Source of the DNA: an uncultured Clostridium sp.
GTDB taxonomy: Bacteria > Bacillota > Clostridia > Lachnospirales > Lachnospiraceae
Reading direction: 5' to 3'
Length of the DNA: 64,000 nt
Assembly (NCBI GenBank): GCA_900547035.1
Contig: URFM01000002.1
Span: 71,956-135,955, forward strand
Part shown: piece by piece, positions 1-64,000 of the stretch
Layout: every line of letters begins with the position of its first letter
Numbering within the stretch: position 1 is the first letter of the stretch
The notes under the pieces: model-generated
The model's database searches: none
Told to the model about the DNA's origin: nothing
Seen by the model: the letters and a program-made list of their open reading frames with translations, nothing else
Program-made: the position numbers and the translations under genes

Positions 1-1
1 T

Positions 2-886
2 GAGGGCGATCCGGTATTCTGTATTACGGATCTTCTGCCTCACCTGGCAGCCAAACAGAATGAGCGTCCCTTAAAGGATGGCATCAAGGGGGAAGAGCTG
101 AATATCGTAATCGGTTCCCTCCCTTATGATGACCCTGATGTAAAGGAACCGGTCAAGCTCCTGGCTCTGAGCCTTCTTTACGATAAGTATGGAATTACGG
201 AAAAGGATTTTTACCGGGCTGAGATTGAGATGGTACCGGCTCAGAAGGCGAAGGATGTTGGACTGGACCGCAGCCTCATCGGCGCTTATGGACAAGATGA
301 CCGCGTCTGCGCCTACACGGCCCTGATGGCGGAAATCGGAGCAAAGAAACCGGCCAGAACTACCCTTACCATTCTTGCGGACAAGGAGGAAATTGGTTCT
401 ACGGGAAATACGGGCCTGGATTCTGATTTTGTTCTGCACTTTATTCAGGATCTGTGTCAGCTGGAGGGGCTGCGGGCCAGGGATGTGCTGAGAGCTTCTC
501 TGTGCCTGTCTTCTGATGTAAACGCAGCCTATGACCCTACCTTCAGCAGCGTCTTTGAACCGGCTAATTCCTGCTACCTGAACAAGGGCTGTGTTTTGAC
601 CAAATATACGGGAGCCAGGGGCAAGTCTGGTTCTAATGATGCCAGCGCGGAAATCATGGCAAAGGTAATCTCTATTTTGGAAGACGAGGGAGTTTACTGG
701 CAGGCCGGTGAGCTGGGAGCGGTAGACGCAGGCGGCGGCGGAACCATCGCCAAGTTTGTGGCCGGAATGGATGTGGACACTGTGGATTTGGGAGTCCCGG
801 TTCTTTCCATGCATTCGCCTTTTGAGATTACCGCAAAGCTGGATGTTTACAATACATACCTGGCATTTAAGGCATTTTACAAATAA
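2..886 (+). CDS. M18-family zinc aminopeptidase, 3' part
   Basis: C-terminal part of an M18 metallopeptidase, a cytosolic enzyme that removes N-terminal residues from peptides. The frame is open from base 2, so the start lies before the window; the first in-frame ATG (230) is internal. Family blocks visible are DKEEIGSTGNTG (about residue 130 of the visible part, catalytic and metal-binding acidic residues), LSSDVNAAYDP and, near the end, VLSMHSPFE, whose His is a zinc ligand in this family. The catalytic core therefore appears intact. The gene ends in TAA and is followed by a hairpin at 892-910. Family assignment is confident; substrate preference cannot be read from the sequence. Confidence 0.9.
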   Translation, partial: EGDPVFCITDLLPHLAAKQNERPLKDGIKGEELNIVIGSLPYDDPDVKEPVKLLALSLLYDKYGITEKDFYRAEIEMVPAQKAKDVGLDRSLIGAYGQDDRVCAYTALMAEIGAKKPARTTLTILADKEEIGSTGNTGLDSDFVLHFIQDLCQLEGLRARDVLRASLCLSSDVNAAYDPTFSSVFEPANSCYLNKGCVLTKYTGARGKSGSNDASAEIMAKVISILEDEGVYWQAGELGAVDAGGGGTIAKFVAGMDVDTVDLGVPVLSMHSPFEITAKLDVYNTYLAFKAFYK

Positions 887-891
887 TTGAG

Positions 892-910
892 CAGCCGTTT
901 AGAACGGCTG
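892..910 (+). repeat. perfect 8-bp hairpin after the aminopeptidase gene
   Basis: CAGCCGTT and AACGGCTG are separated by three bases, six bases after the stop codon. There is no T-run behind it, so it is not a classical intrinsic terminator. Its arms resemble the GCCGTTC/GAACGGC arms of the hairpin repeats at 15473, 15639 and 5596, so it may be a remnant of that family. Confidence 0.5.
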
Positions 911-970
911 GCGGGAAATTAGGAAATATCTGTGAAATTGCGGGAAAGGCTTTTTTTTAGAGTCCAGGTG

Positions 971-979
971 TGATATAAC
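971..979 (+). promoter_or_regulatory. extended -10 promoter candidate for the FKBP lipoprotein gene
   Basis: TGATATAAC is an extended -10 (TGn plus TATAAC) about 45 bases before the start at 1023. The -35 position holds only a T-run, so this is a moderate call. Confidence 0.4.
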
Positions 980-1022
980 TATGTACAACGCATGTAAAAA
1001 TGAATAGAAAAGGGATTGTATT

Positions 1023-2099
1023 ATGAAGAAATGGATTGCATTATGTTTATGTGGATTAATGGCGGCTTCCCTGGCAGGCTGCGGAGACAGCAGCAACTTG
1101 GGAACAGCGCAGCTTGGGGAATATAAAGGCGTTTCCGTATTGGTTCAGTCTACCGAGGTGACGGATGAGGAAGTAGAGGAAGAAATCCAGAAGAATTTGG
1201 ATGATAATCCCGACTTTGTGGAGGTAGACCGGCCGGCTGAGGAAGGCGATACGGTCAATATTGATTACAAGGGTACTCAGGATGGAGTAGAGTTTGCCGG
1301 AGGTACCGGCGAGGACACAGACCTGGTTTTAGGTTCCGGAGATTTTATTGATGGCTTTGAGGATGGTCTGATTGGAGCGGTGAAGGGTGAGACCAGAGAA
1401 CTGGATTTGACTTTCCCTGAGGACTACCATGAGGAGGCCCTGGCTGGCCAGGCGGTGGTTTTTGAGGTAACAGTAAACGCCGTGAAGGAAGAGCAGGCCG
1501 CGGTCCTGGACGACGCGTTTGTTCAGAGAGTATCTGATTTTGATACGGTAGAGGAATACCGGGAGGATATCCGGTCTGAACTCCAGTCGGATAAGGAGAA
1601 GACCGCGGAGAGCCAGAAGGAGCAGTCCGTATTCAACACGGTTCTTTCTGAAGCTCAGGTAAGTCTGAACAGTGCGGCTGTTTCTGCCCGCTACAATGAG
1701 GAGATTGCCAATTATGAATCCCAGGCAAAGATGCTGGGAGGAAGCCTTTCCAGTTTGGCTCAGCAGTATGGTACCGATGAAGGCGGCTTTAAGGAAATGG
1801 TGATGGCTTCCGTTCGGGCTCAGCTGGAGGAAGAAGTTGTTATTGATACCATTGCCCAGCAGGAGGGATTGACACTGACCGATGAAGACCGTCAGGAGTA
1901 TGCGGAGAACAATGGATCGGATGTAGATACGTTGGTAGGCATCTATGGCCAGGAAACTTTTGATCAGATGGTGGAGCGCAGCAAGGTGCTCAAGCTCCTG
2001 GCGGACAATGCGGTAGAAGAGCAATTGCCGGAGGAGACCGAGGCTGCCGAAACTGAGACAGAGGAAACCGCAGCGGAAACAACTGAGGCGGCTCAGTAA
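1023..2099 (+). CDS. exported FKBP-type peptidyl-prolyl isomerase lipoprotein (trigger-factor-like)
   Basis: Predicted surface lipoprotein foldase of 358 residues. The N-terminus has a lipoprotein signal ending in the lipobox LAGC (Cys at about 20). An FKBP domain covers about residues 62-155 (GDTVNIDYKG, GSGDFIDGFEDGLIGAVKGE, the substrate-pocket region), followed by a helical region resembling the trigger-factor C-terminal domain. The tail is a Glu/Thr-rich low-complexity stretch. Trigger factor itself is cytosolic; here the same domain order is attached to a lipoprotein signal, so the likely role is folding secreted proteins outside the membrane, comparable to PrsA. RBS AAAGGG lies about eight bases before ATG. 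It stands between unrelated housekeeping genes. Confidence 0.85.
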   Translation: MKKWIALCLCGLMAASLAGCGDSSNLGTAQLGEYKGVSVLVQSTEVTDEEVEEEIQKNLDDNPDFVEVDRPAEEGDTVNIDYKGTQDGVEFAGGTGEDTDLVLGSGDFIDGFEDGLIGAVKGETRELDLTFPEDYHEEALAGQAVVFEVTVNAVKEEQAAVLDDAFVQRVSDFDTVEEYREDIRSELQSDKEKTAESQKEQSVFNTVLSEAQVSLNSAAVSARYNEEIANYESQAKMLGGSLSSLAQQYGTDEGGFKEMVMASVRAQLEEEVVIDTIAQQEGLTLTDEDRQEYAENNGSDVDTLVGIYGQETFDQMVERSKVLKLLADNAVEEQLPEETEAAETETEETAAETTEAAQ

Positions 2100-2121
2100 A
2101 AAGAAGTTCACATGTAACAAA

Positions 2122-2239
2122 TCATATGCTCCCGGGGTATGACAAAAGTTTGCCGCCCCGGGAACATGCGATTAAGGAACCGCGCAAAGCGCATCTGCCC
2201 CAGAGGCATTTTACACCCAGAGAAAAGGAGGATTCGTTC
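2122..2239 (+). promoter_or_regulatory. structured leader upstream of xpt
   Basis: The leader carries a strong stem (CTCCCGGGG region at 2129-2137 with CCCCGGGA at 2156-2163), then GCGC-AAA-GCGC and a small TGCC/GGCA hairpin followed by TTTT. xpt genes of Firmicutes are usually under a purine riboswitch. The first bases (TCATAT ... GTATGAC ... GTTTGCC) recall the purine aptamer, but the expected three-way junction with two kissing loops cannot be drawn, so no riboswitch class is assigned. Confidence 0.4.
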
Positions 2240-2824
2240 ATGCAGCTGCTGAAGGACAGAATCAGAAAAGATGGAAAGATCAAGGCCGGAAACGTATTGA
2301 AGGTGGACAGTTTTTTAAATCATCAGATGGACATTAAGCTGTTTGCGGAGATCGGAAAAGAGTTTAAGAGGAGATTTGCGGACAGCGAGGTCAATAAAAT
2401 TCTTACCATTGAGGCTTCCGGAATCGGTATTGCCTGTATAGTGGCTCAGTATTTTGACGTGCCGGTGGTATTTGCAAAGAAAACCCAGACCAAGAATATT
2501 GCCGGCGAGGTGTATACGACCAAGGTTGAGTCCTATACCCACGGCCGGGTGTATGACATTATTGTAGCTAAGGAATTTCTGGGGCCTGGAGATAAGGTGC
2601 TTCTGATTGATGATTTCCTGGCGAATGGCAAGGCGCTGGAAGGATTGGTCTCCATTGTCCGGGAGGCAGGAGCTGAGCTGGTGGGAGCCGGTATTGTGAT
2701 TGAAAAGGGCTTTCAGGTAGGCGGCGACCTGCTGCGTTCCCAGGGAATCCGGGTGGAGTCTCTGGCCATTGTGGAGAGCATGGACGAGGAAAAAGGAACC
2801 ATTGTGTTCCGGGATGACGAATAG
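2240..2824 (+). CDS. xpt: xanthine phosphoribosyltransferase
   Basis: Cytosolic salvage enzyme converting xanthine plus PRPP to XMP. The start at ATG 2240 gives MQLLKDRIRKDGKI, the usual family N-terminus, and has AAAAGGAGGA 8-17 bases before it; the frame stays open upstream but that extension is not family-like. The 194-residue length matches Xpt. The PRPP-binding loop is VLLIDDFLANGKAL (about residue 122), with VVFAKKTQTKN earlier. The next gene follows after 12 bases and may be co-transcribed. Regulation probably acts through the structured leader before it. Confidence 0.93.
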   Translation: MQLLKDRIRKDGKIKAGNVLKVDSFLNHQMDIKLFAEIGKEFKRRFADSEVNKILTIEASGIGIACIVAQYFDVPVVFAKKTQTKNIAGEVYTTKVESYTHGRVYDIIVAKEFLGPGDKVLLIDDFLANGKALEGLVSIVREAGAELVGAGIVIEKGFQVGGDLLRSQGIRVESLAIVESMDEEKGTIVFRDDE

Positions 2825-2836
2825 GGAATACATATT

Positions 2837-3637
2837 ATGAGAAAAGCGCTGTTTTTTGACATTGATGGAACTCTTCTGACGGAGGATACCCATGAGCTGC
2901 CGGAAAGCGCCTGGAGAGCGCTGGAACGGGCCAGAGACCTGGGACATCTGGTATTTATCAATACGGGGCGTACCTATGGAAATCTGGGGAATTTAAAGGA
3001 ACTTCTTCCGGCAGACGGCTGGCTTTGCGGCTGCGGAACCTACATTCTTTCCGAGGGAAGGGAACTGTATCATTATTCTATTCCTCATGAGCAGGGGATC
3101 CGCTTGAAACGGGATATTGAAGAATGTGGGCTGGATGGGGTTCTGGAAGGCCTGGAAGGCTGCTACGGGAGAAAGAGTTCCTGGATGCCGGAGATCATTC
3201 TCCTGAAGAAGGGGCTGGATGCCGCCGGGACTCTGAGAAAGGAGACCTGGGATGATGACAGCTACGAGTTTGATAAATGTTATTTGAAAGCAGATGCATT
3301 AAGCCGCCCACAGGAATTGTTTGACCGGATGAAGTTTATGGAGATTATTGACCGGGGAAATGATTTTTATGAATGTGTTCCCAAGGGGCATTCCAAGGCG
3401 GCGGTCATTGAGCGGGTTCTGCGTATTTACTCGATTCCCCTGTCGGAAGCATATGTCTTTGGAGACAGCAGCAATGACCTGTCCATGTTTCAATACGCAA
3501 AAAACTGCGTGGCGATGGGGAAGCACAGCCCGGTGCTGGATCCATACGTTACCTTTGTAACAAAAACAGTAGAGGAAGATGGAATTGCCTATGCTCTGGA
3601 ACAGTTAGGAATTATTGACAGCAGGGAGCGCTTGTAA
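2837..3637 (+). CDS. Cof-type HAD-superfamily phosphatase
   Basis: Cytosolic HAD hydrolase of 266 residues, type IIB (Cof) cap. Motif I is FFDIDGTLLT at residues 6-15 with the nucleophile and acid/base aspartates. Motif II is INTGRT, a Lys-containing motif III lies near KGHSKAAVI, and motif IV is VFGDSSNDLSMF, where two acids bind Mg. Members dephosphorylate sugar phosphates, pyridoxal phosphate or FMN; the substrate here cannot be told. The stop overlaps the following gene's ATG by one base, so the pair is translationally coupled. Confidence 0.88.
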   Translation: MRKALFFDIDGTLLTEDTHELPESAWRALERARDLGHLVFINTGRTYGNLGNLKELLPADGWLCGCGTYILSEGRELYHYSIPHEQGIRLKRDIEECGLDGVLEGLEGCYGRKSSWMPEIILLKKGLDAAGTLRKETWDDDSYEFDKCYLKADALSRPQELFDRMKFMEIIDRGNDFYECVPKGHSKAAVIERVLRIYSIPLSEAYVFGDSSNDLSMFQYAKNCVAMGKHSPVLDPYVTFVTKTVEEDGIAYALEQLGIIDSRERL

Positions 3638-5181
3638 TGAAATGGAAGACAAGAATTATTTCTGCCCTGATCCACGCCGCAGTTTTGCTGGCGTGCTTCG
3701 GGGTTTTGTTCGTTCTGGTCCGCCTGACGGAACCGGACAGAGAACAAAGGAGCAGCGGGCCGGCACAGGAAACCTCGCAGGAAGCGGAAAGCAGGGAAAC
3801 GGAAACTGAGACAGAGGCAGAAAGCGGGACGGAGAGTTTGGCAGAAGGAGAGGGGGAGGAAAGCCGGGAGGAATATTTTACTAAGGGCTATGGATATGAT
3901 GCCTGGGAAACGGTTCTGGAGGATATGTGGACGCCTCCTAAGGAGGAGCCCTATGTGCCTCCTACGGTGATTCTGGCTACAGATCTTCATTATCAGAGCC
4001 ATCAGGCCGATGACAGAGGTCAGGCTTTTCAGACTTTCGTAGAAAATTGCGACGGCAAGGTGGTGGAGTATCTGCCGGAACTTTTAGAGGCATTTTTGGA
4101 TGAGGTCATAGAGAAGGAACCGTCCGCCCTGGTTTTAAGCGGTGACATTACCATGAACGGGGAATCCATTAACCATCAGGAGCTGGCAGAGCGCCTGAGG
4201 CGGGTTCAGGACGCGGGAATCCAGGTGTTGGTGATTCCGGGAAATCACGATATCAATAACACCAATGCCGCAGTTTATTTTGGGGATGAAAAAAAGCAGA
4301 CGCCGTCGGTGACAGGAGACGAGTTTTTGGAACTCTATTACGATTACGGCTATGATCAGGCTTTCAGCAGAGATGAAACATCCCTCAGCTACGCTTATGC
4401 TCTGGATGAGAAAAACTGGCTTCTGATGCTGGACTCCGCTCAGTACGATCCGGTCAACCGGGTGGAAGGGAGAATCCGGGACACCACTTTGGAGTGGATG
4501 GAAGGCGTTCTGCAGGAGGCGGAAGAGAAAGGCGTCTTTGTGCTTCCTATCGCCCATCACAATTTGTTGAGCCAGAGCAGAATGTACACAACACAGTGTA
4601 CCATGGAAAATCACTTGCAGGTGATTGAGCTGCTGGAGAAGTACGGCTGTCCCCTTTTCCTAAGCGGTCATCTCCATGTTCAGCGAATCCATCAATATCG
4701 AAGTGAGCCAGGCGTTCCTCAGGAGGAGGCGGGAATCCGGGAGATTGTAACGGATGCCCTGAGTATTCCGCCTTGCCAGTACGGCTTCCTGGAATGGAAG
4801 GAGGACGGCAGCCTGGAGTATTCTACTGTCGCCGTCAATGTATCGGCCTGGGCTGCTGAAACGGGGAATGAGAATCCCGATCTTCTGGATTTCGAGGATT
4901 GGTCCTACCGCTACATACGGGAGTTAATCAGCAGTCAGATCGCTTCCTCCATCCGCAACCTGGGGGAGGAGATTACCTGGTCCATGGCCGGAACCTACGC
5001 ATCCGTCTACATGGATTACTACGCAGGGCGTGCCATCAACAAGGAGGACGTCCGCTCCACCAAGGGCTACCGATGGTGGCAGCGCAACCTTCCGGACAGC
5101 CCTATGTTGCAGGAGATGGAAGCTATGATGGCGGATTCGGACCGGGATAATAATTATCTGCTGATTCCGGAGGCACTGTAA
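3637..5181 (+). CDS. membrane-anchored calcineurin-like metallophosphoesterase
   Basis: A 514-residue protein with one N-terminal hydrophobic helix (about residues 6-28) and then a Glu/Thr-rich spacer, so the catalytic domain is probably outside the cell. All metallophosphoesterase signature blocks are present: ATDLHYQS (DxH), LSGDITMNGE (GD), VIPGNHDINN (GNHD), PIAHHNL and SGHLHVQ (GHxH), binding a two-metal centre. The C-terminal 130 residues are helical with no recognised domain. Family members cleave phosphodiesters or phosphomonoesters; the substrate is unknown. It starts one base inside the HAD gene, suggesting a shared operon and possibly sequential phosphate release. Confidence 0.88.
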   Translation: MKWKTRIISALIHAAVLLACFGVLFVLVRLTEPDREQRSSGPAQETSQEAESRETETETEAESGTESLAEGEGEESREEYFTKGYGYDAWETVLEDMWTPPKEEPYVPPTVILATDLHYQSHQADDRGQAFQTFVENCDGKVVEYLPELLEAFLDEVIEKEPSALVLSGDITMNGESINHQELAERLRRVQDAGIQVLVIPGNHDINNTNAAVYFGDEKKQTPSVTGDEFLELYYDYGYDQAFSRDETSLSYAYALDEKNWLLMLDSAQYDPVNRVEGRIRDTTLEWMEGVLQEAEEKGVFVLPIAHHNLLSQSRMYTTQCTMENHLQVIELLEKYGCPLFLSGHLHVQRIHQYRSEPGVPQEEAGIREIVTDALSIPPCQYGFLEWKEDGSLEYSTVAVNVSAWAAETGNENPDLLDFEDWSYRYIRELISSQIASSIRNLGEEITWSMAGTYASVYMDYYAGRAINKEDVRSTKGYRWWQRNLPDSPMLQEMEAMMADSDRDNNYLLIPEAL

Positions 5182-5218
5182 AATACTGCAAAATATGATG
5201 GAAAATATGTCGTGCACA

Positions 5219-5254
5219 TTGCCATTGACTAACTCGGGGAATATTCTGTAAAAT
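5219..5254 (+). promoter_or_regulatory. promoter with degenerate metal-operator-like dyad ahead of the first FeoA gene
   Basis: TTGACT (5225-5230), an 18-base spacer and TAAAAT (5249-5254). The -35 overlaps TTGCCATTGACTAA (5219-5232), which matches 12 of 14 bases of the dyad at 11188-11201 and shares the ACTAA half-site with those at 5655 and 6254. Confidence 0.5.
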
Positions 5255-5370
5255 TAAAGTGGAAATCAGATATTAACAGAAACTAACCGTTTAAAATCAT
5301 CTAAACTGCGGAATCCTGATTTTAAAAAGCAGTGAAGACAGCAAAGGCTATGATACAGGGAGGTATGTCA

Positions 5371-5583
5371 ATGGATTCTTTGGCAAATGCGAAAGCGGGC
5401 GATGTGTGCACCATAAAATGGATGTTGGGGAATCTCCAGGCCCTGGAGCTGATTCGGGGATATGATATTAAAGAGGGAAGCCAGGTCCAGGTGATTCAGA
5501 AAACCCTTCATGATGTTGTGATCGGTACGGACCGGGTGCGGCTGGCCATCGGCAGCGATGTGGCGGAGCGGATTAAGATATGA
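5371..5583 (+). CDS. FeoA-domain small protein (first of three)
   Basis: A 70-residue SH3-like FeoA domain: MDSLANAKAGDVCTIKWM, then a divergent core and the typical ending DRVRLAIGSDVAERIKI. FeoA proteins are cytosolic partners of FeoB in ferrous iron uptake. The start at 5371 is chosen because AGGGAGG lies seven bases before it; the ATG at 5365 would sit almost on the ribosome site. It is the most divergent of the three adjacent FeoA genes, lacking the clear GxxxxRRLxxMGxxPG pattern, so its role is inferred from fold and position. Confidence 0.75.
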   Translation: MDSLANAKAGDVCTIKWMLGNLQALELIRGYDIKEGSQVQVIQKTLHDVVIGTDRVRLAIGSDVAERIKI

Positions 5584-5584
5584 G

Positions 5585-5612
5585 TTACGCATAAGCCGTC
5601 CTGAACGGTTGC
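5585..5612 (+). repeat. hairpin repeat of the GCCGTCCTGAACGG family (partial copy)
   Basis: TTACGCAT then GCCGTCCTGAACGGTTGCG, directly after the first FeoA stop. The 14-base core GCCGTCCTGAACGG matches the closing arms of the large element at 15473-15627. CCGT and ACGG within it can pair. Confidence 0.5.
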
Positions 5613-5642
5613 GTTTTATTGAAAAAAATTTCCTGAAATGTC

Positions 5643-5671
5643 TTGACATTTTAGTTAGCTGGTGCTAATCT
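5643..5671 (+). promoter_or_regulatory. promoter of the FeoA pair with embedded dyad operator
   Basis: TTGACA, 17-base spacer, TAATCT. TTAGC-TGGT-GCTAA (5655-5668) is a perfect 5-4-5 dyad overlapping the spacer and -10, where a bound repressor would block RNA polymerase. The geometry suits a DtxR-type or other metalloregulator. The protein is inferred, not known. Confidence 0.65.
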
Positions 5672-5756
5672 TACCTTGCAGCGAAAGAGTTCCTTCCGCT
5701 GCATATAAAAACCATGGCAGTTAGATATGACTTACTGCCGAAGGAGGAGATTCATG

Positions 5757-5969
5757 ATGCCTCTGACTATGGCAAAAGAGGGTGAGGCTGCCGAAATCCA
5801 GCGGGTTGGCGGGAAAGAAGACGTCCGCCGTCATCTGGAAAATATGGGCTTTGTCCCAGGTGCGAAGGTAACCGTAATCAGCATCAACAATGGCAACGTG
5901 ATTGTCAATATAAAGGAGTCACGGGTGGCCATCAGCAGGGAAATGGCGAATAAGATTCATATACTATGA
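5757..5969 (+). CDS. feoA: FeoA-family ferrous iron transport protein (second)
   Basis: A 70-residue FeoA domain with the classical pattern DVRRHLENMGFVPGAKVTVIS and ending ESRVAISREMANKIHIL. FeoA binds or modulates FeoB at the cytosolic face. RBS AAGGAGGA (5741-5748) is eight bases before ATG 5757; ATG 5754 is an equally in-frame option. The stop overlaps an in-frame ATG of the next FeoA reading frame, and the two genes are clearly one transcript from the promoter at 5643-5671. Confidence 0.88.
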   Translation: MPLTMAKEGEAAEIQRVGGKEDVRRHLENMGFVPGAKVTVISINNGNVIVNIKESRVAISREMANKIHIL

Positions 5970-6007
5970 ACGCCATTGGTATGGATATGGAAAGGAGAGA
6001 CAGGCAA

Positions 6008-6229
6008 ATGCAGACACTGAAGGGAGTCAAATGCGGCCAGACCGTCCGTGTGGTAAAACTTCACGGCGAGGGGGCGGTCAAGCGCAGGATTATGGATATG
6101 GGAATCACCAAGGGGACGGACGTATATGTCCGCAAGGTTGCTCCTTTAGGAGACCCGGTTGAGGTAACAGTAAGAGGATACGAGCTCTCACTGAGAAAAG
6201 CGGATGCAGAAATGATTGAGGTGCAGTAG
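6008..6229 (+). CDS. feoA: FeoA-family ferrous iron transport protein (third)
   Basis: A 73-residue FeoA domain: LKGVKCGQTVRVVKLHGEGAVKRRIMDMGITKGTDVYVRKV, with GDPVEVTVRGYELSLRKADAEMIEV, the best match to canonical FeoA in this window. Start ATG 6008 follows AAGGAGAG at 5991-5998; the frame is open 42 bases further but has no ribosome site there. A short hairpin and T-run overlap the stop, so feoB downstream probably has its own promoter. Confidence 0.92.
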   Translation: MQTLKGVKCGQTVRVVKLHGEGAVKRRIMDMGITKGTDVYVRKVAPLGDPVEVTVRGYELSLRKADAEMIEVQ

Positions 6230-6241
6230 ACGCCTTTTTTT
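6219..6241 (+). terminator. intrinsic terminator overlapping the feoA stop
   Basis: AGGTG, seven-base loop, CGCCT and a run of seven T. The stem is short (five pairs, one G-T), so termination may be partial. Confidence 0.5.
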
Positions 6242-6246
6242 AATCA

Positions 6247-6274
6247 TTGCAAGTTAGTCAAAACTAATTAATGA
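6247..6274 (+). promoter_or_regulatory. feoB promoter with dyad operator
   Basis: TTGCAA (6247-6252), 16 bases, TAATGA. The spacer holds TTAGT-CAAA-ACTAA (6254-6267), a perfect 5-4-5 dyad of the same form as at 5655-5668. The -10 is weak, which fits a regulated promoter. Confidence 0.55.
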
Positions 6275-6354
6275 AAAAAATTCTCAATAAGGAGAAAATG
6301 GCATACCGGCTTTTTGAAAATCATCCGAAGCCGGATAGAGGAGGGAATGAAAAG

Positions 6355-8520
6355 ATGGCAATTAAAATCGCATTAGCCGGAAACCCCAACTCAGGCAAGA
6401 CTACATTGTTTAACAGCCTGACGGGTTCCAATCAGTTTGTAGGAAACTGGCCCGGCGTAACTGTTGAGAAGAAAGAGGGAAAGCTGAAAGGGCATAAAGA
6501 TGTTGTGATTATGGACCTTCCGGGCATTTACTCCCTGTCCCCCTATACGCTGGAGGAAGTGGTAGCACGTAACTACCTGATTGGCGAGCGCCCCGACGCA
6601 ATTTTAAATATTGTAGACGGAACCAACCTGGAGCGCAACCTGTATCTTTCCACACAGCTTTTGGAGCTGGGAATCCCCGTGGTAATGGCGATCAACATGA
6701 TGGACATTGTAAATAAGAACGGGGATAAGATTGATATCGTAGCCTTGAGCAAGGACCTGGGCTGCCCGGTTGTGGAAATTTCCGCCCTGAAGGGAACCGG
6801 CGTTATGGAAGCCGCGAAAAAAGCGGTGGAGCTGGCCGGCAGAAAGAACCAGATTCCGGTACATAAATTTGGAAAAGATGTGGAAGCTGCCCTGGATGAG
6901 ATTGAAAATTACCTGGGCGGAGAGATTCCGGAGGAGCAGAAGCGCTTCTACGCCATCAAGCTTTTCGAGCGGGACGATAAGATTTCCGCCCGCATGACAA
7001 GCGTTCCCAATGTGGAGTCCATTATCAAGCGTACGGAGGACGCCCTGGACGACGATGCGGAGAGCATCATCACCAACGAGCGCTACGACTATATTGCCTC
7101 CATCATTAAAGACAGTTATGTGAAAAAGGCGAAGGGTCAGCTCACCACTTCCGATCAGATTGACCGTATCGTCACCAACCGTTTCGCGGCTCTGCCGATT
7201 TTCGCGGTAATCATGTACATTGTTTACTACGTATCGGTAACGACCGTGGGCACATGGGTAACGGACTGGACCAACGACGGTCTGTTCGGCGAGGCCTGGA
7301 GCTTCTTCGGAACCGAAGTTCCCGGTATTCCTACCCTGGTTGGAAACTTCCTGGAATCCGTAAACTGCGCCCAGTGGCTGTCCGGCCTGATTCTGGACGG
7401 AATCGTAGCCGGCGTAGGCGCGGTTCTGGGCTTTGTTCCTCAGATGCTGGTACTGTTTATTTTCCTGGCGTTCCTGGAGTCCTGCGGCTACATGGCCAGA
7501 GTGGCGTTCATCATGGACCGTATTTTCCGCAAGTTCGGATTGTCCGGTAAGTCCTTTATCCCCATGCTGATTGGAACTGGCTGCGGCGTTCCCGGCGTTA
7601 TGGCTTCCCGTACCATTGAGAACGACAGAGACCGGAAAATGACCATTATGACCACCACCTTTATCCCCTGCGGCGCGAAGCTTCCCATCATTGCCCTGAT
7701 TGCAGGCGCTCTCTTTGGCGGAGCTTCCTGGGTTGCCCCCAGCGCTTACTTTGTGGGAATCGCAGCGATCATCTGCTCCGGTATTATTTTGAAGAAAACA
7801 AAGATGTTCGCCGGCGACCCAGCTCCCTTCGTTATGGAGCTGCCCGCCTACCATATGCCTACCGTGGGAAACGTGCTGAGAAGCATGTGGGAGAGAGGCT
7901 GGTCCTTCATTAAGAAGGCAGGAACCGTTATCCTGCTGTCCACCATCGTCATCTGGTTCGCTTCTACCTACGGGTTTACCGATGCGGGCTTCGGCGCGGT
8001 GGAGGATATGTCTGACAGTATCCTGGCTGCTATCGGGAGAGGCGTTCAGTGGCTCTTCATTCCTCTTGGCTGGGGACACTGGCAGGCAGCGGTTGCCGCC
8101 ATTACCGGCCTGGTAGCAAAGGAAAATGTAGTGGGCACCTTCGGTATCCTCTACGGATTTGCTGAGGTTGCCGAGGACGGCGCGGAGATTTGGGACCATC
8201 TGGCTGCTGACTTTACCATGGTAAGCGCCTATTCCTTCCTGGTATTCAATCTGCTGTGTGCTCCCTGCTTTGCCGCGATGGGCGCAATTAAGAGAGAGAT
8301 GAACAATGCGAAGTGGTTCTGGTTTGCCATCGGTTATCAGTGCGGCCTGGCTTATGTGGTGGCCCTGTGCATTAACCAGATTGGAAACCTGGTTGTGTAC
8401 GGACAGTTTGGAATCGGAACGATTGTGGCGGCTGCGTTGATTATCGGATTTATTTATCTGCTGGTAAGACCTTATAAAGAGAGTTCTTCCCTGAGGGTAG
8501 GCGTAAAGGTAAACGCGTAG
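6355..8520 (+). CDS. feoB: ferrous iron transporter FeoB
   Basis: Inner-membrane Fe(II) importer with a cytosolic G domain, 721 residues. The G domain has G1 GNPNSGKT (residues 9-16), G3 DLPG (about 54) and G4 NMMD. The spacer is helical, and then come two Gate-type membrane halves containing ESCGYMARVAFIMDR and GTGCGVPG and, in the second half, GLVAKENVVGT, plus about eight to ten hydrophobic helices. ATG 6355 is preferred (AGGAGGG nine bases upstream, canonical MAIKIALAGN start). The frame is open from 6271, and ATG 6298 with AAGGAG is a possible 19-residue longer form. It lies in one metal block with three FeoA genes, a Fur-like protein and an HMA protein. Confidence 0.97.
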   Translation: MAIKIALAGNPNSGKTTLFNSLTGSNQFVGNWPGVTVEKKEGKLKGHKDVVIMDLPGIYSLSPYTLEEVVARNYLIGERPDAILNIVDGTNLERNLYLSTQLLELGIPVVMAINMMDIVNKNGDKIDIVALSKDLGCPVVEISALKGTGVMEAAKKAVELAGRKNQIPVHKFGKDVEAALDEIENYLGGEIPEEQKRFYAIKLFERDDKISARMTSVPNVESIIKRTEDALDDDAESIITNERYDYIASIIKDSYVKKAKGQLTTSDQIDRIVTNRFAALPIFAVIMYIVYYVSVTTVGTWVTDWTNDGLFGEAWSFFGTEVPGIPTLVGNFLESVNCAQWLSGLILDGIVAGVGAVLGFVPQMLVLFIFLAFLESCGYMARVAFIMDRIFRKFGLSGKSFIPMLIGTGCGVPGVMASRTIENDRDRKMTIMTTTFIPCGAKLPIIALIAGALFGGASWVAPSAYFVGIAAIICSGIILKKTKMFAGDPAPFVMELPAYHMPTVGNVLRSMWERGWSFIKKAGTVILLSTIVIWFASTYGFTDAGFGAVEDMSDSILAAIGRGVQWLFIPLGWGHWQAAVAAITGLVAKENVVGTFGILYGFAEVAEDGAEIWDHLAADFTMVSAYSFLVFNLLCAPCFAAMGAIKREMNNAKWFWFAIGYQCGLAYVVALCINQIGNLVVYGQFGIGTIVAAALIIGFIYLLVRPYKESSSLRVGVKVNA

Positions 8521-8571
8521 TGTTGATCCTTTAAAACGGCGCGGAACGGTAAGTTGAAGGAGGATTCTGGT

Positions 8572-8856
8572 ATGTGGCAGAAGGAACAGATTATTGCGGA
8601 GCTTCAGAAAAGGGGGAAGCGGATTACGGAGCAGAGAAAAGTTCTGCTGGATGTGATCCTGGAAGGAAATTGGACCTGCTGCAAGGAGATTTATTATGAG
8701 GCGGTGAAGCGTGACCCTTCCATTGGAATGGCTACGGTGTACCGGATGCTCAGCACTCTGGAGGAAATCGGGGTGCTGACCAGAACCTACCGCTACTCCT
8801 TCCCGCCGGAAGAGAAAGGGTGTGAATCAGGATGGCAACAGCGGTTATATGTATAA
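8572..8856 (+). CDS. Fur-like regulator reduced to its DNA-binding domain
   Basis: A 94-residue protein starting MWQKEQIIAELQKRGKRIT at ATG 8572, ten bases after GAAGGAGGA. Residues 1-75 are a Fur-type winged helix (RITEQRKVLLDVIL, IGMATVYRMLSTLEEIGV, the recognition-helix region). Ordinary Fur proteins continue for about 50-60 residues with His/Cys metal sites and the dimer interface; here the frame ends 20 residues after the wing, inside the start of the next gene. So it can probably bind DNA, but metal sensing and dimerisation are not visible. Either a natural short form or a truncation; relatives in this group often have a non-canonical C-terminal part. Confidence 0.8.
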   Translation: MWQKEQIIAELQKRGKRITEQRKVLLDVILEGNWTCCKEIYYEAVKRDPSIGMATVYRMLSTLEEIGVLTRTYRYSFPPEEKGCESGWQQRLYV

Positions 8857-9206
8857 TTCTGGTGATTGCGGTGGTAGCGGGTGTGAAGAGCTACATGAAA
8901 AAGCTTCGATCCGGCTGCTGTGGGGCTTCATCGGAGCCGGCAGTGAAAAAGGTGAAGGTGAAGGATAAAGACCCTTCCCATTATCCTTACCAGAAGGTGC
9001 TGAAAATCGACGGCATGACCTGCGGCAACTGCGCCAACTGCGTGGAAAACGCCCTCAATCATCTGGATGGAGTTTACGCCTCCGTAGATTTGATGAAAGA
9101 GGAGGCGGTGGTCCGCATGAAGGAAAAGGTGGAGGACCAAATCCTGAAAAAAACGGTAGCTGCCGCCGGATATACGGTTTATAAGGTGACTGAGCAGAAC
9201 ACCTGA
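8832..9206 (+). CDS. FeoB-associated Cys-rich membrane protein fused to a heavy-metal (HMA) domain
   Basis: A 124-residue protein. Residues 1-18 are a membrane helix followed by KSYMKKLRSGCCGAS, the pattern of the small FeoB-associated Cys-rich proteins. After a Lys-rich linker comes a ferredoxin-fold HMA domain (about 55-120) with the metal site MTCGNCANCVENALN, which carries three cysteines instead of the usual two. The start lies 25 bases inside the Fur-like gene, in another frame, so translation is coupled. A metal handoff role beside FeoB is inferred; the metal (iron or copper) is not evident. Confidence 0.82.
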   Translation: MATAVICIILVIAVVAGVKSYMKKLRSGCCGASSEPAVKKVKVKDKDPSHYPYQKVLKIDGMTCGNCANCVENALNHLDGVYASVDLMKEEAVVRMKEKVEDQILKKTVAAAGYTVYKVTEQNT

Positions 9207-9264
9207 TTACATTTCAAGGATCGCGCATGAGCGCCTAAAGGACAGGCGCGAAATATTCGTAATC
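9205..9264 (+). repeat. hairpin repeat, family A (CGCAYGWRAGCG type), copy 1
   Basis: Nested stem-loop: GATTAC (9205-9210) pairs with GTAATC (9259-9264), ATTTC with GAAAT, and GCGCCT (9231-9236) with AGGCGC (9244-9249) around loop AAAGGAC. The same GCCT-N-AAGGACAGGCGC core recurs on the other strand at 14000-14034 and related copies lie at 29171 and 29263. It sits between convergent genes. Confidence 0.6.
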
Positions 9265-9309
9265 AAAAAACGGGACCGTCTGAAGGCTTTTATGCCTCCA
9301 GGCGGTCTC
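9265..9309 (-). terminator. intrinsic terminator of the DUF134-NifX gene
   Basis: On the minus strand a long imperfect stem (9301-9309 with 9272-9280, inner GGC/GCC) is followed by six T residues (A-run at 9265-9270 on the plus strand). It lies 35 bases past the minus-strand stop codon. Confidence 0.8.
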
Positions 9310-9344
9310 GCCGCGCAACTCTGGGATTCTGAGGAGCCGGCTGC

Positions 9345-10139
9345 TTATGAATGGCAGTGATGGCCGCCATCGTGGCCTCCGCATCCATGCTCGCCGCAGG
9401 TCCCGCCTTCGTGATGATGTTCTCCGTGATGGTCGCAGTGGACATCGGGGTCAAAGGCCAGGTTTCCGGCCAGATAGGATTCCACCGCCTCGTCCGCGCT
9501 GCCGGAAGCGCCGCCGTAGAGCTTGATTCCGGCTTCCGCCAGGGCTGCCTGGGCGCCGCCGCCGATGCCGCCGCAGATCAGGACATCCGCTTTTAAGGAA
9601 GTCAATACGCCGGCCAGAGCGCCGTGGCCGCTGCCGTTTGTGCTGACAACCTGGGAAGATACTACCTTTCCCTCTTCCACGTCGTAAATCTTGAAGGCCT
9701 CTGTGCGGCCGAAATGCTGAAAAATTTCTCCATTTTCATAGGTAACTGCAATTCTCATCTGATTCTCTCCCTTCGGTATATGATAGGTCGGATTGCCAGG
9801 GTGCCTGCAGCAGTCCTTAAAGGCGCAGAATTGTCCGCTGCCATCGCAGAGCCGGTAGTCTCCCCCCTGAATCCTTAAGGAACGTCCCTCCACCAGAACG
9901 TCCGCCAGCTTTTTTCTGGCGTCGGCGTAAATCTGCTGGACGGTGGTCCGGGCAATCCTCATCTGGCTGCCGCACTGCTCCTGAGAAAACCCCTCATGGT
10001 CAATGAGGCGGATGGTTTCGTACTCGTCCAGCGTCAGGATGACGTCTTTTCCAGAGAAATTTCCCTCTTCCCCTTCCGGATAAAAAGCCAGGGTCTGAGG
10101 AAAATGACATACCCGTCTGCATTTCCGGGGTCTGGACAT
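9345..10139 (-). CDS. DUF134 helix-turn-helix protein fused to a NifX/NafY-type cofactor domain with a His/Cys-rich tail
   Basis: A 264-residue protein in three parts. Residues 1-95 are DUF134 (MSRPRKCRRVCHFP, LTLDEYETIRLIDHEGFSQE, an HTH of sigma-like type). From about 127, MRIAVTYENGEIFQHFGRTEAFKIYDVEEG begins a dinitrogenase iron-molybdenum-cofactor (NifX/NafY) domain ending near residue 230. The last 30 residues hold more than ten His and several Cys. DUF134 and NifX-type genes are often neighbours in anaerobes; here they are one polypeptide. RBS AAAGGGGG precedes ATG. A DNA-binding metal or Fe-S cofactor sensor is inferred. The promoter carries CATATG dyads that could be its own operator. 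Confidence 0.85.
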   Translation of the reverse strand: MSRPRKCRRVCHFPQTLAFYPEGEEGNFSGKDVILTLDEYETIRLIDHEGFSQEQCGSQMRIARTTVQQIYADARKKLADVLVEGRSLRIQGGDYRLCDGSGQFCAFKDCCRHPGNPTYHIPKGENQMRIAVTYENGEIFQHFGRTEAFKIYDVEEGKVVSSQVVSTNGSGHGALAGVLTSLKADVLICGGIGGGAQAALAEAGIKLYGGASGSADEAVESYLAGNLAFDPDVHCDHHGEHHHEGGTCGEHGCGGHDGGHHCHS

Positions 10140-10166
10140 GGAACATTCCCCCTTTCATTTGCGTAT

Positions 10167-10214
10167 ATTATAGGACTGTTTCTGACATATGTCAATAATT
10201 ATTTTTGACATATG
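10167..10214 (-). promoter_or_regulatory. consensus promoter and paired TGACATATG operator of the DUF134-NifX gene
   Basis: On the minus strand TTGACA (10195-10190), 17 bases, TATAAT (10172-10167): a perfect sigma-70-type promoter. The -35 overlaps the palindrome TGACATATGTCA (10183-10194), and a second TTGACATATG lies at 10205-10214, 22 bases away (two helical turns). Such a strong promoter with spaced dyads suggests tight repression, perhaps autoregulation. Confidence 0.75.
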
Positions 10215-10228
10215 CTATTAATTTTTGC

Positions 10229-10810
10229 CTAATCCTTTCCACGGGCCTTTCCTTTACAGATTAACTGAGTCATGGTCCCCATGGGACAGTAGACGCACCA
10301 GGAACGGGGTTTAAACAGAATCATGGTCGCCAGCCCCAGGATGGTGGAGGTGAGCATGATGCTGTAGAATCCGAAGGCGAACTGAGCGGTTCCGGGACTC
10401 AGGAGTGTGCCGTGATAGGCCCAGTGCCAGGGTAGTTTGAAGGTCCAAAGCAAAGTGACTGTCTGGCGCAGCGTCCGCTCTCCCGCAAATACCAGCCAGG
10501 TGTTTAAAAGCATCTGGAGGAACATCACCAGAAAGAACAGGAGAAATCCATAGCGGAATACTTTGCTCTTCATCCAGGCCGGGATATCCTTCTTTCCGGA
10601 TAATCCGAAGCGGCCGCCCAGAAGGGAGAAGAGCTGGCCCCTGCCGCAGTAGCGGTTGCAGTAGCCCTTGGTGCCGTTAACAAGGGCGATGATAAGGGGA
10701 ATGAAAAAGCAGAGAAGCCCCAGCCAGGCAAAGAGGATATTGAAAAATCCCAGAATCAGATAGGCAGCGGATATAATCCACAGATAGTCGTACCAATGTT
10801 TCTGTTTCAC
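10229..10810 (-). CDS. 4Fe-4S membrane protein, NapH/CcoG-like
   Basis: A 193-residue integral membrane protein with about four to five hydrophobic helices (residues 7-45, 88-110, 140-165) and two cysteine groups: KGYCNRYCGRGQL near 50 and RSWCVYCPMGTMTQL near the end, as in polyferredoxin-like proteins NapH and CcoG that relay electrons. The start is GTG 10810, after AAGGAGG, overlapping the ferredoxin stop in GTGA. The longer ATG reading would run back into the ferredoxin gene. It forms a two-gene operon with that ferredoxin; the electron acceptor is not identified. Confidence 0.82.
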   Translation of the reverse strand: MKQKHWYDYLWIISAAYLILGFFNILFAWLGLLCFFIPLIIALVNGTKGYCNRYCGRGQLFSLLGGRFGLSGKKDIPAWMKSKVFRYGFLLFFLVMFLQMLLNTWLVFAGERTLRQTVTLLWTFKLPWHWAYHGTLLSPGTAQFAFGFYSIMLTSTILGLATMILFKPRSWCVYCPMGTMTQLICKGKARGKD

Positions 10811-11034
10811 GGGGACACCTCCTTCAGAGCGATGACGCTGGCGGGACATTCCCGGACGCATTTGCCGCATCCTACGCAGCGGCTTTCGTCTACTTTGGCA
10901 AATATGCCTCTGAAAATCCGGATGGCGTTCATGGGACAGACCTTGAGGCAGCAGCCGCAGGCCACGCAGTCCCGCTGATTGACAACCGCTTTGGGACGGG
11001 GTTTTCGGTTTGGGACGCCGGATTGATTGGTCAT
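10807..11034 (-). CDS. 2[4Fe-4S] ferredoxin-like protein
   Basis: A 75-residue protein with two complete cluster motifs, CVACGCCLKVCP and CVGCGKCVRECP, as in bacterial dicluster ferredoxins, after a basic 20-residue N-terminal segment. ATG 11034 follows GGGGAGGAAACACT; the open frame continues upstream without a ribosome site. It is coupled by a four-base overlap to the membrane Fe-S protein, so it probably hands electrons to or from it. The pair is divergent from the P-type ATPase unit and next to the NifX fusion. Confidence 0.88.
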   Translation of the reverse strand: MTNQSGVPNRKPRPKAVVNQRDCVACGCCLKVCPMNAIRIFRGIFAKVDESRCVGCGKCVRECPASVIALKEVSP

Positions 11035-11187
11035 AGTGTTTCCTCCCCTGTAAATGATTGTTATGGTGATATTATAAAAAATATGAGGGGCGGATTCCGT
11101 GATTTTGTCACGGACAGGTATGGGAAATACGGAAGGCAAAAGGTCCATACATACCAACTAATTGATAATATTTTTCAACAAGTGTCA

Positions 11188-11222
11188 TTAGCATTGACTA
11201 AGGCTCTTAAAGACTGTTAAGA
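11188..11222 (+). promoter_or_regulatory. promoter and dyad operator of the P-type ATPase unit
   Basis: TTGACT (11194-11199), 17 bases, TTAAGA (11217-11222). The -35 lies inside TTAGC-ATTG-ACTAA (11188-11201), the same 14-bp dyad form found at the feo promoters (one G-A exchange between arms). It precedes three genes in line. Confidence 0.6.
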
Positions 11223-11293
11223 TTCAAATTGTAAAGAAAAAATTCCCAGGATTGGGACAAACAGTAATCAGCAGTAAAGGAAGTGACGGACAG

Positions 11294-11374
11294 ATGAAAC
11301 AGCACAGATTCTGGGCCTGGGCCATGCTCTTTTGCCTGGCCATGACCTTATATACCGGTTACAAGCACAAGTAG
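11294..11374 (+). CDS. 26-residue single-helix membrane peptide (DUF6219-like)
   Basis: A tiny protein, MKQHRFWAWAMLFCLAMTLY followed by TGYKHK, with one hydrophobic helix flanked by basic residues. RBS AAAGGAAG (11275-11282) precedes the ATG. It begins the transcript that continues into the DUF6110 and P-type ATPase genes, 18 bases before the next CDS. Similar short 'TGYKHK' peptides are annotated as DUF6219 next to metal ATPases in clostridia; this is from memory, not a search. A regulatory or assembly role in the pump is possible. Confidence 0.7.
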   Translation: MKQHRFWAWAMLFCLAMTLYTGYKHK

Positions 11375-11392
11375 AAAGAGGAGGAATGTACC

Positions 11393-11695
11393 ATGTTTAA
11401 GTGTTTAAATTGTATTGACTGGAAAAAGACCGCAATCTTCGCGGGAGGCGTGCTGTTCGGCACAGCGGGTGTGAAGGTTCTTGGAAGCTCAGACGCGAAG
11501 AAATTCTATGTAAACTGTCTGGCGGCAGGACTGAGGGCGAAGGAGTGCGTGATGACCACCGCCACCAACATCCAGGAGAATGCGGAGGATATCCTGGCAG
11601 AGGCGGAGGAGATTAACCGCCAGAGAAAGGGCGAGGAGGAGTTCGCCGACGAGAGTCAGGAGAGCGCGGAGGAAGAGGCCGCCGCTGAGGCATAG
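11393..11695 (+). CDS. DUF6110-like small membrane-associated protein
   Basis: A 100-residue protein: MFKCLNCIDWKKTAIFAGG starts it, with CxxC near the N-terminus, a Gly-rich hydrophobic helix (FAGGVLFGTAGVKVLGS, about 15-32), then a helical segment and a strongly acidic Glu/Ala tail from about residue 65. RBS AGGAGGA lies before ATG. The pattern matches DUF6110, a clostridial family found beside heavy-metal P-type ATPases. Membrane tethering with an acidic cytosolic tail is seen; metal delivery to the pump is an inference. Confidence 0.75.
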   Translation: MFKCLNCIDWKKTAIFAGGVLFGTAGVKVLGSSDAKKFYVNCLAAGLRAKECVMTTATNIQENAEDILAEAEEINRQRKGEEEFADESQESAEEEAAAEA

Positions 11696-11788
11696 AAGGG
11701 AAGGAGTTCAGCTTGGGTGAACAACCGCTCTGGGAAAAATCCAGGGCGGTATTTTTTCAAGGCCCATTTGGACAGGAGGAATATTTGC

Positions 11789-13864
11789 ATGAAATTTGTT
11801 ATTAAGCATGAAATGAAAGGGCGGATTCGCCTGCATATGGCCCAGAGGCAGATGTCCATCCGCCAGGCGGACCTTCTGCAGTATTATCTGACTACCCTTC
11901 CCCAGGTAAAGGCGGCGAAGGTTTATGAGAGAACCTGTGACGCCGTGGTCCGGTATGAGGGCGACCGGAAAAGCCTGCTGGAGGGGATTCAGAAATTTTC
12001 TTATGCAGATGAGAAGCTGATGGAGCTGGCCCCAAAACACACAGGACGGGCACTGAACCGGGAGTACAAGGAGAAGCTGATTCGCAAGGTACTGGTAAAG
12101 GCATTGACCAAGACGTTTTTTCCCAGTCCCCTGAATGCCCTGTACACAGCAGTCCAGGCGGTTCCGTATCTTTGGAAGGGGATTCGGTGTCTGGCGAACG
12201 GCAGACTGGAGGTAGAGGTCCTGGACGCCACCGCCATCACCGTATCCATGGCCCGCAGCGATGTGAACACGGCCGGCTCCATCATGTTCCTTTTGGGAAT
12301 CGGCGGACTTCTGGAGGAATGGACCAGGAAGAAGTCAGTGGACGACCTGGCCAGGAGCATGTCCCTGAACATTGGCAAGGTTTGGCAGAAGGTGGACGGA
12401 GCCGAGGTTTTGGTTCCCCTGTCCCGAATTCGGGAAGGGGATTTGGTGACGGTCCATGTGGGAAGCATGGTTCCCTTAGACGGCATTGTGGCGGAAGGAG
12501 AAGCCATGATTAATCAGGCTTCCATGACCGGGGAGTCCGTTCCCGTCCATAAAGAAGCGGGAGGCTATGTATATGCGGGAACCGCGGTGGAAGAGGGAGA
12601 GATTACCATCTGCGTGAAAAAGGCCGCCGGTTGCACCCGTTTTGAGCGGATTGTCCATATGATTGAGGAGTCGGAAAAGCTGAAGTCCTCGGTGGAGGGC
12701 AAGGCGGCCACTCTGGCGGACGCCCTGGTACCCTGGAGCCTGGGAGGAACGGTCCTTACCTGGCTTCTGACCCGCAACGTTACCAAGGCCCTGTCTATCC
12801 TGATGGTGGATTTCTCCTGTGCGCTGAAGCTGGCTATGCCACTGGCGGTGCTGTCCGCCATGCGTGAGGCCAGCGGACACCATATCACCGTAAAGGGCGG
12901 AAAGTACATGGAGGCTGTGGCGGAGGCGGATACCATCGTCTTTGACAAGACGGGGACCCTGACCAAGGCGCAGCCGGTGGTGGCGGATATCGTGACCTTT
13001 GAGGGCCGGGACCAGAACGAGATGCTGCGGGTGGCGGCCTGCCTGGAGGAGCATTTCCCCCACTCCATGGCAAACGCTGTGGTCAGCGAGTCGGTGCGCC
13101 GTCATCTGGTTCATGAGGAGATGCATTCCAAGGTGGATTACATCGTGGCCCACGGCATCGCCAGCTATATCGGACAGGAGCGGGTGGTCATCGGAAGCTA
13201 CCATTTTGTATTTGAGGATGAAAAATGCGTCATTCCTCAGGGAGAGGAAGAGAAATTTGAGGAACTGCCTGAGGAATACTCCCATTTGTATATGGCCATC
13301 GGCGGCGTACTGGCCGCGGTAATCTGCATTCAGGACCCCCTGAGGGAGGAGGCTCCTGAGGCGATTCGGCGTTTGAAGGAACTGGGCATCTCCAAGGTAG
13401 TGATGATGACCGGAGACAGCGAGCGGACGGCCCGGGCCATCGCCAGACGGGTGGGAGTGGACGAGTATTACTCAGAAGTCCTGCCGGAGGACAAGGCGGG
13501 ATTTGTGGAGAAGGAAAAGCAGGCCGGACGCAAGGTCATTATGATTGGGGACGGCATCAACGACTCCCCGGCGCTGTCCGCTGCCGATGTGGGCATTGCC
13601 ATCAGCGAAGGGGCGGAGATTGCCAGGGAGATTGCGGATATTACCATTTCCCAGGACGACCTTCTGCAGCTGGCAACCTTAAAAGCTTTGAGCAACGGGC
13701 TGATGAAGCGGATTAACGGCAATTACCGGTTCGTCATCAGCTTCAACCTGGGGCTGATGATCCTGGGCGTAGCCGGCGTGCTGGCCCCCTCCACCTCGGC
13801 GCTGCTGCACAACACCTCCACCCTGGGCGTCAGCTTGAAGAGTATGACGGATTTGCTGGCATAA
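11789..13864 (+). CDS. heavy-metal-translocating P1B-type ATPase with non-canonical metal motif
   Basis: ATP-driven metal pump of 691 residues. An N-terminal ferredoxin-like region lacks the CxxC of an HMA domain (about 1-75). Conserved catalytic motifs are complete: TGES (about 246), the phosphorylation site DKTGT (Asp386) and GDGIND (about 588). The transmembrane metal site, normally CPC, CPH or SPC, reads DFSCALKLAMP with Cys344 and no Pro beside it. Start ATG 11789 follows ACAGGAGGA. The missing N-terminal metal site and altered motif set it apart from CopA. Because it shares a promoter dyad with the feo genes, iron or manganese export is more likely than copper, but this is inferred. Confidence 0.9.
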   Translation: MKFVIKHEMKGRIRLHMAQRQMSIRQADLLQYYLTTLPQVKAAKVYERTCDAVVRYEGDRKSLLEGIQKFSYADEKLMELAPKHTGRALNREYKEKLIRKVLVKALTKTFFPSPLNALYTAVQAVPYLWKGIRCLANGRLEVEVLDATAITVSMARSDVNTAGSIMFLLGIGGLLEEWTRKKSVDDLARSMSLNIGKVWQKVDGAEVLVPLSRIREGDLVTVHVGSMVPLDGIVAEGEAMINQASMTGESVPVHKEAGGYVYAGTAVEEGEITICVKKAAGCTRFERIVHMIEESEKLKSSVEGKAATLADALVPWSLGGTVLTWLLTRNVTKALSILMVDFSCALKLAMPLAVLSAMREASGHHITVKGGKYMEAVAEADTIVFDKTGTLTKAQPVVADIVTFEGRDQNEMLRVAACLEEHFPHSMANAVVSESVRRHLVHEEMHSKVDYIVAHGIASYIGQERVVIGSYHFVFEDEKCVIPQGEEEKFEELPEEYSHLYMAIGGVLAAVICIQDPLREEAPEAIRRLKELGISKVVMMTGDSERTARAIARRVGVDEYYSEVLPEDKAGFVEKEKQAGRKVIMIGDGINDSPALSAADVGIAISEGAEIAREIADITISQDDLLQLATLKALSNGLMKRINGNYRFVISFNLGLMILGVAGVLAPSTSALLHNTSTLGVSLKSMTDLLA

Positions 13865-13876
13865 TCCATTTAAGAT

Positions 13877-13905
13877 TTGACACATGTTTAAGAGAATGTT
13901 ATAAT
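13877..13905 (+). promoter_or_regulatory. consensus promoter of the MATE gene
   Basis: TTGACA, 17 bases, TATAAT: an exact sigma-70-type match. It lies about 155 bases before the MATE start and directly before the terminator at 13959-14000, so the message begins with a regulated leader. Confidence 0.85.
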
Positions 13906-13911
13906 GAAGCT

Positions 13912-14000
13912 CCAAAACTTTCACAGATGTGGACTTTTCTGGAACTTTCCATTTTTCGCCACACAATTACCGGTCCCCGGCAGTTGTGTGGTATTTTTTT
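13912..14000 (+). promoter_or_regulatory. transcribed leader with internal terminator (attenuator) of the MATE gene
   Basis: Expected RNA start near 13912. The terminator is CCACACAA (13959-13966) with TTGTGTGG (13984-13991) around a CCGG/CCGG inner stem, then T7 (13994-14000). TGTGG at 13928-13932 could pair with the CCACA arm and act as antiterminator. No known aptamer was recognised. Confidence 0.7.
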
Positions 14001-14034
14001 GTTACGAGCACTTAGCGCCTGTCCTTCAGGCCCC
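14000..14034 (-). repeat. hairpin repeat, family A, copy 2
   Basis: Read on the minus strand, GCCTGAAGGACAGGCGC, then TAAGTGCTCGTAAC. The core matches copy 1 at 9231-9249 and the tail TAAGTGCTCGTAAC equals that at 29290-29303. It directly abuts the MATE leader terminator's T-run. Confidence 0.65.
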
Positions 14035-14059
14035 ATATTTTGAGAGGAGAGATGACAAA

Positions 14060-15406
14060 ATGAACCAGACTTATATGAAAGAAAAGCCGGTCCTCCCCCT
14101 GCTTTTGAGCATGTCCCTTCCCATGGTGATTTCCATGCTGGTCAATTCCCTGTACAATATCGTGGACAGCTATTTTGTAGCCAGAATCAGCGAGGAGGCC
14201 ATGACGGCCCTTTCCCTGGTCTATCCGGTGCAGAACCTGGTCAGCGCCGTTACCATCGGATACGGAGTGGGAATTAACGCGGTGATAGCCTTTTACCTGG
14301 GAGCCCAGGACCAGGAGAAAACGGACCGGGCGGCGGCTCAGGGTATTTTGGTCAGCGCCGTACACGGGGTAATCCTGACGGTTGGCTGTATCGCCGCCAT
14401 GCCCTGGTTTCTGCGGATGTTTACCTCCGATGAGGTACTCATTGACCTGAGCATGCGCTATTCAAGGATTGTATTCGGCTTTTCCGTCATAGTGGCTCTG
14501 GGGCTGGCCTATGAGAAGATTTTCCAGGCGGTGGGGAGGATGGGCTCTACCATGTTCTGCCTGATGGCGGGCTGCATTGCCAATATTATCCTGGACCCAA
14601 TTATGATTTTCGGCCTGGGCCCTGTGCCGGCTATGGGAATTGAAGGGGCGGCGCTGGCCACAGGGTTGGGACAGGTCCTGACATTGGTGCTGTATCTGGT
14701 CATCTGCCGGGTTCAGCCTATTCCGGTGCGCATTCATCTGAAAGACTTTGTGCCGGACTCCTATATGATTCGCCGTTTGTACGCGGTGGGGATTCCGGCT
14801 GCTTTGAGCATGGCCCTGCCCTCTATCCTGATTTCCGCCCTGAACGCGGTATTGGCCGCATTTTCGGAGAGCTATGTGCTGGTGCTGGGGATTTATTATA
14901 AGCTGCAGACCTTTTTGTACCTGCCGGCCAGCGGAATCGTCCAGGGGATGCGGCCAATCGTGGGCTACAACTATGGAGCCGGGGAAACAAGGCGGGTGAA
15001 GGAAATCTGCAAAACGGCTCTCTGGATGACGGCGCTTATCATGGTTGTGGGAACGCTGCTGTGCCAGACTGTCCCGGACCGGCTTATGGGACTTTTTACT
15101 TCCAATCGTCAGACCGTGGTTATGGGAGCGGCGGCTTTGAGGATAATTAGTGCGGGATTTATCCTGTCCTCCGTATCTGTTACCTTTTCCGGCGCTTTGG
15201 AAGGTCTTGGAAAGGGAGGCCCTTCCTTTATGATTTCGCTGCTCCGGTATATGGTCATCATTATTCCGGCGGCTTTCCTGCTGAGCCGTGTGGCGGGAGC
15301 GGCTGGCGTATGGCATGCCTTCTGGATTACGGAGGGGGCTGCCGCAGCAGCTTCGTTCCTGATTCTCAGAGGAGAATTGAAAAAAATGGAGAACCGTCAG
15401 AAATAG
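14060..15406 (+). CDS. MATE-family multidrug/metabolite exporter
   Basis: A 448-residue membrane protein with 12 predicted helices in two homologous halves, of the clostridial MATE group. It opens MNQTYMKEKPVLPLLLSMSL and has the typical PMVISMLVNSLYNIVDSYFV in helix 1 and SGIVQGMRPIVGYNYGAG in the second half. MATE proteins export cationic compounds in exchange for Na+ or H+. ATG 14060 follows GAGAGGAGAG; the frame is open back to 13904, but that ATG overlaps the -10 element and is not used. Expression probably depends on read-through of the leader terminator. Confidence 0.92.
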   Translation: MNQTYMKEKPVLPLLLSMSLPMVISMLVNSLYNIVDSYFVARISEEAMTALSLVYPVQNLVSAVTIGYGVGINAVIAFYLGAQDQEKTDRAAAQGILVSAVHGVILTVGCIAAMPWFLRMFTSDEVLIDLSMRYSRIVFGFSVIVALGLAYEKIFQAVGRMGSTMFCLMAGCIANIILDPIMIFGLGPVPAMGIEGAALATGLGQVLTLVLYLVICRVQPIPVRIHLKDFVPDSYMIRRLYAVGIPAALSMALPSILISALNAVLAAFSESYVLVLGIYYKLQTFLYLPASGIVQGMRPIVGYNYGAGETRRVKEICKTALWMTALIMVVGTLLCQTVPDRLMGLFTSNRQTVVMGAAALRIISAGFILSSVSVTFSGALEGLGKGGPSFMISLLRYMVIIIPAAFLLSRVAGAAGVWHAFWITEGAAAAASFLILRGELKKMENRQK

Positions 15407-15472
15407 CAGGACAAAACTGCCACAGGGTCTCGCGCCTTCTTGTAGCCCCTCCCAATCTATGCTAGAATATAT

Positions 15473-15627
15473 GTAACCGTTCAGGACGGCGGGAAAATGG
15501 GAGCAAAAACAAGCGTTAAGCTTGCTTATAAGCGTGCTTTTGCTCCTGTTTTCACATCGGATGGACATCCGATGCTTCTTGTCCGGCCTTTGGCTGGACA
15601 AGAAGGTGAGCCGTCCTGAATAGTTAC
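15473..15627 (+). repeat. 155-nt four-stem structured element (family B, full copy)
   Basis: Closing stem 15473-15490 with 15610-15627 (17 of 18 pairs including one G-T). Inside: GAAAA-TG-GGAGCAAAA (15493-15508) with TTTTGCTCC-TG-TTTTC (15538-15553), itself capped by CAAGC/GCTTG. Then CATCGGAT/ATCCGATG (15555-15574) with a GGAC loop, then CTTCTTGTCC/GGACAAGAAG (15575-15605) with inner GCC/GGC. The architecture is a junction of three arms closed by a fourth. No ORF or known RNA was recognised. Confidence 0.75.
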
Positions 15628-15638
15628 GAATACATCCA

Positions 15639-15695
15639 GCCGTTCAGGACGGCGGGAAAACAGAGGCAAAAGACGTTTGCTCCACATCGATGGCA
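15639..15695 (+). repeat. family B element, truncated tandem copy
   Basis: CCGTTCAGGACGGCGGGAAAA repeats the left part of the element at 15473 almost exactly (bases 15640-15660 against 15478-15498), followed by GGCAAA...TTTGCTCC and ACATCGATG, matching its second and third stems in shortened form. The right closing arm is missing. The copy ends shortly before the M3 peptidase gene and covers its upstream region. Confidence 0.65.
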
Positions 15696-15722
15696 TAAGC
15701 GGCAGAGAGGCATGGTGCGGTG

Positions 15723-17783
15723 ATGAGATACAGGAAAATAATAGGCCGGGCGGCGGCGTTTCTGTCCGTAGCGGCATTGATTGGCGCAGGCCCGGAGACT
15801 GCGGCCTTTGCCGGGCAGAGGAAAGAGGCGGCAGTAGGGGAGAACTGGCAGGAGTCCGGAGAGAGTCAGGCGGTTCCCTACGCGGGGAGAAACTATGAGG
15901 GGATTGACCTTGCACGGCTGGAGCAGCTTTTGGCTCAGCTGGAGCAGGCCTGCCAGGGTCAGGAGGCTATGGCGGCGGACTGGAGACAGGCAGCCGTGGA
16001 GACGGCCCAGGGGCAGGAAATTTCCGGCGACCCTCTATCCATTTACCAGCAGGTGTTAAGAGAGCTGGACTGGGACGCTACTCAGATGGCACTGGCGGAT
16101 ATTTTATACAGCAGGAACATGGAGGACGCGGCGCTGTCGGCCCAGTATGAGGAGGCTGCCGGAAAGACACAGGAGGCCATGGAGATGGTTTTGGTGCGCT
16201 TTCAGAGGATTCTGGGGATGCCGGGCGGAGCTGCGCTGGAGGCGGAAATGGGGCCGGAGCTCGCCAGGGCGGTGAAAGATTATGAGCCTGCCTCAGAGCG
16301 GCTGACCCAGCTGTGGGACCAGGAACTGGAGCTGATGCTGCGCTATAATCAGGTATACGCAGAAGACTTTACCGTCGATGTGGATGGCCGGCAGTGGGAC
16401 TACGCTTCTCTGGATGAGGCCGGACTGGACTATGAGGATTATTACCGGATTTACATGGAGCTGGAAAAGGAGAATAACCGCAGACTGGGAGAGGTTTATC
16501 TGGAACTGGCTCAGGTCCGCAGTCAGATTGCCAGAGAAAGCGGGTACGATACTTACAGCGATTACGCTTATGAAGCGGTTTACGGGCGGGATTTTATGCC
16601 CCAGGATACGGAAAAGCTTTATGGACCGATTAAAGACAGTGCCCTGCTTTTGCTGGAGGACTGCTGGTACGCCCAGTATGAGGATGTGTCGGAGGCCGTT
16701 TCCCAGGACACGGAGGAATTGCTGGACCAGGTGCAGAACTGCGTGGAGGATATGGACCGGGAACTGGGAGAGACATTTTCCTATATGCGCCGCATGGGCC
16801 TTTACGATGTGGACTGGTCCGGGGAAAATGGAAGCCGCAGCGGGAGCTTTACCATTGATATGCCTTATTATGGAGACGCATTCGTATTTGTCACCAAGGA
16901 CAGCGGATTTCAGGACTTCTTTTCCCTGACCCATGAATTTGGCCATTTCGCGGCGTCCTGCAAAGAGGATACGCCCTGGCTCTATCAGGCCGGTTATACG
17001 GATGTGTGTGAAATCCAATCCCAGGGACTGGAACTTTTAATGCTCCACTACAAGGACAGCCTGTTTGGAGAGCTGGCGGCTGACGCCCAGCTGCAGAATG
17101 TGGGAAATGCGGTGGATTCCATTGTGGTGGGCGCCCTGCTGGATGAATTTGAAACGTGGGTTTATGACCAGCCTGCTCTGAGTCTGGAAGAAGCGAACCG
17201 GAAATTCGGCCAGATTAATGAAGAATATGACCAGTGGTATTTTACCAATGACCAGGACGGGCTCTGCTACAGCTGGGTCAACATCGGGCATCTGTTCCAG
17301 AACCCGCTGTACTACATCAGCTACGCCACATCCGCCTATCCGGCGCTGGAGCTGTGGCTGGATTCCCAGAGCGACTGGCAGGGGGCGGTGGACCGGTACA
17401 TGGAATTATCCGCCCTGGGGGTATCCCAGCCCTACCAGATGGCGGTGGATACCTGCGGCCTGGGAAGCATTTTCCAGGAAAATGCCATCGGACAGATGAC
17501 GGAGCAGGTAGGGAAAGCTCTGGATCTGGACAGTTATGGAGGAGAAGAGACTCCCTGGGATGGGGAAATTCCGTGGGAGGAAGAAATCCCATGGGAAGAG
17601 GAAATTCCATGGGAGGAAGGGCTGCCGCCCCAGGAGGAAACAGGCGGGGCCGCAGGAAATCAGGGGATCCGGTCGCTGGCACATATCGTGATTATGGGTG
17701 CGGCGGCGGTGATGGAGCTGCAGCTGGCCTGCTTTGCTGTGGGAGCTGTGATTTTGTGGGAGATTCGCAAACGGAAAAAATAG
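15723..17783 (+). CDS. exported, membrane-anchored M3-family zinc oligopeptidase
   Basis: A 686-residue metallopeptidase resembling oligoendopeptidase F, but secreted: a signal peptide covers about residues 1-30 (RAAAFLSVAALIGAG). The zinc site is HEFGH at 404-408 (TLTHEFGHFAA-like context), with downstream Glu in EIQSQGLELL. A Pro/Trp/Glu repeat (three EIPWEE units, about 615-640) leads to a C-terminal membrane helix and a RKRKK stop-transfer end. OepF enzymes are cytosolic, so an outward-facing, membrane-tethered version is unusual. ATG 15723 is used; GTG 15720 is possible. It converges with the next gene, four bases apart. Confidence 0.88.
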   Translation: MRYRKIIGRAAAFLSVAALIGAGPETAAFAGQRKEAAVGENWQESGESQAVPYAGRNYEGIDLARLEQLLAQLEQACQGQEAMAADWRQAAVETAQGQEISGDPLSIYQQVLRELDWDATQMALADILYSRNMEDAALSAQYEEAAGKTQEAMEMVLVRFQRILGMPGGAALEAEMGPELARAVKDYEPASERLTQLWDQELELMLRYNQVYAEDFTVDVDGRQWDYASLDEAGLDYEDYYRIYMELEKENNRRLGEVYLELAQVRSQIARESGYDTYSDYAYEAVYGRDFMPQDTEKLYGPIKDSALLLLEDCWYAQYEDVSEAVSQDTEELLDQVQNCVEDMDRELGETFSYMRRMGLYDVDWSGENGSRSGSFTIDMPYYGDAFVFVTKDSGFQDFFSLTHEFGHFAASCKEDTPWLYQAGYTDVCEIQSQGLELLMLHYKDSLFGELAADAQLQNVGNAVDSIVVGALLDEFETWVYDQPALSLEEANRKFGQINEEYDQWYFTNDQDGLCYSWVNIGHLFQNPLYYISYATSAYPALELWLDSQSDWQGAVDRYMELSALGVSQPYQMAVDTCGLGSIFQENAIGQMTEQVGKALDLDSYGGEETPWDGEIPWEEEIPWEEEIPWEEGLPPQEETGGAAGNQGIRSLAHIVIMGAAAVMELQLACFAVGAVILWEIRKRKK

Positions 17784-17787
17784 CCCG

Positions 17788-18921
17788 CTACTGCCGGCGA
17801 TGGTAAGCCAGCATCAGGTCTACCACGCGGCCATAGCTTTGAATGCCGTCCTGCTGGTTCTGAAGCTTCAGATAGGTGTCGTTGACTCTTGTGGAAACTT
17901 CCGCCACCTTTCCCTGGAAGGCGTCCCAGTAAGCGTTGTTGTAGGAAAGGTCTGTCAGGGCCGCCTGAGGGAGAGCGGAGCGCAGGGCGGCAAAGCCTTC
18001 CGGGTCTGCCTGGGCCAGGGCGTTGCCTGCGTAGACCCAGCCCATCAGGTATCCGCTGTACCGGAAATAAAGGTCCTCCGAGTGGATGCAGGCGGCATAG
18101 CCGATGAAATTAGCCTCATCCTCCCGCATAAAGCCCTTCAGGTGGGATAGCTCATGGCAGATGGTGTGAGGAATGTTGTATAAAGGCATCTCCCGGTTGT
18201 AGTTGGCCTCCACCGTAAAAGGAGAGTAGACTCCGCACAGCTGCTGGACGGAGAGGATGCGGGACAGGAGGAGGGGCTTGGGAGCGGGATAAAATCCAGC
18301 AAGAACGGGAAATTCCTCTCCAAGCCGCTCCATAGCCAGCTGCCCCTGGCGGCCATATTCCAGAAGCTCCCCATAGGAGGGAAGAGGCTCCCGGGAGGTC
18401 TGGCCGGAAAATCCATTTTCCTCGGAAGCCTGGTCCTCCAGCTGCCGGACAGAATCCTGAATCTGCTCCACCAGCCAGCTGCACAAATCGTAAAGCTCCT
18501 GGGAGGAGGAAGGCTGGATGGTCAGCCCGCTGAGGGCGGAAAAAGGCTGGCGATAATAGTTGATTCCACAGTTGACGGTAAAAAGGAAAAATAGAAGGGA
18601 GGCTCCAAATAAAAGCCTCCCTAAAATTTTGAGAGGCCTGCGCCAGCTGCGGACCAGAGAGACAACAAAAAGGACGATGAGAAGATACAGTCCCAGTTCG
18701 GTCACGGAAAATGGGAAAATCCCCATGAAGCGGCCAGGGCTTCCGGTAATCAGCGGGTAAATGGTGACGGCATACCACTGGCCGAAGCCCGGTACCTTCC
18801 GGGCTGCCAACTGCAAAAGAAGGGCTGCCCCCAGGAAAACCAGGGTCAAAAGGACGGCGAGGGGAAATGGTCTGCCTTTTACGGTGGATTTGAATGGTCT
18901 GTTTGTGGATAATCTGTTCAT
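17788..18921 (-). CDS. DUF3810 membrane metallopeptidase-like protein
   Basis: A 377-residue protein with three N-terminal membrane helices (about 12-35, 58-80, 95-115) and a large C-terminal domain holding HELSHLKGF, an HExxH zinc-peptidase signature, in a context (YNIPHTICHELSH, FMREDEANFIGY, with a further Glu) typical of DUF3810. The start at 18921 (MNRLSTNRP) follows AGGAAG; the longer frame adds eight residues without a ribosome site. The biological substrate is unknown. It ends four bases from the convergent M3 peptidase, so the two membrane peptidases share a 3' border. Confidence 0.85.
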   Translation of the reverse strand: MNRLSTNRPFKSTVKGRPFPLAVLLTLVFLGAALLLQLAARKVPGFGQWYAVTIYPLITGSPGRFMGIFPFSVTELGLYLLIVLFVVSLVRSWRRPLKILGRLLFGASLLFFLFTVNCGINYYRQPFSALSGLTIQPSSSQELYDLCSWLVEQIQDSVRQLEDQASEENGFSGQTSREPLPSYGELLEYGRQGQLAMERLGEEFPVLAGFYPAPKPLLLSRILSVQQLCGVYSPFTVEANYNREMPLYNIPHTICHELSHLKGFMREDEANFIGYAACIHSEDLYFRYSGYLMGWVYAGNALAQADPEGFAALRSALPQAALTDLSYNNAYWDAFQGKVAEVSTRVNDTYLKLQNQQDGIQSYGRVVDLMLAYHRRQ

Positions 18922-19015
18922 TTTTCTTCCTGTCTGTGGATGCAAGTGTAGTTAGCTATATCATAGTATAGATTTTTCAGGATGTCCAGAGGACGGGGGG
19001 CCTCTCAAAGTAATC

Positions 19016-20833
19016 TCAAAACAATCCTCCCAGCACAAGGCAGATTCCCACTCCCACAGCCAGAGGGATGAGAAGGGCCCAAAAACAGCACAGGAGAGAG
19101 CCGGTGTCCCGGTAAATCAGGGACAGGCTTTTGGCCTGGGGCCAGTGAAACAGGACTAAAATCATGGTGCAAAGAAGCCGGAGGCTGCTCCAGCCGGTTC
19201 CTGGATTCATGGACAAAAGGCCCGCCGCTGTTTCCGGAGCTGTGAGAAAGCAGATGGCCAGAAGCGAGGGGAGGAATACCTCATTTCCCAGGGAAGACAG
19301 CAGAAGAGCGAGCAGGGCGGCGCCATTTAATCCGATTATCCTGGCGGCAGGTTCAAGGAAAGCCAGAATCCGTTCCAGAAGGCTGAAAGGTCCCGGAATC
19401 TGGTCCAATCCCCACAGCAGGCCGGCGATGGGGAAAAAGCGGGCCGCCATGTTCCCCAGAAAGACAGCCGGGGGAGACAAGAGCCGTTCCGGCAGCCGGC
19501 GCAGGAAGCGTGGCCGGCGAAGGGGCGGCAGCTCCAGGGGATAGAAGGAGGGGCGCCCGGGAAAAATCAGCCGGTTCAGGATTAGGGAAAAGCCCAGGCA
19601 GACTGTCATACACAGGACCAGGCCGATGGTCAGCAGGAGGGCAGGTGCCCAGCCGGAAGCGGGAACGGTGAGCGCCAGGGCCAGAAAAAGCAGTGACGGA
19701 AACTTTCCCCAGCAGGGAATCAGGCAGTTGGTGAGATAGCCGTGGAGGCGTTTCACAGGACCGGGGATAGCGCGGCAGCAGGCCAGGCCCCAGGTCTCAT
19801 CCCAGAGACCGGCCAGGATGGCAAAGCCCTGTCTGCTGCACATGCCGCAGCGGGCGAGAGTCCGGTCCATGGCCATTACCAGCCGGGGAACGAGGCCGAT
19901 TTCCTCCAAAAGGGCAAACAGCGGGAGCAGGAGCAGCACAGGCGGCAGGACGATGGCCAGGGTCCGGCCAAGAGGGAGCAGGAGTCCCTGCAAGAAGAAA
20001 TGGGCAAGCCGTTCCCAGAAAAGCCCCTGAGGCCAAAATGAGGAAATGATTTTCTCCAGCCAGTCCACAGTATCCGAAAGAGAACGGCTGAAGGGTGAGG
20101 AAAGAGCCAGGCTTCCCCAGAGGACAAAAAACAACAGGAAAAACATGATAAAAACGGCGGCAGACCGGGTAGGGAACATTCTCCAGGAGGCAGACAGAAA
20201 AGGGCCGGGAACTTTTGAGGCAGAAGTCCCTTCCCCGGAGGAAGACAGGGCTGCCCGGGCCAGTGCCTTCGGGGAGAAATCCAGGCAGCGATAGGCCCAG
20301 GGTCCCGGAGGATGTCCCCGGGCTTCTGCACAGGCCTGGGCGATTAAGGCCAGCTGCTTTTGATTTCCCGGAATGAAGGGGAGAACCGGAATCTGAAGGA
20401 CGTCGGACAGAAGAGGCGCGTCAACCATCAGACCGCAGGCGGCGGCCTCCTCCCAGAAGCTCAAGCAAAGGATGACCGGAAGGCCGTGGTCCCGCACCGG
20501 CTCCAGGGCAATCAGCTCCTTTAGGTAACTCAGTCCCCGCTCCAGGGAAAGACAGCTGCACACCGCCAGAACGCCGCTTGCCAGGCTGCTGGAGAGAAAA
20601 TCGCCGGTGATGGTTTCCCAGGTGCCTCCGGTCTTCAGAGTATTGGAAGAGGGAACATCCAGCAGGAGAAAGGCCTCCTGTTCCTCTGCTTTACAGAGGC
20701 CTGTCTGGGGAGCCGTGGTGGAGCCGGCCCAGTAACAGCAGGTGTCCGCCTGCTTGGTCAGGCCGCAGAAGAGAGCGGTCTTTCCTGAATTAGGGCAGCC
20801 GGTTATGAGGAAAAGGGGGAGAGGAAGCTTCAT
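19016..20833 (-). CDS. FeoB-like membrane protein with degenerate G domain
   Basis: A 605-residue relative of FeoB. The N-terminus keeps the Walker A/G1 site (ITGCPNSGKTALFCGL, residues 10-25), but the G3 DxPG position reads LLDVPSSNTLKTG and no NKxD/NMMD motif is found where G4 should be (LPVILCLSFWEEA). From about 235 the membrane part resembles FeoB Gate halves: LEEIGLVPRLVMAMDR against ESCGYMARVAFIMDR of the FeoB at 6355. GTP binding may be lost or altered. The frame is long and intact with no stop, so it is not an obvious pseudogene. A separate FeoA gene on the same strand lies at 26815, 6 kb upstream. Confidence 0.82.
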   Translation of the reverse strand: MKLPLPLFLITGCPNSGKTALFCGLTKQADTCCYWAGSTTAPQTGLCKAEEQEAFLLLDVPSSNTLKTGGTWETITGDFLSSSLASGVLAVCSCLSLERGLSYLKELIALEPVRDHGLPVILCLSFWEEAAACGLMVDAPLLSDVLQIPVLPFIPGNQKQLALIAQACAEARGHPPGPWAYRCLDFSPKALARAALSSSGEGTSASKVPGPFLSASWRMFPTRSAAVFIMFFLLFFVLWGSLALSSPFSRSLSDTVDWLEKIISSFWPQGLFWERLAHFFLQGLLLPLGRTLAIVLPPVLLLLPLFALLEEIGLVPRLVMAMDRTLARCGMCSRQGFAILAGLWDETWGLACCRAIPGPVKRLHGYLTNCLIPCWGKFPSLLFLALALTVPASGWAPALLLTIGLVLCMTVCLGFSLILNRLIFPGRPSFYPLELPPLRRPRFLRRLPERLLSPPAVFLGNMAARFFPIAGLLWGLDQIPGPFSLLERILAFLEPAARIIGLNGAALLALLLSSLGNEVFLPSLLAICFLTAPETAAGLLSMNPGTGWSSLRLLCTMILVLFHWPQAKSLSLIYRDTGSLLCCFWALLIPLAVGVGICLVLGGLF

Positions 20834-20941
20834 AAGAATCGCTCCGGATTGCGGACCGCACCCGCCTGGAAAAGGGGCGGGGCGGAGGTCTTATTCTTAG
20901 GATATGGGGTGGAAGAGTTCAGGGTGAGCGGATTTGATGAA

Positions 20942-20970
20942 TCGACAGGTGTTTTGTTCTGTGTTATGAT
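20942..20970 (+). promoter_or_regulatory. promoter candidate of the TetM-like GTPase gene
   Basis: TCGACA, 17 bases, TATGAT, about 38 bases before the start at 21008. It lies between divergent genes. Confidence 0.45.
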
Positions 20971-21007
20971 AGAAGAACGAAAGCGAATATAGGAAAGGAA
21001 TATTTTC

Positions 21008-23041
21008 ATGGAAAATACGTCCGAAAACAAAGACCTTAACAAAACAGAAAAATCCCAGCGCTGCATTACGGTGGGCATCCTGGCTCAGGTGGACGCGGGA
21101 AAGACCACCTTCTCGGAGCAGCTGCTGTTTCACGGAGGGGCCATCCGCAGCCCCGGCAGGGTGGACCGGCAGGATACGGTGATGGATGGAAATGAGATTG
21201 AAAAACAGAGGGGCATCACCATTTTTACGGACCAGGCCTACTTTACTTACGGGGGCGTTCGGTACTATCTGCTGGATACGCCGGGGCATGTGGATTTCGG
21301 GCCCGAGGCGGAGCGGGCCCTGGGGGCCATGGACTGCGGGGTGCTGCTCCTGGACGCCTCCTCGGCCGTATCGGCCAGAGCGGTCACCCTTTTCAAGCTT
21401 CTGCGGCGTTGGAAAAAGCCGGTATTTTTCTTCCTGAACAAGATGGATATGGAAGGGGCAAGTGTTGTGGGCGCTATGGAATCCATACGGAACCGTCTGA
21501 CAGAGAATGTGATTTTTCTGGACAGCCAGAATCCCTTCTCTTTTGAAGGGGAAGCGGGGGAATGTCTGGCGGAGCGGGACGAAGGGCTGCTGGAGCAGTA
21601 TCTGGAGGGTGGCATCGACCCCCAGGAAGGAAAAAGAGTGCTGGCCAGGCTGCTGAAAGAGGGGGAACTGACGGTCGCCATGGCCGGCTCCGCTTTGAGG
21701 GACCATGGGATTCAGGAATTTCTCCAGCTTCTGGGACAGCTGGTCCAAAGGGATTACAACCCGGAAGCCCCATTCGGCGCCTTTGCCTACAAGGTCAGGA
21801 GGACCAGGGAACAGCGGCTGGTATACTTAAAGATTCTGAGCGGACGGCTGAAGCCCCGGGATACGGTGACTGTTTCGCGGGAAGGGCAGGAACCGGTCCA
21901 GGAAAAAATCCATCAGATTTACCAGGTAATGGGAAGCCGCTATATTCCCTGTGCCCAGGCTCAGGCCGGGGAGCTGGTGGCGGTGTCCGGCCTCCAGGAG
22001 ACCGGGTGCGGGACGGTATTGGGCCGGGCAGAGGGGACATTCCCAGACAGCCAGATGGTGCCGTCCCTGGAAACACAGGTTTTGGCAACGGATGGCACGG
22101 ATGATCACCGGCTTCTTGAAATCTTAAAAAGCCTGGAAGATGAGGAGCCGCAGCTGCAGGCGGAAAGCCGGAAGATGGCGGATGGGAGCATCCAGGTCTG
22201 CGTGCAGGTGATGGGAACCATCCAGCTGGAGGTTTTAAAAGAGCTGATGAGCAGCCGCTTCGGCGTATTGGTGGAGTTTGCTCCGCCCAGAGTCCTTTAC
22301 CGGGAGACAATTGCAAAGCCGGTTATGGGATACGGACACTACGAGCCCCTTCGACATTACGCGGAGGCCTGCCTTTTGCTGGAGCCCGGGGAACGGGGGA
22401 GCGGCATCACCTTCGAAAGCCGCTGCCATGTGGACGTACTGGCGGCTAACTATCAGAGCCTAATCCGCACCCATGTATTTGAGCGGGTCCACCGGGGAAT
22501 CCTCACCGGCTCGCCTCTGACGGATGTGAAGGTGGTCCTGATGGACGGCAGGTCCCATTTAAAACACACCGAAGGCGGGGATTTCCGTCAGGCGGTGTAC
22601 CGCGCTATCCGTCAAGGGCTGGAGAAGGCGGACAACGTGCTCCTGGAGCCCTGGTACGAGGTGGAAATCTCCGCTCCTGCCGAGGCGGCCGGACGCATCA
22701 TGGCGGAACTCTCCAAGCGCTTTGCCCAGCTGTCGCCGATGGAGCAGTATGGGAATCAGGCGGTCATCCGGGGCAGAGGCCCGGTGGCCTGTCTGATGGA
22801 TTTTTCCAGGGAGCTGGCCTCCATGACCAGAGGGGAGGGAACCCTTTCCATGGGAAACGCCGGCTATTTTCCCTGCCATAATCAGGAGGAGGTAATCCGG
22901 GAAATCGGCTATGACAAGGAAGGAGACCCGGAGCATACCTCCGCCTCCGTATTCTGCTCCCACGGGGCGGGCTTTGCCGTACCCTGGAATGAGGTGGAGC
23001 AGTACATTCACAGCAGCCTGCGTATTGACCCGGAAGAATGA
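21008..23041 (+). CDS. translational GTPase of the TetM/EF-G type
   Basis: A 677-residue EF-G-like GTPase with domain order G, II, III, IV, V. G motifs: AQVDAGKTTFSE (residues 26-37), RGIT (switch), DTPGHVDFG and NKMD. The C-terminal part includes TEGGDFRQAVYRAIRQGLEKADNVLLEPWYE, as in ribosomal protection proteins. Families with this pattern include TetM/TetO, which dislodge tetracycline, and house-keeping paralogues such as BipA and LepA. The G1 sequence has Gln where TetM has His (AHVDAGKT). Resistance is therefore not claimed; it could be a chromosomal paralogue with ribosome rescue function. RBS AGGAAAGG precedes ATG. Confidence 0.8.
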   Translation: MENTSENKDLNKTEKSQRCITVGILAQVDAGKTTFSEQLLFHGGAIRSPGRVDRQDTVMDGNEIEKQRGITIFTDQAYFTYGGVRYYLLDTPGHVDFGPEAERALGAMDCGVLLLDASSAVSARAVTLFKLLRRWKKPVFFFLNKMDMEGASVVGAMESIRNRLTENVIFLDSQNPFSFEGEAGECLAERDEGLLEQYLEGGIDPQEGKRVLARLLKEGELTVAMAGSALRDHGIQEFLQLLGQLVQRDYNPEAPFGAFAYKVRRTREQRLVYLKILSGRLKPRDTVTVSREGQEPVQEKIHQIYQVMGSRYIPCAQAQAGELVAVSGLQETGCGTVLGRAEGTFPDSQMVPSLETQVLATDGTDDHRLLEILKSLEDEEPQLQAESRKMADGSIQVCVQVMGTIQLEVLKELMSSRFGVLVEFAPPRVLYRETIAKPVMGYGHYEPLRHYAEACLLLEPGERGSGITFESRCHVDVLAANYQSLIRTHVFERVHRGILTGSPLTDVKVVLMDGRSHLKHTEGGDFRQAVYRAIRQGLEKADNVLLEPWYEVEISAPAEAAGRIMAELSKRFAQLSPMEQYGNQAVIRGRGPVACLMDFSRELASMTRGEGTLSMGNAGYFPCHNQEEVIREIGYDKEGDPEHTSASVFCSHGAGFAVPWNEVEQYIHSSLRIDPEE

Positions 23042-23122
23042 ATCATTTATACTGGACTCAGGTGCGCTGCGAGCGGGCCGAACCGGTTTCAGCGCTGCGA
23101 ATCATCGAAGGAGAATGAAATT

Positions 23123-23518
23123 ATGGCAGTTCAGGACGATTATATATTAAGAACCATCAGAAATCTGGCGACGGCCATCGGACGGCTGGCTTTGGGAAGG
23201 GACGAGGTGGACTACATCCTTCCGGCAGATGAAAGCCAGGATGATTTGGTGGCGGCAAAGTACCGGAGAATCCGTTCCATGGCGGAGGCCGGACAGATTA
23301 ACGAGGCGGAAAACCTCCTCTTTGACGAGGTGATGGATACGGAGCCTTCCTACCTGGAGATGGGACTTTCCTTCTATCTCTATCTGAATGAGTTTGACGA
23401 CGATTTTCTGTATTCCAGCGGCTACTCCAGGGAGGAGATTGTAGATGGCATCAACGCCATTGCCCGGGAATTCGGAATCAGCGGATTTGAAAATTTTGTG
23501 GATACCACCATGGTGTAG
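23123..23518 (+). CDS. DUF6483-like small protein
   Basis: A 131-residue acidic, mostly helical protein: MAVQDDYILRTIRNLATAIG at the N-terminus, then LILPADESQDD-type loop and a helical repeat-like half ending ISGFENFVDTTMV. No membrane helix or catalytic motif. ATG 23123 has GAAGGAG eight bases before it. Eight bases separate it from the Suv3-like helicase, so the two are probably one transcript. The pattern (QDYILR...I..L...I) recalls DUF6483 in Firmicutes; function unknown. Confidence 0.68.
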   Translation: MAVQDDYILRTIRNLATAIGRLALGRDEVDYILPADESQDDLVAAKYRRIRSMAEAGQINEAENLLFDEVMDTEPSYLEMGLSFYLYLNEFDDDFLYSSGYSREEIVDGINAIAREFGISGFENFVDTTMV

Positions 23519-23526
23519 GGGATAAG

Positions 23527-25536
23527 ATGAGGGATGAGAGGCAAATGACGGACAGCTGCGCCTATCTGGCAGGCTGCTATGAGGATTTATTTTTTGGAAA
23601 TGTGAACAAGCGCTACCGGTCCATGACCGCCGCCCAGCTGAAAAGCCGGATGGAGCGGCTGAACGCCCGGACCCTGGAGGAGGTGGCAAAGCCCAATGAG
23701 CTGAGCGATATCCACGCCATGACGGCCAAGGCCTGTTCCTATGTGATGGGGCGCCGGCAGCGGGCCAGGACCGAAGAGCAGCAGAGGGAGTGGGATGAGC
23801 TGCGGGAGCGGCTGGTGGATTTCTGCCATCAGCTGGCGGCTAAGGACCTGGAATTTCTCCCGCCCCTGACCAGGGACGAGCTGGAACAGGTATTGAAAAT
23901 GCAGGGAATTCGCCGCTATCTTCTGAGCAATTCCCTGGAGCGGGCCTACCAGCTCTTTTATGTGCCCAAAACCATCAAGAAGGGTATCCGGGAATCTATT
24001 CAGAAGAAGCCGGAACTGGAATACCCGGGGGCCAGGGAGATGCAGCGAAAATTTATCCTCCACATCGGTCCTACCAACAGCGGGAAAACCCATGACGCCC
24101 TGGAACGGCTGAAAACGGCTCTCCACGGGGCGTACTTCGGCCCTCTGCGGCTTCTGGCCTTGGAGGTGTACGACCGGATGAATACGGACCAGGTGCCCTG
24201 CTCCATGATTACCGGGGAGGAGACGCTGGAAATCCCGGGGGCGGTCTGCCAGGCCTGCACGGTGGAGATGCTCAACGACCACGAATATTTCGATGTGGCG
24301 GTCATCGATGAGTGCCAGCTGGTAGCGGACCCCTACCGGGGGCACAACTGGACCAGGGCCATCCTGGGAATCCGGGCGGAGGAAATCCACCTGTGCATGG
24401 CCCCTGAGGCGGAGGATATCATTGTCCAGATGATTCGCCGCTGCGGGGACCAGTACCGGATTGTCCGTCACAAGCGGAATACCCGGTTGACCCTGGAGGA
24501 AAAACCCTATGTTCTGGGAAAGGATTTGAAAAAGGGCGACGCGCTGATTGTATTTTCCAAGAAATCGGTGCTGGCCCTGGCCGCCCACCTGGAGACCATG
24601 GGAATCAAGAGCAGCGTCATCTACGGAAGCCTTCCCCCGGCCACCAGAAGGGAGCAGGTCCGCCGCTTTCTGGCAAAGGAGACGGATGTGGTGGTCAGCA
24701 CGGACGCCATCGGTATGGGTCTGAACCTTCCTATCCGCCGGATTGTGTTTGTGGAGACCAGAAAATTTGACGGGGTGAACCGGAGAGATTTAAACCCGGA
24801 GGAAATCAAGCAGATTGCAGGGCGTGCCGGGCGGTTCGGCCTCTACAATGAGGGCTTTGTGGCGGCCATTGACAATGTGGAACTGATTAAGGACGGCCTC
24901 TCCCGGCGGCCGGTGCCTATCCTGAAAGCGTATGTGGGATTCCCGGAGCAGGTGCTGAACCTGCCGGCTCCCATTGACACCCTGGTGAAGATATGGGCGG
25001 GGATGGAGGCTCCGGCTATCTACGAGAAAATGGAGGTGGACGAGCTTCTGGCTTTGTACCAGATTTTCGAGGACGTCCATTTTCAGGATATGGAACAGTA
25101 CACCAAGCAGGAGATTTACAAGCTGATTACCTGCGCGGTGGACATTGACAACCGGCTGGTGATGGATTTGTGGAGGGATTACTGCCGGGAGTACCGGGAG
25201 GTGGACGAACTGGAATTCCCCTACAGTCCCGGGGACGACCTGTACGACCTGGAGAGCTATTACAAAATGCTGGACCTCTACTTCCAGTTTTCCCGAAAGG
25301 TGGGACTGCCGGTCCAGAAGGAAAACCTGGCGGCGGAGCGCAGGGAGACGGAGGGAAAAATCAGCCAGATTTTAAAGGACGAGTGTGCCAGCTATTCCAG
25401 AAAATGTTCCTTCTGCGGAAAGGAGCTGGCTTGGGATTATCCCTTTTCCATCTGCGAGCGCTGTTTTGAACGGGGGCGTTCCAAAGGCGGTCATCGGGGA
25501 AAAGGAACGGCACATCGTCAGAGCAAACGAGCATAA
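23527..25536 (+). CDS. Suv3-like superfamily II RNA helicase
   Basis: A 669-residue DExx-box helicase resembling the mitochondrial degradosome helicase Suv3. Walker A is GPTNSGKTHDAL (residues 181-192), motif II reads DECQ, motif III-type AGRAGRFG ends QIAGRAGRFG, with VVVSTDAIGMGLNLP in between. The region before residue 170 is a helical extension, and the C-terminus has a Cys4 zinc finger (CSFCG and CERCF, about 635-660) before a basic tail. Likely role: 3'-5' unwinding of structured RNA, perhaps with PNPase. ATG 23527 is the longest; ATG 23545, after GAGAGG, is a good alternative. Confidence 0.82.
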   Translation: MRDERQMTDSCAYLAGCYEDLFFGNVNKRYRSMTAAQLKSRMERLNARTLEEVAKPNELSDIHAMTAKACSYVMGRRQRARTEEQQREWDELRERLVDFCHQLAAKDLEFLPPLTRDELEQVLKMQGIRRYLLSNSLERAYQLFYVPKTIKKGIRESIQKKPELEYPGAREMQRKFILHIGPTNSGKTHDALERLKTALHGAYFGPLRLLALEVYDRMNTDQVPCSMITGEETLEIPGAVCQACTVEMLNDHEYFDVAVIDECQLVADPYRGHNWTRAILGIRAEEIHLCMAPEAEDIIVQMIRRCGDQYRIVRHKRNTRLTLEEKPYVLGKDLKKGDALIVFSKKSVLALAAHLETMGIKSSVIYGSLPPATRREQVRRFLAKETDVVVSTDAIGMGLNLPIRRIVFVETRKFDGVNRRDLNPEEIKQIAGRAGRFGLYNEGFVAAIDNVELIKDGLSRRPVPILKAYVGFPEQVLNLPAPIDTLVKIWAGMEAPAIYEKMEVDELLALYQIFEDVHFQDMEQYTKQEIYKLITCAVDIDNRLVMDLWRDYCREYREVDELEFPYSPGDDLYDLESYYKMLDLYFQFSRKVGLPVQKENLAAERRETEGKISQILKDECASYSRKCSFCGKELAWDYPFSICERCFERGRSKGGHRGKGTAHRQSKRA

Positions 25537-25556
25537 GAAATACAAAGGAGGACGAA

Positions 25557-26813
25557 ATGGAGAATCATCGCATCATTCAAGTAGAAGACAAGGTACCGTT
25601 GAAGCTTTTAATTCCCCTGAGCATTCAGCACATGTTCGCTATGTTCGGCGCTTCGGTCCTGGTTCCGTTTCTTTTTGGAATCAACCCGGCGGTGGTGCTG
25701 TTTATGAACGGTGTGGGAACCCTTCTGTTTATTGCCGTCACCAAGGGGAAAGCCCCGGCTTACCTGGGCTCCAGCTTCGCCTTCCTGGCCCCGGCGGGCA
25801 TTGTCATCGAGACCATGGGCTATGAATATGCCCTGGGAGGATTTGTGGTGGTGGGTTTCTGCGGCTGCATCCTGGCGTTCATTGTATACAAATTCGGTAC
25901 CCGCTGGATTGATGTGGTGCTGCCCCCTGCCGCCATGGGGCCGGTGGTGGCCTTAATCGGCCTGGAGCTTTCGGGAAACGCGGCGGAGAATGCAGGACTG
26001 CTGGCTGAGACCATTGACCCCGGAAATCTGATCGTATTTCTGGTGACTCTGGGGGTAGCGGTCTTTGGCTCCATTCTCTTTCGGGGATTTCTTTCCGTCA
26101 TTCCCATTCTGATTGCGGTCATCTGCGGTTACGGGGCGGCCCTGGCCTGCGGCATGGTGGATTTCGCGGATGTAGCCGCAGCTCCCATTTTTTCCATTCC
26201 CAATTTCAGCACGCCAAAGTTTGACCTCAACGCCATCATGATTATCCTTCCGGTGATCCTGGTGATTACCTCGGAACACATCGGCCATCAGGTGGTGACC
26301 AGCAAGATTGTAGGCCGCGACCTTCTGACGGACCCGGGACTTCATAGGACCCTCTTCGGCGACAACTTTTCCACCATGCTTTCCGGTCTCATCGGCTCTG
26401 TGCCTACCACCACCTACGGGGAGAATATCGGCGTTATGGCGGTGACTCGGGTTTACAGTGTGCGGGTAATGGGCGGAGCGGCGGTACTCTCCATTCTATG
26501 TTCTTTTATCGGAAAGCTGTCCACCCTGATTTCCACCATTCCGGGGCCGGTCATCGGCGGAATCTCCTTCCTGCTTTATGGGATGATTGGCACCTCCGGC
26601 CTCAGGGTGCTGGTGGACGCCCAGGTGGATTACGGCAACTCCCGGAATCTGGCGCTGACCAGCGTAATCTTTGTCACAGGACTTTCGGGAATTGCGGTCA
26701 ATATCGGAAATATCCAGCTGACGGGAATGGTGCTGGCCTGCGTGACGGCTATGGTGTTGAGTCTGGTGTTTTATGTGCTGGACCGGCTGCATTTGACGAA
26801 TGATGGGGAGTGA
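25557..26813 (+). CDS. uraA: uracil permease (UraA-type NCS2 symporter)
   Basis: A 418-residue membrane protein with about 12-14 helices of the nucleobase:cation symporter-2 family. Key sequence: QHMFAMFGASVLVPFLFG in helix 1, SFAFLAP in the substrate region, ALIGLELS in helix 6, and the nucleobase-pocket motif SEHIGHQVVTSKI plus SVPTTTYGENIGVMAVTR (with Glu of helix 8/10). Uracil uptake with H+ is the known activity of this subgroup. RBS AAAGGAGGAC precedes ATG. One base separates its stop from the convergent FeoA gene. Confidence 0.93.
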   Translation: MENHRIIQVEDKVPLKLLIPLSIQHMFAMFGASVLVPFLFGINPAVVLFMNGVGTLLFIAVTKGKAPAYLGSSFAFLAPAGIVIETMGYEYALGGFVVVGFCGCILAFIVYKFGTRWIDVVLPPAAMGPVVALIGLELSGNAAENAGLLAETIDPGNLIVFLVTLGVAVFGSILFRGFLSVIPILIAVICGYGAALACGMVDFADVAAAPIFSIPNFSTPKFDLNAIMIILPVILVITSEHIGHQVVTSKIVGRDLLTDPGLHRTLFGDNFSTMLSGLIGSVPTTTYGENIGVMAVTRVYSVRVMGGAAVLSILCSFIGKLSTLISTIPGPVIGGISFLLYGMIGTSGLRVLVDAQVDYGNSRNLALTSVIFVTGLSGIAVNIGNIQLTGMVLACVTAMVLSLVFYVLDRLHLTNDGE

Positions 26814-26814
26814 T

Positions 26815-27042
26815 TTATACCTTCACCAACACAACCTGGGCGTCCCTCTCCCGCAGTCCAAAGACAGAGCCACCTGCCAGATAAGCGGACATGGAGCCTT
26901 TGGGTCCTTTCATCAGGCACAGGACAGAACTGCCGGGGGTGAAGCCGATTTCCGCCAGGCGGCGCTCATGGTCCGGCTCAGCAGCAATCCAGACGACGGA
27001 GCCCTCCTGACCGGGAGTCAGACAGCTTAAAGGGACAACCAT
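26815..27042 (-). CDS. stand-alone FeoA-domain protein
   Basis: A 75-residue FeoA domain: MVVPLSCLTPGQEGSVVWIA at the start, HERRLAEIGFTPGSSVLCLM in the middle (canonical RRLxxxGxxPG) and ending DAQVVLVKV. No Shine-Dalgarno sequence is clear for either ATG 27042 or GTG 27051. No FeoB gene is adjacent; the nearest is the eroded FeoB-like gene at 19016 on the same strand, suggesting a former feoA-feoB pair now separated by five genes on the other strand. Role inferred only. Confidence 0.8.
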   Translation of the reverse strand: MVVPLSCLTPGQEGSVVWIAAEPDHERRLAEIGFTPGSSVLCLMKGPKGSMSAYLAGGSVFGLRERDAQVVLVKV

Positions 27043-27081
27043 TGAAATCACACTTTTTATGCTTTCATAATAGGATATGAG

Positions 27082-27111
27082 AAAAGGCAGTCCGGTGTGT
27101 GGCTGCCTTTT
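27082..27111. terminator. hairpin terminator between sfsA and the FeoA gene
   Basis: AAAAGGCAG, 12-base loop, CTGCCTTTT: a symmetric stem ending in T4 in either direction. It follows sfsA and precedes the small FeoA gene on the minus strand. Confidence 0.65.
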
Positions 27112-27154
27112 ACTGGTATGGATAAATGAAGGAAGTTTGTCCGTCAGACGGCGT

Positions 27155-27859
27155 TTAAAGGCGGACCGGCACCGGCTGGTCTATGACCATGGAATCAGGC
27201 GTGACCTGGCAGTCCATGGCCAGGATACGGACTCCCCTGGCGGCGGCTTCCCGCAGAGCCTCTCCGAACGCGGGGTGAGTCTGGTCATTTGGAGAGAAAC
27301 AGCGCATCCCCTTCATTTGAATAACAAACAGCACATAGGCCTCATATCCTTCTTCCAGGGCTTTGACCAGGCCGTGAAGATGCTTCACGCCCCGCTCCGT
27401 AGGGGCGTCGGGAAAACGGGCAACGCCATTTTCCTCCAGGGTTACGCCCTTGACCTCCATGAAAGCTTCTGTTCGGGAGCCGTCCGGACCTTCCGGAGAA
27501 AATGCCAGGTCAAAGCGGGAATCCCCGTGGGTGACCTCCCGCCTTAAATCGACGAGAGAAAATGGGGCCTCCCGGCCGCTCATCCACTCCCAGGCGGCCC
27601 GGTTAGGAGCCTGGGAATCCATGTTGATTAACAGCTTATCTTTGTAGACGGCTATCAGGTCGTAAGCGGTTTTCCTCCCGGATTTCTCCCAATCCGGGTG
27701 ATATTCCAGAATGACCGTAACGCCGGGGAGAAGGAGCTCCCGGCAGCGTCCGGTATTTTTAACGTGACAAATGACAATCTCTGAGCCCAAGTCCACATGG
27801 GCAATAAAACGGTTGGGCCGTTTTAGAAAACGACCGGTGACAATATGTTCGTACTTCAT
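27155..27859 (-). CDS. sfsA: SfsA-family nuclease-like protein
   Basis: A 234-residue SfsA protein: an OB-fold N-terminal half (RFLKRPNRFIAHVDLG, CHVKNTGRC) and a restriction-endonuclease-fold C-terminal half (LAFSPEG, EAFMEVKGVTLEENGVARFPDAPTERG, with a Glu-x-Lys pair at about 155). E. coli SfsA was named for sugar fermentation stimulation and binds DNA; the exact role is unsettled. ATG 27859 follows AGGAG; the upstream open frame of 74 codons has no ribosome site and no family similarity. Confidence 0.92.
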   Translation of the reverse strand: MKYEHIVTGRFLKRPNRFIAHVDLGSEIVICHVKNTGRCRELLLPGVTVILEYHPDWEKSGRKTAYDLIAVYKDKLLINMDSQAPNRAAWEWMSGREAPFSLVDLRREVTHGDSRFDLAFSPEGPDGSRTEAFMEVKGVTLEENGVARFPDAPTERGVKHLHGLVKALEEGYEAYVLFVIQMKGMRCFSPNDQTHPAFGEALREAAARGVRILAMDCQVTPDSMVIDQPVPVRL

Positions 27860-28125
27860 AGGGAGCTCCTGTTGCGTCAGATTGGTCCGCAGGCGGTCTT
27901 GTATCTGCAGGACGATAGAATTGTAGCAGATTGAACTGAATTTTTCTACTAAAACTTTTATTTTCCAGAGTTCTTGAAAACACCCCCTCCGATATGCTAT
28001 ACTGACTTTGTCTGAAATATCTTTATACATTTCTACATCATTCTTTTCAGTCCGGCGTTTCGCCGTTTTTGATTCACTCAACTTGTCTGTAACAGACAGA
28101 AAAACATATGCAGGAGGGTATGTTT

Positions 28126-29169
28126 ATGAACGGTGGTATGCAGCTAAGAGAGGAAATTTTTGGCTCTGAACGAACGGAACAGGAAGCATTGCAGATGATT
28201 CGCGAGACACCGGGAATGTATGCAAATTACATGAGGCTGTCCGAACGTCTGAAACAGGAAGTGCTGGATTTTTGCATGGGAAAATGTGGATTAAATTTGA
28301 CCTATGACCCTATGTTTAAAGCCATTTTTAATCCTCAGCAGTTTCCGTCCAGGCTGGAGGATTTCCTTAGCCTGTGTCTGGGAGAAGAAATTAAGATTCT
28401 GAACGCACTCCCCACTGAATCCAGCCGCCTGACAGAGGAAGGCTCTCTGCTGGTGATGGATTTGCTGGTACGTTTGCAATCCGGTGCATTAGCGAACGTT
28501 GAAATTCAGAGGATCGGGTATTTATTTCCGGGCCAGCGCTGTGCCTGCTATTCCAGCGACCTGGTGATGCGCCAGTATTCACAGGTACGGGACCAGTGTC
28601 GGAGAGAAAACAAAACATTTTCTTACCGGCAGATTCAGAAGGTCTATACCATTGTCCTGTTTCAGGACAGTCCGGAGGAGTTTCACCAGTTTCCGGGACA
28701 GTATCTCCACTATGCGAAACAGCAGTTTAATACGGGCCTTGAGTTGGATATGATTCAGGAATATCTTTTGATTCCTCTTGACATCTTTCTGGAAAGCCAG
28801 CACAATATAAGTAACAGATTGGATGCTTGGCTGACTGTGATTGCCTCCAGCGACCCGGAGCGGATTCTGGATGTGGTTCGGGTTTACCCGGAGTTTGGAG
28901 AGCTTTACCGCCAGGTATTTCGGTTTCGCGATGATATAAAGGAGTTGATGAGCATGTTTTCCGAAGCCTTAAAGATTCTGGATACCAATACAACGAAATA
29001 TATGATTGAGGAACAAAAAGAGAAATTGCGGAAACAGGAAGAGGAAATACGAAAACAGCGAGAAGAGATTAAAAGCCAGCAAGAAGAACTACTCTCTGCA
29101 AAGGCTGCTTTGGCCGAAAAAGATTCCGAAAATCAGCGTCTGAAAGCACTTTTGGCGGCAAAGGAGTAA
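28126..29169 (+). CDS. Rpn-family PD-(D/E)XK nuclease / transposase-like protein
   Basis: A 347-residue protein of the Rpn/PD-(D/E)XK_2 group. It has LTYDPMFKAIF (about 61), LLVMDLLVRLQSGALANVEIQR (the D...ExQ active-site region, about 110-132), followed by a helical core and a Gln/Glu/Lys-rich coiled coil (about 295-345). Rpn proteins promote RecA-independent recombination and have DNase activity. The start at 28126 is used because CAGGAGGG lies seven bases upstream; ATG 28108 and 28120 crowd or overlap it. The gene is flanked by hairpin repeats on its 3' side. Confidence 0.82.
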   Translation: MNGGMQLREEIFGSERTEQEALQMIRETPGMYANYMRLSERLKQEVLDFCMGKCGLNLTYDPMFKAIFNPQQFPSRLEDFLSLCLGEEIKILNALPTESSRLTEEGSLLVMDLLVRLQSGALANVEIQRIGYLFPGQRCACYSSDLVMRQYSQVRDQCRRENKTFSYRQIQKVYTIVLFQDSPEEFHQFPGQYLHYAKQQFNTGLELDMIQEYLLIPLDIFLESQHNISNRLDAWLTVIASSDPERILDVVRVYPEFGELYRQVFRFRDDIKELMSMFSEALKILDTNTTKYMIEEQKEKLRKQEEEIRKQREEIKSQQEELLSAKAALAEKDSENQRLKALLAAKE

Positions 29170-29170
29170 C

Positions 29171-29214
29171 CGCACGTAAGCGCCCAAACTACGAGCGCTA
29201 AGTGCTCATAACAA
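29171..29214 (+). repeat. hairpin repeat, family A, copy 3
   Basis: GCAC-GTAA-GCGC...GCGC-TAA-GTGC: outer GCAC/GTGC and inner GCGC/GCGC stems with an asymmetric GTAA/TAA internal loop. It matches copy 4 at 29263 in 39 of 44 bases, with compensating changes in the inner stem. Confidence 0.7.
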
Positions 29215-29218
29215 TACA

Positions 29219-29256
29219 AAGTACTAGGCTCGAAAAGACCTCGCCAAGTACTTTGC
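29219..29256 (+). repeat. 9-bp inverted repeat between the two family A copies
   Basis: CAAAGTACT ... AGTACTTTG with GGC/GCC inside, forming a long hairpin centred on TCGAAAAGACCTCG. It joins copies 3 and 4 into one composite structure. Confidence 0.55.
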
Positions 29257-29262
29257 ATGTAT

Positions 29263-29306
29263 CGCACGTAAGCGTCCAAAATACGGACGCTAAGTGCTCG
29301 TAACAA
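29263..29306 (+). repeat. hairpin repeat, family A, copy 4
   Basis: GCAC-GTAA-GCGTCC ... GGACGC-TAA-GTGC. The inner stem is GCGTCC/GGACGC where copy 3 has GCGC/GCGC, so pairing is kept while the sequence changes. The tail CGTAACAA matches copy 2. Confidence 0.7.
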
Positions 29307-29340
29307 CAGCCAGGCCTTTCGTTAGGTCCTGGCTGTTGCT
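29304..29340. terminator. hairpin between the Rpn gene and the amino-acid permease gene
   Basis: CAACAGCCAGG ... CCTGGCTGTTG stem, 11 pairs. On the plus strand it is followed by CTTTCTTCT. It overlaps the last codons and the TAA of the minus-strand permease gene, so that gene's stop lies in the loop. Likely a bidirectional terminator with a weak T-run. Confidence 0.55.
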
Positions 29341-29987
29341 TTCTTCTGATAGTACCTGACGCCGCAGGATAAAGAGAAGCAGATGATAAAATAACAAAGG
29401 GCAATAAAGCCGTAAAGGGTAATAATCTGCGGAGCCGTCTGGAGGCTTCCCATTACCACGCTGCTGTTTCGCATAAATTCCGCGATATCTACCACCCGAA
29501 GGAAGGAAGTATCCTTGATGACCGTAATCATCTGAGACAGCAGTGCCGGAATCAGGCTTTTGAACGTCTGGGGCAGCACGATGTAGAACAGGGTCTGGAA
29601 GAAGGAGAAGCCCTGGGAAGCAGCGCTCTCAAACTGACCCTTGGGAATACCGTTTAATCCGCCCCGGATAATCTCCGCCATTACCGCCGTGGTAAACAGG
29701 GTGCAGGCTAAAATCGCCAGCACAATGGGATTTCCCTTGATGGTAAAGCGAATCCACAAAATCCACAGGATGTTGGGCGTACACCGGAAAAATTCAATGT
29801 AAACGCCGGTCAGCCAGGAGATTGGGCTTAGCTTTCCATGGCAGAAGTGGCGCAGCAACGCCAGAATCGTTCCAAAGAACATACTTAAAGCGATGGTGAC
29901 AATGGAAATCATAATGGTATTTCCAAGGCCTACCATCATGAAGCGCAGGTTTGCCGGCGTAAAAATTGTGGAAAAGATGGAACTCAT
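29322..29987 (-). CDS. amino-acid ABC transporter permease (His/Glu/Gln/Arg type), distal
   Basis: A 221-residue membrane permease of the HisMQ family with five predicted helices and the EAA loop for the ATPase, AEIIRGGLNGIPKGQFESAASQGFS. Residues at the start (MSSIFSTIFTPANLRFMMVG) match typical permease ends. It starts in a four-base overlap with the upstream permease stop, so the two are translated together and probably form the heterodimeric channel for a polar amino acid. The stop lies within the hairpin at 29304-29340. Confidence 0.93.
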   Translation of the reverse strand: MSSIFSTIFTPANLRFMMVGLGNTIMISIVTIALSMFFGTILALLRHFCHGKLSPISWLTGVYIEFFRCTPNILWILWIRFTIKGNPIVLAILACTLFTTAVMAEIIRGGLNGIPKGQFESAASQGFSFFQTLFYIVLPQTFKSLIPALLSQMITVIKDTSFLRVVDIAEFMRNSSVVMGSLQTAPQIITLYGFIALCYFIICFSLSCGVRYYQKKATART

Positions 29988-30694
29988 GCCGCCACCTCCT
30001 TACGCTTTTTCGGCACAGGCGTTTGCTTTGCTCGGATTTCCAGGTAACGCGCCAGCCTTGCCAGAGGGAAGCAGATGATAAAATACAGCAGAGCGCAGCT
30101 GAAATAAGCCTGAACGAAATATCCCCGGTCCGCGCCCCAGCGGTCTGCGTAGTACATCAGGTCCAGTCCGGCCACCATGGCCAGAACGGAGGTGTTCTTT
30201 ACCAGGTTTAAGGCCTGGTTGGCCAGGGAAGGCATAATGATCTTTAAGGTCTGAGGCAGGATGATATAGCGCATGGTCTGAAGATAGGAAAATCCCTGGG
30301 AGTAGGCTGCATCAAACTGCCCCCGGGGAACCGCCTCGATACCGGTCCGGATTACCTCGGAGACATATGCGCCGTGATAGATTCCCACGCCGATGACGCC
30401 CAGAAGGAATTTCGGCACCCGCCCTCCGATCACATACGGAAGGCAACTGTAGTAGAAGAATACTTGAACTACCAGAGGCGTATTCTGGAAAAATTCCACA
30501 TAGATTCTGGAAATGACTTTGAATATTTTAACTTTTGTGGTGGACAGCATGCCGAAGATAATACCTAAAACCAGCGCTAACAGGAGTCCTGTTAGCGCTA
30601 CTTCCAAAGTCATGATAAATCCCGGCAGATAATCCTCGGGGAGGACTTTAAACAATGCCTCCCAGCGTTTGAGATTAAATAGACCTTTCAGCAT
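29984..30694 (-). CDS. amino-acid ABC transporter permease (His/Glu/Gln/Arg type), proximal
   Basis: A 236-residue permease with five to six helices; the EAA loop reads SEVIRTGIEAVPRGQFDAAYSQGFS, with RIYVEFFQNTPLVVQ before it. It belongs to the polar amino-acid transporter family (HisM/GlnP). It lies three bases downstream of the substrate-binding protein gene and overlaps the second permease by four bases. The substrate could be glutamate, glutamine, cystine or an arginine-type amino acid; the sequence does not decide. Confidence 0.93.
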   Translation of the reverse strand: MLKGLFNLKRWEALFKVLPEDYLPGFIMTLEVALTGLLLALVLGIIFGMLSTTKVKIFKVISRIYVEFFQNTPLVVQVFFYYSCLPYVIGGRVPKFLLGVIGVGIYHGAYVSEVIRTGIEAVPRGQFDAAYSQGFSYLQTMRYIILPQTLKIIMPSLANQALNLVKNTSVLAMVAGLDLMYYADRWGADRGYFVQAYFSCALLYFIICFPLARLARYLEIRAKQTPVPKKRKEVAA

Positions 30695-30697
30695 AAA

Positions 30698-31621
30698 TTA
30701 GTTGATTCCCCATTCTGTCTGCATTTCGTCAAGCTGGCCGCTTTCAATCAGTCCGGTTACCACTTCCTCGGCCAGAGCGGTAAGTCCCTCATCCTCCAGG
30801 CTGGTAACAGCGCCATACTCCTGCTCCGCATAACGGTCATCCAGGATTTTGTTGGTGTCGTCCTTGTATCCGGAAAGGATGGCCCGGTCAACAGAGAATA
30901 CGTCGATATTGCCGGAGGCCAGAGCGGTTGCCAGAGCGGGATAGCCCTCAAAGGTCTCAAATACGGGTTCTACGTCGATGCCCGCCTCGGCCACGTAAGT
31001 TTTAAAGGATTCCTCACTGTTGGAGCCCTGAGCCACGCCGATTACCTTGCCGTCCAGGTCGTTGATGGAATTGATTCCGGAATCGTTGAGGACCATCAGG
31101 CCTACGGCGTCTACGTAGTAGGGAGTGGTGAAGTTGTAAAGCTCCTTGCGCTCCTCATTGATGGTAAAGGTAGCGATGACCATATCCAGCTCGCCGTTCT
31201 CAATCAGAGGACCTCTGGTCTTGGCGGTAACGCCGGTAAATTCTACCAGATCCTGTTCCCTGGCCTCGTCAGCGGTGCAGCCGAAGATTGCTCCCGCCAT
31301 CTCGTAAGCTAAATCTACTTCATATCCTTCATACTCGTTGGTGGCAGTATTTAATAAACTGAAATTGGGAACGTCTGTCTTGACGCCTACCTTCAGCACT
31401 CCCGCATCGATGACGGCCTGAACATCCGCTGCCACATCACCGGAAGTACCGGAGTCCGCCGCGCTTGTGCTGTCTGCGGAATCGCCGCTGTCGGAAGCCG
31501 TGCTGCCGGAATCCGCCGCCGCTGTGGTGGAGCCGGAAGAACTGCCGGAGCATCCGGTCACGGCGCCCAGTACCAGGGTCGCTGCCAGAAGAGCTGTGCC
31601 GATTTTAAGATTCTTTTTCAT
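30698..31621 (-). CDS. amino-acid ABC transporter substrate-binding lipoprotein
   Basis: A 307-residue extracellular lipoprotein. Signal peptide with lipobox VTGCSG (Cys about 22), then a Ser/Thr/Gly/Asp linker (about 23-60) and an SBP_bac_3 bilobed domain: VLKVGVKTDVPNFSLLN, YEGYEVDLAYEMA, TAKTRGPLIENGELDMVIATFTINEERKELYNFTTPYYVD, and a C-terminal WGIN. ATG 31621 follows GAGGAGGAAACAATT; the open frame upstream adds no family sequence. Captures a polar amino acid for the permeases next to it. Confidence 0.92.
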   Translation of the reverse strand: MKKNLKIGTALLAATLVLGAVTGCSGSSSGSTTAAADSGSTASDSGDSADSTSAADSGTSGDVAADVQAVIDAGVLKVGVKTDVPNFSLLNTATNEYEGYEVDLAYEMAGAIFGCTADEAREQDLVEFTGVTAKTRGPLIENGELDMVIATFTINEERKELYNFTTPYYVDAVGLMVLNDSGINSINDLDGKVIGVAQGSNSEESFKTYVAEAGIDVEPVFETFEGYPALATALASGNIDVFSVDRAILSGYKDDTNKILDDRYAEQEYGAVTSLEDEGLTALAEEVVTGLIESGQLDEMQTEWGIN

Positions 31622-31750
31622 AATTGTTTCCTCCTCATTTTTAATCTCAGGCATAATGCCCGGAAACGCGCCGCCGGAAACTGCTGAAAGCGCCGCGGTT
31701 TTAATGTCTTTGGGATGGATCTTTTTGAGAAAATCCACCTGAGTTGAGAA

Positions 31751-32473
31751 TTAGTTGAGAATCTTGCTGAGGAACGCGCGGGTCCGCTCGTTTTCCGGAT
31801 TCTCGAAGAAGTGCTCCGGAGTTCCCTCCTCTACGATGGTGCCGTCGTCCATGAAGATGACCCGGTCCGCCACCTGCTTGGCAAAGCCCATCTCGTGGGT
31901 AACGCAGACCATGGTAATGTTTTCCTTGGACAGATTCACCATAACGTCCAGAACTTCCTGTACCATCTCCGGGTCAAGGGCGGAGGTGGGCTCGTCAAAG
32001 AGAATCAGCTTCTGTTTGGTACAGAGGGCGCGGGCGATGGCCACACGCTGCTGCTGTCCGCCGGAGAGATTCTGAGGATAACTGTCGGCCTTGTCGGCTA
32101 AGCCTACACGCTCCAGATACTTCATGGCTTCCGCTTCCGCCTGCGCCTTGGGAACCTTTTGGAGCTTAATAGGAGCCAGGGTCAGGTTCTGGAGTACGGT
32201 CATGTGGGGATACAGGTTAAATTGCTGGAATACCATGGAAGAATATTTCCTGGCCATCTCGCCCCGGTTTTTGTGAGTCAGGCGCTGGTTGTTGATATAA
32301 ACCTCGCCGGCGGTGGGTTCTTCCAGGTAATTCATGCAGCGGATTAAGGTGCTTTTGCCGCTGCCGGAGGGGCCGATGATCACTAGTTTTTCGCCCTCCT
32401 TTACCGTCAGGTTGATATCCTTTAAGACCTCCAGGTCGCCGAAATTTTTCTTTAGATGACTTACCTTAATCAT
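31751..32473 (-). CDS. polar amino-acid ABC transporter ATPase (GlnQ-like)
   Basis: A 240-residue ABC ATPase. Walker [10 protein letters not shown] (about 34-42), Q-loop [12 protein letters not shown], signature [15 protein letters not shown], Walker [16 protein letters not shown]-loop VTHEMG. First gene of a four-gene operon (ATPase, binding protein, two permeases). MIKVSHLKK at 32473 with AAGGTGG nine bases upstream is the start; GTG 32485 would add four residues. The operon is preceded by a leader with an internal terminator. Confidence 0.95.
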
Positions 32474-32485
32474 ACATGATTCCAC

Positions 32486-32684
32486 CTTTCATCAAAAAAT
32501 ATAGACCAAATTACTGGAAAGTAACCGCTTTTTTTGTAAAAAAATACACTCAAAAAATTCCATAGTTCCTATGGGAAATTCTGAGCGCCTTTGCTCTAAA
32601 TTACGTAAACTAGAAAATCGGTTGTTAATTAATACCGCAGTTGGAAGAAATAGCTTTAAAACGTTGGTTTCTTCCTTTGCGTTA
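32486..32684 (-). promoter_or_regulatory. about 200-nt leader with internal terminator of the amino-acid ABC operon
   Basis: The promoter TTGACT-17-TATAAT lies at 32718-32690. On the minus strand the leader holds a GGAAGAAA/TTTCTTCC stem (32636-32674 area), CGGT/ACCG and GAGC/GCTC hairpins, then a terminator: TTCCCATAG, GAA, CTATGGAA and T6 (32577-32552). It ends about 80 bases before the start codon. Reads as a transcription attenuator; no known riboswitch or T-box motif was recognised. Confidence 0.65.
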
Positions 32685-32689
32685 ACTGC

Positions 32690-32718
32690 ATTATAGTCTT
32701 ATTTTTTTTAAAAGTCAA
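32690..32718 (-). promoter_or_regulatory. promoter of the amino-acid ABC operon
   Basis: On the minus strand TTGACT (32718-32713), 17 bases, TATAAT (32695-32690): near-consensus. Confidence 0.75.
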
Positions 32719-32735
32719 TAGTTTTCAAGTAAAAA

Positions 32736-32777
32736 TACAATAAATCTATTGTAAAAGCCACAATTTTTAAGTTGTGG
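32736..32777. promoter_or_regulatory. palindromes in the divergent region upstream of thrC
   Basis: TACAATA-AATC-TATTGTA (32736-32753, perfect 7-4-7 dyad) and CCACAA...TTGTGG (32758-32777). They lie between the amino-acid transporter promoter and the thrC promoter, so either may be an operator. The regulator is not known. Confidence 0.4.
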
Positions 32778-32824
32778 ATATTTTTGCATATAACAAGATT
32801 CAGCAGGCATGAACAAGGTTCCGG

Positions 32825-32853
32825 TTGCGCGGGGAAATGAAATGTGTTAAGAT
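32825..32853 (+). promoter_or_regulatory. promoter candidate of thrC
   Basis: TTGCGC, 17 bases, TAAGAT, 37 bases before the start codon at 32890. Confidence 0.45.
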
Positions 32854-32889
32854 CGAAAGTACAGATATTGTTAAAGAGAGGAATGTAAA

Positions 32890-34383
32890 ATGGCATTATC
32901 CTATGAGAGCACCAGAGGAGGAGAAAAGGGAGTGACCTCCTCACAGGCGATTTTAAAAGGGCTGGCAAAGGATGGCGGGCTGTTTATGCCTACCGAGATT
33001 CCGGCTCTGGATCTCCCCGTCCGGGAACTGGCAGGACTATCCTATCAGGAGACGGCCTACCGGATTATGCGGCTTTTTCTTACTGACTTTACGGAAGAGG
33101 AGCTGAGAAGCTGTATTGCGAAAGCCTACGATGAGAAGTTTGATACTGAGGAAATCGCGCCGTTAACTAAGGCGGAGGGAGAGTACTTTCTGGAGCTGTA
33201 TCATGGGAATACCATTGCGTTTAAGGATATGGCGCTGTCCATTCTGCCTCATTTGATGACTACGGCGGCGAAGAAAAATCATGTAGATCATGAGATCGTG
33301 ATTCTTACGGCCACTTCCGGAGATACGGGAAAGGCAGCGCTGGCCGGATTTGCCGATGTGCCGGGGACGAAGATTATCGTCTTTTATCCCAAGGGCGGAG
33401 TCAGCCGGGTTCAGGAGCTTCAAATGCGTACCCAGAAGGGGGAAAATACCAGCGTTGTGGCCATTCACGGAAATTTTGATGATGCCCAGACCGGAGTAAA
33501 GAAATTGTTTGCGGACAAGGAACTGGAGAGGGAGATGGAAGAGGCCGGCTATCAGTTTTCATCCGCCAACTCCATTAATATAGGAAGGCTGGTTCCTCAG
33601 ATTGTATATTATGTATATGCTTATGCCAAGCTCCTTGAGAACGGGGAAATTGCAGATGGGGAGCAAATCAACGTAACGGTTCCTACAGGCAACTTCGGTA
33701 ATATTTTAGCGGCCTATTTTGCAAAATGTATGGGACTTCCGATTAAGACCCTGGTTTGCGCTTCCAATGAAAACAAGGTCCTGTACGACTTTTTTGCTAC
33801 AGGTACCTATGACCGGAACCGGGAATTTGTGCTGACCAATTCTCCTTCTATGGATATTCTGATTTCCAGCAACCTGGAGCGGCTTATTTACTTAAGCACC
33901 GGATGTGACGCGGAGGCTACGGGGCAGCTGATGAGAGAACTGTCCGGCCAGGGCTCCTATCATGTGACGGATCAGATGAAGGCCTTCATGTCCGATTTTG
34001 TGGGCGGCTTTGCCACAGAGGAGGAGGATGAGGCGGAAATCCGCCGAATCTTTGAGGATACGGGTTATCTGGTAGATACCCATACCGGAGTAGCGGCAGC
34101 TGTTTACCGTCAGTATCGGGAAAAAACCGGAGATTCCACAAAAACAGTTATCGCCTCCACAGCCAGTCCCTTTAAGTTTTCTCACAGCGTGATGGAGGCT
34201 ATTAAAGGAAAGGAAGCGGTAGAAGGCAAAGATGAGTTTGAGATTGTGGACGCATTAAGCAGTCTGGCGGCGGTTCCGGTGCCCAAAGCGGTGGAAGAGA
34301 TCCGTACAGCTCCCATTCGTCACAACTTGGAGTGCGATGTGGATGGCATGAAAGACATGGTAAAGGGAATTTTGAATATTTGA
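32890..34383 (+). CDS. thrC: threonine synthase
   Basis: PLP enzyme converting O-phosphohomoserine to threonine, the last step of the pathway; cytosolic, 497 residues. The PLP Lys is in IAFKDMALS (about residue 110), with LTATSGDTGKAAL as the phosphate loop, SANSINIGRLVPQ and VPTGNFGNILA as further family blocks. The N-terminus YESTRGGEKGVTSSQAILKG is the usual threonine synthase domain. Monocistronic by position: the next gene has its own ribosome site 100 bases on. Confidence 0.95.
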   Translation: MALSYESTRGGEKGVTSSQAILKGLAKDGGLFMPTEIPALDLPVRELAGLSYQETAYRIMRLFLTDFTEEELRSCIAKAYDEKFDTEEIAPLTKAEGEYFLELYHGNTIAFKDMALSILPHLMTTAAKKNHVDHEIVILTATSGDTGKAALAGFADVPGTKIIVFYPKGGVSRVQELQMRTQKGENTSVVAIHGNFDDAQTGVKKLFADKELEREMEEAGYQFSSANSINIGRLVPQIVYYVYAYAKLLENGEIADGEQINVTVPTGNFGNILAAYFAKCMGLPIKTLVCASNENKVLYDFFATGTYDRNREFVLTNSPSMDILISSNLERLIYLSTGCDAEATGQLMRELSGQGSYHVTDQMKAFMSDFVGGFATEEEDEAEIRRIFEDTGYLVDTHTGVAAAVYRQYREKTGDSTKTVIASTASPFKFSHSVMEAIKGKEAVEGKDEFEIVDALSSLAAVPVPKAVEEIRTAPIRHNLECDVDGMKDMVKGILNI

Positions 34384-34483
34384 TGGTTTTTGCTTCACTT
34401 TTGGGAATAATTGTGGTATCTTAAGAGGGGACGAAATAGTTAAATAAATAACAATCATATACATCGATAAGGAGGTAAATGGA

Positions 34484-35347
34484 ATGTTAGTTTCAGCAAA
34501 AGAGATGCTTAACAAAGCGCGGGAGGGGAAATACGCAGTAGGACAGTTCAACATCAACAACCTGGAGTGGACCAAATCCATTCTGCTTACGTCTCAGGAA
34601 CTTCAGTCCCCGGTTATTCTGGGAGTTTCTGAAGGAGCAGGAAAGTATATGACCGGTTTTAAGACTGTGGCTGCCATGGTAAAGGCGATGATGGAGGAGC
34701 TGAATATCACGGTTCCCGTTGCCCTGCACCTGGATCACGGTACTTACGAGGGATGCTACAAGTGCATTAAAGCAGGTTTCTCCTCCATTATGTTTGACGG
34801 TTCCCATTACCCCATCGAGGAAAATATTGAAAAGACCAAAGAACTGGTAAAGATTGCCCATGCTATGGGACTTTCCCTGGAGGCTGAGGTAGGCTCCATC
34901 GGCGGAGAAGAAGACGGAGTGGTAGGCTTAGGAGAGTGCGCCGACCCGGCAGAGTGCAAGGCTATCGCGGATCTGGGGGTAGACTTTTTGGCAGCGGGAA
35001 TCGGAAATATCCACGGCAAATATCCGGCCAACTGGCCCGGACTGCGTTTTGACGTACTGGAGGCGGTAAAGGCTCAGGTGGGAGACATGCCTTTAGTTCT
35101 TCACGGAGGCACCGGAATTCCGGAGGATATGATTAAGAAGGCCATCAGCCTGGGCGTTGCGAAGATTAACGTGAATACGGAGTGCCAGCTGACCTTTGCC
35201 GAGGCAACCCGCAAGTATATTGAGGCAGGCAAGGACCAGCAGGGTAAAGGCTACGATCCCAGAAAGCTTTTGGCTCCCGGCGCGGAGGCCATCAAGGGTA
35301 CTGTGAAGGAGAAAATGGAGCTGTTTGGTTCTGTAGGAAAAGCCTGA
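34484..35347 (+). CDS. fba: class II fructose-1,6-bisphosphate aldolase
   Basis: Zinc-dependent glycolytic aldolase, 287 residues. Catalytic Asp and zinc His are in ALHLDHGTYEG (about 77-87), with GSIGGEEDG and the His ligands GNIHGKYP and LHGGTGIP; C-terminal INVNTECQLTFA completes the family. Start ATG 34484 follows AAGGAGGT. It cleaves fructose-1,6-bisphosphate into two trioses and is needed for growth on sugars. It stands alone between thrC and the glutamine synthetase gene. Confidence 0.97.
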   Translation: MLVSAKEMLNKAREGKYAVGQFNINNLEWTKSILLTSQELQSPVILGVSEGAGKYMTGFKTVAAMVKAMMEELNITVPVALHLDHGTYEGCYKCIKAGFSSIMFDGSHYPIEENIEKTKELVKIAHAMGLSLEAEVGSIGGEEDGVVGLGECADPAECKAIADLGVDFLAAGIGNIHGKYPANWPGLRFDVLEAVKAQVGDMPLVLHGGTGIPEDMIKKAISLGVAKINVNTECQLTFAEATRKYIEAGKDQQGKGYDPRKLLAPGAEAIKGTVKEKMELFGSVGKA

Positions 35348-35405
35348 AAAGAGGGCTGCAAAAACTGCAGGCAAGAAAAAACCTCAAGTGTATAAAAAAA
35401 AGTAC

Positions 35406-35434
35406 TTGCTTTTTTGGGGGAAATGATTTATCTT
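35406..35434 (+). promoter_or_regulatory. promoter candidate of the glutamine synthetase gene
   Basis: TTGCTT, 17 bases, TATCTT. It lies just before a strong terminator at 35448-35486, so transcripts starting here must read through it to reach glnA. Confidence 0.45.
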
Positions 35435-35447
35435 AAGAAAGAACAAA

Positions 35448-35486
35448 GGCGTTCTCTCATTGGAGAGAGCGCCTTCTTTTTTATTT
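35448..35486 (+). terminator. strong intrinsic terminator between fba and glnA
   Basis: GGCGTTCTCTC (35448-35458), loop ATTG, GAGAGAGCGCC (35463-35473) and a T-rich run to 35486. It either ends fba mRNA or attenuates glnA. Confidence 0.85.
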
Positions 35487-35600
35487 ATATATGCTGCTGA
35501 TCAGCCGGGCCCGGCGCTGCAGATGAGGAGTCAGGATGCCCCTTCCGAAAGGGCGGAGACTGCGCAAGGCAGACCGAAAAAAAGAGAGGATGGAAAATCT
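35487..35600 (+). promoter_or_regulatory. structured 5' region of the glutamine synthetase gene
   Basis: After the terminator the leader has GCCGGGCCCGGC (palindrome at 35503-35514), a GCCCCTTCCGAAAGGGC hairpin and CTG/CAG. No -10 element is visible. No known aptamer was recognised. Confidence 0.35.
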
Positions 35601-37715
35601 ATGAGCGAAGTGATGAATGTTACGGAGATTTTTGGAGAGAACGCTTTTAACGATGTTGTGATGCGGGAGCGCCTCCCAAAGAGCGTCTACAAAAAATTAA
35701 AAGAAACCATTAAAAATGGAGCAGAACTGGATCCCAGCATTGCGGATGTGGTAGCTCATGCTATGAAAGAGTGGGCCATAGAGCATGGCGCCACCCATTA
35801 CACCCATTGGTTCCAGCCCCTGACCGGCATGACAGCGGAGAAGCACGATTCCTTTATCTCCGCCCCCAAGAATGGCCGCGTGATTATGGAGTTTTCCGGA
35901 AAAGAGCTGATTAAAGGCGAGCCTGATGCCTCATCCTTCCCCTCCGGCGGCCTGAGAGCTACCTTTGAGGCAAGAGGTTATACGGCCTGGGACTGCACCT
36001 CTCCAGCCTTTTTAAGAGAGTCCGCTATTGGTGTTACCCTGTGTATTCCTACTGCCTTCTGCTCCTACTCAGGGGAAGCTCTGGATAAGAAAACCCCGCT
36101 GCTGCGTTCCATGCAGGCGGTAAATGAGCAGGCACTGAGAATTTTGAGATTATTCGGCAATACTACTGCAAAGCGCGTGGCTCCTTCCGTAGGACCAGAG
36201 CAGGAGTATTTCCTGGTTGATAAGAAAAAGTACCTCCAGAGAAAGGATTTGATTTATACCGGACGCACCCTGTTCGGCGCGATGCCTCCCAAGGGACAGG
36301 AGATGGACGATCACTATTTCGGCGTAATCCGGGAGAGAATCGGAGCCTTCATGAAGGATGTAAACCAGGAACTGTGGAAGCTGGGGGTTCCGGCAAAGAC
36401 CCAGCACAATGAGGTGGCTCCCGGACAGCATGAGCTGGCTCCCATTTACGAGGAGGCCAATGTGGCTACAGACCACAACCAGATTGTGATGGAGACATTA
36501 AAAAGGGTGGCCGGAAATCACGGTATGGCCTGCCTTCTTCACGAAAAGCCTTTTGCTGGAGTGAACGGTTCCGGAAAGCATAATAACTGGTCCTTGACTG
36601 CCGATGACGGCACTAATATGCTGAATCCCGGAGATACGCCTCACGAAAATGTGCAGTTCCTTTTGGTTCTGGCCTGCATTATCAAGGCTGTGGATCTTCA
36701 CGCAGACCTGCTTCGGGAGTCTGCCGCGGATGTAGGAAATGATCACCGCCTGGGCGCGAATGAGGCCCCGCCAGCTATTATTTCTATCTTTCTGGGCGAA
36801 CAGCTGGAGGATGTGATTGAGCAGCTGTGCGACACCGGAGAGGCCACCCATTCCAAAAAAGGCGGCACATTAAAGACCGGTGTAAACATTCTGCCGGATT
36901 TAGATAAGGACGCTACGGACCGCAACCGGACCTCACCTTTTGCTTTTACGGGAAATAAGTTCGAATTCCGTATGGTCGGTTCCTCCGATTCCATCGCCTC
37001 TCCCAACACGGTGCTAAACACCATTGTGGCAGAAGCATTTAAGGAAGCGGCGGATATTCTGGAGAACGCGGAAGACTTTGATTTGGCGGTTCATGACCTG
37101 ATTAAGAAGATGCTGTCCGACCACCGCCGCATTATCTTTAATGGAAATGGCTACGCCCAGGAGTGGGTAGAGGAGGCGGAGCGCAGAGGCCTGCCTAACA
37201 TCCGTTCCATGGTAGATGCCATTCCTGCGCTGAAGACAGAAAAGGCGGTTAAGCTTTTTGAGGAGTTTAAGGTATTTACCAGAGCGGAACTGGAGTCCAG
37301 AGTGGAGGTAGAGTTTGAAAACTACTCCAAGGCCATCAACATCGAGGCCAGAACCATGATTGATATGGCCAGCAAGCAGTTTATGCCCTGTGTTATCCAT
37401 TACACCACCCGCCTTGCCAACTCGATTCGTTCCGTGAAGGAAGCCTGCCCGGAGGCGGATGTAAGCGTTCAGACGGAGCTTCTGATGGAGACCTCCGACC
37501 TGCTGTCTGAAATGAGAGTAGCGCTGGCGGCTCTGACTGATGCCACTGACCGCTGCGCGGCCATTGGAGAAGGCGAGGAGCAGGCGCTGGCTTACCACAG
37601 CCAGGTTGTTCCCGCTATGGCCGCTTTAAGAGCTCCGGTGGACCGTCTGGAGATGATTGTGGATAAGGACCTTTGGCCCATGCCCAGCTATGGCGATTTG
37701 ATTTTCGAAGTATAA
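35601..37715 (+). CDS. glnA: glutamine synthetase type III
   Basis: Large type III glutamine synthetase (704 residues; GlnN type), ATP-dependent amidation of glutamate. Family blocks: [32 protein letters not shown] (metal Glu), [29 protein letters not shown] (ATP site) and [18 protein letters not shown] 35601 is ten bases after AGAGAGGA; the frame is open to 35460, but that part overlaps the terminator stem. Type III enzymes lack the short 470-residue GSI length and are common in Bacteroides and clostridia. Terminated by the hairpin at 37729-37769. Confidence 0.95.
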
Positions 37716-37728
37716 TCGAGACATATGG

Positions 37729-37769
37729 AAAAGCCCCGGGATGGCATATAATGCTTCCTGGGGCTTTTT
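37729..37769. terminator. bidirectional terminator between glnA and the YitT gene
   Basis: AAAAGCCCCGGG, 16-base loop, CCTGGGGCTTTTT: a 12-pair stem with T-runs for both directions, between convergent genes. Confidence 0.85.
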
Positions 37770-37776
37770 AGGTGAA

Positions 37777-38619
37777 TCAGCTGTATTCTAAAAATCCTTC
37801 TCCAAATACCTCTCTTGCATCGCTGACAATTACAAAGGCCTTTCGGTCAATCTGCTTTACAATGTCCCGTACCAGAACAATTTCCTTTTTGGATACCACG
37901 CAGAACAACATTTGTTTTCCACTTTTCGAGTACATACCCACAGCATCTATGGAAGTGACGCCCCGCTCCAGCCGTTTCATAATAAGATCCGCGATTTCCT
38001 GGCTCCGGTCAGAAATGATAACTGCCTGCGTGGCGAATTTGAGGCCGTCCAACAGGTTGTCCGAAAGTTTGCATACGCAGTAAATGGCGATAATGGCATA
38101 CAGGGCGTGATGAATTCCAAAAATAGAGGCGCCTGCCAATACTACCATTCCGTCCAAAAACTGCATGATCCAGGCGATGCTGTACTGGCGCATTTTCAGT
38201 TGGATTAGAGCAGCCAGCATATCCGTGCCTCCGGTAGTGGCCTGGTACATAAAGACTAAGCCGGTTCCGATACCGGATACAATTCCGCCGAAAAGGGCAG
38301 ATAACAGCAGATCATCCGGCCTCAGGGGAATTTCTGGAATGATATAGAGGGAGATTGAGAGGGATACGGTAGCGGCTAGTGTACGGCGGATAAAGGTCCA
38401 CCCTTTCAGCCGCCAGGCGGCTAAGAAGAGTGGAATATTCAGCATGGTGTTGGTAAGCCAGAGGGGAGCTCCCAAAAGGTTCTTGACGATGATGGCAATG
38501 CCGGAAACGCCTCCTGTGACCAGATTTGCTGGATCATAGATGTTTTTAATGGCAAATCCCATGATAAAAGCGCCGAGGACGATGGCCGCATATTCGCGCA
38601 ACTCTTTTTTCTGTATCAT
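37777..38619 (-). CDS. YitT-family membrane protein (DUF161/DUF2179)
   Basis: A 280-residue protein with about six helices in the first 170 residues (YitT_membrane: NLVTGGVSGIAIIVKNLLG) and a cytosolic DUF2179 domain at the C-terminus (AVIISDRSQEIADLIMKRLERGVT, VVSKKEIVLVRDIVKQID). Family function is not established. It starts 12 bases after the AbgT stop, so amidohydrolase, AbgT and YitT form one operon. Confidence 0.9.
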   Translation of the reverse strand: MIQKKELREYAAIVLGAFIMGFAIKNIYDPANLVTGGVSGIAIIVKNLLGAPLWLTNTMLNIPLFLAAWRLKGWTFIRRTLAATVSLSISLYIIPEIPLRPDDLLLSALFGGIVSGIGTGLVFMYQATTGGTDMLAALIQLKMRQYSIAWIMQFLDGMVVLAGASIFGIHHALYAIIAIYCVCKLSDNLLDGLKFATQAVIISDRSQEIADLIMKRLERGVTSIDAVGMYSKSGKQMLFCVVSKKEIVLVRDIVKQIDRKAFVIVSDAREVFGEGFLEYS

Positions 38620-38631
38620 AATTCAATGCCC

Positions 38632-40200
38632 CTATATAAACATTTCTACGCCGGGGCCCAGGGGCAGTTTTAACGCCCACCATACGGCCAGGATGATTAA
38701 CTGTGTGATCAGAGTAGCGATGGAGTAGGGCATGCAGCCGGCGAATACATTTCCCATGCCTGGAGTCTTGCTCTTGTCGGTGTTGTACTTTCCTAAAAGG
38801 CCTACAATGAGGGCGATATCTGAGGAAATAGGAGCAATGCAGTTGGCGGAAGCATCTCCGATTCGGTAAGCAAGGGTGGTAAGGGCGGGGCTGAATCCGA
38901 TGGAGTAAAACATGGGAATCAGGATTGGTGCCAGGATCATCCATTTGGAGGAACCGGAGGTCATAAATAGATCCAGGAAAATGGTGAACAGGATCACTAA
39001 CACCAGCAGGCCGAATCCATTGATCCCGGTACCCTTAATCCATTCTGCCCCCGCTGCACCCAGAACGGTGGGAATGTTGGAGGCGTTGAACAGATAGATA
39101 AACAGGGAAGCCGGCAGGGCGATGACCATGAAATTAACCATGGAGTCGATGCTTTTTGCCAGCATTTTAGGCAAATCATTCCAGGTGGCAATCTTCTTGG
39201 TAGTACGTCCGTAAGCAATAGCGGTGACCAAAAAGAAGAGAAATAAAATGGTCAGGATGCTCTTTAAAAGAGGTGAATTAGGAAGCAGCGAGCCATCCTC
39301 CGCCCGGAAGAAGGAGTTGGAGGGGATGCAGGCGGCCACCACCAGGGCAATAAAGACGATAGCAGCGATGCCGGCATTGCGCAGGGCACGATGCTCGACG
39401 GGGGTTAAACCATTGGAAGCATCCGCATCCTGTACCAGGCTTAAATCCTTGGGTTCGCCGATGAAGCCCCTGACAAATTTGGTGGTTACGAAAGTGTAGA
39501 CTACGGTCAAGATCAGGGCGCTGACCAGCATGAAATACCAGTTCTGGAGTACATGGACGGTGGAAGTGTCAATACCCAGGGAGGAACAGACGGACTCATC
39601 AATCCCGCTTACTAGAACGTCCAGATTTCCTACAAAGAGATTTGCGGCGAATCCGGCGTTGCCGGCTGCGTATGACAGGATGATGCCCAGCCAGGGGTTG
39701 TAGCCCATGGAAGCGAATACGGCTGCGGATACAGCAGTACATCCGAGGACACCGGCGTTGGAGGCGGTATGGGCATTGATGGCGACAAAGGAAACCACGG
39801 CAAAGACAAATGCTGGACGGACACCCATAATAGTCCGCTTGATTACAGCGCCGAACAGGCCGACCTGCTCCGCCAAGCCGATGGACAGCATCAGAAGGCC
39901 CATCATCATCATAGGAGAGAAGTTGTAGTAGATGCTGTACATGTTTTGGGTCACATTAGTGATCGTGTCCCGGTTGATCAGATTGATCACAGTGGTTGTA
40001 ACGATCTCACTTGAGGTACCGTTTGAGCCTGCCTGTTCATAGGTGACAGATACTCCGGCGAAGATGACGGATAAAATAACGGATACGAAAATTAAAATGG
40101 TGAACAGGTAAAAGGGATGGGGGAATTTATTTCCTACAACCTCTACCCCGTGTATAAATCGCCAAAACAGACTTTTCTTTTCTTGTGTTGCAGTTTCCAT
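38632..40200 (-). CDS. AbgT-family transporter (p-aminobenzoyl-glutamate / drug type)
   Basis: A 522-residue membrane transporter of the AbgT family with about 12 helices. Blocks: NKFPHPFYLFTILI at the start, NAHTASNAGVLGC in the core, GNAGFAANLFVGNLDVLVSGID, and SGSSKWMILAPILIPMFY and RIGDASANCIAPISSDIALIVGLLGKY (the signature). Members import p-aminobenzoyl-glutamate or export sulfonamides; family members also take up peptides. ATG 40200 follows GGGAGG. It lies between the amidohydrolase and YitT genes, suggesting uptake of the amidohydrolase substrate or export of its product. Confidence 0.9.
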   Translation of the reverse strand: METATQEKKSLFWRFIHGVEVVGNKFPHPFYLFTILIFVSVILSVIFAGVSVTYEQAGSNGTSSEIVTTTVINLINRDTITNVTQNMYSIYYNFSPMMMMGLLMLSIGLAEQVGLFGAVIKRTIMGVRPAFVFAVVSFVAINAHTASNAGVLGCTAVSAAVFASMGYNPWLGIILSYAAGNAGFAANLFVGNLDVLVSGIDESVCSSLGIDTSTVHVLQNWYFMLVSALILTVVYTFVTTKFVRGFIGEPKDLSLVQDADASNGLTPVEHRALRNAGIAAIVFIALVVAACIPSNSFFRAEDGSLLPNSPLLKSILTILFLFFLVTAIAYGRTTKKIATWNDLPKMLAKSIDSMVNFMVIALPASLFIYLFNASNIPTVLGAAGAEWIKGTGINGFGLLVLVILFTIFLDLFMTSGSSKWMILAPILIPMFYSIGFSPALTTLAYRIGDASANCIAPISSDIALIVGLLGKYNTDKSKTPGMGNVFAGCMPYSIATLITQLIILAVWWALKLPLGPGVEMFI

Positions 40201-40227
40201 TAATATACCTCCCATTCATGCTGCTTT

Positions 40228-41853
40228 TTATGCTTGCTGATAGACGGTTTCGCCGCCGACAACGGTTTCCAGAGCCCGGATGTCCTTGATTTCTTCCGCC
40301 GGACAGTTCATAAGGTCCCGGTCAATGATTACGAAGTCTGCCAGCTTTCCGGCTTCGATGCTTCCCTTTAAGTTTTCTTCAAACCCGGCATAGGCTCCCC
40401 AGGTGGTGTAGGAGCGAAGCGCTTCTTCACGGGTCATGGCCTGTTCGGGATGCCATCCATTTTCGGGAATACCCTTTTCGTCTTTGCGGGTGATGGCACA
40501 GTACATGCTGACAAAGGGATTACAGTTTTCAACCGGTGAGTCGGTTCCGTTGGGAAGAGGATTTCCCTGATCGATAAGGGTTCTCCAGGCATAGGCACCC
40601 TTGATCCGTTCCGCGCCAAGGCGTTGATCCGCTACTCTCTTGTCAGTCCTGAGAAATACGGTTTGGTGAGTGGGGATAATGCCTAACTGGTGAAATCTGG
40701 GAATATCTTCCGGAGCCAGGATCTGGGCGTGCTCAATCCGAAGCCTTGCATCTGGATCAGGAAGTTCTTTTAAAAGTCGTTCGTAGACATCCAAACACTG
40801 GCGGTTAGCGCTATCTCCGATGGCGTGGCACATGGTCTGGAATCCTGCCTTCCGGGCTTCATAGAGAATGGTGTAGAGCTGTTCGTTGGTCCATTTTCCG
40901 TTCCCCTTATGGCCGGGCTGGTCAGAATAATCCTCCAGCAGCCAGGCGCTGCGGGCACCCAGGGAACCATCGCAGGAAATTTTGTAGGCTCTGGCGGTGA
41001 GACGGTTGTCATACATGCCGATGCGCAGCCCCTTCTGGAAATATTTCATGGAGCCGGAGTAGAGTTCATCGTAGTTGGGGCGGCCAATGACCCTCATGCT
41101 GGCATAGATCCGAAGCTTGAGGATGTGCTTTTGGTAGAGCTCTTCCCAGGCTTCAATCCACTTTTCATCGGTGCCCGCATCGTGGACCGTGGTAAGACCG
41201 TGGGAGAAGAATTCATCCTGGGCCAGGAGGACGATTTTTTGAAGCTGCTCTTTTCCGTAGGGAGGAATGGCCTTGTTAAAAGGTTCCTGGGCCTGGTCGG
41301 TTACAACGCCAAGCAGGGAGCCGTCCGGTTTGCGCAGGTACTCTCCGCCTACAGGATCAGGAGTATCATTTGTGACACCGGCAGTTTCAAAGGCTTTGCT
41401 GTTGACCCAGGCCCCATGGCCGCAGGCACGTTTCAGATAGACGGGAAAATCAGGACACACTGCATCCAGTTCTTCTTTGGTGGGAAAGGAAGCATCAGGC
41501 CATTCATCATTGAGCCATCCCCGCCCTACGATCCATTCTCCCGGATGAGCGTTCTGGCGGGCTTTTGCTACCATGTTCACTATTTCCTGCTTCTGTTTAC
41601 CTACGATGTCCAGTTCAAGCTTCATAGCGCCCGTATTATTGATGTGCAGGTGGGAATCGATGAGTCCTGGGAGTACGGTCCTGCCGTTTAAATCTATGAT
41701 CTTTGTCTGTGGGGAACATAAGGCGCGTATTTCTTCATCGCTTCCAGCTGCGATAAAGCGGTCTCCTGACAGAGCGAAGGCGGAGCAAATGGAAAACTCC
41801 TTGTCTGCCGTATATACCCGGCCATTTATATAAGCGGTATCTGCTGTTCTCAT
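40228..41853 (-). CDS. YtcJ-type amidohydrolase
   Basis: A 541-residue metal-dependent amidohydrolase (amidohydro_3). It has the metal site LPGLIDSHLHIN (about 61-72), HAIGDSANRQ and IEHAQILAP (His ligands), and PNGTDSPVEN near the end, plus the flanking beta-sandwich. YtcJ-type enzymes act on amides, carbamates or dipeptide-like compounds; the substrate is unknown. Start ATG 41853 follows AGGAGGT. First gene of the operon with AbgT and YitT, divergent from a LysR regulator gene. Confidence 0.9.
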   Translation of the reverse strand: MRTADTAYINGRVYTADKEFSICSAFALSGDRFIAAGSDEEIRALCSPQTKIIDLNGRTVLPGLIDSHLHINNTGAMKLELDIVGKQKQEIVNMVAKARQNAHPGEWIVGRGWLNDEWPDASFPTKEELDAVCPDFPVYLKRACGHGAWVNSKAFETAGVTNDTPDPVGGEYLRKPDGSLLGVVTDQAQEPFNKAIPPYGKEQLQKIVLLAQDEFFSHGLTTVHDAGTDEKWIEAWEELYQKHILKLRIYASMRVIGRPNYDELYSGSMKYFQKGLRIGMYDNRLTARAYKISCDGSLGARSAWLLEDYSDQPGHKGNGKWTNEQLYTILYEARKAGFQTMCHAIGDSANRQCLDVYERLLKELPDPDARLRIEHAQILAPEDIPRFHQLGIIPTHQTVFLRTDKRVADQRLGAERIKGAYAWRTLIDQGNPLPNGTDSPVENCNPFVSMYCAITRKDEKGIPENGWHPEQAMTREEALRSYTTWGAYAGFEENLKGSIEAGKLADFVIIDRDLMNCPAEEIKDIRALETVVGGETVYQQA

Positions 41854-41963
41854 ATCTGTTGTGACCTCCTTTTGGTTTTGAATGTTACGTTTGGGTTGAC
41901 AGCTGTCTGTATAGTTTCTATAATGTTACAGTAAAAAATATAGTTCTTTATAGTAAAAAACTC

Positions 41964-42024
41964 CAATACCACTTTTGCATAAGATTATAATAAAAGTGAT
42001 TATCACATATATTTGGTGGTATTG
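41964..42024. promoter_or_regulatory. inverted repeat in the divergent region of the amidohydrolase and LysR genes
   Basis: CAATACCAC (41964-41972) and GTGGTATTG (42016-42024), a 9-bp inverted repeat of spaced half-sites, as expected for a LysR target. TATAGTTTCTATA (41909-41921) nearby is a second palindrome. Binding by the protein at 42053 is inferred from position. Confidence 0.5.
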
Positions 42025-42052
42025 CATTGGAGAATTTGAAGGGGGCAATGGG

Positions 42053-43039
42053 ATGGACCTAAATAAAATTGACTATGTGATAGCGGTGGCCGACTTGAAA
42101 AACATCTCAAAGGCAGCCACGGCCTGCTTCGTATCCCAACCGGCCCTGACGCGATATATTCAGGGATTAGAGTGGGAACTGGGGCTGAAGCTTTTTGACC
42201 GGTCCACAGTACCGGTACAAATGACGGAGGCTGGAGCCCGGTACGTGGAAAAAATTCGTGAGATTCAAAGAATGCGGGATGAGCTGGATCAGGAAATGAA
42301 AGATTTTTACCGCAGAAGCAGACAGCAGATTGTACTTGGGATGTCCCCTACAAGAAGCTATACCTGGCTGCCCAGAATTCTTCCCGCTTTTCGCGAATTA
42401 TGTCCTTCTGTGGAGGTCCGGGTGGTGGAAGATAATCTTCAGGAACTCCTGCAGATGCTGGAGCGGGAGCAGATCGATATTCTTTTCATGTCAACTATTC
42501 CCGATGTGGGAGAGCTTTTGCAGTTCGTAGAGTTGTGCAGGGAGGAAATGTGCCTGGTAGTCAGCCGTTTCAATCCGCTTTTGGAGCCTCTTTCCCTTCC
42601 GGAAAATCAGGCTCGGATTCTCCAGTATATTCCGCCGCAGGTTTTGACCCAGCTTCCGCTGATTTCCACCAATAAAAGCAATGGAACATACTATCTGGCA
42701 AAAAGATTGTTTGACAAATATCATATTTCTCCTACAGCCGTGCTGGAATTGAAAAATGCCAGTTCCTGCTATCGGATGGCTCCGGAGAGCAATGGCTTTG
42801 CTTTTGCACCGGTGTCGGTGATTCTGGAAGAAAAGTTTGGAAGTCTGCCGTTATTCTGCTCCATGGAGGAAGAAGTAAGTACGCGGCCGCTAGGCTTGGT
42901 CTATAAAAAAATGAGAAAGCTTCCGGCGCCTGCAATGGAGTTTATAGAGCTGGCACGGAAATTGATCCCCGGATATGTGAGGGAGCATATTCCTCATTTT
43001 GAGGTGGCGCAGGATATCGACTATTCGCCGATTCTCTGA
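42053..43039 (+). CDS. LysR-family regulator next to the amidohydrolase/AbgT operon
   Basis: A 328-residue LysR protein: N-terminal wHTH (MDLNKIDYVIAVADLKNISK, ACFVSQPALTRYIQGLEWELGLKLFDR) and a substrate-binding co-inducer domain (about 90-300). ATG 42053 follows GAAGGGGG; the frame is open upstream but without a ribosome site. It is divergent from the amidohydrolase operon, and shared dyads lie between them, so it probably activates that operon. The effector is unknown. Confidence 0.9.
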   Translation: MDLNKIDYVIAVADLKNISKAATACFVSQPALTRYIQGLEWELGLKLFDRSTVPVQMTEAGARYVEKIREIQRMRDELDQEMKDFYRRSRQQIVLGMSPTRSYTWLPRILPAFRELCPSVEVRVVEDNLQELLQMLEREQIDILFMSTIPDVGELLQFVELCREEMCLVVSRFNPLLEPLSLPENQARILQYIPPQVLTQLPLISTNKSNGTYYLAKRLFDKYHISPTAVLELKNASSCYRMAPESNGFAFAPVSVILEEKFGSLPLFCSMEEEVSTRPLGLVYKKMRKLPAPAMEFIELARKLIPGYVREHIPHFEVAQDIDYSPIL

Positions 43040-43056
43040 TCGTCCGGATTTTATGT

Positions 43057-43085
43057 TTTACAATTTGAATGTTCCGTGCTATAAT
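43057..43085 (+). promoter_or_regulatory. promoter of the phosphocholine enzyme gene
   Basis: TTTACA, 17 bases, TATAAT. Downstream, ATGTTCA (43084-43090) and TGAACAT (43116-43122) form a dyad in the untranslated leader, a possible operator for the gene's own HTH domain. Confidence 0.65.
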
Positions 43086-43141
43086 GTTCATATCTTATTG
43101 AAAAGTATATTTTTTGAACATAAGGAGCGGATTACATCATC

Positions 43142-45028
43142 ATGGACCGATATGGACTGATATGCAGGACAATTTTAGAGAATCCGGCTGTGACCCAAAG
43201 AGAAATGGCACGGATCCTGGACCTTTCCCTGGGCTCGATCAACAGCCTGATTAAAGAGTGTACGGCCAGAGGATTGATCGAGGAAGGAAATTCCGGAAAA
43301 GAGCGGTGGAAGCTTCTGGATGCAGGGCGCCGTCTGCTTGCGCCTTACAAGGTGGATGGGGCGGTCATCATAGCGGCAGGATTTGGCTCCCGCTTTGTGC
43401 CCCTTACCTTTGAAACGCCCAAGGGTCTTTTGGAGGTATTTGGCGAGCGGATGATCGAACGTCAGATCCGCCAGCTTCATGAGGCGGGGATCACGGATAT
43501 TACGATTGTGGTGGGATATCTGAAGGAAAAGTTTGAGTATCTCATTGACCGTTTTGGGGTGAAGCTCCTCTACAATCCGGAGTATTCCACTAAAAATACC
43601 CTGGCAACGGTCTACCGGGCCAGAAAATTATTTGAAGGCAGAAATGTCTACCTGCTGTCCTCGGATAACTGGCTTAGGGAGAATATGTACCATTCCTATG
43701 AGTGCGGGGCCTGGTATTCCGCTTCCTTCCAGAAGGGGGAGACCAGGGAATGGTGCCTGGAATTCAACAAAAAGGGACGGATTACGGATGTGAAGGTGGG
43801 GGGAAAAGACAGCTGGGTGATGTATGGCCCGGTGTATTTTTCCAGGGAATTTTCAGCACGGTTCTTTCCGGTCCTGGAAGCCTGCTATGAGATTCCGGGA
43901 ACGGAACAGTTCTACTGGGAGCAGGTTTATGTGGATATGCTTTCCGGCGAGGCCAGACGGAGGCTGGAGCGGGAGAACCCTGCTCTTCTGGAGCGGGCAG
44001 AGCGGGAGAGCGGAGTGCCTGCCAGAGAATGGACGCAGATTGAGATGGATGTGAACCGCCAGCCGGAAAATCAGGTTTATGAATTTGAGAATCTGGAGGA
44101 GCTCAGGGCATTTGACCCCAGGTACCGGAACCATTCGGACAATGAGGCGATGGCCCTGGTGGCACGGGTATTCCGGGTGCCGGAATCCAGAATCCAGGGT
44201 ATCCGCTGCCTGAAAGCCGGCATGACCAATCAGTCCTTCTTGTTCCAGGTGGAGGAGAAACAGTACATCTGCCGGATTCCCGGGCCGGGGACGGAGCTTC
44301 TGGTCAACCGTGTCCAGGAGGCGCAGGCCTATGAGGCGGTCCGTCAGCTGGGAATCACAGAGAACCTAATTTATCTGAATCCGGAAAACGGATATAAGAT
44401 TGCGGAATATTTCCCGGATTCCCGGAATGTATCCGCAGAAAGCTGGACGGATATGGAGCGCTTTATGGGGCTAATCCGTACCCTGCATCAGGGTGGCGTC
44501 CGGGTTTCCCACCGTTTTGATATGAGGGAGCGGATTGATTTCTATGAAACGCTGTGCAAAACCCATGGCGGGGTGCTGTTTGAGGACTACGGACAGGTGA
44601 GGGAGCAGATGAACTGGCTGATGGACCGTCTGGATGAGATGGAGCGGCCTCTTTGTCTTTGCCACATTGATGCCAATGTGGACAACGGCCTGATTCTGCC
44701 GGATGGTCGGCTGCGGCTTTTGGACTGGGAGTATGCGGGCATGTGCGACCCCCTGATTGACGTGGCCATGTGCGCTATTTACTCCTATTACGATGATGAG
44801 CAGCTGGACCATCTGCTGGAGCTCTACCTGGGCCGCCGGCCGGATGAGAAGGAACGTTTTGTCACCTACGCCTACGCCGCCCTGGGGGGATTCCTCTGGA
44901 GTCAGTGGGCGGTTTATAAAAAGGCCCTGGGGCAGGAGTTTGGGGAGTATACCATCATTATGTATCGGTATGCGAAGCATTATTATAAAAAACTGAGGGC
45001 TTCCGTTCAGGATGTACCGGAGAATTAA
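43142..45028 (+). CDS. wHTH / CTP:phosphocholine cytidylyltransferase / choline kinase fusion (LicC-LicA type)
   Basis: A 628-residue three-domain protein. Residues 1-70 are a MarR-like wHTH (ENPAVTQREMARILDLSLGSINSLIKEC). Residues 76-310 are a nucleotidyltransferase (VIIAAGFGSRFVPLTFETPKGLLEV, GxGxR...P..K), as in LicC. Residues 355-610 are a choline/ethanolamine kinase: IDANVDNGLIL (Brenner-type HxDxxxxN) and LLDWEYAGMCDPLIDVA. Choline kinase makes phosphocholine and LicC activates it to CDP-choline, for wall or lipid decoration. Two choline-binding wall proteins follow 3 kb on. The DNA-binding domain suggests it also senses its product. Confidence 0.88.
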   Translation: MDRYGLICRTILENPAVTQREMARILDLSLGSINSLIKECTARGLIEEGNSGKERWKLLDAGRRLLAPYKVDGAVIIAAGFGSRFVPLTFETPKGLLEVFGERMIERQIRQLHEAGITDITIVVGYLKEKFEYLIDRFGVKLLYNPEYSTKNTLATVYRARKLFEGRNVYLLSSDNWLRENMYHSYECGAWYSASFQKGETREWCLEFNKKGRITDVKVGGKDSWVMYGPVYFSREFSARFFPVLEACYEIPGTEQFYWEQVYVDMLSGEARRRLERENPALLERAERESGVPAREWTQIEMDVNRQPENQVYEFENLEELRAFDPRYRNHSDNEAMALVARVFRVPESRIQGIRCLKAGMTNQSFLFQVEEKQYICRIPGPGTELLVNRVQEAQAYEAVRQLGITENLIYLNPENGYKIAEYFPDSRNVSAESWTDMERFMGLIRTLHQGGVRVSHRFDMRERIDFYETLCKTHGGVLFEDYGQVREQMNWLMDRLDEMERPLCLCHIDANVDNGLILPDGRLRLLDWEYAGMCDPLIDVAMCAIYSYYDDEQLDHLLELYLGRRPDEKERFVTYAYAALGGFLWSQWAVYKKALGQEFGEYTIIMYRYAKHYYKKLRASVQDVPEN

Positions 45029-45201
45029 TTATAGGGTTGCAAAGGGATGGGAGGCCGATTCCCAGAGGAGGAAAAACGGTAAGCTATTGACAAAAAGTTA
45101 TGTGGGTTCAAACTTTGTTTCATTATACAAATGTAAAAAGATTCTCTAATATAACAATTGACAGTTGAAAATTATGCAATATGCATAAAGGAGAATGGAA
45201 A

Positions 45202-46566
45202 ATGAAACAATTGAAAGAGCTTGCCGAATTTATTGAAAAATTCTGTTTGGAGGATGCCGGGGAGGAGGTCCTGAAAGCTGCGAAATACTGTATTCTGGAT
45301 ACGGTAGGCCAGGCTCTGGGAGCAAGGGACAACTCTATGCTTAAGGAAATTGAAGAAGTTTATTCTGCTTATGATGGAGAGTGCAGTGGAAGACAAGTGT
45401 CCCTTTGGGGGAGCGGAAAACAGGCCCCATTGAGAAGGGCTGTGTTTTTAAATGGTATGATGGGGCATATTCTGGAATTGGATGATGTCCATACAAATTC
45501 CAAGACTCATATTGGTACGGTGGTAATTCCGGCAGCCTGGGGGATGGCTGAATATTTGGGAAAAAGCGGAAAGGAGCTTTTGGAAGCAGTAATTTGCGGA
45601 TATGAAGTGATGGCAAGAATTGGAATGGGCTTTGGGGTTTCCAGCCACCGGAATAAGGGATGGCACGCAACAGGAACAGCGGGAAGCTTTGGAGCTGCAG
45701 CCGCTTGTGGGAAACTTTTAGGCTTTTCCGCAGATCAGATTATGGGCGCCTTTGGACTGGCCGGAACTCAGGCTGGGTCTACATGGGCTTTCTTAAGCGA
45801 TGGAGCTACCAATAAAATTCTCCATCCGGGCAGAGCGACGGTGAATGGTCTGGAGTCCTGTCTGCTGGTCCTTGGAGGGATGAGAGGATCATTCCATATT
45901 TTGGATGCAGAGGACGGAGGGATATTTCCGATGATGTCAGATGAATATGATTATTCCCTTGTAAGTGCCGGACTTGGACAGATATATGAAATACAGAAAA
46001 TGGACAAAAAGCCGTATCCTTGCTGCAGAAGTACCCACTGCGCCATTGACGCTGGCATTAAGCTGCGGGAAAAAGAGCAGATTCACTGGGAAGATATTGA
46101 AAAGGTGGAGGTAAAAACATACCTGGTAGGGCTGAAGCAGTGCGGCCTTTCCGAGAGCAGCCTGGAGCCAAAGCTTCCCACAGAGGCAAAATTCTCTACC
46201 CCCTATACCTCGGCCTGTGCCTTGATGTATGGAGCAGTGGGACTGAAAGATTTTGAGCCGGAATCGATTGCAAGAGGCGAGGTCAGAACGCTGATGAGAA
46301 AAATCAAGGTAGTGGAGGATGCGCGTTTTACCGAACAGTATCCATCCCATTGGGGCTGCCGTATGGATGTCTTTTTGAAGGATGGAACAGTCGTCGGTGA
46401 AGAAATCGGAGATGCCTCAGGCAGTGTGGATTCTCCGCTTACAGACCGGCAAATTTTAGCAAAGATTCGTTCCTGCTGCAGCGGGTATGACGCAGGTTGG
46501 CTTGAAGATGTGTTTACGCAGATTTTAAATCTGGAAAATGTATATAAACTTCCCGTTCTGGCATAA
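45202..46566 (+). CDS. MmgE/PrpD-family protein
   Basis: A 454-residue enzyme of the MmgE/PrpD family (2-methylcitrate dehydratase type, iron-sulfur independent). Blocks: CILDTVGQALGARD, FLNGMMGHILELDDVH, GYEVMARIGMG, GWHATGTAGSFGAAAACGKLL and KPYPCCRSTHCAIDAG. Family members dehydrate or isomerise hydroxy acids and cis-aconitate-like substrates; the substrate is unknown. ATG 45202 follows AAGGAG; ATG 45181 would add seven residues. The LysR gene downstream may regulate it. Confidence 0.87.
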   Translation: MKQLKELAEFIEKFCLEDAGEEVLKAAKYCILDTVGQALGARDNSMLKEIEEVYSAYDGECSGRQVSLWGSGKQAPLRRAVFLNGMMGHILELDDVHTNSKTHIGTVVIPAAWGMAEYLGKSGKELLEAVICGYEVMARIGMGFGVSSHRNKGWHATGTAGSFGAAAACGKLLGFSADQIMGAFGLAGTQAGSTWAFLSDGATNKILHPGRATVNGLESCLLVLGGMRGSFHILDAEDGGIFPMMSDEYDYSLVSAGLGQIYEIQKMDKKPYPCCRSTHCAIDAGIKLREKEQIHWEDIEKVEVKTYLVGLKQCGLSESSLEPKLPTEAKFSTPYTSACALMYGAVGLKDFEPESIARGEVRTLMRKIKVVEDARFTEQYPSHWGCRMDVFLKDGTVVGEEIGDASGSVDSPLTDRQILAKIRSCCSGYDAGWLEDVFTQILNLENVYKLPVLA

Positions 46567-46603
46567 AGGATTTGAATAGAGGGAGTTTTGAGGAGTCAAT
46601 AGA

Positions 46604-47542
46604 ATGAATAAAAGTGACCTGGAGAAGATTATAGCGATTGCGGAAGAGGGAAGCATGGCCCGGGCAGCCCAGAAACTTTATATTACTCAGCCGGCCCTCA
46701 GCAAATGCCTGACAAAGGTGGAGGATTCCCTGGGAGAGGCATTGTTTGTCAGAAGGCCCAACGGAATGATCCCTACGTACGCCGGGGAGTGCCTTGTAAG
46801 GAAGGCGTACCAGATTATGAAGCTATATGACGATGTGGAAATGGAGTTTTGCGAGCTGAATCAGATGCACAGAGGCGTTCTCCGCCTCGGAACAGCAGAA
46901 CGTCTGGGCGCTTTAGTGCTTCCTGAACTGCTTTTGAACTTTAAAAGGCAGTACCCGAATATAAAAATTGAAATTGTGGAAGAAAACAGCATGGATCTGG
47001 AAGAAAAACTTCTGATTGGAGCTTTGGAAATCGCGATTCTTTGTCTGCCGCTGAAAAATGCAAATGTAAGCTATCAGGTGTTTTACGAAGACCCGATTTA
47101 TGTGGCGCTTCCCAGCGGCCATCCTTTGAATGACCGTGCTTATCAAAAGGAGGGCAGCGGGGAAAAGTACCTGGATTTGGAAAAATTAAGAGGGGAAGAA
47201 TTCATTCTGACCAGACATGTAAAGAAAACCAGAATGGCGGCGGACCGGATTCTTGCGAATTTGGGCAATGATTATGAAGTAATGATGGAATCGGCCAATA
47301 TTGAAACGGTAATCCGTCTGGTGGCCAGCGGATTGGGAATTTCATTGATTCCCAGCATATTCGCCAGAACCTATAAAACAGGTGATAAAATCAAGTATTA
47401 TCGGATTGAAGAGCGTTATCATCCTGTATGGCAGTGGGCGGTCATCTATGCGGACAGCATCGAGAATTTGACGCGTCCGTCAAAGGAATTATACCGGATT
47501 CTCTGTGAAAAGGGCTGTCAGCTGCCTAATTATATAGAATAA
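46604..47542 (+). CDS. LysR-family regulator downstream of the MmgE/PrpD gene
   Basis: A 312-residue LysR protein with a wHTH (SMARAAQKLYITQPALSKCLTKVEDSLGEALFVRR) and a type 2 periplasmic-like effector domain (LRLGTAERLGALVLP, ... IRLVASGLGISLIPS). It lies 37 bases behind the MmgE/PrpD gene on the same strand and is probably co-transcribed with it. Effector and targets unknown. Confidence 0.9.
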   Translation: MNKSDLEKIIAIAEEGSMARAAQKLYITQPALSKCLTKVEDSLGEALFVRRPNGMIPTYAGECLVRKAYQIMKLYDDVEMEFCELNQMHRGVLRLGTAERLGALVLPELLLNFKRQYPNIKIEIVEENSMDLEEKLLIGALEIAILCLPLKNANVSYQVFYEDPIYVALPSGHPLNDRAYQKEGSGEKYLDLEKLRGEEFILTRHVKKTRMAADRILANLGNDYEVMMESANIETVIRLVASGLGISLIPSIFARTYKTGDKIKYYRIEERYHPVWQWAVIYADSIENLTRPSKELYRILCEKGCQLPNYIE

Positions 47543-47549
47543 TTTGGGG

Positions 47550-47610
47550 AACAATTCAGAATGGCTCACACCCCGAGGGCACCTGGTCTTTTTGACAGGC
47601 CTGAATTGTT
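47550..47610 (+). repeat. inverted repeat after the LysR gene (family B-like tail)
   Basis: AACAATTCAG (47550-47559) with CTGAATTGTT (47601-47610), enclosing an imperfect CCTGGTC/GACAGG hairpin with T5 loop. The tail CTGAATTGTTACG resembles family B ends (CTGAATAGTTACG at 15616). May terminate the LysR transcript. Confidence 0.5.
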
Positions 47611-47653
47611 ACGAAAATTGTAATAAAAATGTTACGCATTCGTTCATGCGCTG

Positions 47654-47662
47654 TGATATAAT
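47654..47662 (+). promoter_or_regulatory. extended -10 promoter of the choline-binding protein genes
   Basis: TGATATAAT (TGn plus TATAAT). No good -35 is present at 17 bases, as usual for extended -10 promoters. The untranslated region to the start at 47864 is about 195 bases. Confidence 0.55.
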
Positions 47663-47687
47663 GTTCGTGTTGGCAATGAGCAGTGCG

Positions 47688-47750
47688 GGCATAAAGACAG
47701 GGGAGCCGGCGTTGTGCCCGCACAAAAGCCGGCTCCCCTGTCTTTATGCC
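47688..47750 (+). promoter_or_regulatory. perfect 23-bp stem-loop in the 5' region of the choline-binding protein gene
   Basis: Bases 47688-47710 and 47728-47750 are exact inverted repeats of 23 bases, with a 17-base loop containing a nested TTGTG/CACAA stem. GTGCGGGC just before or in the left arm can also pair with GCCCGCAC in the loop (47715-47722), giving an alternative fold. There is no T-run after it. Confidence 0.75.
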
Positions 47751-47756
47751 TATAGG

Positions 47757-47796
47757 GCGAAGCCCGCGAGCCCGGGGCCGGAGCCGGCCCCGGGCT
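47757..47796 (+). promoter_or_regulatory. second GC-rich hairpin cluster in the same leader
   Basis: GGGC-GAA-GCCC (47757-47767) then AGCCCGGGGCCGG, two bases, CCGGCCCCGGGCT (about 47769-47796), a 13-pair perfect stem. It would block ribosome or polymerase progress unless remodelled. Confidence 0.65.
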
Positions 47797-47863
47797 GCCC
47801 TGCGGAACCATTTCGTGGGCCCCTACGTGTCTTAAAGTACAAAATGGAGGAGGGATTGTTGGG

Positions 47864-48892
47864 ATGTTACGCGGAAAATATCGGAGATATCTGGCTGCGG
47901 CAGCTCTGATCGGCGCATTGTCGCTGGGAACTGCGTTTACGGCATATGCAGATGGATGGGACAAGTCAAACGGACAGTGGGTTTATATGGAAAACGGGGC
48001 GGCCAAGAAGGGATGGATCCAGACCAGTGACGGCTATTATTATATGGATCTGTCCACCGGTTATATGTGTACTGGTTTTCAGCAGATTAATGGGACCTGG
48101 TACTTTTTTAAGCCAAGCGGCCTTATGGCCACTGGCTGGGTGAATACGGACAACAAGTGGTATTACATGATGAACGATGGAGCCATGGTAACCGGTTGGC
48201 TGAAGATTGATAAGGGCAATGGAGATGTTTCCTACTACTATATGAGGGGCGGCGGCGATATGGCTACCGGCTGGCGGGAGATGGATGGCGCCTGGTATTA
48301 TTTCCAGAGCAATGGGAAATGCGTGGTCAACGCCTGGGCTCAGATTAAAGACCAGTGGTTTCTGTTCGGGGAAGACGGTAAAATGAAAACCGGATGGAAT
48401 AAGATTAACGACGACTACTATTATCTGGATACCGACGGTCACATGCTGACCGGCTGGCTTACAGACAGCAATGGAAGCAAATATTATATGGACGCTGCCG
48501 GCAAGATGTCGGTGGGATGGGAGCAGATTGATAACAGCTGGTACTATTTTAATGATAACGGCCATATGCTGACCGGCTGGATTCTGGTTTCCGGAAAGTA
48601 TTATTATCTGGATCCTTCTACGGGCAAGATGGCGGCAGGTACTACTCTGACCATCGATGGCTCCTCCTACACCTTTGATTCCAGCGGCGTTTGCCAGAAT
48701 GCCGGGGGAGTGACAGCTCAGAGTCCGGGAACAAGTTCTACAAACAACAATAACACCAGCAATTATGGACCGGGAGTATCCGGTTCCGGTTCATCTTCCA
48801 GCCAGTCGCCTTCCAGTTCTACAAGCGGCAGCACCAGCAAGGAGACAGCCTCCCAGGGTCTGCAGCCAGGGCTGACCGATGGACCGGGCTGA
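47864..48892 (+). CDS. secreted cell-wall protein made of choline-binding-type repeats
   Basis: A 342-residue secreted protein: signal peptide 1-30 (YRRYLAAAALIGALSLGTAFTAYA), then about 11-12 tandem CW_binding repeats of about 20 residues (GW...WYYF...G.M.TGW). These bind phosphocholine in teichoic acids of pneumococci and related wall glycopolymers. After residue 285 comes a Ser/Thr/Asn-rich tail ending GLTDGPG. No enzymatic domain. The first gene of a unit with the GH25 muramidase 16 bases on. The 5' leader is heavily structured. The phosphocholine ligand is inferred from the LicC-LicA-type enzyme 2.8 kb upstream. Confidence 0.9.
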   Translation: MLRGKYRRYLAAAALIGALSLGTAFTAYADGWDKSNGQWVYMENGAAKKGWIQTSDGYYYMDLSTGYMCTGFQQINGTWYFFKPSGLMATGWVNTDNKWYYMMNDGAMVTGWLKIDKGNGDVSYYYMRGGGDMATGWREMDGAWYYFQSNGKCVVNAWAQIKDQWFLFGEDGKMKTGWNKINDDYYYLDTDGHMLTGWLTDSNGSKYYMDAAGKMSVGWEQIDNSWYYFNDNGHMLTGWILVSGKYYYLDPSTGKMAAGTTLTIDGSSYTFDSSGVCQNAGGVTAQSPGTSSTNNNNTSNYGPGVSGSGSSSSQSPSSSTSGSTSKETASQGLQPGLTDGPG

Positions 48893-48908
48893 GAAAAGAG
48901 AGGATTAT

Positions 48909-50750
48909 ATGAGACATAAGATACGTTGCAGAACGGTCTTCTGCGGAGGGGCGTTGGTCCGCCGCAGAGCTGCGGCAGCCGGTTTGGCGGCAGTGCTGTC
49001 CGCTATGGCGCCGGTTACGGCCTGGGCGGCAGGGCCTGGGGAAACGGGAGCAGCAAGCACATCCGGGGGGCCGGGGGTGGTAAACGTTGGAGGAAGCACA
49101 TCACAGTCCGGCAGCTCTGCAAGCGGCAGCCAGACGGGAAGCAGTACCTCGGATACCTCTTGGGAATACTCGGGAGGGGCCTACCGCATGCCGGACGGAT
49201 CCGCCATTACCAATGTTATAGCCAGGGGAATCGATGTATCCCGGTGGCAGGGAGACATTGACTGGAGCCAGGTGGCGGCGGATGATGTTTCCTTTGTGAT
49301 GCTTGGAACCAGGTCCAGAGGCGCGGTGGATCCTTATTTTCATCAAAACATCCAGGCGGCCCACGCCGCAGGGGTGAAGGTGGGCGTCTACATCTATTCC
49401 CTTGCCACTACTACGGATATGGCGGTCCAGGAGGCGGATTTTGTACTGGACCTGATCAAAGACTATCCGGTATCCTACCCGGTGGCCTTTGATATGGAGG
49501 ACGACGCCCAGGGTGTGCTGTCCAAGGATGAGCTGGCGGCCATCGCCAACGCCTTCTGCCAGAGAATTTCCGATGCGGGTTATTATCCTATCATTTATGC
49601 CAATGAGAACTGGCTTAACAATAAGCTGGACATGTCTAAGATGGATTATCCCGTATGGGTAGCCCGGTATTCTGCGAGACCTTCCTACTCCAATCCGGTG
49701 ATGTGGCAGGCGACCAATACCGGCTCCATCAATGGAATCAGCGGGAACGTGGACATCGATTTCCAGTTCAGCGACTTCACCTCCGTGATTCCGGCCAATA
49801 CCTGGAGAACAATCGGAGGGAATACATACTATTATCAGAATTATGCCATGCAGAAGGACGCCTGGATCAACGATGGGGAGGGCTGGTATTACATGGGGTC
49901 CGACGGTCTGGCGGAAACCGGCTGGCTGACGGAGAGCGGAGAGCTTTATTATTTGGATGAATCCACCGGTCAAATGCAGTACGGCTGGAAGGACCGGGAC
50001 GGCTCCTGGTATTATCTGGGAAGCTCCGGAGCGGCGGACAAAGGCTGGGTCCAGGATGGACAACTCTGGTATTATACGAACCCCAGCACCGGGGTAATGC
50101 AGACTGGCTGGATTGAGGACAATGGAAACCGGTATTTCCTGGAATCCAATGGAAGAATGGCAGTGGGTTGGACCAGCCAGGATGGAAAATGGTACTATTT
50201 AAGCGCCAGCGGAGCGCTTGCCAAGGGCTGGATTGACGATGGCGGGGTTTGGTACTACTCCGACAGCCAAGGCGTGATGCAGACTGGCTGGATTACCGTG
50301 GGAGGAAGCCGCTATTTCCTGAGAGGAAACGGTTCCATGGCTACGGGCTGGAGAGAGATGGACGGAGGCTGGTATTACTTCAATGGCCAGGGCCAGATGG
50401 TGACGGACTGGGAGCAGGTTAACGGACAGTGGTACTACTTTAACAGCTCAGGCGTGATGCAGACCGGTCTGATCAATGTCAATGGGGTGAATTATTATTT
50501 AGACCCTGCGGACGGCTTTATGTACGCCAATACAACGGTCACTGTGGACGGAGTGTCATACAATGCGGATGGAAGCGGCGCCCTGAGCCAGGTTCAGCAG
50601 CCGGACGCACAGCAGACAGAGGGCTCTCAGAACGGCAGTCAGACGGCTGAAACGCAGCAGACACAGAGCCAGCAGACCCAGGAGAGCGGCTCTGCTCCGG
50701 GACCGGTAATTATAGAAGGCGTCAACGGCGGACCGGGAGTTACAGGATAG
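48909..50750 (+). CDS. GH25 muramidase with choline-binding repeats
   Basis: A 613-residue secreted wall enzyme: signal peptide 1-40, a Gly/Ser/Thr-rich spacer, a GH25 lysozyme domain (about 98-295: ARGIDVSRWQGDIDW, GVYIYSLATTT, VAFDMEDDAQG with the catalytic acids, NVDIDFQF), and about 12 CW repeats (about 305-560), then a Gln/Thr-rich tail ending NGGPGVTG. It cleaves the muramic acid-GlcNAc bond in peptidoglycan and is tethered by its repeats. ATG 48909 follows AGAGAGGA; longer frame to 48879 overlaps the previous gene. Partner of the preceding repeat protein. Confidence 0.93.
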   Translation: MRHKIRCRTVFCGGALVRRRAAAAGLAAVLSAMAPVTAWAAGPGETGAASTSGGPGVVNVGGSTSQSGSSASGSQTGSSTSDTSWEYSGGAYRMPDGSAITNVIARGIDVSRWQGDIDWSQVAADDVSFVMLGTRSRGAVDPYFHQNIQAAHAAGVKVGVYIYSLATTTDMAVQEADFVLDLIKDYPVSYPVAFDMEDDAQGVLSKDELAAIANAFCQRISDAGYYPIIYANENWLNNKLDMSKMDYPVWVARYSARPSYSNPVMWQATNTGSINGISGNVDIDFQFSDFTSVIPANTWRTIGGNTYYYQNYAMQKDAWINDGEGWYYMGSDGLAETGWLTESGELYYLDESTGQMQYGWKDRDGSWYYLGSSGAADKGWVQDGQLWYYTNPSTGVMQTGWIEDNGNRYFLESNGRMAVGWTSQDGKWYYLSASGALAKGWIDDGGVWYYSDSQGVMQTGWITVGGSRYFLRGNGSMATGWREMDGGWYYFNGQGQMVTDWEQVNGQWYYFNSSGVMQTGLINVNGVNYYLDPADGFMYANTTVTVDGVSYNADGSGALSQVQQPDAQQTEGSQNGSQTAETQQTQSQQTQESGSAPGPVIIEGVNGGPGVTG

Positions 50751-50812
50751 CGGTTCATGTTTCTTCAAAATCCCTCATATAATGAAGAGAGAGGGAAACA
50801 GGAGAAGCGGAT

Positions 50813-51508
50813 ATGAATATGAAAGTAAAGGTCAGGATTCTGGAACTGATAGCAGTTCTGGACCTGGCCTTTCTCCTGTTTTTGGGACAGATGTATGCGG
50901 CTGGGGGCCCGGCTGCTCCTGTCTCCTCCGGGGATGAGGAAGCAGTCATTCACCGGGGATACGTGGCCCTGACCTTTGACGACGGGCCGGACCGGGAATG
51001 TACGGAGGATTTGCTGGACGGTTTGAAAAACAGGGGAGTGAAGGCCTCCTTTTTCCTCATGGGCCAGAATATTGAGGGGAACGAGGACCTGGTCCTGCGG
51101 ATGAAGGAGGAGGGGCATCTGGTGGGAAACCACAGCTACAGCCATCTGCTGCTGACCAAAGCGGACAGCCGGGCAGTGTGTCAGGCGGTGGACAGAACCA
51201 GCCGTCTGATTCAGGAAATTACCGGAGAAGAGCCTCAGTACATCCGCCCTCCCTACGGAGAGTGGAACGAGGAGCTGGACTGTACCCTGGCCTTGACTCC
51301 GGTTTTTTGGACCGTGGATTCCCTGGACTGGAAGCTGAAAGACCGGGCTCAGATTGTGGACCGGGTCTTGAAAGATGTGGAGGATGGGGATATCATATTG
51401 ATGCACGACATCTATCCCCAGTCGGTGGAGGCGGCCCTGGAGATTGTTGACAGGCTGAGTGCCGGAGGATATACTTTTGTTACGGCAGATGAATTGCTGA
51501 TCGACTGA
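50813..51508 (+). CDS. polysaccharide deacetylase (NodB domain)
   Basis: A 231-residue protein with an N-terminal signal/anchor (VRILELIAVLDLAFLLFLGQ) and a NodB domain: TFDDGPD (metal Asp pair, about 55), HSYSH (zinc His, about 107), RPPYGEWN and LMHD. It deacetylates chitooligosaccharide or peptidoglycan GlcNAc. Placed directly behind the muramidase, it may alter wall glycan resistance to lysozyme. A -10 TATAAT (50778-50783) precedes it. Confidence 0.9.
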   Translation: MNMKVKVRILELIAVLDLAFLLFLGQMYAAGGPAAPVSSGDEEAVIHRGYVALTFDDGPDRECTEDLLDGLKNRGVKASFFLMGQNIEGNEDLVLRMKEEGHLVGNHSYSHLLLTKADSRAVCQAVDRTSRLIQEITGEEPQYIRPPYGEWNEELDCTLALTPVFWTVDSLDWKLKDRAQIVDRVLKDVEDGDIILMHDIYPQSVEAALEIVDRLSAGGYTFVTADELLID

Positions 51509-51567
51509 TGTTCACATCGGATGTCCTGAAAAAGTACCACTGAAAAAGAAAGGCGGTGTATGCTGCT

Positions 51568-52905
51568 TTGGATTTATTTGACTATATGAGAGAAAAACAG
51601 ATGAAGTCGGAGGCGCCTCTGGCCTCCAGGCTTCGCCCCAGGACCCTGGATGAGGTGGTGGGACAGGGCCACATTATTGGAAAGGACAAGCTGCTGTACC
51701 GGGCCATCCAGGCTGACAAGCTGGGGTCCGTGATTTTTTACGGCCCACCCGGCACAGGAAAAACCACCTTGGCCAGGGTGATTGCCAACACTACCAGTTC
51801 TGATTTCCGGCAGATTAACGCCACGGTGGCAGGGAAAAAGGATATGGAGGACGTGGTAAAGGCCGCCAAGGACAATATGGGGATGTACGGCAGAAAGACC
51901 ATCCTTTTTGTGGATGAGATTCATCGCTTCAACAAGGGACAGCAGGACTACCTGCTTCCGTTTGTGGAGGACGGGACCTTGATTCTCATCGGGGCTACCA
52001 CGGAAAATCCCTATTTTGAGGTAAACGGCGCTCTTTTGTCCCGGTCCAGGATTTTCGAGCTGAAGCCCCTGGAGAAAGAGGACATCAAGGAGCTGATCCG
52101 CCGGGCCCTGACCGACGAGGAGAGAGGAATGGGAGCCTACGGGGCGGTGATGGACCCGGAGGCCATGGACTTTCTGGCGGATACGGCCAACGGGGATGCC
52201 AGGGCCGCTTTAAACGCGGTGGAATTGGGAGTTTTGACGACGGAGCGCAGCAGGGAAGACGGGAAAATTCACATCGGCCTGGATACGGCCCAGGAGTGCA
52301 TTCAGAAGCGGGCGGTGTATTATGATAAGGGCGGAGATAACCACTATGATACGATTTCCGCATTTATCAAAAGCATGCGGGGCTCGGATCCGGATGCAGC
52401 GGTTTACTATTTGGCCCGGATGCTTTATGCCGGGGAGGACATTAAGTTCATTTCCCGCCGGATTATGATTTGCGCTTCCGAGGACGTGGGAAACGCGGAC
52501 CCGCAGGCACTGACGGTGGCCGTCAGCGCAGCTCAGGCGGTGGAGCGGGTAGGCATGCCGGAGGCGGCCATTATCCTGTCCCAGGCAGTGACCTATGTGG
52601 CAACGGCGCCCAAGAGCAACGCGGCCTGCATGGCCATCAGCCAGGCTCAGCAGACCGTGGAGGAAACCAGAACCATGCCGGTTCCGGTCCATCTGCAGGA
52701 TAAGCACTACAAGGGGGCAGAGAAGCTGGGACATGGAGCTGGCTACCGCTATGCCCACGATTATCCCAAGCACTATGTAAAGCAGCAGTATCTGCCTGAC
52801 GGTCTGACGGGGATGGTCTTTTATCAACCATCGGACAACGGCTATGAGCGGCAGATTAAACGTCATATGGAATGGCTGAAATCGAAAGAGGATGAATTGG
52901 AATGA
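51568..52905 (+). CDS. rarA: replication-associated recombination protein A (RarA/MgsA)
   Basis: A 445-residue AAA+ ATPase acting at stalled replication forks. Walker A GPPGTGKTTLAR (about 58), Walker B LFVDEIHRFNKGQQD, sensor 1 GATTENP, and the C-terminal MgsA_C tetramerisation part (KSNAACMAIS, GYRYAHDYPKHYV). The start is taken as TTG 51568 because the family begins (M)DLFDYMRE and AAGGCGGT is ten bases upstream; GTG 51556 would overlap that site, and ATG 51586 would cut the N-terminus. It overlaps the next gene by four bases. Confidence 0.92.
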   Translation: MDLFDYMREKQMKSEAPLASRLRPRTLDEVVGQGHIIGKDKLLYRAIQADKLGSVIFYGPPGTGKTTLARVIANTTSSDFRQINATVAGKKDMEDVVKAAKDNMGMYGRKTILFVDEIHRFNKGQQDYLLPFVEDGTLILIGATTENPYFEVNGALLSRSRIFELKPLEKEDIKELIRRALTDEERGMGAYGAVMDPEAMDFLADTANGDARAALNAVELGVLTTERSREDGKIHIGLDTAQECIQKRAVYYDKGGDNHYDTISAFIKSMRGSDPDAAVYYLARMLYAGEDIKFISRRIMICASEDVGNADPQALTVAVSAAQAVERVGMPEAAIILSQAVTYVATAPKSNAACMAISQAQQTVEETRTMPVPVHLQDKHYKGAEKLGHGAGYRYAHDYPKHYVKQQYLPDGLTGMVFYQPSDNGYERQIKRHMEWLKSKEDELE

Positions 52906-54206
52906 ATAAACAGGAGAAAAACCGGCTGATTGTATTGTCGCTGGATGCGGTGGGAACCATTGACCTGCCCTATATGAATACCCTGCCTCATTTTCGGGCA
53001 TTCTTCAAACGTGCCGCGGGATGCGCAAGGGTCTTAAGCGTTTATCCAAGCCTGACCTATCCGGCTCACACCAGTATTGTGACCGGACTGTATCCGGCGC
53101 GTCACGGCATTGTCAACAACCACAAGGTTCAGCCGGAAAAACGGAAGCCGGATTGGCTGTGGCAGAGGCGCTACATCCGGGGAACGACCTTGTACGATGA
53201 GGCCAGAAAGCAGGGGATGCGGGTGGCCGCCCTTTTGTGGCCGGTGACGGGTAGGGCGAAAATCCGCTATAACCTTCCGGAGGTCTGGGCCAACCAGCCT
53301 TGGGAGAATCAGATTTCCGTCAGTATGAGAAATGGAACTCCTCTTTACCAGATTGACCTTTACCGCCGGTATGGCTATATGATTCAGGGGGCCAGCCAGC
53401 CCAGACTGGATAATTTTGTCCAGGCCTCCCTGTTGTACACGATGAAGCGTTTTCGACCGGATGTGACCTTGGCCCATTTTACGGATGTGGATTCCAACCG
53501 CCACATATTCGGTGTTTCCGTTCCTGGCATCCAGGACGCCCTCCAGCGCCATGACCGGCGCCTGGGAGAACTGATGAGCCTTTTGGATAGCCAGGGGCTG
53601 GAGCAGAAGACCAATGTGGTGATTCTGGGGGACCATTGCCAGAAGGATGTGTCTATGGCCATTTATCCCAATTACTGGTTTCGGAAAATGGGCTGGCTGA
53701 CAGTGAAAAAAGGGGTAATTTCCAACTGGCGGGTGCTGGCCAGAGAATGCGACGGGGCCTGCTATATTTATCTGAAAAACCGCAGGGACCGTCATCTGGC
53801 GGCTCAAGTGAGGAATTTTTTGGAGCAGTGGAAGGAGAACCCTTCTTCCGGGCTGGAGCAGATCTTTGAGCAGCCGGAAATTCAGCGCATGGGGGCTAAT
53901 CGGGACTGCACCTTTATGCTGGAGGCCAGGGACGGCTTTTTTTATCAAAACGAGGCGGAGGAGCCTTTCCGCCAGGCGGGCTACGGCAGCGGACTCCATG
54001 CGGGAACCCACGGCTATCTGCCCACCAAGGCAGGATACCAGACCATCTTTTTCGGAGCTGGTCCGGATTTTATACCGGGGGCCAGAATCGGCAGTATGAG
54101 GCTGGTGGATGAAGGACCGCTGCTGGCAAAGCTTCTGGGCGTCAGCCTGGGAAATACGGATGGGAGAGCGCCGGGAGGACTTTTACGGGAGGAGAATCTG
54201 TTATGA
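52902..54206 (+). CDS. alkaline-phosphatase-superfamily nucleotide pyrophosphatase/phosphodiesterase
   Basis: A 434-residue enzyme of the type I phosphodiesterase/nucleotide pyrophosphatase family. Metal/nucleophile blocks: VLSLDAVG (Asp), YPSLTYPAHTSIVTGLYPARHGI with the Thr nucleophile, FTDVDSNRHIFG (Asp, His), ILGDHCQ and LHAGTHGYLP. No signal peptide, so presumably cytosolic. It overlaps rarA and the next gene by four bases each, so translation is coupled in a three-gene unit, though the functions look unrelated. Substrate unknown. Confidence 0.87.
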   Translation: MNKQEKNRLIVLSLDAVGTIDLPYMNTLPHFRAFFKRAAGCARVLSVYPSLTYPAHTSIVTGLYPARHGIVNNHKVQPEKRKPDWLWQRRYIRGTTLYDEARKQGMRVAALLWPVTGRAKIRYNLPEVWANQPWENQISVSMRNGTPLYQIDLYRRYGYMIQGASQPRLDNFVQASLLYTMKRFRPDVTLAHFTDVDSNRHIFGVSVPGIQDALQRHDRRLGELMSLLDSQGLEQKTNVVILGDHCQKDVSMAIYPNYWFRKMGWLTVKKGVISNWRVLARECDGACYIYLKNRRDRHLAAQVRNFLEQWKENPSSGLEQIFEQPEIQRMGANRDCTFMLEARDGFFYQNEAEEPFRQAGYGSGLHAGTHGYLPTKAGYQTIFFGAGPDFIPGARIGSMRLVDEGPLLAKLLGVSLGNTDGRAPGGLLREENLL

Positions 54207-54931
54207 AGGGAACATTATATTGCGTCAGCGTGGGTCCCGGGGACCCGGAACTGATGACCTTAAAGGCGGTTCGGATAATCCGTCAGTGCCAGGTGATCGC
54301 GCTGTCGGCGGACAGGAGAGCTGCAGGGCTGATGGAGGGGAAGGATACCTGCGGGGAGCGGATGAAATGCGTGGCCTACGCCATTGCCCGCGGAGCGGTG
54401 CCGCAGCTGGATGAAAAGGAGATCCTGCCTTTGTCCATGCCTATGACGAAGGACCGCAGGAATCTGGAGGAAAGCCATAAGGAGGCCGCAGGGGCCATTG
54501 AAAGAATTTTGTCAGAAGGAAAGGATGTGGCCTACCTGACGCTGGGGGACGCCTCCGTCTATGCCAGCTGTATGTATCCGGCAACAATTCTGAAAAAAAG
54601 GGGATGGCCGGTGGAAATGGTCAGCGGGGTTACTTCCTTCTGCGCGGCATCTGCCAGATTGGGGGAGGCTCTGGTCAGCGGTCCTGAGCAGCTGCACATT
54701 CTCCCTTCCTCCTACCAGGTGGAGGAGGCCTTAAAGCTTCCCGGCGTGAAGGTGCTGATGAAGTCGGGGAAGGAATTGGGGGCGGTGAAGGAGCTTTTGG
54801 AAGCCAGAGGCGACGAGGTGACGGCGGTAGAGCGGTGCGGCATGGAAGGAGAGAGGATTTTCCATTCTCTGGAAGAGCTGCCTTCGGATGCAGGCTACTA
54901 TACCACTCTGATTGTGCGAAAAGCCCGGTAA
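54203..54931 (+). CDS. cbiL: precorrin-2 C20-methyltransferase
   Basis: SAM-dependent methyltransferase of cobalamin synthesis, 242 residues, TP_methylase fold. GTLYCVSVGPGDPELMTLKAVR (G-rich SAM loop at the start), YLTLGDASVYASC, and MVSGVTSFCAASARLG, are typical of CbiL/CobI. It adds the C-20 methyl group to precorrin-2 or its cobalt form. Isolated from other cobalamin genes in this window, so either the rest lies elsewhere or the enzyme serves another tetrapyrrole. ATGA overlap with the phosphodiesterase gene. Confidence 0.85.
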   Translation: MKGTLYCVSVGPGDPELMTLKAVRIIRQCQVIALSADRRAAGLMEGKDTCGERMKCVAYAIARGAVPQLDEKEILPLSMPMTKDRRNLEESHKEAAGAIERILSEGKDVAYLTLGDASVYASCMYPATILKKRGWPVEMVSGVTSFCAASARLGEALVSGPEQLHILPSSYQVEEALKLPGVKVLMKSGKELGAVKELLEARGDEVTAVERCGMEGERIFHSLEELPSDAGYYTTLIVRKAR

Positions 54932-54943
54932 AAGGCGGGCTTT
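54920..54943 (+). terminator. hairpin overlapping the cbiL stop
   Basis: AAAGCCCG, eight-base loop, CGGGCTTT, the stop codon lying in the loop. T-run is short. Confidence 0.5.
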
Positions 54944-54955
54944 CCCGCGTTTGGA

Positions 54956-54984
54956 TTGACATTTGTCCGGTCCGATGGTATAAA
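54956..54984 (+). promoter_or_regulatory. promoter of the peptide/nickel ABC operon
   Basis: TTGACA, 17 bases, TATAAA. It is 110 bases before the binding-protein gene and separated by the hairpin at 55003-55027. Confidence 0.75.
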
Positions 54985-55002
54985 TACAAGGTACTAAAGT
55001 TG

Positions 55003-55027
55003 CTGTTCAGGCTGCTGTCCTGAACAG
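55003..55027 (+). repeat. miniature family B hairpin
   Basis: CTGTTCAGG, seven bases, CCTGAACAG: a perfect 9-pair stem, using the same CTGTTCAGG/CCTGAAC arm as the closing stem of the element at 15473-15627, followed by ATGCG. It lies in the leader of the peptide ABC operon. Confidence 0.6.
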
Positions 55028-55094
55028 ATGCGTAAAACAGAAGTTTTGCGCTGAAAGGAACCCCAACCGGTAAACAATGGTCAAGGAGGAGTTT

Positions 55095-56756
55095 ATGAAA
55101 AATAGAAATTTTGGAAAGAGGCTTGCGGCTCTGGGAATGGCAGCTGTGGTGGCCTTTTCTCTGGCAGCCTGCGGCGGCAGCAGTTCCGGCAGCGGGACTC
55201 AGACCGGAGGACAGACGGGAAGTCAGGCTCAGACAGAGGGACAGCCCGGAGAAAAGATTGTGAATGTAGGCGTGACCAACACCCTGGGAACCTTAAATCC
55301 ACTGCTGATGGACGGCGGAGAGGTAAATAAATACGCGACGGGACTGATGTTTCTGCCCTTAGTAGAGCTGGATGCGGATCTGAATTTTGAGGGGATGCTG
55401 GCAGATTCCATTACGGCGGAGGATGCGAATAACTTTCTGGTGCATATCAATCCGGAGGCTACATGGTCCGACGGCCAGCCGGTGACAGCGGACGATGTGC
55501 TTTACACCGCCCTGAAGCTTACCAGCCCGGTGATTGGAAATACGGCTATGATGTACTATGCTTTTGAGGGCGTAGGAGACGATGGGTTTACGGAACAGGG
55601 GGCAGACCATATCGAAGGAATTGTGAAGGTGGATGATCAGACGGTCCGCTTTACCACAAAGGAGCCCATGGCGCTGGCTACCTTTCAGAATTCCTATGCC
55701 CGCTATCTGATGCCCCTTCCCAAGCATGTAATCGAAGGGTTTTCCGATGAGGAGCTGACTGCTAATGACTGGTTCAATCATCCGGATGTGGTCAGCGGCC
55801 CCTTTATGGTGACGGACTATGACCAGAACCATTATATTTCCTATACGGCAAATGAGAACTACTGGAAGGGAGCGCCCAAAATCGACAAGCTGAACATCCG
55901 CATTGTGGAGGGCAGCCAGCTTTATGCGGGCTTAAGCTCCGGCGAAATCGATGTGGCCCAGCAGACCATGAGCGCCTTCCCGGTAGAGGATTATGAGAGC
56001 GTGGAGGCGCTGGAAAATGTGGAGGCGGTTTACGGAGATCCGGTGACAAACCAGTCGGTATTTATCCGCACTCAAAACCTGCAGGACGCCAGAGTGCGTC
56101 AGGCTATGCTCTGCGCGATTGACCGGCAGCAGATTTTGGACCAGCTCTTAAAGGGACACGGAGAAGTGATAGACGGATTCCTTTCCTCGATCAGCCCCTA
56201 TTTTGACGAGACGATCACCCCGGTCTCCTATGATCCGGACCGTGCCAAGTCCCTGTTGGAGGAGGCCGGATGGGATTCTTCACAGACCCTGAAGTTCTAT
56301 ATCAATTCCGGGGACAGCACCTTTGTCAATGCGGCGGCTATCATAGTGGCCCAGTGGGCGGCAGTGGGAATCAATGCCCAGATTCAGACGGTGGATTTCG
56401 CTACTCTGATGGATGTGGCTACCAGAGGCGAGTTCGATGTATTGGCTGTTCAGTACACCTATGCGCCGGTTGATCCCTATGCCGATGTGGCCTGGCTGTT
56501 GGGAGGAGAGGAAAGCTGGACGGGCTATACGTCTCCCGAGGTGGAGGAGGCCCTGGCCCAGATTCCTCTGGTAAACGATACCGAAGATACCAGGGAACTC
56601 TATTCCGTCATCGATCAGAGGGTACAGGAGGATGTTCCTATGTTTTCCGCCTACGTGATCAGCTCTTTGGGAGCGGTGAACAAGAGGCTTACAGGGGTTA
56701 CGCCTACAGTTTACGGATTCTTCAACCACGTAGAGCAGTGGGATGTTGCAGAGTAG
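55095..56756 (+). CDS. peptide/nickel-type ABC transporter substrate-binding lipoprotein
   Basis: A 553-residue SBP_bac_5 lipoprotein. Signal peptide with lipobox LAACGG (Cys about 27), a Gly/Ser/Gln linker, then the large bilobed domain (TLNPLLMDGGEVNKYATGLMF, VHINPEATWSDGQPVTADDVLYTALKL, DARVRQAMLCAIDRQQIL). It binds dipeptides, oligopeptides or nickel chelates. ATG 55095 follows AAGGAGGAG; the ORF is open to 55077. It leads a five-gene unit with two ATPases and two permeases. A CbiL gene directly upstream raises the possibility of cobalt or nickel use, but this is only proximity. Confidence 0.9.
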   Translation: MKNRNFGKRLAALGMAAVVAFSLAACGGSSSGSGTQTGGQTGSQAQTEGQPGEKIVNVGVTNTLGTLNPLLMDGGEVNKYATGLMFLPLVELDADLNFEGMLADSITAEDANNFLVHINPEATWSDGQPVTADDVLYTALKLTSPVIGNTAMMYYAFEGVGDDGFTEQGADHIEGIVKVDDQTVRFTTKEPMALATFQNSYARYLMPLPKHVIEGFSDEELTANDWFNHPDVVSGPFMVTDYDQNHYISYTANENYWKGAPKIDKLNIRIVEGSQLYAGLSSGEIDVAQQTMSAFPVEDYESVEALENVEAVYGDPVTNQSVFIRTQNLQDARVRQAMLCAIDRQQILDQLLKGHGEVIDGFLSSISPYFDETITPVSYDPDRAKSLLEEAGWDSSQTLKFYINSGDSTFVNAAAIIVAQWAAVGINAQIQTVDFATLMDVATRGEFDVLAVQYTYAPVDPYADVAWLLGGEESWTGYTSPEVEEALAQIPLVNDTEDTRELYSVIDQRVQEDVPMFSAYVISSLGAVNKRLTGVTPTVYGFFNHVEQWDVAE

Positions 56757-56801
56757 AAAAAGGCAAGAGTTCAGGCAGTTCTGAGCATTTGAAAAAACAG
56801 G

Positions 56802-56836
56802 AAAAGGCTCGCCAGTTTCATCTGGAAGAGCCTTTT
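56802..56836 (+). terminator. hairpin between the binding-protein and ATPase genes
   Basis: AAAAGGCTC-G-CCAG, loop, CTGG-AA-GAGCCTTTT. The short T-run would give partial termination, as often seen where the binding protein is made in excess of the membrane complex. Confidence 0.6.
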
Positions 56837-56870
56837 CGGAGGTTAAGCCGCAGGGCGGGAAGGGAGTAGT

Positions 56871-57854
56871 ATGCCCCATTTATTGGAAGTAAAGAATCTG
56901 ACAACCGTATTTCAGGGGGATGGAGGGGAGATGACAAGCGTGGATGGCATCTCCTTTTTCGTAGATTCCGGTGAAATCCTCTGTTTGGTGGGGGAGTCTG
57001 GCTGTGGGAAAAGCGTGACATCCCTGTCTTTAATGGGACTTTTGGGCAGGGGAGGCCGGGTGAGCGCGGGAGAGGCCTTGTTTGAAGGAAAGGATCTCCT
57101 TGACATGAAAGAGGAGGAGCTGGACCGCCTCAGAGGAGACAGAATTTCCATGATTTTTCAGGATCCATTAACCTCCTTAAATCCGGTGTTTACTATCGGA
57201 CGGCAGATTACGGAGAGTATCCGGGTTCACATGGGATTTAGCCGGGCAAAGGCAGATGAGAGGGCGCTTTCCCTGCTGAACAAGGTTGGGATGCCGGATG
57301 CCAAAGCCGCTATGAAGAAATATCCGCATATGCTGTCAGGAGGACAGAGACAGAGGGTGATGATTGCTATGGCGCTGGCCTGCAATCCCAGGCTGCTGAT
57401 TGCTGACGAGCCTACTACGGCCTTGGACGTCACGATCCAGGCTCAGATTATGGAATTGATCCGGCAGCTTCGGAGAGAACTGAATATGTCCGTGATTCTT
57501 ATAACTCATGACATTGGCTTGGTGGCACAGATGGCGGACCGGGTGATGGTGATGTATGCGGGACAGATTGTGGAGCAGGCTCCCGTGCTGGAGCTGTTCG
57601 ACCATCCGGCCCACCCTTATACCCGGGCTTTGCTGCAGTCTGTGCCTTCCGTACCCAGAATGGGAAAGGGGAGAACAACAGGAGAGAATCGCCTGGAGTC
57701 CATTGGCGGAGTAGTGCCGGAACATTATGATCAGATCACGGGCTGCCGTTTCGCGGACCGCTGTCCGTACTGCGAGGAGCGCTGCCATGAGCCTCAGAAG
57801 GAGCGGCAGGCAGGAGAAACGCATCTGGTCCGCTGCTGGAAGGAGGTGCGGTGA
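56871..57854 (+). CDS. peptide/nickel ABC transporter ATPase (DppD/OppD-like)
   Basis: A 327-residue ABC ATPase: Walker A GESGCGKSVT, Q-loop and MIFQDPLTSLNPVFTIGRQI, signature LSGGQRQRVMIAMAL, Walker B LLIADEPTTALDV, H-loop ITHDIG, and a C-terminal oligo_HPY domain with a Cys group (CRFADRCPYCEERC). Overlaps the second ATPase by one base (TGATG). It powers import together with DppF. Confidence 0.95.
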   Translation: MPHLLEVKNLTTVFQGDGGEMTSVDGISFFVDSGEILCLVGESGCGKSVTSLSLMGLLGRGGRVSAGEALFEGKDLLDMKEEELDRLRGDRISMIFQDPLTSLNPVFTIGRQITESIRVHMGFSRAKADERALSLLNKVGMPDAKAAMKKYPHMLSGGQRQRVMIAMALACNPRLLIADEPTTALDVTIQAQIMELIRQLRRELNMSVILITHDIGLVAQMADRVMVMYAGQIVEQAPVLELFDHPAHPYTRALLQSVPSVPRMGKGRTTGENRLESIGGVVPEHYDQITGCRFADRCPYCEERCHEPQKERQAGETHLVRCWKEVR

Positions 57855-58867
57855 TGGAGCAGAGGGAACATGAAAATACGCCCATCCTGAAGGTGGAGGG
57901 CCTGAAAAAGTATTACCCGGTCAAAGGGGGCATCATCACCCACCAAATCGGCCAGGTGAAGGCGGTCAACGGCGTCAGCTTCTCTGTCCGGGCTGGGGAA
58001 ACCCTGGGGCTGGTGGGGGAGTCCGGCTGCGGAAAGTCTACCCTGGGCCGGCAGATTGTAGGGCTGGAGCGCCCTACAGAGGGGAAAATCTACTATAAGG
58101 GAATGGACTTGGGGACCATGAGGCCCAGGGAACTGAAACCGGTTCGGACCCAGCTTCAGATGGTGTTTCAGGATTCCTTTTCTTCCCTGAATCCCAGAAA
58201 GCATGTGTATGAAATCCTTTCGGAGCCTATGCTGTACCACAAAATCGTATCCAGGGACGGACTGGAAGGGAAACTGAAAGAGCTTCTGGATATGGTGGGG
58301 CTGCCGGTCAACGCCCTGGGCCGGTATCCGCACGAATTTTCCGGGGGCCAGAGGCAGAGAATCTGCATTGCCAGGGCCTTATCCCTGAATCCCGAACTTT
58401 TGGTCTGCGATGAGCCGGTCAGTGCTCTGGATGTGTCCATCCAGGCCCAGATTCTGAATTTGCTGCGGGATTTACAGAAGGAGCTGGACTTGACCTGCAT
58501 TTTTATCGGCCATGGACTGGGAGCGGTAAACTATGTCAGCGACCGGATCGCAGTGATGTATCTGGGGCGGATTGTGGAGCTGGCAGACAGAGAGCAGCTT
58601 TTTGAAGAGCCGGTGCATCCTTATTCCCGGGCCCTGTTTGCAGCCGTACCATCGCCGGATCCAAGGGATCGGAGGGAAGGGGAACTTCTGGAAGGAGAAG
58701 TGGTCTCCAGCATGAATCCTCCGGAGGGCTGTCCCTTCCATCCCAGATGTCCTTACCGGCAGGAGGAATGCTCACGGAAGGTGCCGGAGCTGCTGCCGGT
58801 GATGGGAGATGAGAGCCATCTGGCAGCCTGCCCGGTGATGGCCCGGGAATACGCGGGGAAGGAGTGA
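57854..58867 (+). CDS. peptide/nickel ABC transporter ATPase (DppF/OppF-like)
   Basis: A 337-residue ABC ATPase: Walker A GESGCGKSTLGR, QMVFQDSFSSLNPRKHVYEI, signature FSGGQRQRICIARAL, Walker B LLVCDEPVSALDV, and C-terminal FHPRCPYRQEEC. ATG 57854 (GTG 57851 also possible) follows AGGAGG seven bases away. Located between DppD and the two permease genes. Confidence 0.95.
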   Translation: MEQREHENTPILKVEGLKKYYPVKGGIITHQIGQVKAVNGVSFSVRAGETLGLVGESGCGKSTLGRQIVGLERPTEGKIYYKGMDLGTMRPRELKPVRTQLQMVFQDSFSSLNPRKHVYEILSEPMLYHKIVSRDGLEGKLKELLDMVGLPVNALGRYPHEFSGGQRQRICIARALSLNPELLVCDEPVSALDVSIQAQILNLLRDLQKELDLTCIFIGHGLGAVNYVSDRIAVMYLGRIVELADREQLFEEPVHPYSRALFAAVPSPDPRDRREGELLEGEVVSSMNPPEGCPFHPRCPYRQEECSRKVPELLPVMGDESHLAACPVMAREYAGKE

Positions 58868-58874
58868 ACGCGCC

Positions 58875-59819
58875 ATGGGAAAATATATTTTAAAGCGGCT
58901 TTTAATTGCCATTCCTACTTTAATCGGAATCACCATCATTGATTACGCCATCATGTGCCTGGCGGGAAATCCGCTGGAAATGATGGCGGGCCCCAGGGTG
59001 TCCCAGGAGGCTATTGCGGTGCGGGAGGCGGCCCTGGGACTGGACCAGCCATTTTACATTCAGTATCTGATGTGGGTGGGGAAACTGCTCCAGGGAAATA
59101 TGGGCTATTCCATTAAAAGCTACCAGTCGGTCAGCGCTATGATCGGAAGCCACTTGGGCCCCACTCTTCTGCTGATGGGGGTGTCACTGCTGGTAAGCCT
59201 TTTAATCGCCGTTCCGGCGGGCATTTACAGTGCGATTCATCAGTATTCCAAGGGAGACTACGCGGTGGTGACCTTTTCCTTTTTGGGGAGCAGCATCCCG
59301 AGCTTTTTCCTGTCCCTGCTGCTGGTCTATCTGTTTACGGTGAAGCTGGGAATCCTGCCTTCCGGGGGCATGACCACACTGGGTACCTCGGGAGGGGCGG
59401 CGGATGTGGCGGTCCATATGGTGATGCCTGTCCTGGTGCTGGCAGTGTCCATGGCGGGGACCAATATCCGCTATATCCGCAGCGCGGTGCTGGAAATCCT
59501 TCAGCAGGATTATCTGAGGACGGCCCGGGCTAAGGGAATCGGGCGCAGGCGTGTCATCGGACAGCATGCCCTGCGCAACGCCATGGTTCCCATCGTAACG
59601 GTCATCGGCATGCAGATTCCGGTGCTCTTTGGGGGCGCGGTAATCGTGGAGCAGCTGTTTTCTTGGCCGGGCCTGGGACTGATGACCATGAGCGCCATTA
59701 TGAGCCGGGACTATCCGGTCATCATGGGAGTCTGCCTGCTGTCGGCCGTGGTGGTGCTGCTGGGAAATTTGATTACGGATATTCTGTATGCGGTGGTGGA
59801 CCCCACCATCCAGTATTGA
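58875..59819 (+). CDS. peptide/nickel ABC transporter permease (DppB-like)
   Basis: A 314-residue permease with six helices and the binding-protein-dependent transport motif ILQQDYLRTARAKGIGRRRVIGQHALRNAM (EAA loop). N-terminus MGKYILKRLLIAIPTLIGI as in DppB. It starts seven bases after the DppF gene and dimerises with the DppC-like permease downstream. Confidence 0.95.
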   Translation: MGKYILKRLLIAIPTLIGITIIDYAIMCLAGNPLEMMAGPRVSQEAIAVREAALGLDQPFYIQYLMWVGKLLQGNMGYSIKSYQSVSAMIGSHLGPTLLLMGVSLLVSLLIAVPAGIYSAIHQYSKGDYAVVTFSFLGSSIPSFFLSLLLVYLFTVKLGILPSGGMTTLGTSGGAADVAVHMVMPVLVLAVSMAGTNIRYIRSAVLEILQQDYLRTARAKGIGRRRVIGQHALRNAMVPIVTVIGMQIPVLFGGAVIVEQLFSWPGLGLMTMSAIMSRDYPVIMGVCLLSAVVVLLGNLITDILYAVVDPTIQY

Positions 59820-59832
59820 TGAGGAGCGTTCC

Positions 59833-60714
59833 ATGAAGAAAGAAAGGAATCTTACAAATGAAAGCTATCTGCAGACGATCTGGAGGCGTTTTAAGCGCCA
59901 CCATCTGGGGGTAGTGAGTCTGGCGGTGCTGGTGGTCATCGGACTGGCCGCCCTCTTCGCTCCGGTGATTGCTCCCCATGACCCTGAGGCCATCGTAGGC
60001 CCCTTTGGAGCTCCGCCCAGTCCGGATTTCTGGCTGGGGACGGACCAGATTGGGAGAGATATGTTAAGCCGCCTTCTGTACGCCACCAGGGTTTCCCTGA
60101 TGGTGGGAATCCTGGCTACTGCCATTTCTACAGCAGTGGGGGTGATGCTGGGGCTGCTGTCCGGCTATTTTGGGGGATGGCTGGATATGGTCATCATGCG
60201 TTTTACGGACATGGTCATGTCCTTCCCTTATATTCTCCTGGTGCTGGTGGCGGCGGCCATCTTTGAGCCGGGGCTTTGGAGTATCATCCTGATTCTGGGG
60301 TTCGTGGATTGGCCAGGCATTGCCCGCCTGGTCCGGGGAAATGTGTTAAGCCTCAGGGAGAGCAATTTCGTGAAAAGCAATCTTGTGGCGGGCATGCCCC
60401 TGAGGCATATCCTGTTTTCGGAAATCCTCCCCAACACCGTGGCCCCCATATTGGTGTACGCCACCTCGGTGATGGCTCTGTCCATGCTGGATGAGGCATC
60501 TTTGAGTTTTCTGGGTATGGGAGTACAGCCCCCGGCGGCCAGCCTTGGAAATATGCTAAACAGCGCCCAGTCCCTGACAGTTCTTACCTCCCAGCCTTGG
60601 CTGTGGATCCCTCCAGGGCTGCTGATTGTAATCCTGGTGGTGGCGATTAATTTCGCCGGAGATGCCCTGCGGGATGCGGTGGACCCGAAGGCGGTTACGG
60701 GGCAGCAGAGTTGA
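59833..60714 (+). CDS. peptide/nickel ABC transporter permease (DppC-like)
   Basis: A 293-residue permease: cytosolic start (MKKERNLTNESYLQTIWRRF), six helices, periplasmic GTDQIGRDMLSRLLYATR and EAA loop NFVKSNLVAGMPLRHILFSEILPN. ATG 59833 follows GAGGAG; the frame opens at 59788 inside the previous gene. Last gene of the A-D-F-B-C operon, ended by the hairpin 60706-60730. Confidence 0.95.
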   Translation: MKKERNLTNESYLQTIWRRFKRHHLGVVSLAVLVVIGLAALFAPVIAPHDPEAIVGPFGAPPSPDFWLGTDQIGRDMLSRLLYATRVSLMVGILATAISTAVGVMLGLLSGYFGGWLDMVIMRFTDMVMSFPYILLVLVAAAIFEPGLWSIILILGFVDWPGIARLVRGNVLSLRESNFVKSNLVAGMPLRHILFSEILPNTVAPILVYATSVMALSMLDEASLSFLGMGVQPPAASLGNMLNSAQSLTVLTSQPWLWIPPGLLIVILVVAINFAGDALRDAVDPKAVTGQQS

Positions 60715-60730
60715 ATTTTATTCAACTCTG
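60706..60730 (+). terminator. terminator of the peptide ABC operon
   Basis: CAGAGTTGAA (60706-60715) and TTCAACTCTG (60721-60730) with five-base loop, then CTTCTTTGC. The TGA stop of dppC lies in the stem. Confidence 0.6.
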
Positions 60731-60754
60731 CTTCTTTGCATGTACTTTTATCTA

Positions 60755-60901
60755 TTGCAATCTCCCCCTGCATGTGCTAAACTAAATTTACTTCAGTTAT
60801 ATCTGTTTTTTCTTTTTAAGCGGTATATTTTCTGCCGCACCTTGGTCTCTTCGGCCGGAATCTCAGATAACGTTGAAAAATCAAAGTCAATTTCGTATAA
60901 T
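60755..60901 (+). promoter_or_regulatory. two promoter candidates upstream of the EGKA-repeat gene
   Basis: TTGCAA-17-TAAACT (60755-60783) and TTGAAA-17-TATAAT (60873-60901). The second is so close to the ribosome site at 60905-60911 that its transcript would start at the site; the first is more useful. Confidence 0.4.
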
Positions 60902-60918
60902 AAAAAGGAGGAATGCAG

Positions 60919-61917
60919 ATGAAAAAGGTTCTGCAGTGGCATCCGGCCTTTCAGGCGGTTCTGCAGATTGAGTTTTCCGGGGAGGCACAGTATTTGCAGT
61001 TTTTTAAGGAATACAATCTCACGGACAGCCCGCTGCGCATCGATACGCTGGTAATCAAGAAGGGCCAGGGAGTGCAAATCCAAAAGAAAATTGGCCGAAT
61101 ATTCCGCTGGTATAATATCGTAGAATATAAGGGGCCGGAGGACAGCCTTTCCGTCAACACATTTTTTAAAGCCAACGGATACGCGGCGATTCTCCAGTCC
61201 GGCACCAAGCGGGAGCAGGAAATCCCTCCGGATGAAATCACGATCACGTTAGTGGGGAACCATTATCCCAGAAAGCTGATGGAATTTTTAAAGAGCCGGT
61301 ATCCGGTCCGGATTACAAATATGGATTCCGGAATCTACTACGTGGAAGGATTGTTGTTCCCTCTTCAAATCCTGGTGCAGAAGGAACTGGATTCACAGGA
61401 GAATCTGTGGCTCAGCCGCCTGAGGCAGGATTTAAACCGGGAACAGGATGTGGAAGTTTTGTCCAGGGCCTATATGGGGAAAGAAGACAATCCCCTTTAC
61501 AGCGCGGCGATGGACCTAATTGTGCGGGCCAACTGGAATGTGTATAAGGAGGAAAATCAAATGTGCGATGCGTTAAAAGAACTCTTTGATGAATTATACG
61601 GAGAAAAGATTGAGAAACAGATTCAGATAGAAAAAAATAATGCCAGGGCCGAAGGAAAAGCAGAAGGCAAAGCCGAGGGGAGAGCGGAAGGAAAGGCCGA
61701 GGGCAAAGTGGAGGGAAAGGCAGAAGGAAAAACCGAAGGCCAGGCTCTGAGCGTCCTGGACTTGCTGGAGGACATCGGCCCGGTTCCTTCCTCTCTCAGA
61801 AAAACTATTATGGCGCAGAAAGATGGGGAAACGCTGTCCCGGTGGCTGAAAGCAGCCGCTAAAGCCAACAGCCTGGAGCAGTTTCAGCAGGAGATGACCG
61901 TACCGCTGGATTGTTAA
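60919..61917 (+). CDS. Rpn-like PD-(D/E)XK nuclease with EGKA repeats
   Basis: A 332-residue protein. The core (1-190) has KVLQWHPAFQAVLQIEFSGEA, a D-x...EYK pair (LRIDTLVIKK and YNIVEYKGPED) and other traits of Rpn/PD-(D/E)XK enzymes. From about residue 240, EGKAEGKAEGRAEGKAEGK-type tetrapeptide repeats occupy some 32 residues. Proteins of this type are often mis-annotated as 3-isopropylmalate dehydrogenase; no dehydrogenase feature is seen. Start 60919 is seven bases after AAGGAGG; ATG 60913 is too close. It is the second Rpn-like gene in the window (other at 28126). Confidence 0.75.
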   Translation: MKKVLQWHPAFQAVLQIEFSGEAQYLQFFKEYNLTDSPLRIDTLVIKKGQGVQIQKKIGRIFRWYNIVEYKGPEDSLSVNTFFKANGYAAILQSGTKREQEIPPDEITITLVGNHYPRKLMEFLKSRYPVRITNMDSGIYYVEGLLFPLQILVQKELDSQENLWLSRLRQDLNREQDVEVLSRAYMGKEDNPLYSAAMDLIVRANWNVYKEENQMCDALKELFDELYGEKIEKQIQIEKNNARAEGKAEGKAEGRAEGKAEGKVEGKAEGKTEGQALSVLDLLEDIGPVPSSLRKTIMAQKDGETLSRWLKAAAKANSLEQFQQEMTVPLDC

Positions 61918-61953
61918 GCACGAGTAAAAAATGATAGACTCAGAACATCAAAG

Positions 61954-61996
61954 GAGCTGTGAAAAACAGGAGTTAAACCTCTCGTTTTCACAGCTC
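61954..61996 (+). terminator. terminator after the EGKA-repeat gene
   Basis: GAGCTGTGAAAA (61954-61965) and TTTTCACAGCTC (61985-61996), 12 pairs, then TTTG. Likely intrinsic, with A-run on the other side making it bidirectional. Confidence 0.7.
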
Positions 61997-62049
61997 TTTG
62001 TAAGATTTTGAAAGAAATAGACGAAGATTGTCCGGTTTCCGAAACATTG

Positions 62050-62115
62050 AGTCCATCGCGCCTCCTTCCCAGGAGCGAGCCGAAGCGAATCAGCGACTAG
62101 TTCCTGGATGGATAT
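62050..62115 (+). other. structured region with nested stems before the LarA-like gene
   Basis: TCCAT (62052-62056) pairs with ATGGA (62108-62112), and CCAGGA (62069-62074) with TCCTGG (62102-62107). Three GCGA-type repeats lie inside. Part of a 365-base non-coding stretch (61918-62282). Nothing else recognised in it beyond the promoter below. Confidence 0.35.
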
Positions 62116-62193
62116 TATATTATGAGGAAAAATAGGCGGCAGCTTTTTTGCCTGCTCAGGAGCAAAATAGATGGGATGAATATTAGGGGTATA

Positions 62194-62222
62194 TTGACTA
62201 ATATTAGATGATATGGTAAAAA
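62194..62222 (+). promoter_or_regulatory. promoter candidate of the LarA-like gene
   Basis: TTGACT, 17 bases, TAAAAA, about 60 bases before ATG 62283 with AGAAGGGGG between. Confidence 0.5.
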
Positions 62223-62282
62223 TAAAATATATTAATGGGATGACTGAAGCAGGCATTATCGAATGAACAGAAGGGGGATTCT

Positions 62283-63569
62283 ATGAGAAAGGAGATTGAG
62301 CTCATAAGAGAGCAGACCAGAGAAGGAAGGATTTCATGGGATACGGCGAAAGAAGCGCTGGATGGGCTTTTGCGTCAGCTTACGCCTGTCAAACGTGTGC
62401 TGCTGGTTCCGCCGGATTTGACCCGCTGCTATTCCTGGGGTGGAAAAATCACGGATTATTTGTACCATGCTTTACAAGCAAGAAGTGGAAGCACATCCCA
62501 AGTGATGATCATGCCGGCGGTGGGAACCCACTGTCTCATGACTAGGGAACAGCAGGTCCGCTTTTTCGGGGAAGATATACCGGCAGATGCATTTCTCTGT
62601 CATGATTGGCGGAATGGACTGACGATGGTGGGGACCGTTCCGGAGGATTTTGTGAGACAGGTCACGGGTGGACGGTGGAATCATTCCATTAAGGCGGAGG
62701 TCAATTCCAGATTGACGGACGGTTCATTTGACCTAGTGATTTCTATTGGCCAGGTGGTCCCTCACGAAGTGGTGGGAATGGCTAACTACACAAAAAATAT
62801 TCTGGTGGGCTTGGGCGGACGTGAGATGATCAATGAAAGCCATATGGCGGGGGCGGTCTGCAACCTGGAAACGATCATGGGAAACATCGATACTCCGGTT
62901 CGGAAGATTTTCGATTATGCAGAGGAGAAGTTTCTGAAGGATATTCCGCTGGTATATATTTTGACCGTGACCACTGAAGAACAGGGAGAGGCGGCTCTCC
63001 ATGGGATTTTCTGCGGCTCAGAGAGAGAAACCTTTACAGAGGCGGCGAAACTGGCGCAGTATTGGAATGTAACGCAGGTTCCCAGGAAGACCCAAAAAGT
63101 AGTGGCTTATCTGGAACCGGAGGAGTTTACTTCCATGTGGGTGGGAAATAAGGCAGTGTTCCGAACTAGAATGATGATTGAGGATGGAGGAGAGCTGCTG
63201 ATCCTGGCACCGGGGCTGAAAGCCTTTGGAGAAAATGAGGAGGTGGACCGGCTGATCCGCCGTTATGGATATCGGGGGACTGAGAAGATCATGGAGCTAG
63301 TGGAAGAGGGAGCTTTTCAGGGCGCAGCCATGGTTTCAGCTCATCTGATCCATGGCTCCTCGGAGGGCCGCTTTTCTATTACCTATGCAGTGGACCCGGG
63401 ATTGATGAGCAGGGAGGAGATTGAGAATGTGGGTTACCAGTATATGGAACTGGGAACGGCCCTGGAACGCTATCCGATTGATAGGCTGGAAAACGGATTT
63501 CAGATAATGCCGGATGGGGAAGAAGTTTATGTGGTGAAGGCTCCGGCGGTGGGGCTTTGGAGAGGATAA
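62283..63569 (+). CDS. LarA-family (DUF2088) nickel-pincer racemase/epimerase-like enzyme
   Basis: A 428-residue LarA-like protein. N-terminal domain: PPDLTRCYSWGG (about 43-54) and GTHCL with His83. Catalytic pattern GQVVPHEVVGMANYTKNILVG has His161 and Lys171, ten residues apart as in lactate racemase, where the Lys binds the nickel-pincer nucleotide covalently. Further His in NESHMAG. LarA homologues isomerise hydroxy acids. The maturation genes larB, larC and larE are not in this window. RBS AGAAGGGGG precedes ATG. Substrate is open. Followed by an intrinsic terminator. Confidence 0.85.
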   Translation: MRKEIELIREQTREGRISWDTAKEALDGLLRQLTPVKRVLLVPPDLTRCYSWGGKITDYLYHALQARSGSTSQVMIMPAVGTHCLMTREQQVRFFGEDIPADAFLCHDWRNGLTMVGTVPEDFVRQVTGGRWNHSIKAEVNSRLTDGSFDLVISIGQVVPHEVVGMANYTKNILVGLGGREMINESHMAGAVCNLETIMGNIDTPVRKIFDYAEEKFLKDIPLVYILTVTTEEQGEAALHGIFCGSERETFTEAAKLAQYWNVTQVPRKTQKVVAYLEPEEFTSMWVGNKAVFRTRMMIEDGGELLILAPGLKAFGENEEVDRLIRRYGYRGTEKIMELVEEGAFQGAAMVSAHLIHGSSEGRFSITYAVDPGLMSREEIENVGYQYMELGTALERYPIDRLENGFQIMPDGEEVYVVKAPAVGLWRG

Positions 63570-63575
63570 GAATAG

Positions 63576-63620
63576 CAGTTCCGGAGATTTGATAATTCAA
63601 ATTGAGGAACTGTTTTTTTT
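63576..63620 (+). terminator. intrinsic terminator of the LarA-like gene
   Basis: CAGTTCC (63576-63582), 23-base loop and GGAACTG (63606-63612), then T8. Confidence 0.8.
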
Positions 63621-64000
63621 ATGAATGTGGAACAATTTTTCATAAAAGTGGAATGAATGGAAAATGCACCAGCTTGTTTCATAAGAAATGGATTTTGTAG
63701 AAAATAAACAAAAAATCATAAAAAATACTGTAAAAATACAATAGAAAACAAAGAAATAGTCGGTTAGAATATAGTCACATTAAAAACTATGACCGATATA
63801 CAGACTACAAGAACTTTAAAATTGGCATGTTGAACAATAAACAAGAGCACAGTGCAAAACGTTGATAAACGGGAAGTGGAGGGGAGAAAGTATTTGCATG
63901 GGCTCTATTATTGTAATATATATGGAAACGTTTTTATATTTATTGCATTGGTGAATAGGGTTAACTATGATATTGTCAAGATTAGTTGACACATTTATTT
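63621..64000. other. AT-rich non-coding stretch at the window end
   Basis: No long ORF. TGGAAACGTTTTTA (63923-63936) resembles a CcpA cre site. GTCAA/TTGAC (63976-63988 region) is a dyad with a possible -35 TTGACA for a gene beyond the window. A GGAGGGGAG and ATG 63898 begin only an 18-codon frame. The stretch is probably the upstream regulatory region of the next gene. Confidence 0.35.

Follow-up and report, generated by a model that had tools for sequence, protein, structure and literature searches.

A putative IS66-mobilised miniature element with an RNA-like body in the Enterocloster group of Lachnospiraceae

The window analysed here is a stretch of 64,000 nucleotides from an uncultured Clostridium sp. 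of the Lachnospiraceae (contig URFM01000002.1 of assembly GCA_900547035.1, positions 71,956 to 135,955). Between a MATE transporter gene (13904-15406) and a gene whose product resembles M3 peptidases, with a score under the curated cut-offs (15720-17783), lies a repeat element (15473-15695) that is crossed by two mechanically called minus-strand open reading frames (14462-15601 and 15526-15915). The element belongs to a family of small non-coding mobile DNAs, copies of which recur among gut bacteria of the Enterocloster group. It contains a complete miniature element (MITE) of 155 bp on the plus strand (15473-15627), bounded by a target duplication of 8 bp, the left copy of which, GAATATAT (15465-15472), is identical at 7 of 8 positions to the right copy, GAATACAT (15628-15635), in the same register as in other copies of the family. 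A truncated second copy on the plus strand (15636-15693) follows, with a left end, a collapsed arm 1 and the start of arm 2.

In the predicted RNA fold of 15473-15695, the left terminal inverted repeat, GTAACCGTTCAGGACGGC (15473-15490), and the right terminal inverted repeat (15610-15627) form the 5' and 3' sides of a closing stem of 17 pairs and one mismatch, which encloses three arms on the plus strand. Arm 1 (15493-15553) is a long hairpin, the stem of which is variable yet complementary, and it is capped by CGTTAAGCTTGCTTATAAG (15514-15532), consisting of a GU/UAA internal loop, a 4-bp helix and a CUUG loop, with invariant columns among the aligned copies; the short arm 2, CATCGGATGGACATCCGATG (15555-15574), and arm 3, CTTCTTG...CAAGAAG (15575-15605), are defined by the fold and by covariation. 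The folding energy of -107.6 kcal/mol, compared with a mean of -64.5 for shuffled sequences (z -10.4; 0 of 200 shuffles as good), indicates that the three-arm junction closed by a stem, which the original prediction had drawn by eye, is real, as is the truncated tandem copy that it had placed at about 15636-15693. The 155-nt core folds as strongly when treated as DNA (z -11.4) or as the opposite RNA strand (z -12.1), so that the fold alone cannot separate RNA from DNA.

The 155-nt sequence has matches in 13 of 17 genomes of the genus at E<=1e-3, with at least 45 in one genome, counts that are lower bounds because about 40 candidates were scored per genome. Candidatus Enterocloster faecavium has 19 matches at E<=0.01 (genome G001); its locus L001 encodes a protein that is 79% identical, over the best segment, to the 687-aa product of the gene downstream of the window's element. 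From 98 near-full hits, some of which are one copy in overlapping loci, 41 copies chosen by similarity and length were used to build a covariance model, R1; the MITE of the window, which scores 172.4 bits with R1, is among them. When 10 candidates were scored in each of 299 Lachnospiraceae genomes, 29 of the genomes had matches to R1 at E<=1e-6. This number does not equal that of MITE carriers, because the second RNA candidate described below accounts for at least one of the matches (L215). Antisense strands of the MITE reach 42-55 bits with R1, and covariance-model scores in general are inflated here because of the strong hairpins. A search of phages and plasmids with the element gave no DNA match; the exact 18-nt end occurs in two viral contigs, one of which has a full copy (L200) and the other no R1 match (L199). 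A literature search conducted mostly outside subscription journals found no description of this MITE.

Mobility is indicated by the sequences flanking the copies. After removal of identical ones, 92 copies with flanks were available, of which 43 without exact ends were dropped; the remaining 49, with exact GTAAC...GTTAC ends, have perfect 8-bp direct repeats in 20 cases and at least 6 of 8 positions matching in 39. The copies are not all independent, since at least two pairs of them (L003/L004 and L096/L116) share their flanks; none of these four is among the 20 perfect cases. Flanks paired from different copies gave no perfect 8-bp repeat and at least 6 of 8 matches in 3.6%, and repeats of any other length from 2 to 14 bp were found in at most 3 of the 49 copies. 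Empty sites were found at two loci. The orthologous gap between the MATE and peptidase genes in L001 is without the element, and the truncated second copy is missing there too. A copy located between ptsH and ptsI (genes identified by eye from translation) is present in one genome (G017), and a single match spans the site in 12 of the 17 genomes with no insert of that size, as judged from match lengths; the same query matched in two pieces in G014 and G016, and on one side only in G010 and G011. A joined-flank query at another locus (L053) matched only its own genome. The mobile behaviour that the original prediction had read from full, tandem and solo-arm forms is thus supported by the 8-bp duplications, and the insertion-site polymorphism that it had proposed to look for was found at both of these loci. 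Being 155 bp long, dispersed and without a transposase, with terminal inverted repeats, a fixed-length duplication and insertion polymorphism, the element has the properties of a MITE.

The ends of the element resemble those of the ISBst12 group of the IS66 family, which have a single tnp gene. ISDge4, a member of this group, has ends GTAACTGCTCAGCA and GTGACTACTCAGCA and an 8-bp repeat, according to a portion of the text of PMC12898284. Like ISBst12-type elements, the MITE has GT(A/T)AC..(T/C)TCA ends and an 8-bp target duplication; unlike them, it is 155 bp long and has no transposase gene. In most single-gene IS66 loci of the family, the ends are GT(A/T)AC..TTCA(G/C), and four loci (L198, L249, L252 and L253) combine such ends with perfect 8-bp duplications, whereas the flanks of other single-gene end pairs (e.g. 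L188, L195, L244 and L251) match at 2-4 of 8 positions. The transposase of L198 passes the NCBIfam IS66 cut-off of 180 with 254.8 bits. Ends of some MITEs from distant genomes resemble particular IS ends further inward than the 12 or so outer bases that all have in common, matching at 19 of 20 positions (L216 with L243, and L217 with L190) or 18 of 20 (L208 with L195), each being the best of 27 IS ends, with no null for this choice and with partners from different genomes. The flanks of the 18 distant R1 loci match at 6 or more of 8 positions in nine (perfectly in L213 and L217) and at 2-4 of 8 in the other nine, including L216. For the two ends of the window's MITE, the best matches among the 27 IS ends are 14 of 20 and 16 of 20, the likeness consisting of the outer ~12 bases, and no cognate insertion sequence with GTAACAGTTCAGGACGGC ends (GGACGGC) was found among the IS66 loci; the parent of this subfamily is for these reasons assigned only at the level of the group. 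Taken together, the ends and duplications support mobilisation of the MITE in trans by a putative ISBst12-type IS66 transposase.

The distribution of transposases was surveyed in the same genomes. In six of the 13 genomes that have MITE matches, no IS66 transposase was matched, and the single-gene type was found in only two MITE genomes, G016 and G014 (24% identical), two short matches in G006 aside. G016, with 25 MITE matches, has a transposase fragment of 260 aa that is truncated by the contig end, is 89% identical to the transposase of L198 and has the right end GTAACTATTCAGAACCACC. Transposase searches of Lachnospiraceae had matches in 1 of 299 genomes at E 1e-60, in 10 of 299 at a looser threshold and in 24 of 397 with a longer query. 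Elements of the three-gene IS66 type from the genus (L128, L150 and L157), which have GTAAGCGTC ends and 8-bp repeats, were considered as the source and rejected: their ends share only GTAA with the MITE, and the single-gene group is therefore preferred. One genome without a MITE match (G005) has 31 IS66 transposase matches, and its loci L150 and L157 have GTAAGCGTC ends with perfect 8-bp repeats. The cap motif was sought in nine IS66 loci and found in none.

Elsewhere in the window, sites with up to 3 mismatches to the 15-nt end number 15, compared with 5.4 expected (0 of 100 shuffles). The clearest matches outside the element are at 5598-5612 and 47598-47612 (1 mismatch each) and at 55017-55031 (2 mismatches), which bears out three of the related arms that had been predicted (at 5596, 47601 and 55003); the two that had been named with less assurance are at chance level, the site at 51515 (51523-51537) having 3 mismatches and that at 892 falling outside the set with up to 3 mismatches (local BLAST E 0.71). 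The first match lies in a probable solo end-like remnant on the minus strand (5595-5612). The second belongs to a short form of 65 bp from edge to edge (47548-47612), with two end-like arms of 3 and 1 mismatches, for which a search by eye found no clear target duplication. The third is part of a short palindrome (54999-55031) that may correspond to two fused ends. In another genome, a 44-bp form consisting of two ends only is flanked by a perfect 8-bp duplication (L106, 2962-3005); it could be either a mobile minimal form or the product of a later internal deletion.

The body of the element is under structural constraint. In a MAFFT alignment of the 41 copies, 94.7% of cells pair, and 36 of 63 pairs have changed on both sides, with 174 double-change cells compared with 40 in shuffles (0 of 500 as many); in the main helix of arm 1, 19 of 20 pairs have changes on both sides. 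The further copies and compensating changes without which the original prediction would have been abandoned are therefore both present. Simultaneous double changes occur at 63 single pairs, in 5 runs of two and in 2 runs of three, a predominance of isolated pairs that is unlike block copying by template switching. In 10 of the 41 rows, the G of column 12 on the left and its counterpart in column 145 on the right are missing together, so that both halves of one base pair have been lost. Six columns of the cap (G48, C49, T50, G52, C53 and T55) are invariant in all 41 copies, and several neighbouring columns are at least 90% conserved; a strict text pattern for the cap matches 69 of 105 copies, but it also requires a particular preceding base, so that the column counts are the better measure.

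Departures from Watson-Crick pairing to G-U or to A-C were counted by parsimony along a tree of 101 copies, from which the last 5 of 110 rows (one hit to the second RNA candidate and four antisense hits) and 4 duplicates had been dropped; DNA-level or neutral change would give G-U and A-C in equal numbers. The GU:AC ratio is 57:22 in arm 1 (p 1e-4), 50:44 in the closing stem and 18:21 in arm 3, with 10:4 in arm 2 not being significant (p 0.18). The asymmetry of arm 1 is found both without genome G003 (40:16) and in G003 alone (21:4). The tree is weakly resolved and the alignment is fitted to the model; in an unfitted alignment, the cells give 42:10 for arm 1 and 26:35 for the closing stem. These counts support a constraint on arm 1 as structure, in a way that would favour the plus strand as RNA. 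The MITE has the orientation of the upstream gene in 26 of 57 copies and the opposite orientation in 31 (31 copies overlapping a crudely called open reading frame, duplicates and copies near a contig end being left out), and this absence of bias means that no cis-regulatory role is visible. The original prediction had offered a non-autonomous miniature element and a structured RNA family as alternatives; with duplications and empty sites on one side, and covariation and the strand test of arm 1 on the other, both appear to hold at once.

A second, low-copy structured RNA candidate is located on the plus strand at 47677-47768, within an R1 match of 64.4 bits at 47673-47814. It has a predicted 24-bp stem, a cap similar to that of the MITE (CGTTGTGCCCGCACAAAAG) and an arm, GGGCGAAGCCC, and is preceded by an extended -10-like box, TGATATAAT (47654-47662, plus strand), recognised from the sequence and partly conserved. 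DNA matches, one or two in each genome, were found in 10 of the 17 genomes of the genus, including G005, G008 and G012, in which the MITE had no match. Twelve sequences, one of them from a Lachnospiraceae genome outside the genus set (L215), can be aligned over 92 nt with no gap; changes on both sides are found in 23 of the 24 stem pairs, whereas the cap CGTTGTGC..GCACA.AAG and the arm GGGCGAAGCCC hardly vary. At a distance of 14 nt upstream of the aligned stretch, TGGTATAAT is exact in 6 of 13 sequences; the window has TGATATAAT, four others have one-base variants, and L215 and L294 have none. The box precedes the second RNA candidate and not the MITE. Neighbouring genes, compared by eye, differ between groups of genomes. 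An Rfam scan of 13 loci of the candidate gave nothing at gathering thresholds except two tRNAs in one locus, and no viral contig had its pattern. The sequence at 47677-47768 is put forward as a candidate for a separate, so far unannotated RNA in these genomes. Just downstream of it (47864-50750), the window encodes two proteins with choline-binding-type repeats.

The second RNA candidate and the MITE share an arrangement of arm 1, a cap with a GU/UAA loop and a CUUG-type loop, and arm 2. A covariance model, R2, was built from the twelve sequences of the candidate and no MITE, the window copy and L215 having first been found by R1. R2 found all 15 near-full MITE copies of the genus that were present in the 12 sources searched, in register, with E from 6e-13 to 2e-8, and no antisense strand of the MITE at E<=1; the antisense strands of the second RNA candidate itself score 35-37 bits. 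Among the distant R1 loci, R2 found 16 of 18 (including L215, which is in the model) and missed L213 and L218.

No Rfam family matches the element at its cut-off, the nearest being Clostridiales-1 (RF01699), which was proposed as an RNA in a 2010 paper where it appears in a table row (PMC2864571, consulted in part). The window element matches the whole model with 43.2 bits (E 1.8e-8), and both, as repeated structured elements found in Lachnospiraceae, show a closing stem, three arms and an arm with a CUUG cap, from which one might take the MITE to be a member of RF01699. This is very improbable, given that the score is below the gathering score of 48, that the 155 nt alone have no match at E<=0.001 and that 0 of 20 loci match at gathering. 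RF01699 is also unlike the MITE in having TGATG ends, 5-bp and not 8-bp repeats and a consensus without the GU/UAA loop, and the hits of R2 in RF01699 loci are confined to 2 of the 9 searched and are partial, at 19-26 bits. In Lachnospiraceae, RF01699 has matches at E<=0.001 in 83 of 150 genomes, 64 of them above the cut-off, and since the maximum of 17 scored candidates per genome was often reached, copies are a lower bound. Its copies (L219-L238) have TGATG...CATCA-like ends, and among the 15 of 20 loci in which the pattern found a right end (5 were dropped), exact direct repeats of 5 bp flank 8 and of 6 bp flank 2, compared with 2.9% and 0 in controls. These ends and repeats give the RF01699 'RNA gene' family the look of a further MITE, one that uses a transposition system of another kind.

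Three further explanations bear on the element. A MITE that acts as DNA only, with arms that are palindromes kept by hairpin-templated repair or recombination and a likeness to the second RNA candidate that arose by convergence of hairpins, would spread by its ends and target duplication without any RNA, and would fold, relative to shuffles, as strongly as DNA as it does as RNA of either strand, with the unbiased gene orientation that is observed. We nevertheless consider it unlikely, because it would not predict a GU:AC asymmetry that is confined to arm 1, absent from the closing stem and arm 3, and found in two separate subsets, nor double changes that fall mostly on isolated pairs (63 single, as against 5 and 2 runs) and not in blocks, nor a conserved cap sequence, nor recognition of the MITEs by R2 on one strand only. 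At the other extreme, the strong covariation and the arrangement common to a low-copy RNA candidate would suit a dispersed family of small-RNA genes that is not itself mobile and has multiplied by duplication; 8-bp duplications at exact ends, empty sites and IS-type ends contradict this, and it is hard to credit. Least probable of all is a REP- or BIME-like element moved by a RAYT (Y1) transposase, which the palindromic, tandem and solo forms would call to mind, but which is contradicted by the terminal repeats and the 8-bp duplication, as expected of a DDE transposase; REP elements are not known to have target duplications.

The reading that we prefer, with a probability of about 0.78, is that 15473-15627 is an IS66-mobilised MITE, the body of which is an RNA module shared with the second RNA candidate. 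A DDE transposase of the ISBst12 type (IS66 family, single tnp) would recognise the ends of the MITE in trans and insert it into mostly A+T-rich targets, duplicating 8 bp. The 155-bp body would form the closing stem and three arms, with the constraint on arm 1 favouring the plus strand as RNA, and a transcribed copy may fold like the second RNA candidate, with either the same cellular factor recognising both or double-stranded RNA being processed. Such recognition or processing at the RNA level would explain why the fold is retained even though the ends alone would be expected to suffice for transposition. A broader proposition is offered tentatively and is rather doubtful. In it, MITEs that IS66 transposases mobilise in Lachnospiraceae would have as their cargo a cellular non-coding RNA, copied or mimicked, namely the low-copy candidate at 47677-47768 and its relatives; a host factor would bind the conserved cap, which sits on a hypervariable but always complementary stem, and so confer on the DNA element an advantage at the RNA level. 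It would make these elements bacterial, DNA-transposon counterparts of eukaryotic SINEs, which are likewise non-autonomous with a body resembling a cellular RNA. SINEs move via RNA, whereas the MITE belongs to the DNA elements and has a target duplication as long as that of IS66.

MITEs are commonly regarded as remnants of insertion sequences, the interior of which is arbitrary. In the present family, the interior is a constrained, RNA-like module that occurs on elements with different IS66-type ends and also in a separate RNA candidate. If this reading is correct, a cellular RNA fold can be dispersed and maintained in many copies by transposons, and one could search directly for the factor that reads the cap. 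Bodies of mobile elements may also be present among the candidate structured RNAs of databases, RF01699 being an example to check.

Among bacterial elements, Correia/NEMIS, ERIC and RUP are described, in the parts of the sources consulted, as short, with terminal repeats, target duplication and a stably folded transcript (PMC2229807, PMC10969869), most MITEs of this type having TA termini (PMC2229807) and RUP being proposed to be moved by an insertion sequence with similar ends (PMC2229807, PMC10969869). The present element is similar in its short size, terminal repeats, target duplication and the stable fold predicted for a transcript. It differs from them in having GTAAC...GTTAC ends of IS66 type with 8-bp duplications in place of TA termini, and in its closed three-arm junction and a sequence-conserved cap that is shared with an RNA candidate. 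Variants of the body occur in other genomes: at one locus (L207), the cap motif is found three times, at about 1532, 1663 and 1794, with a spacing of 131 nt, which is likely a tandem array of the element, and four copies (L074, L075, L088 and L120) have inserts of ~16-20 bases, composed of GTGCCC- and GGG-rich halves, within arm 1 or arm 2.
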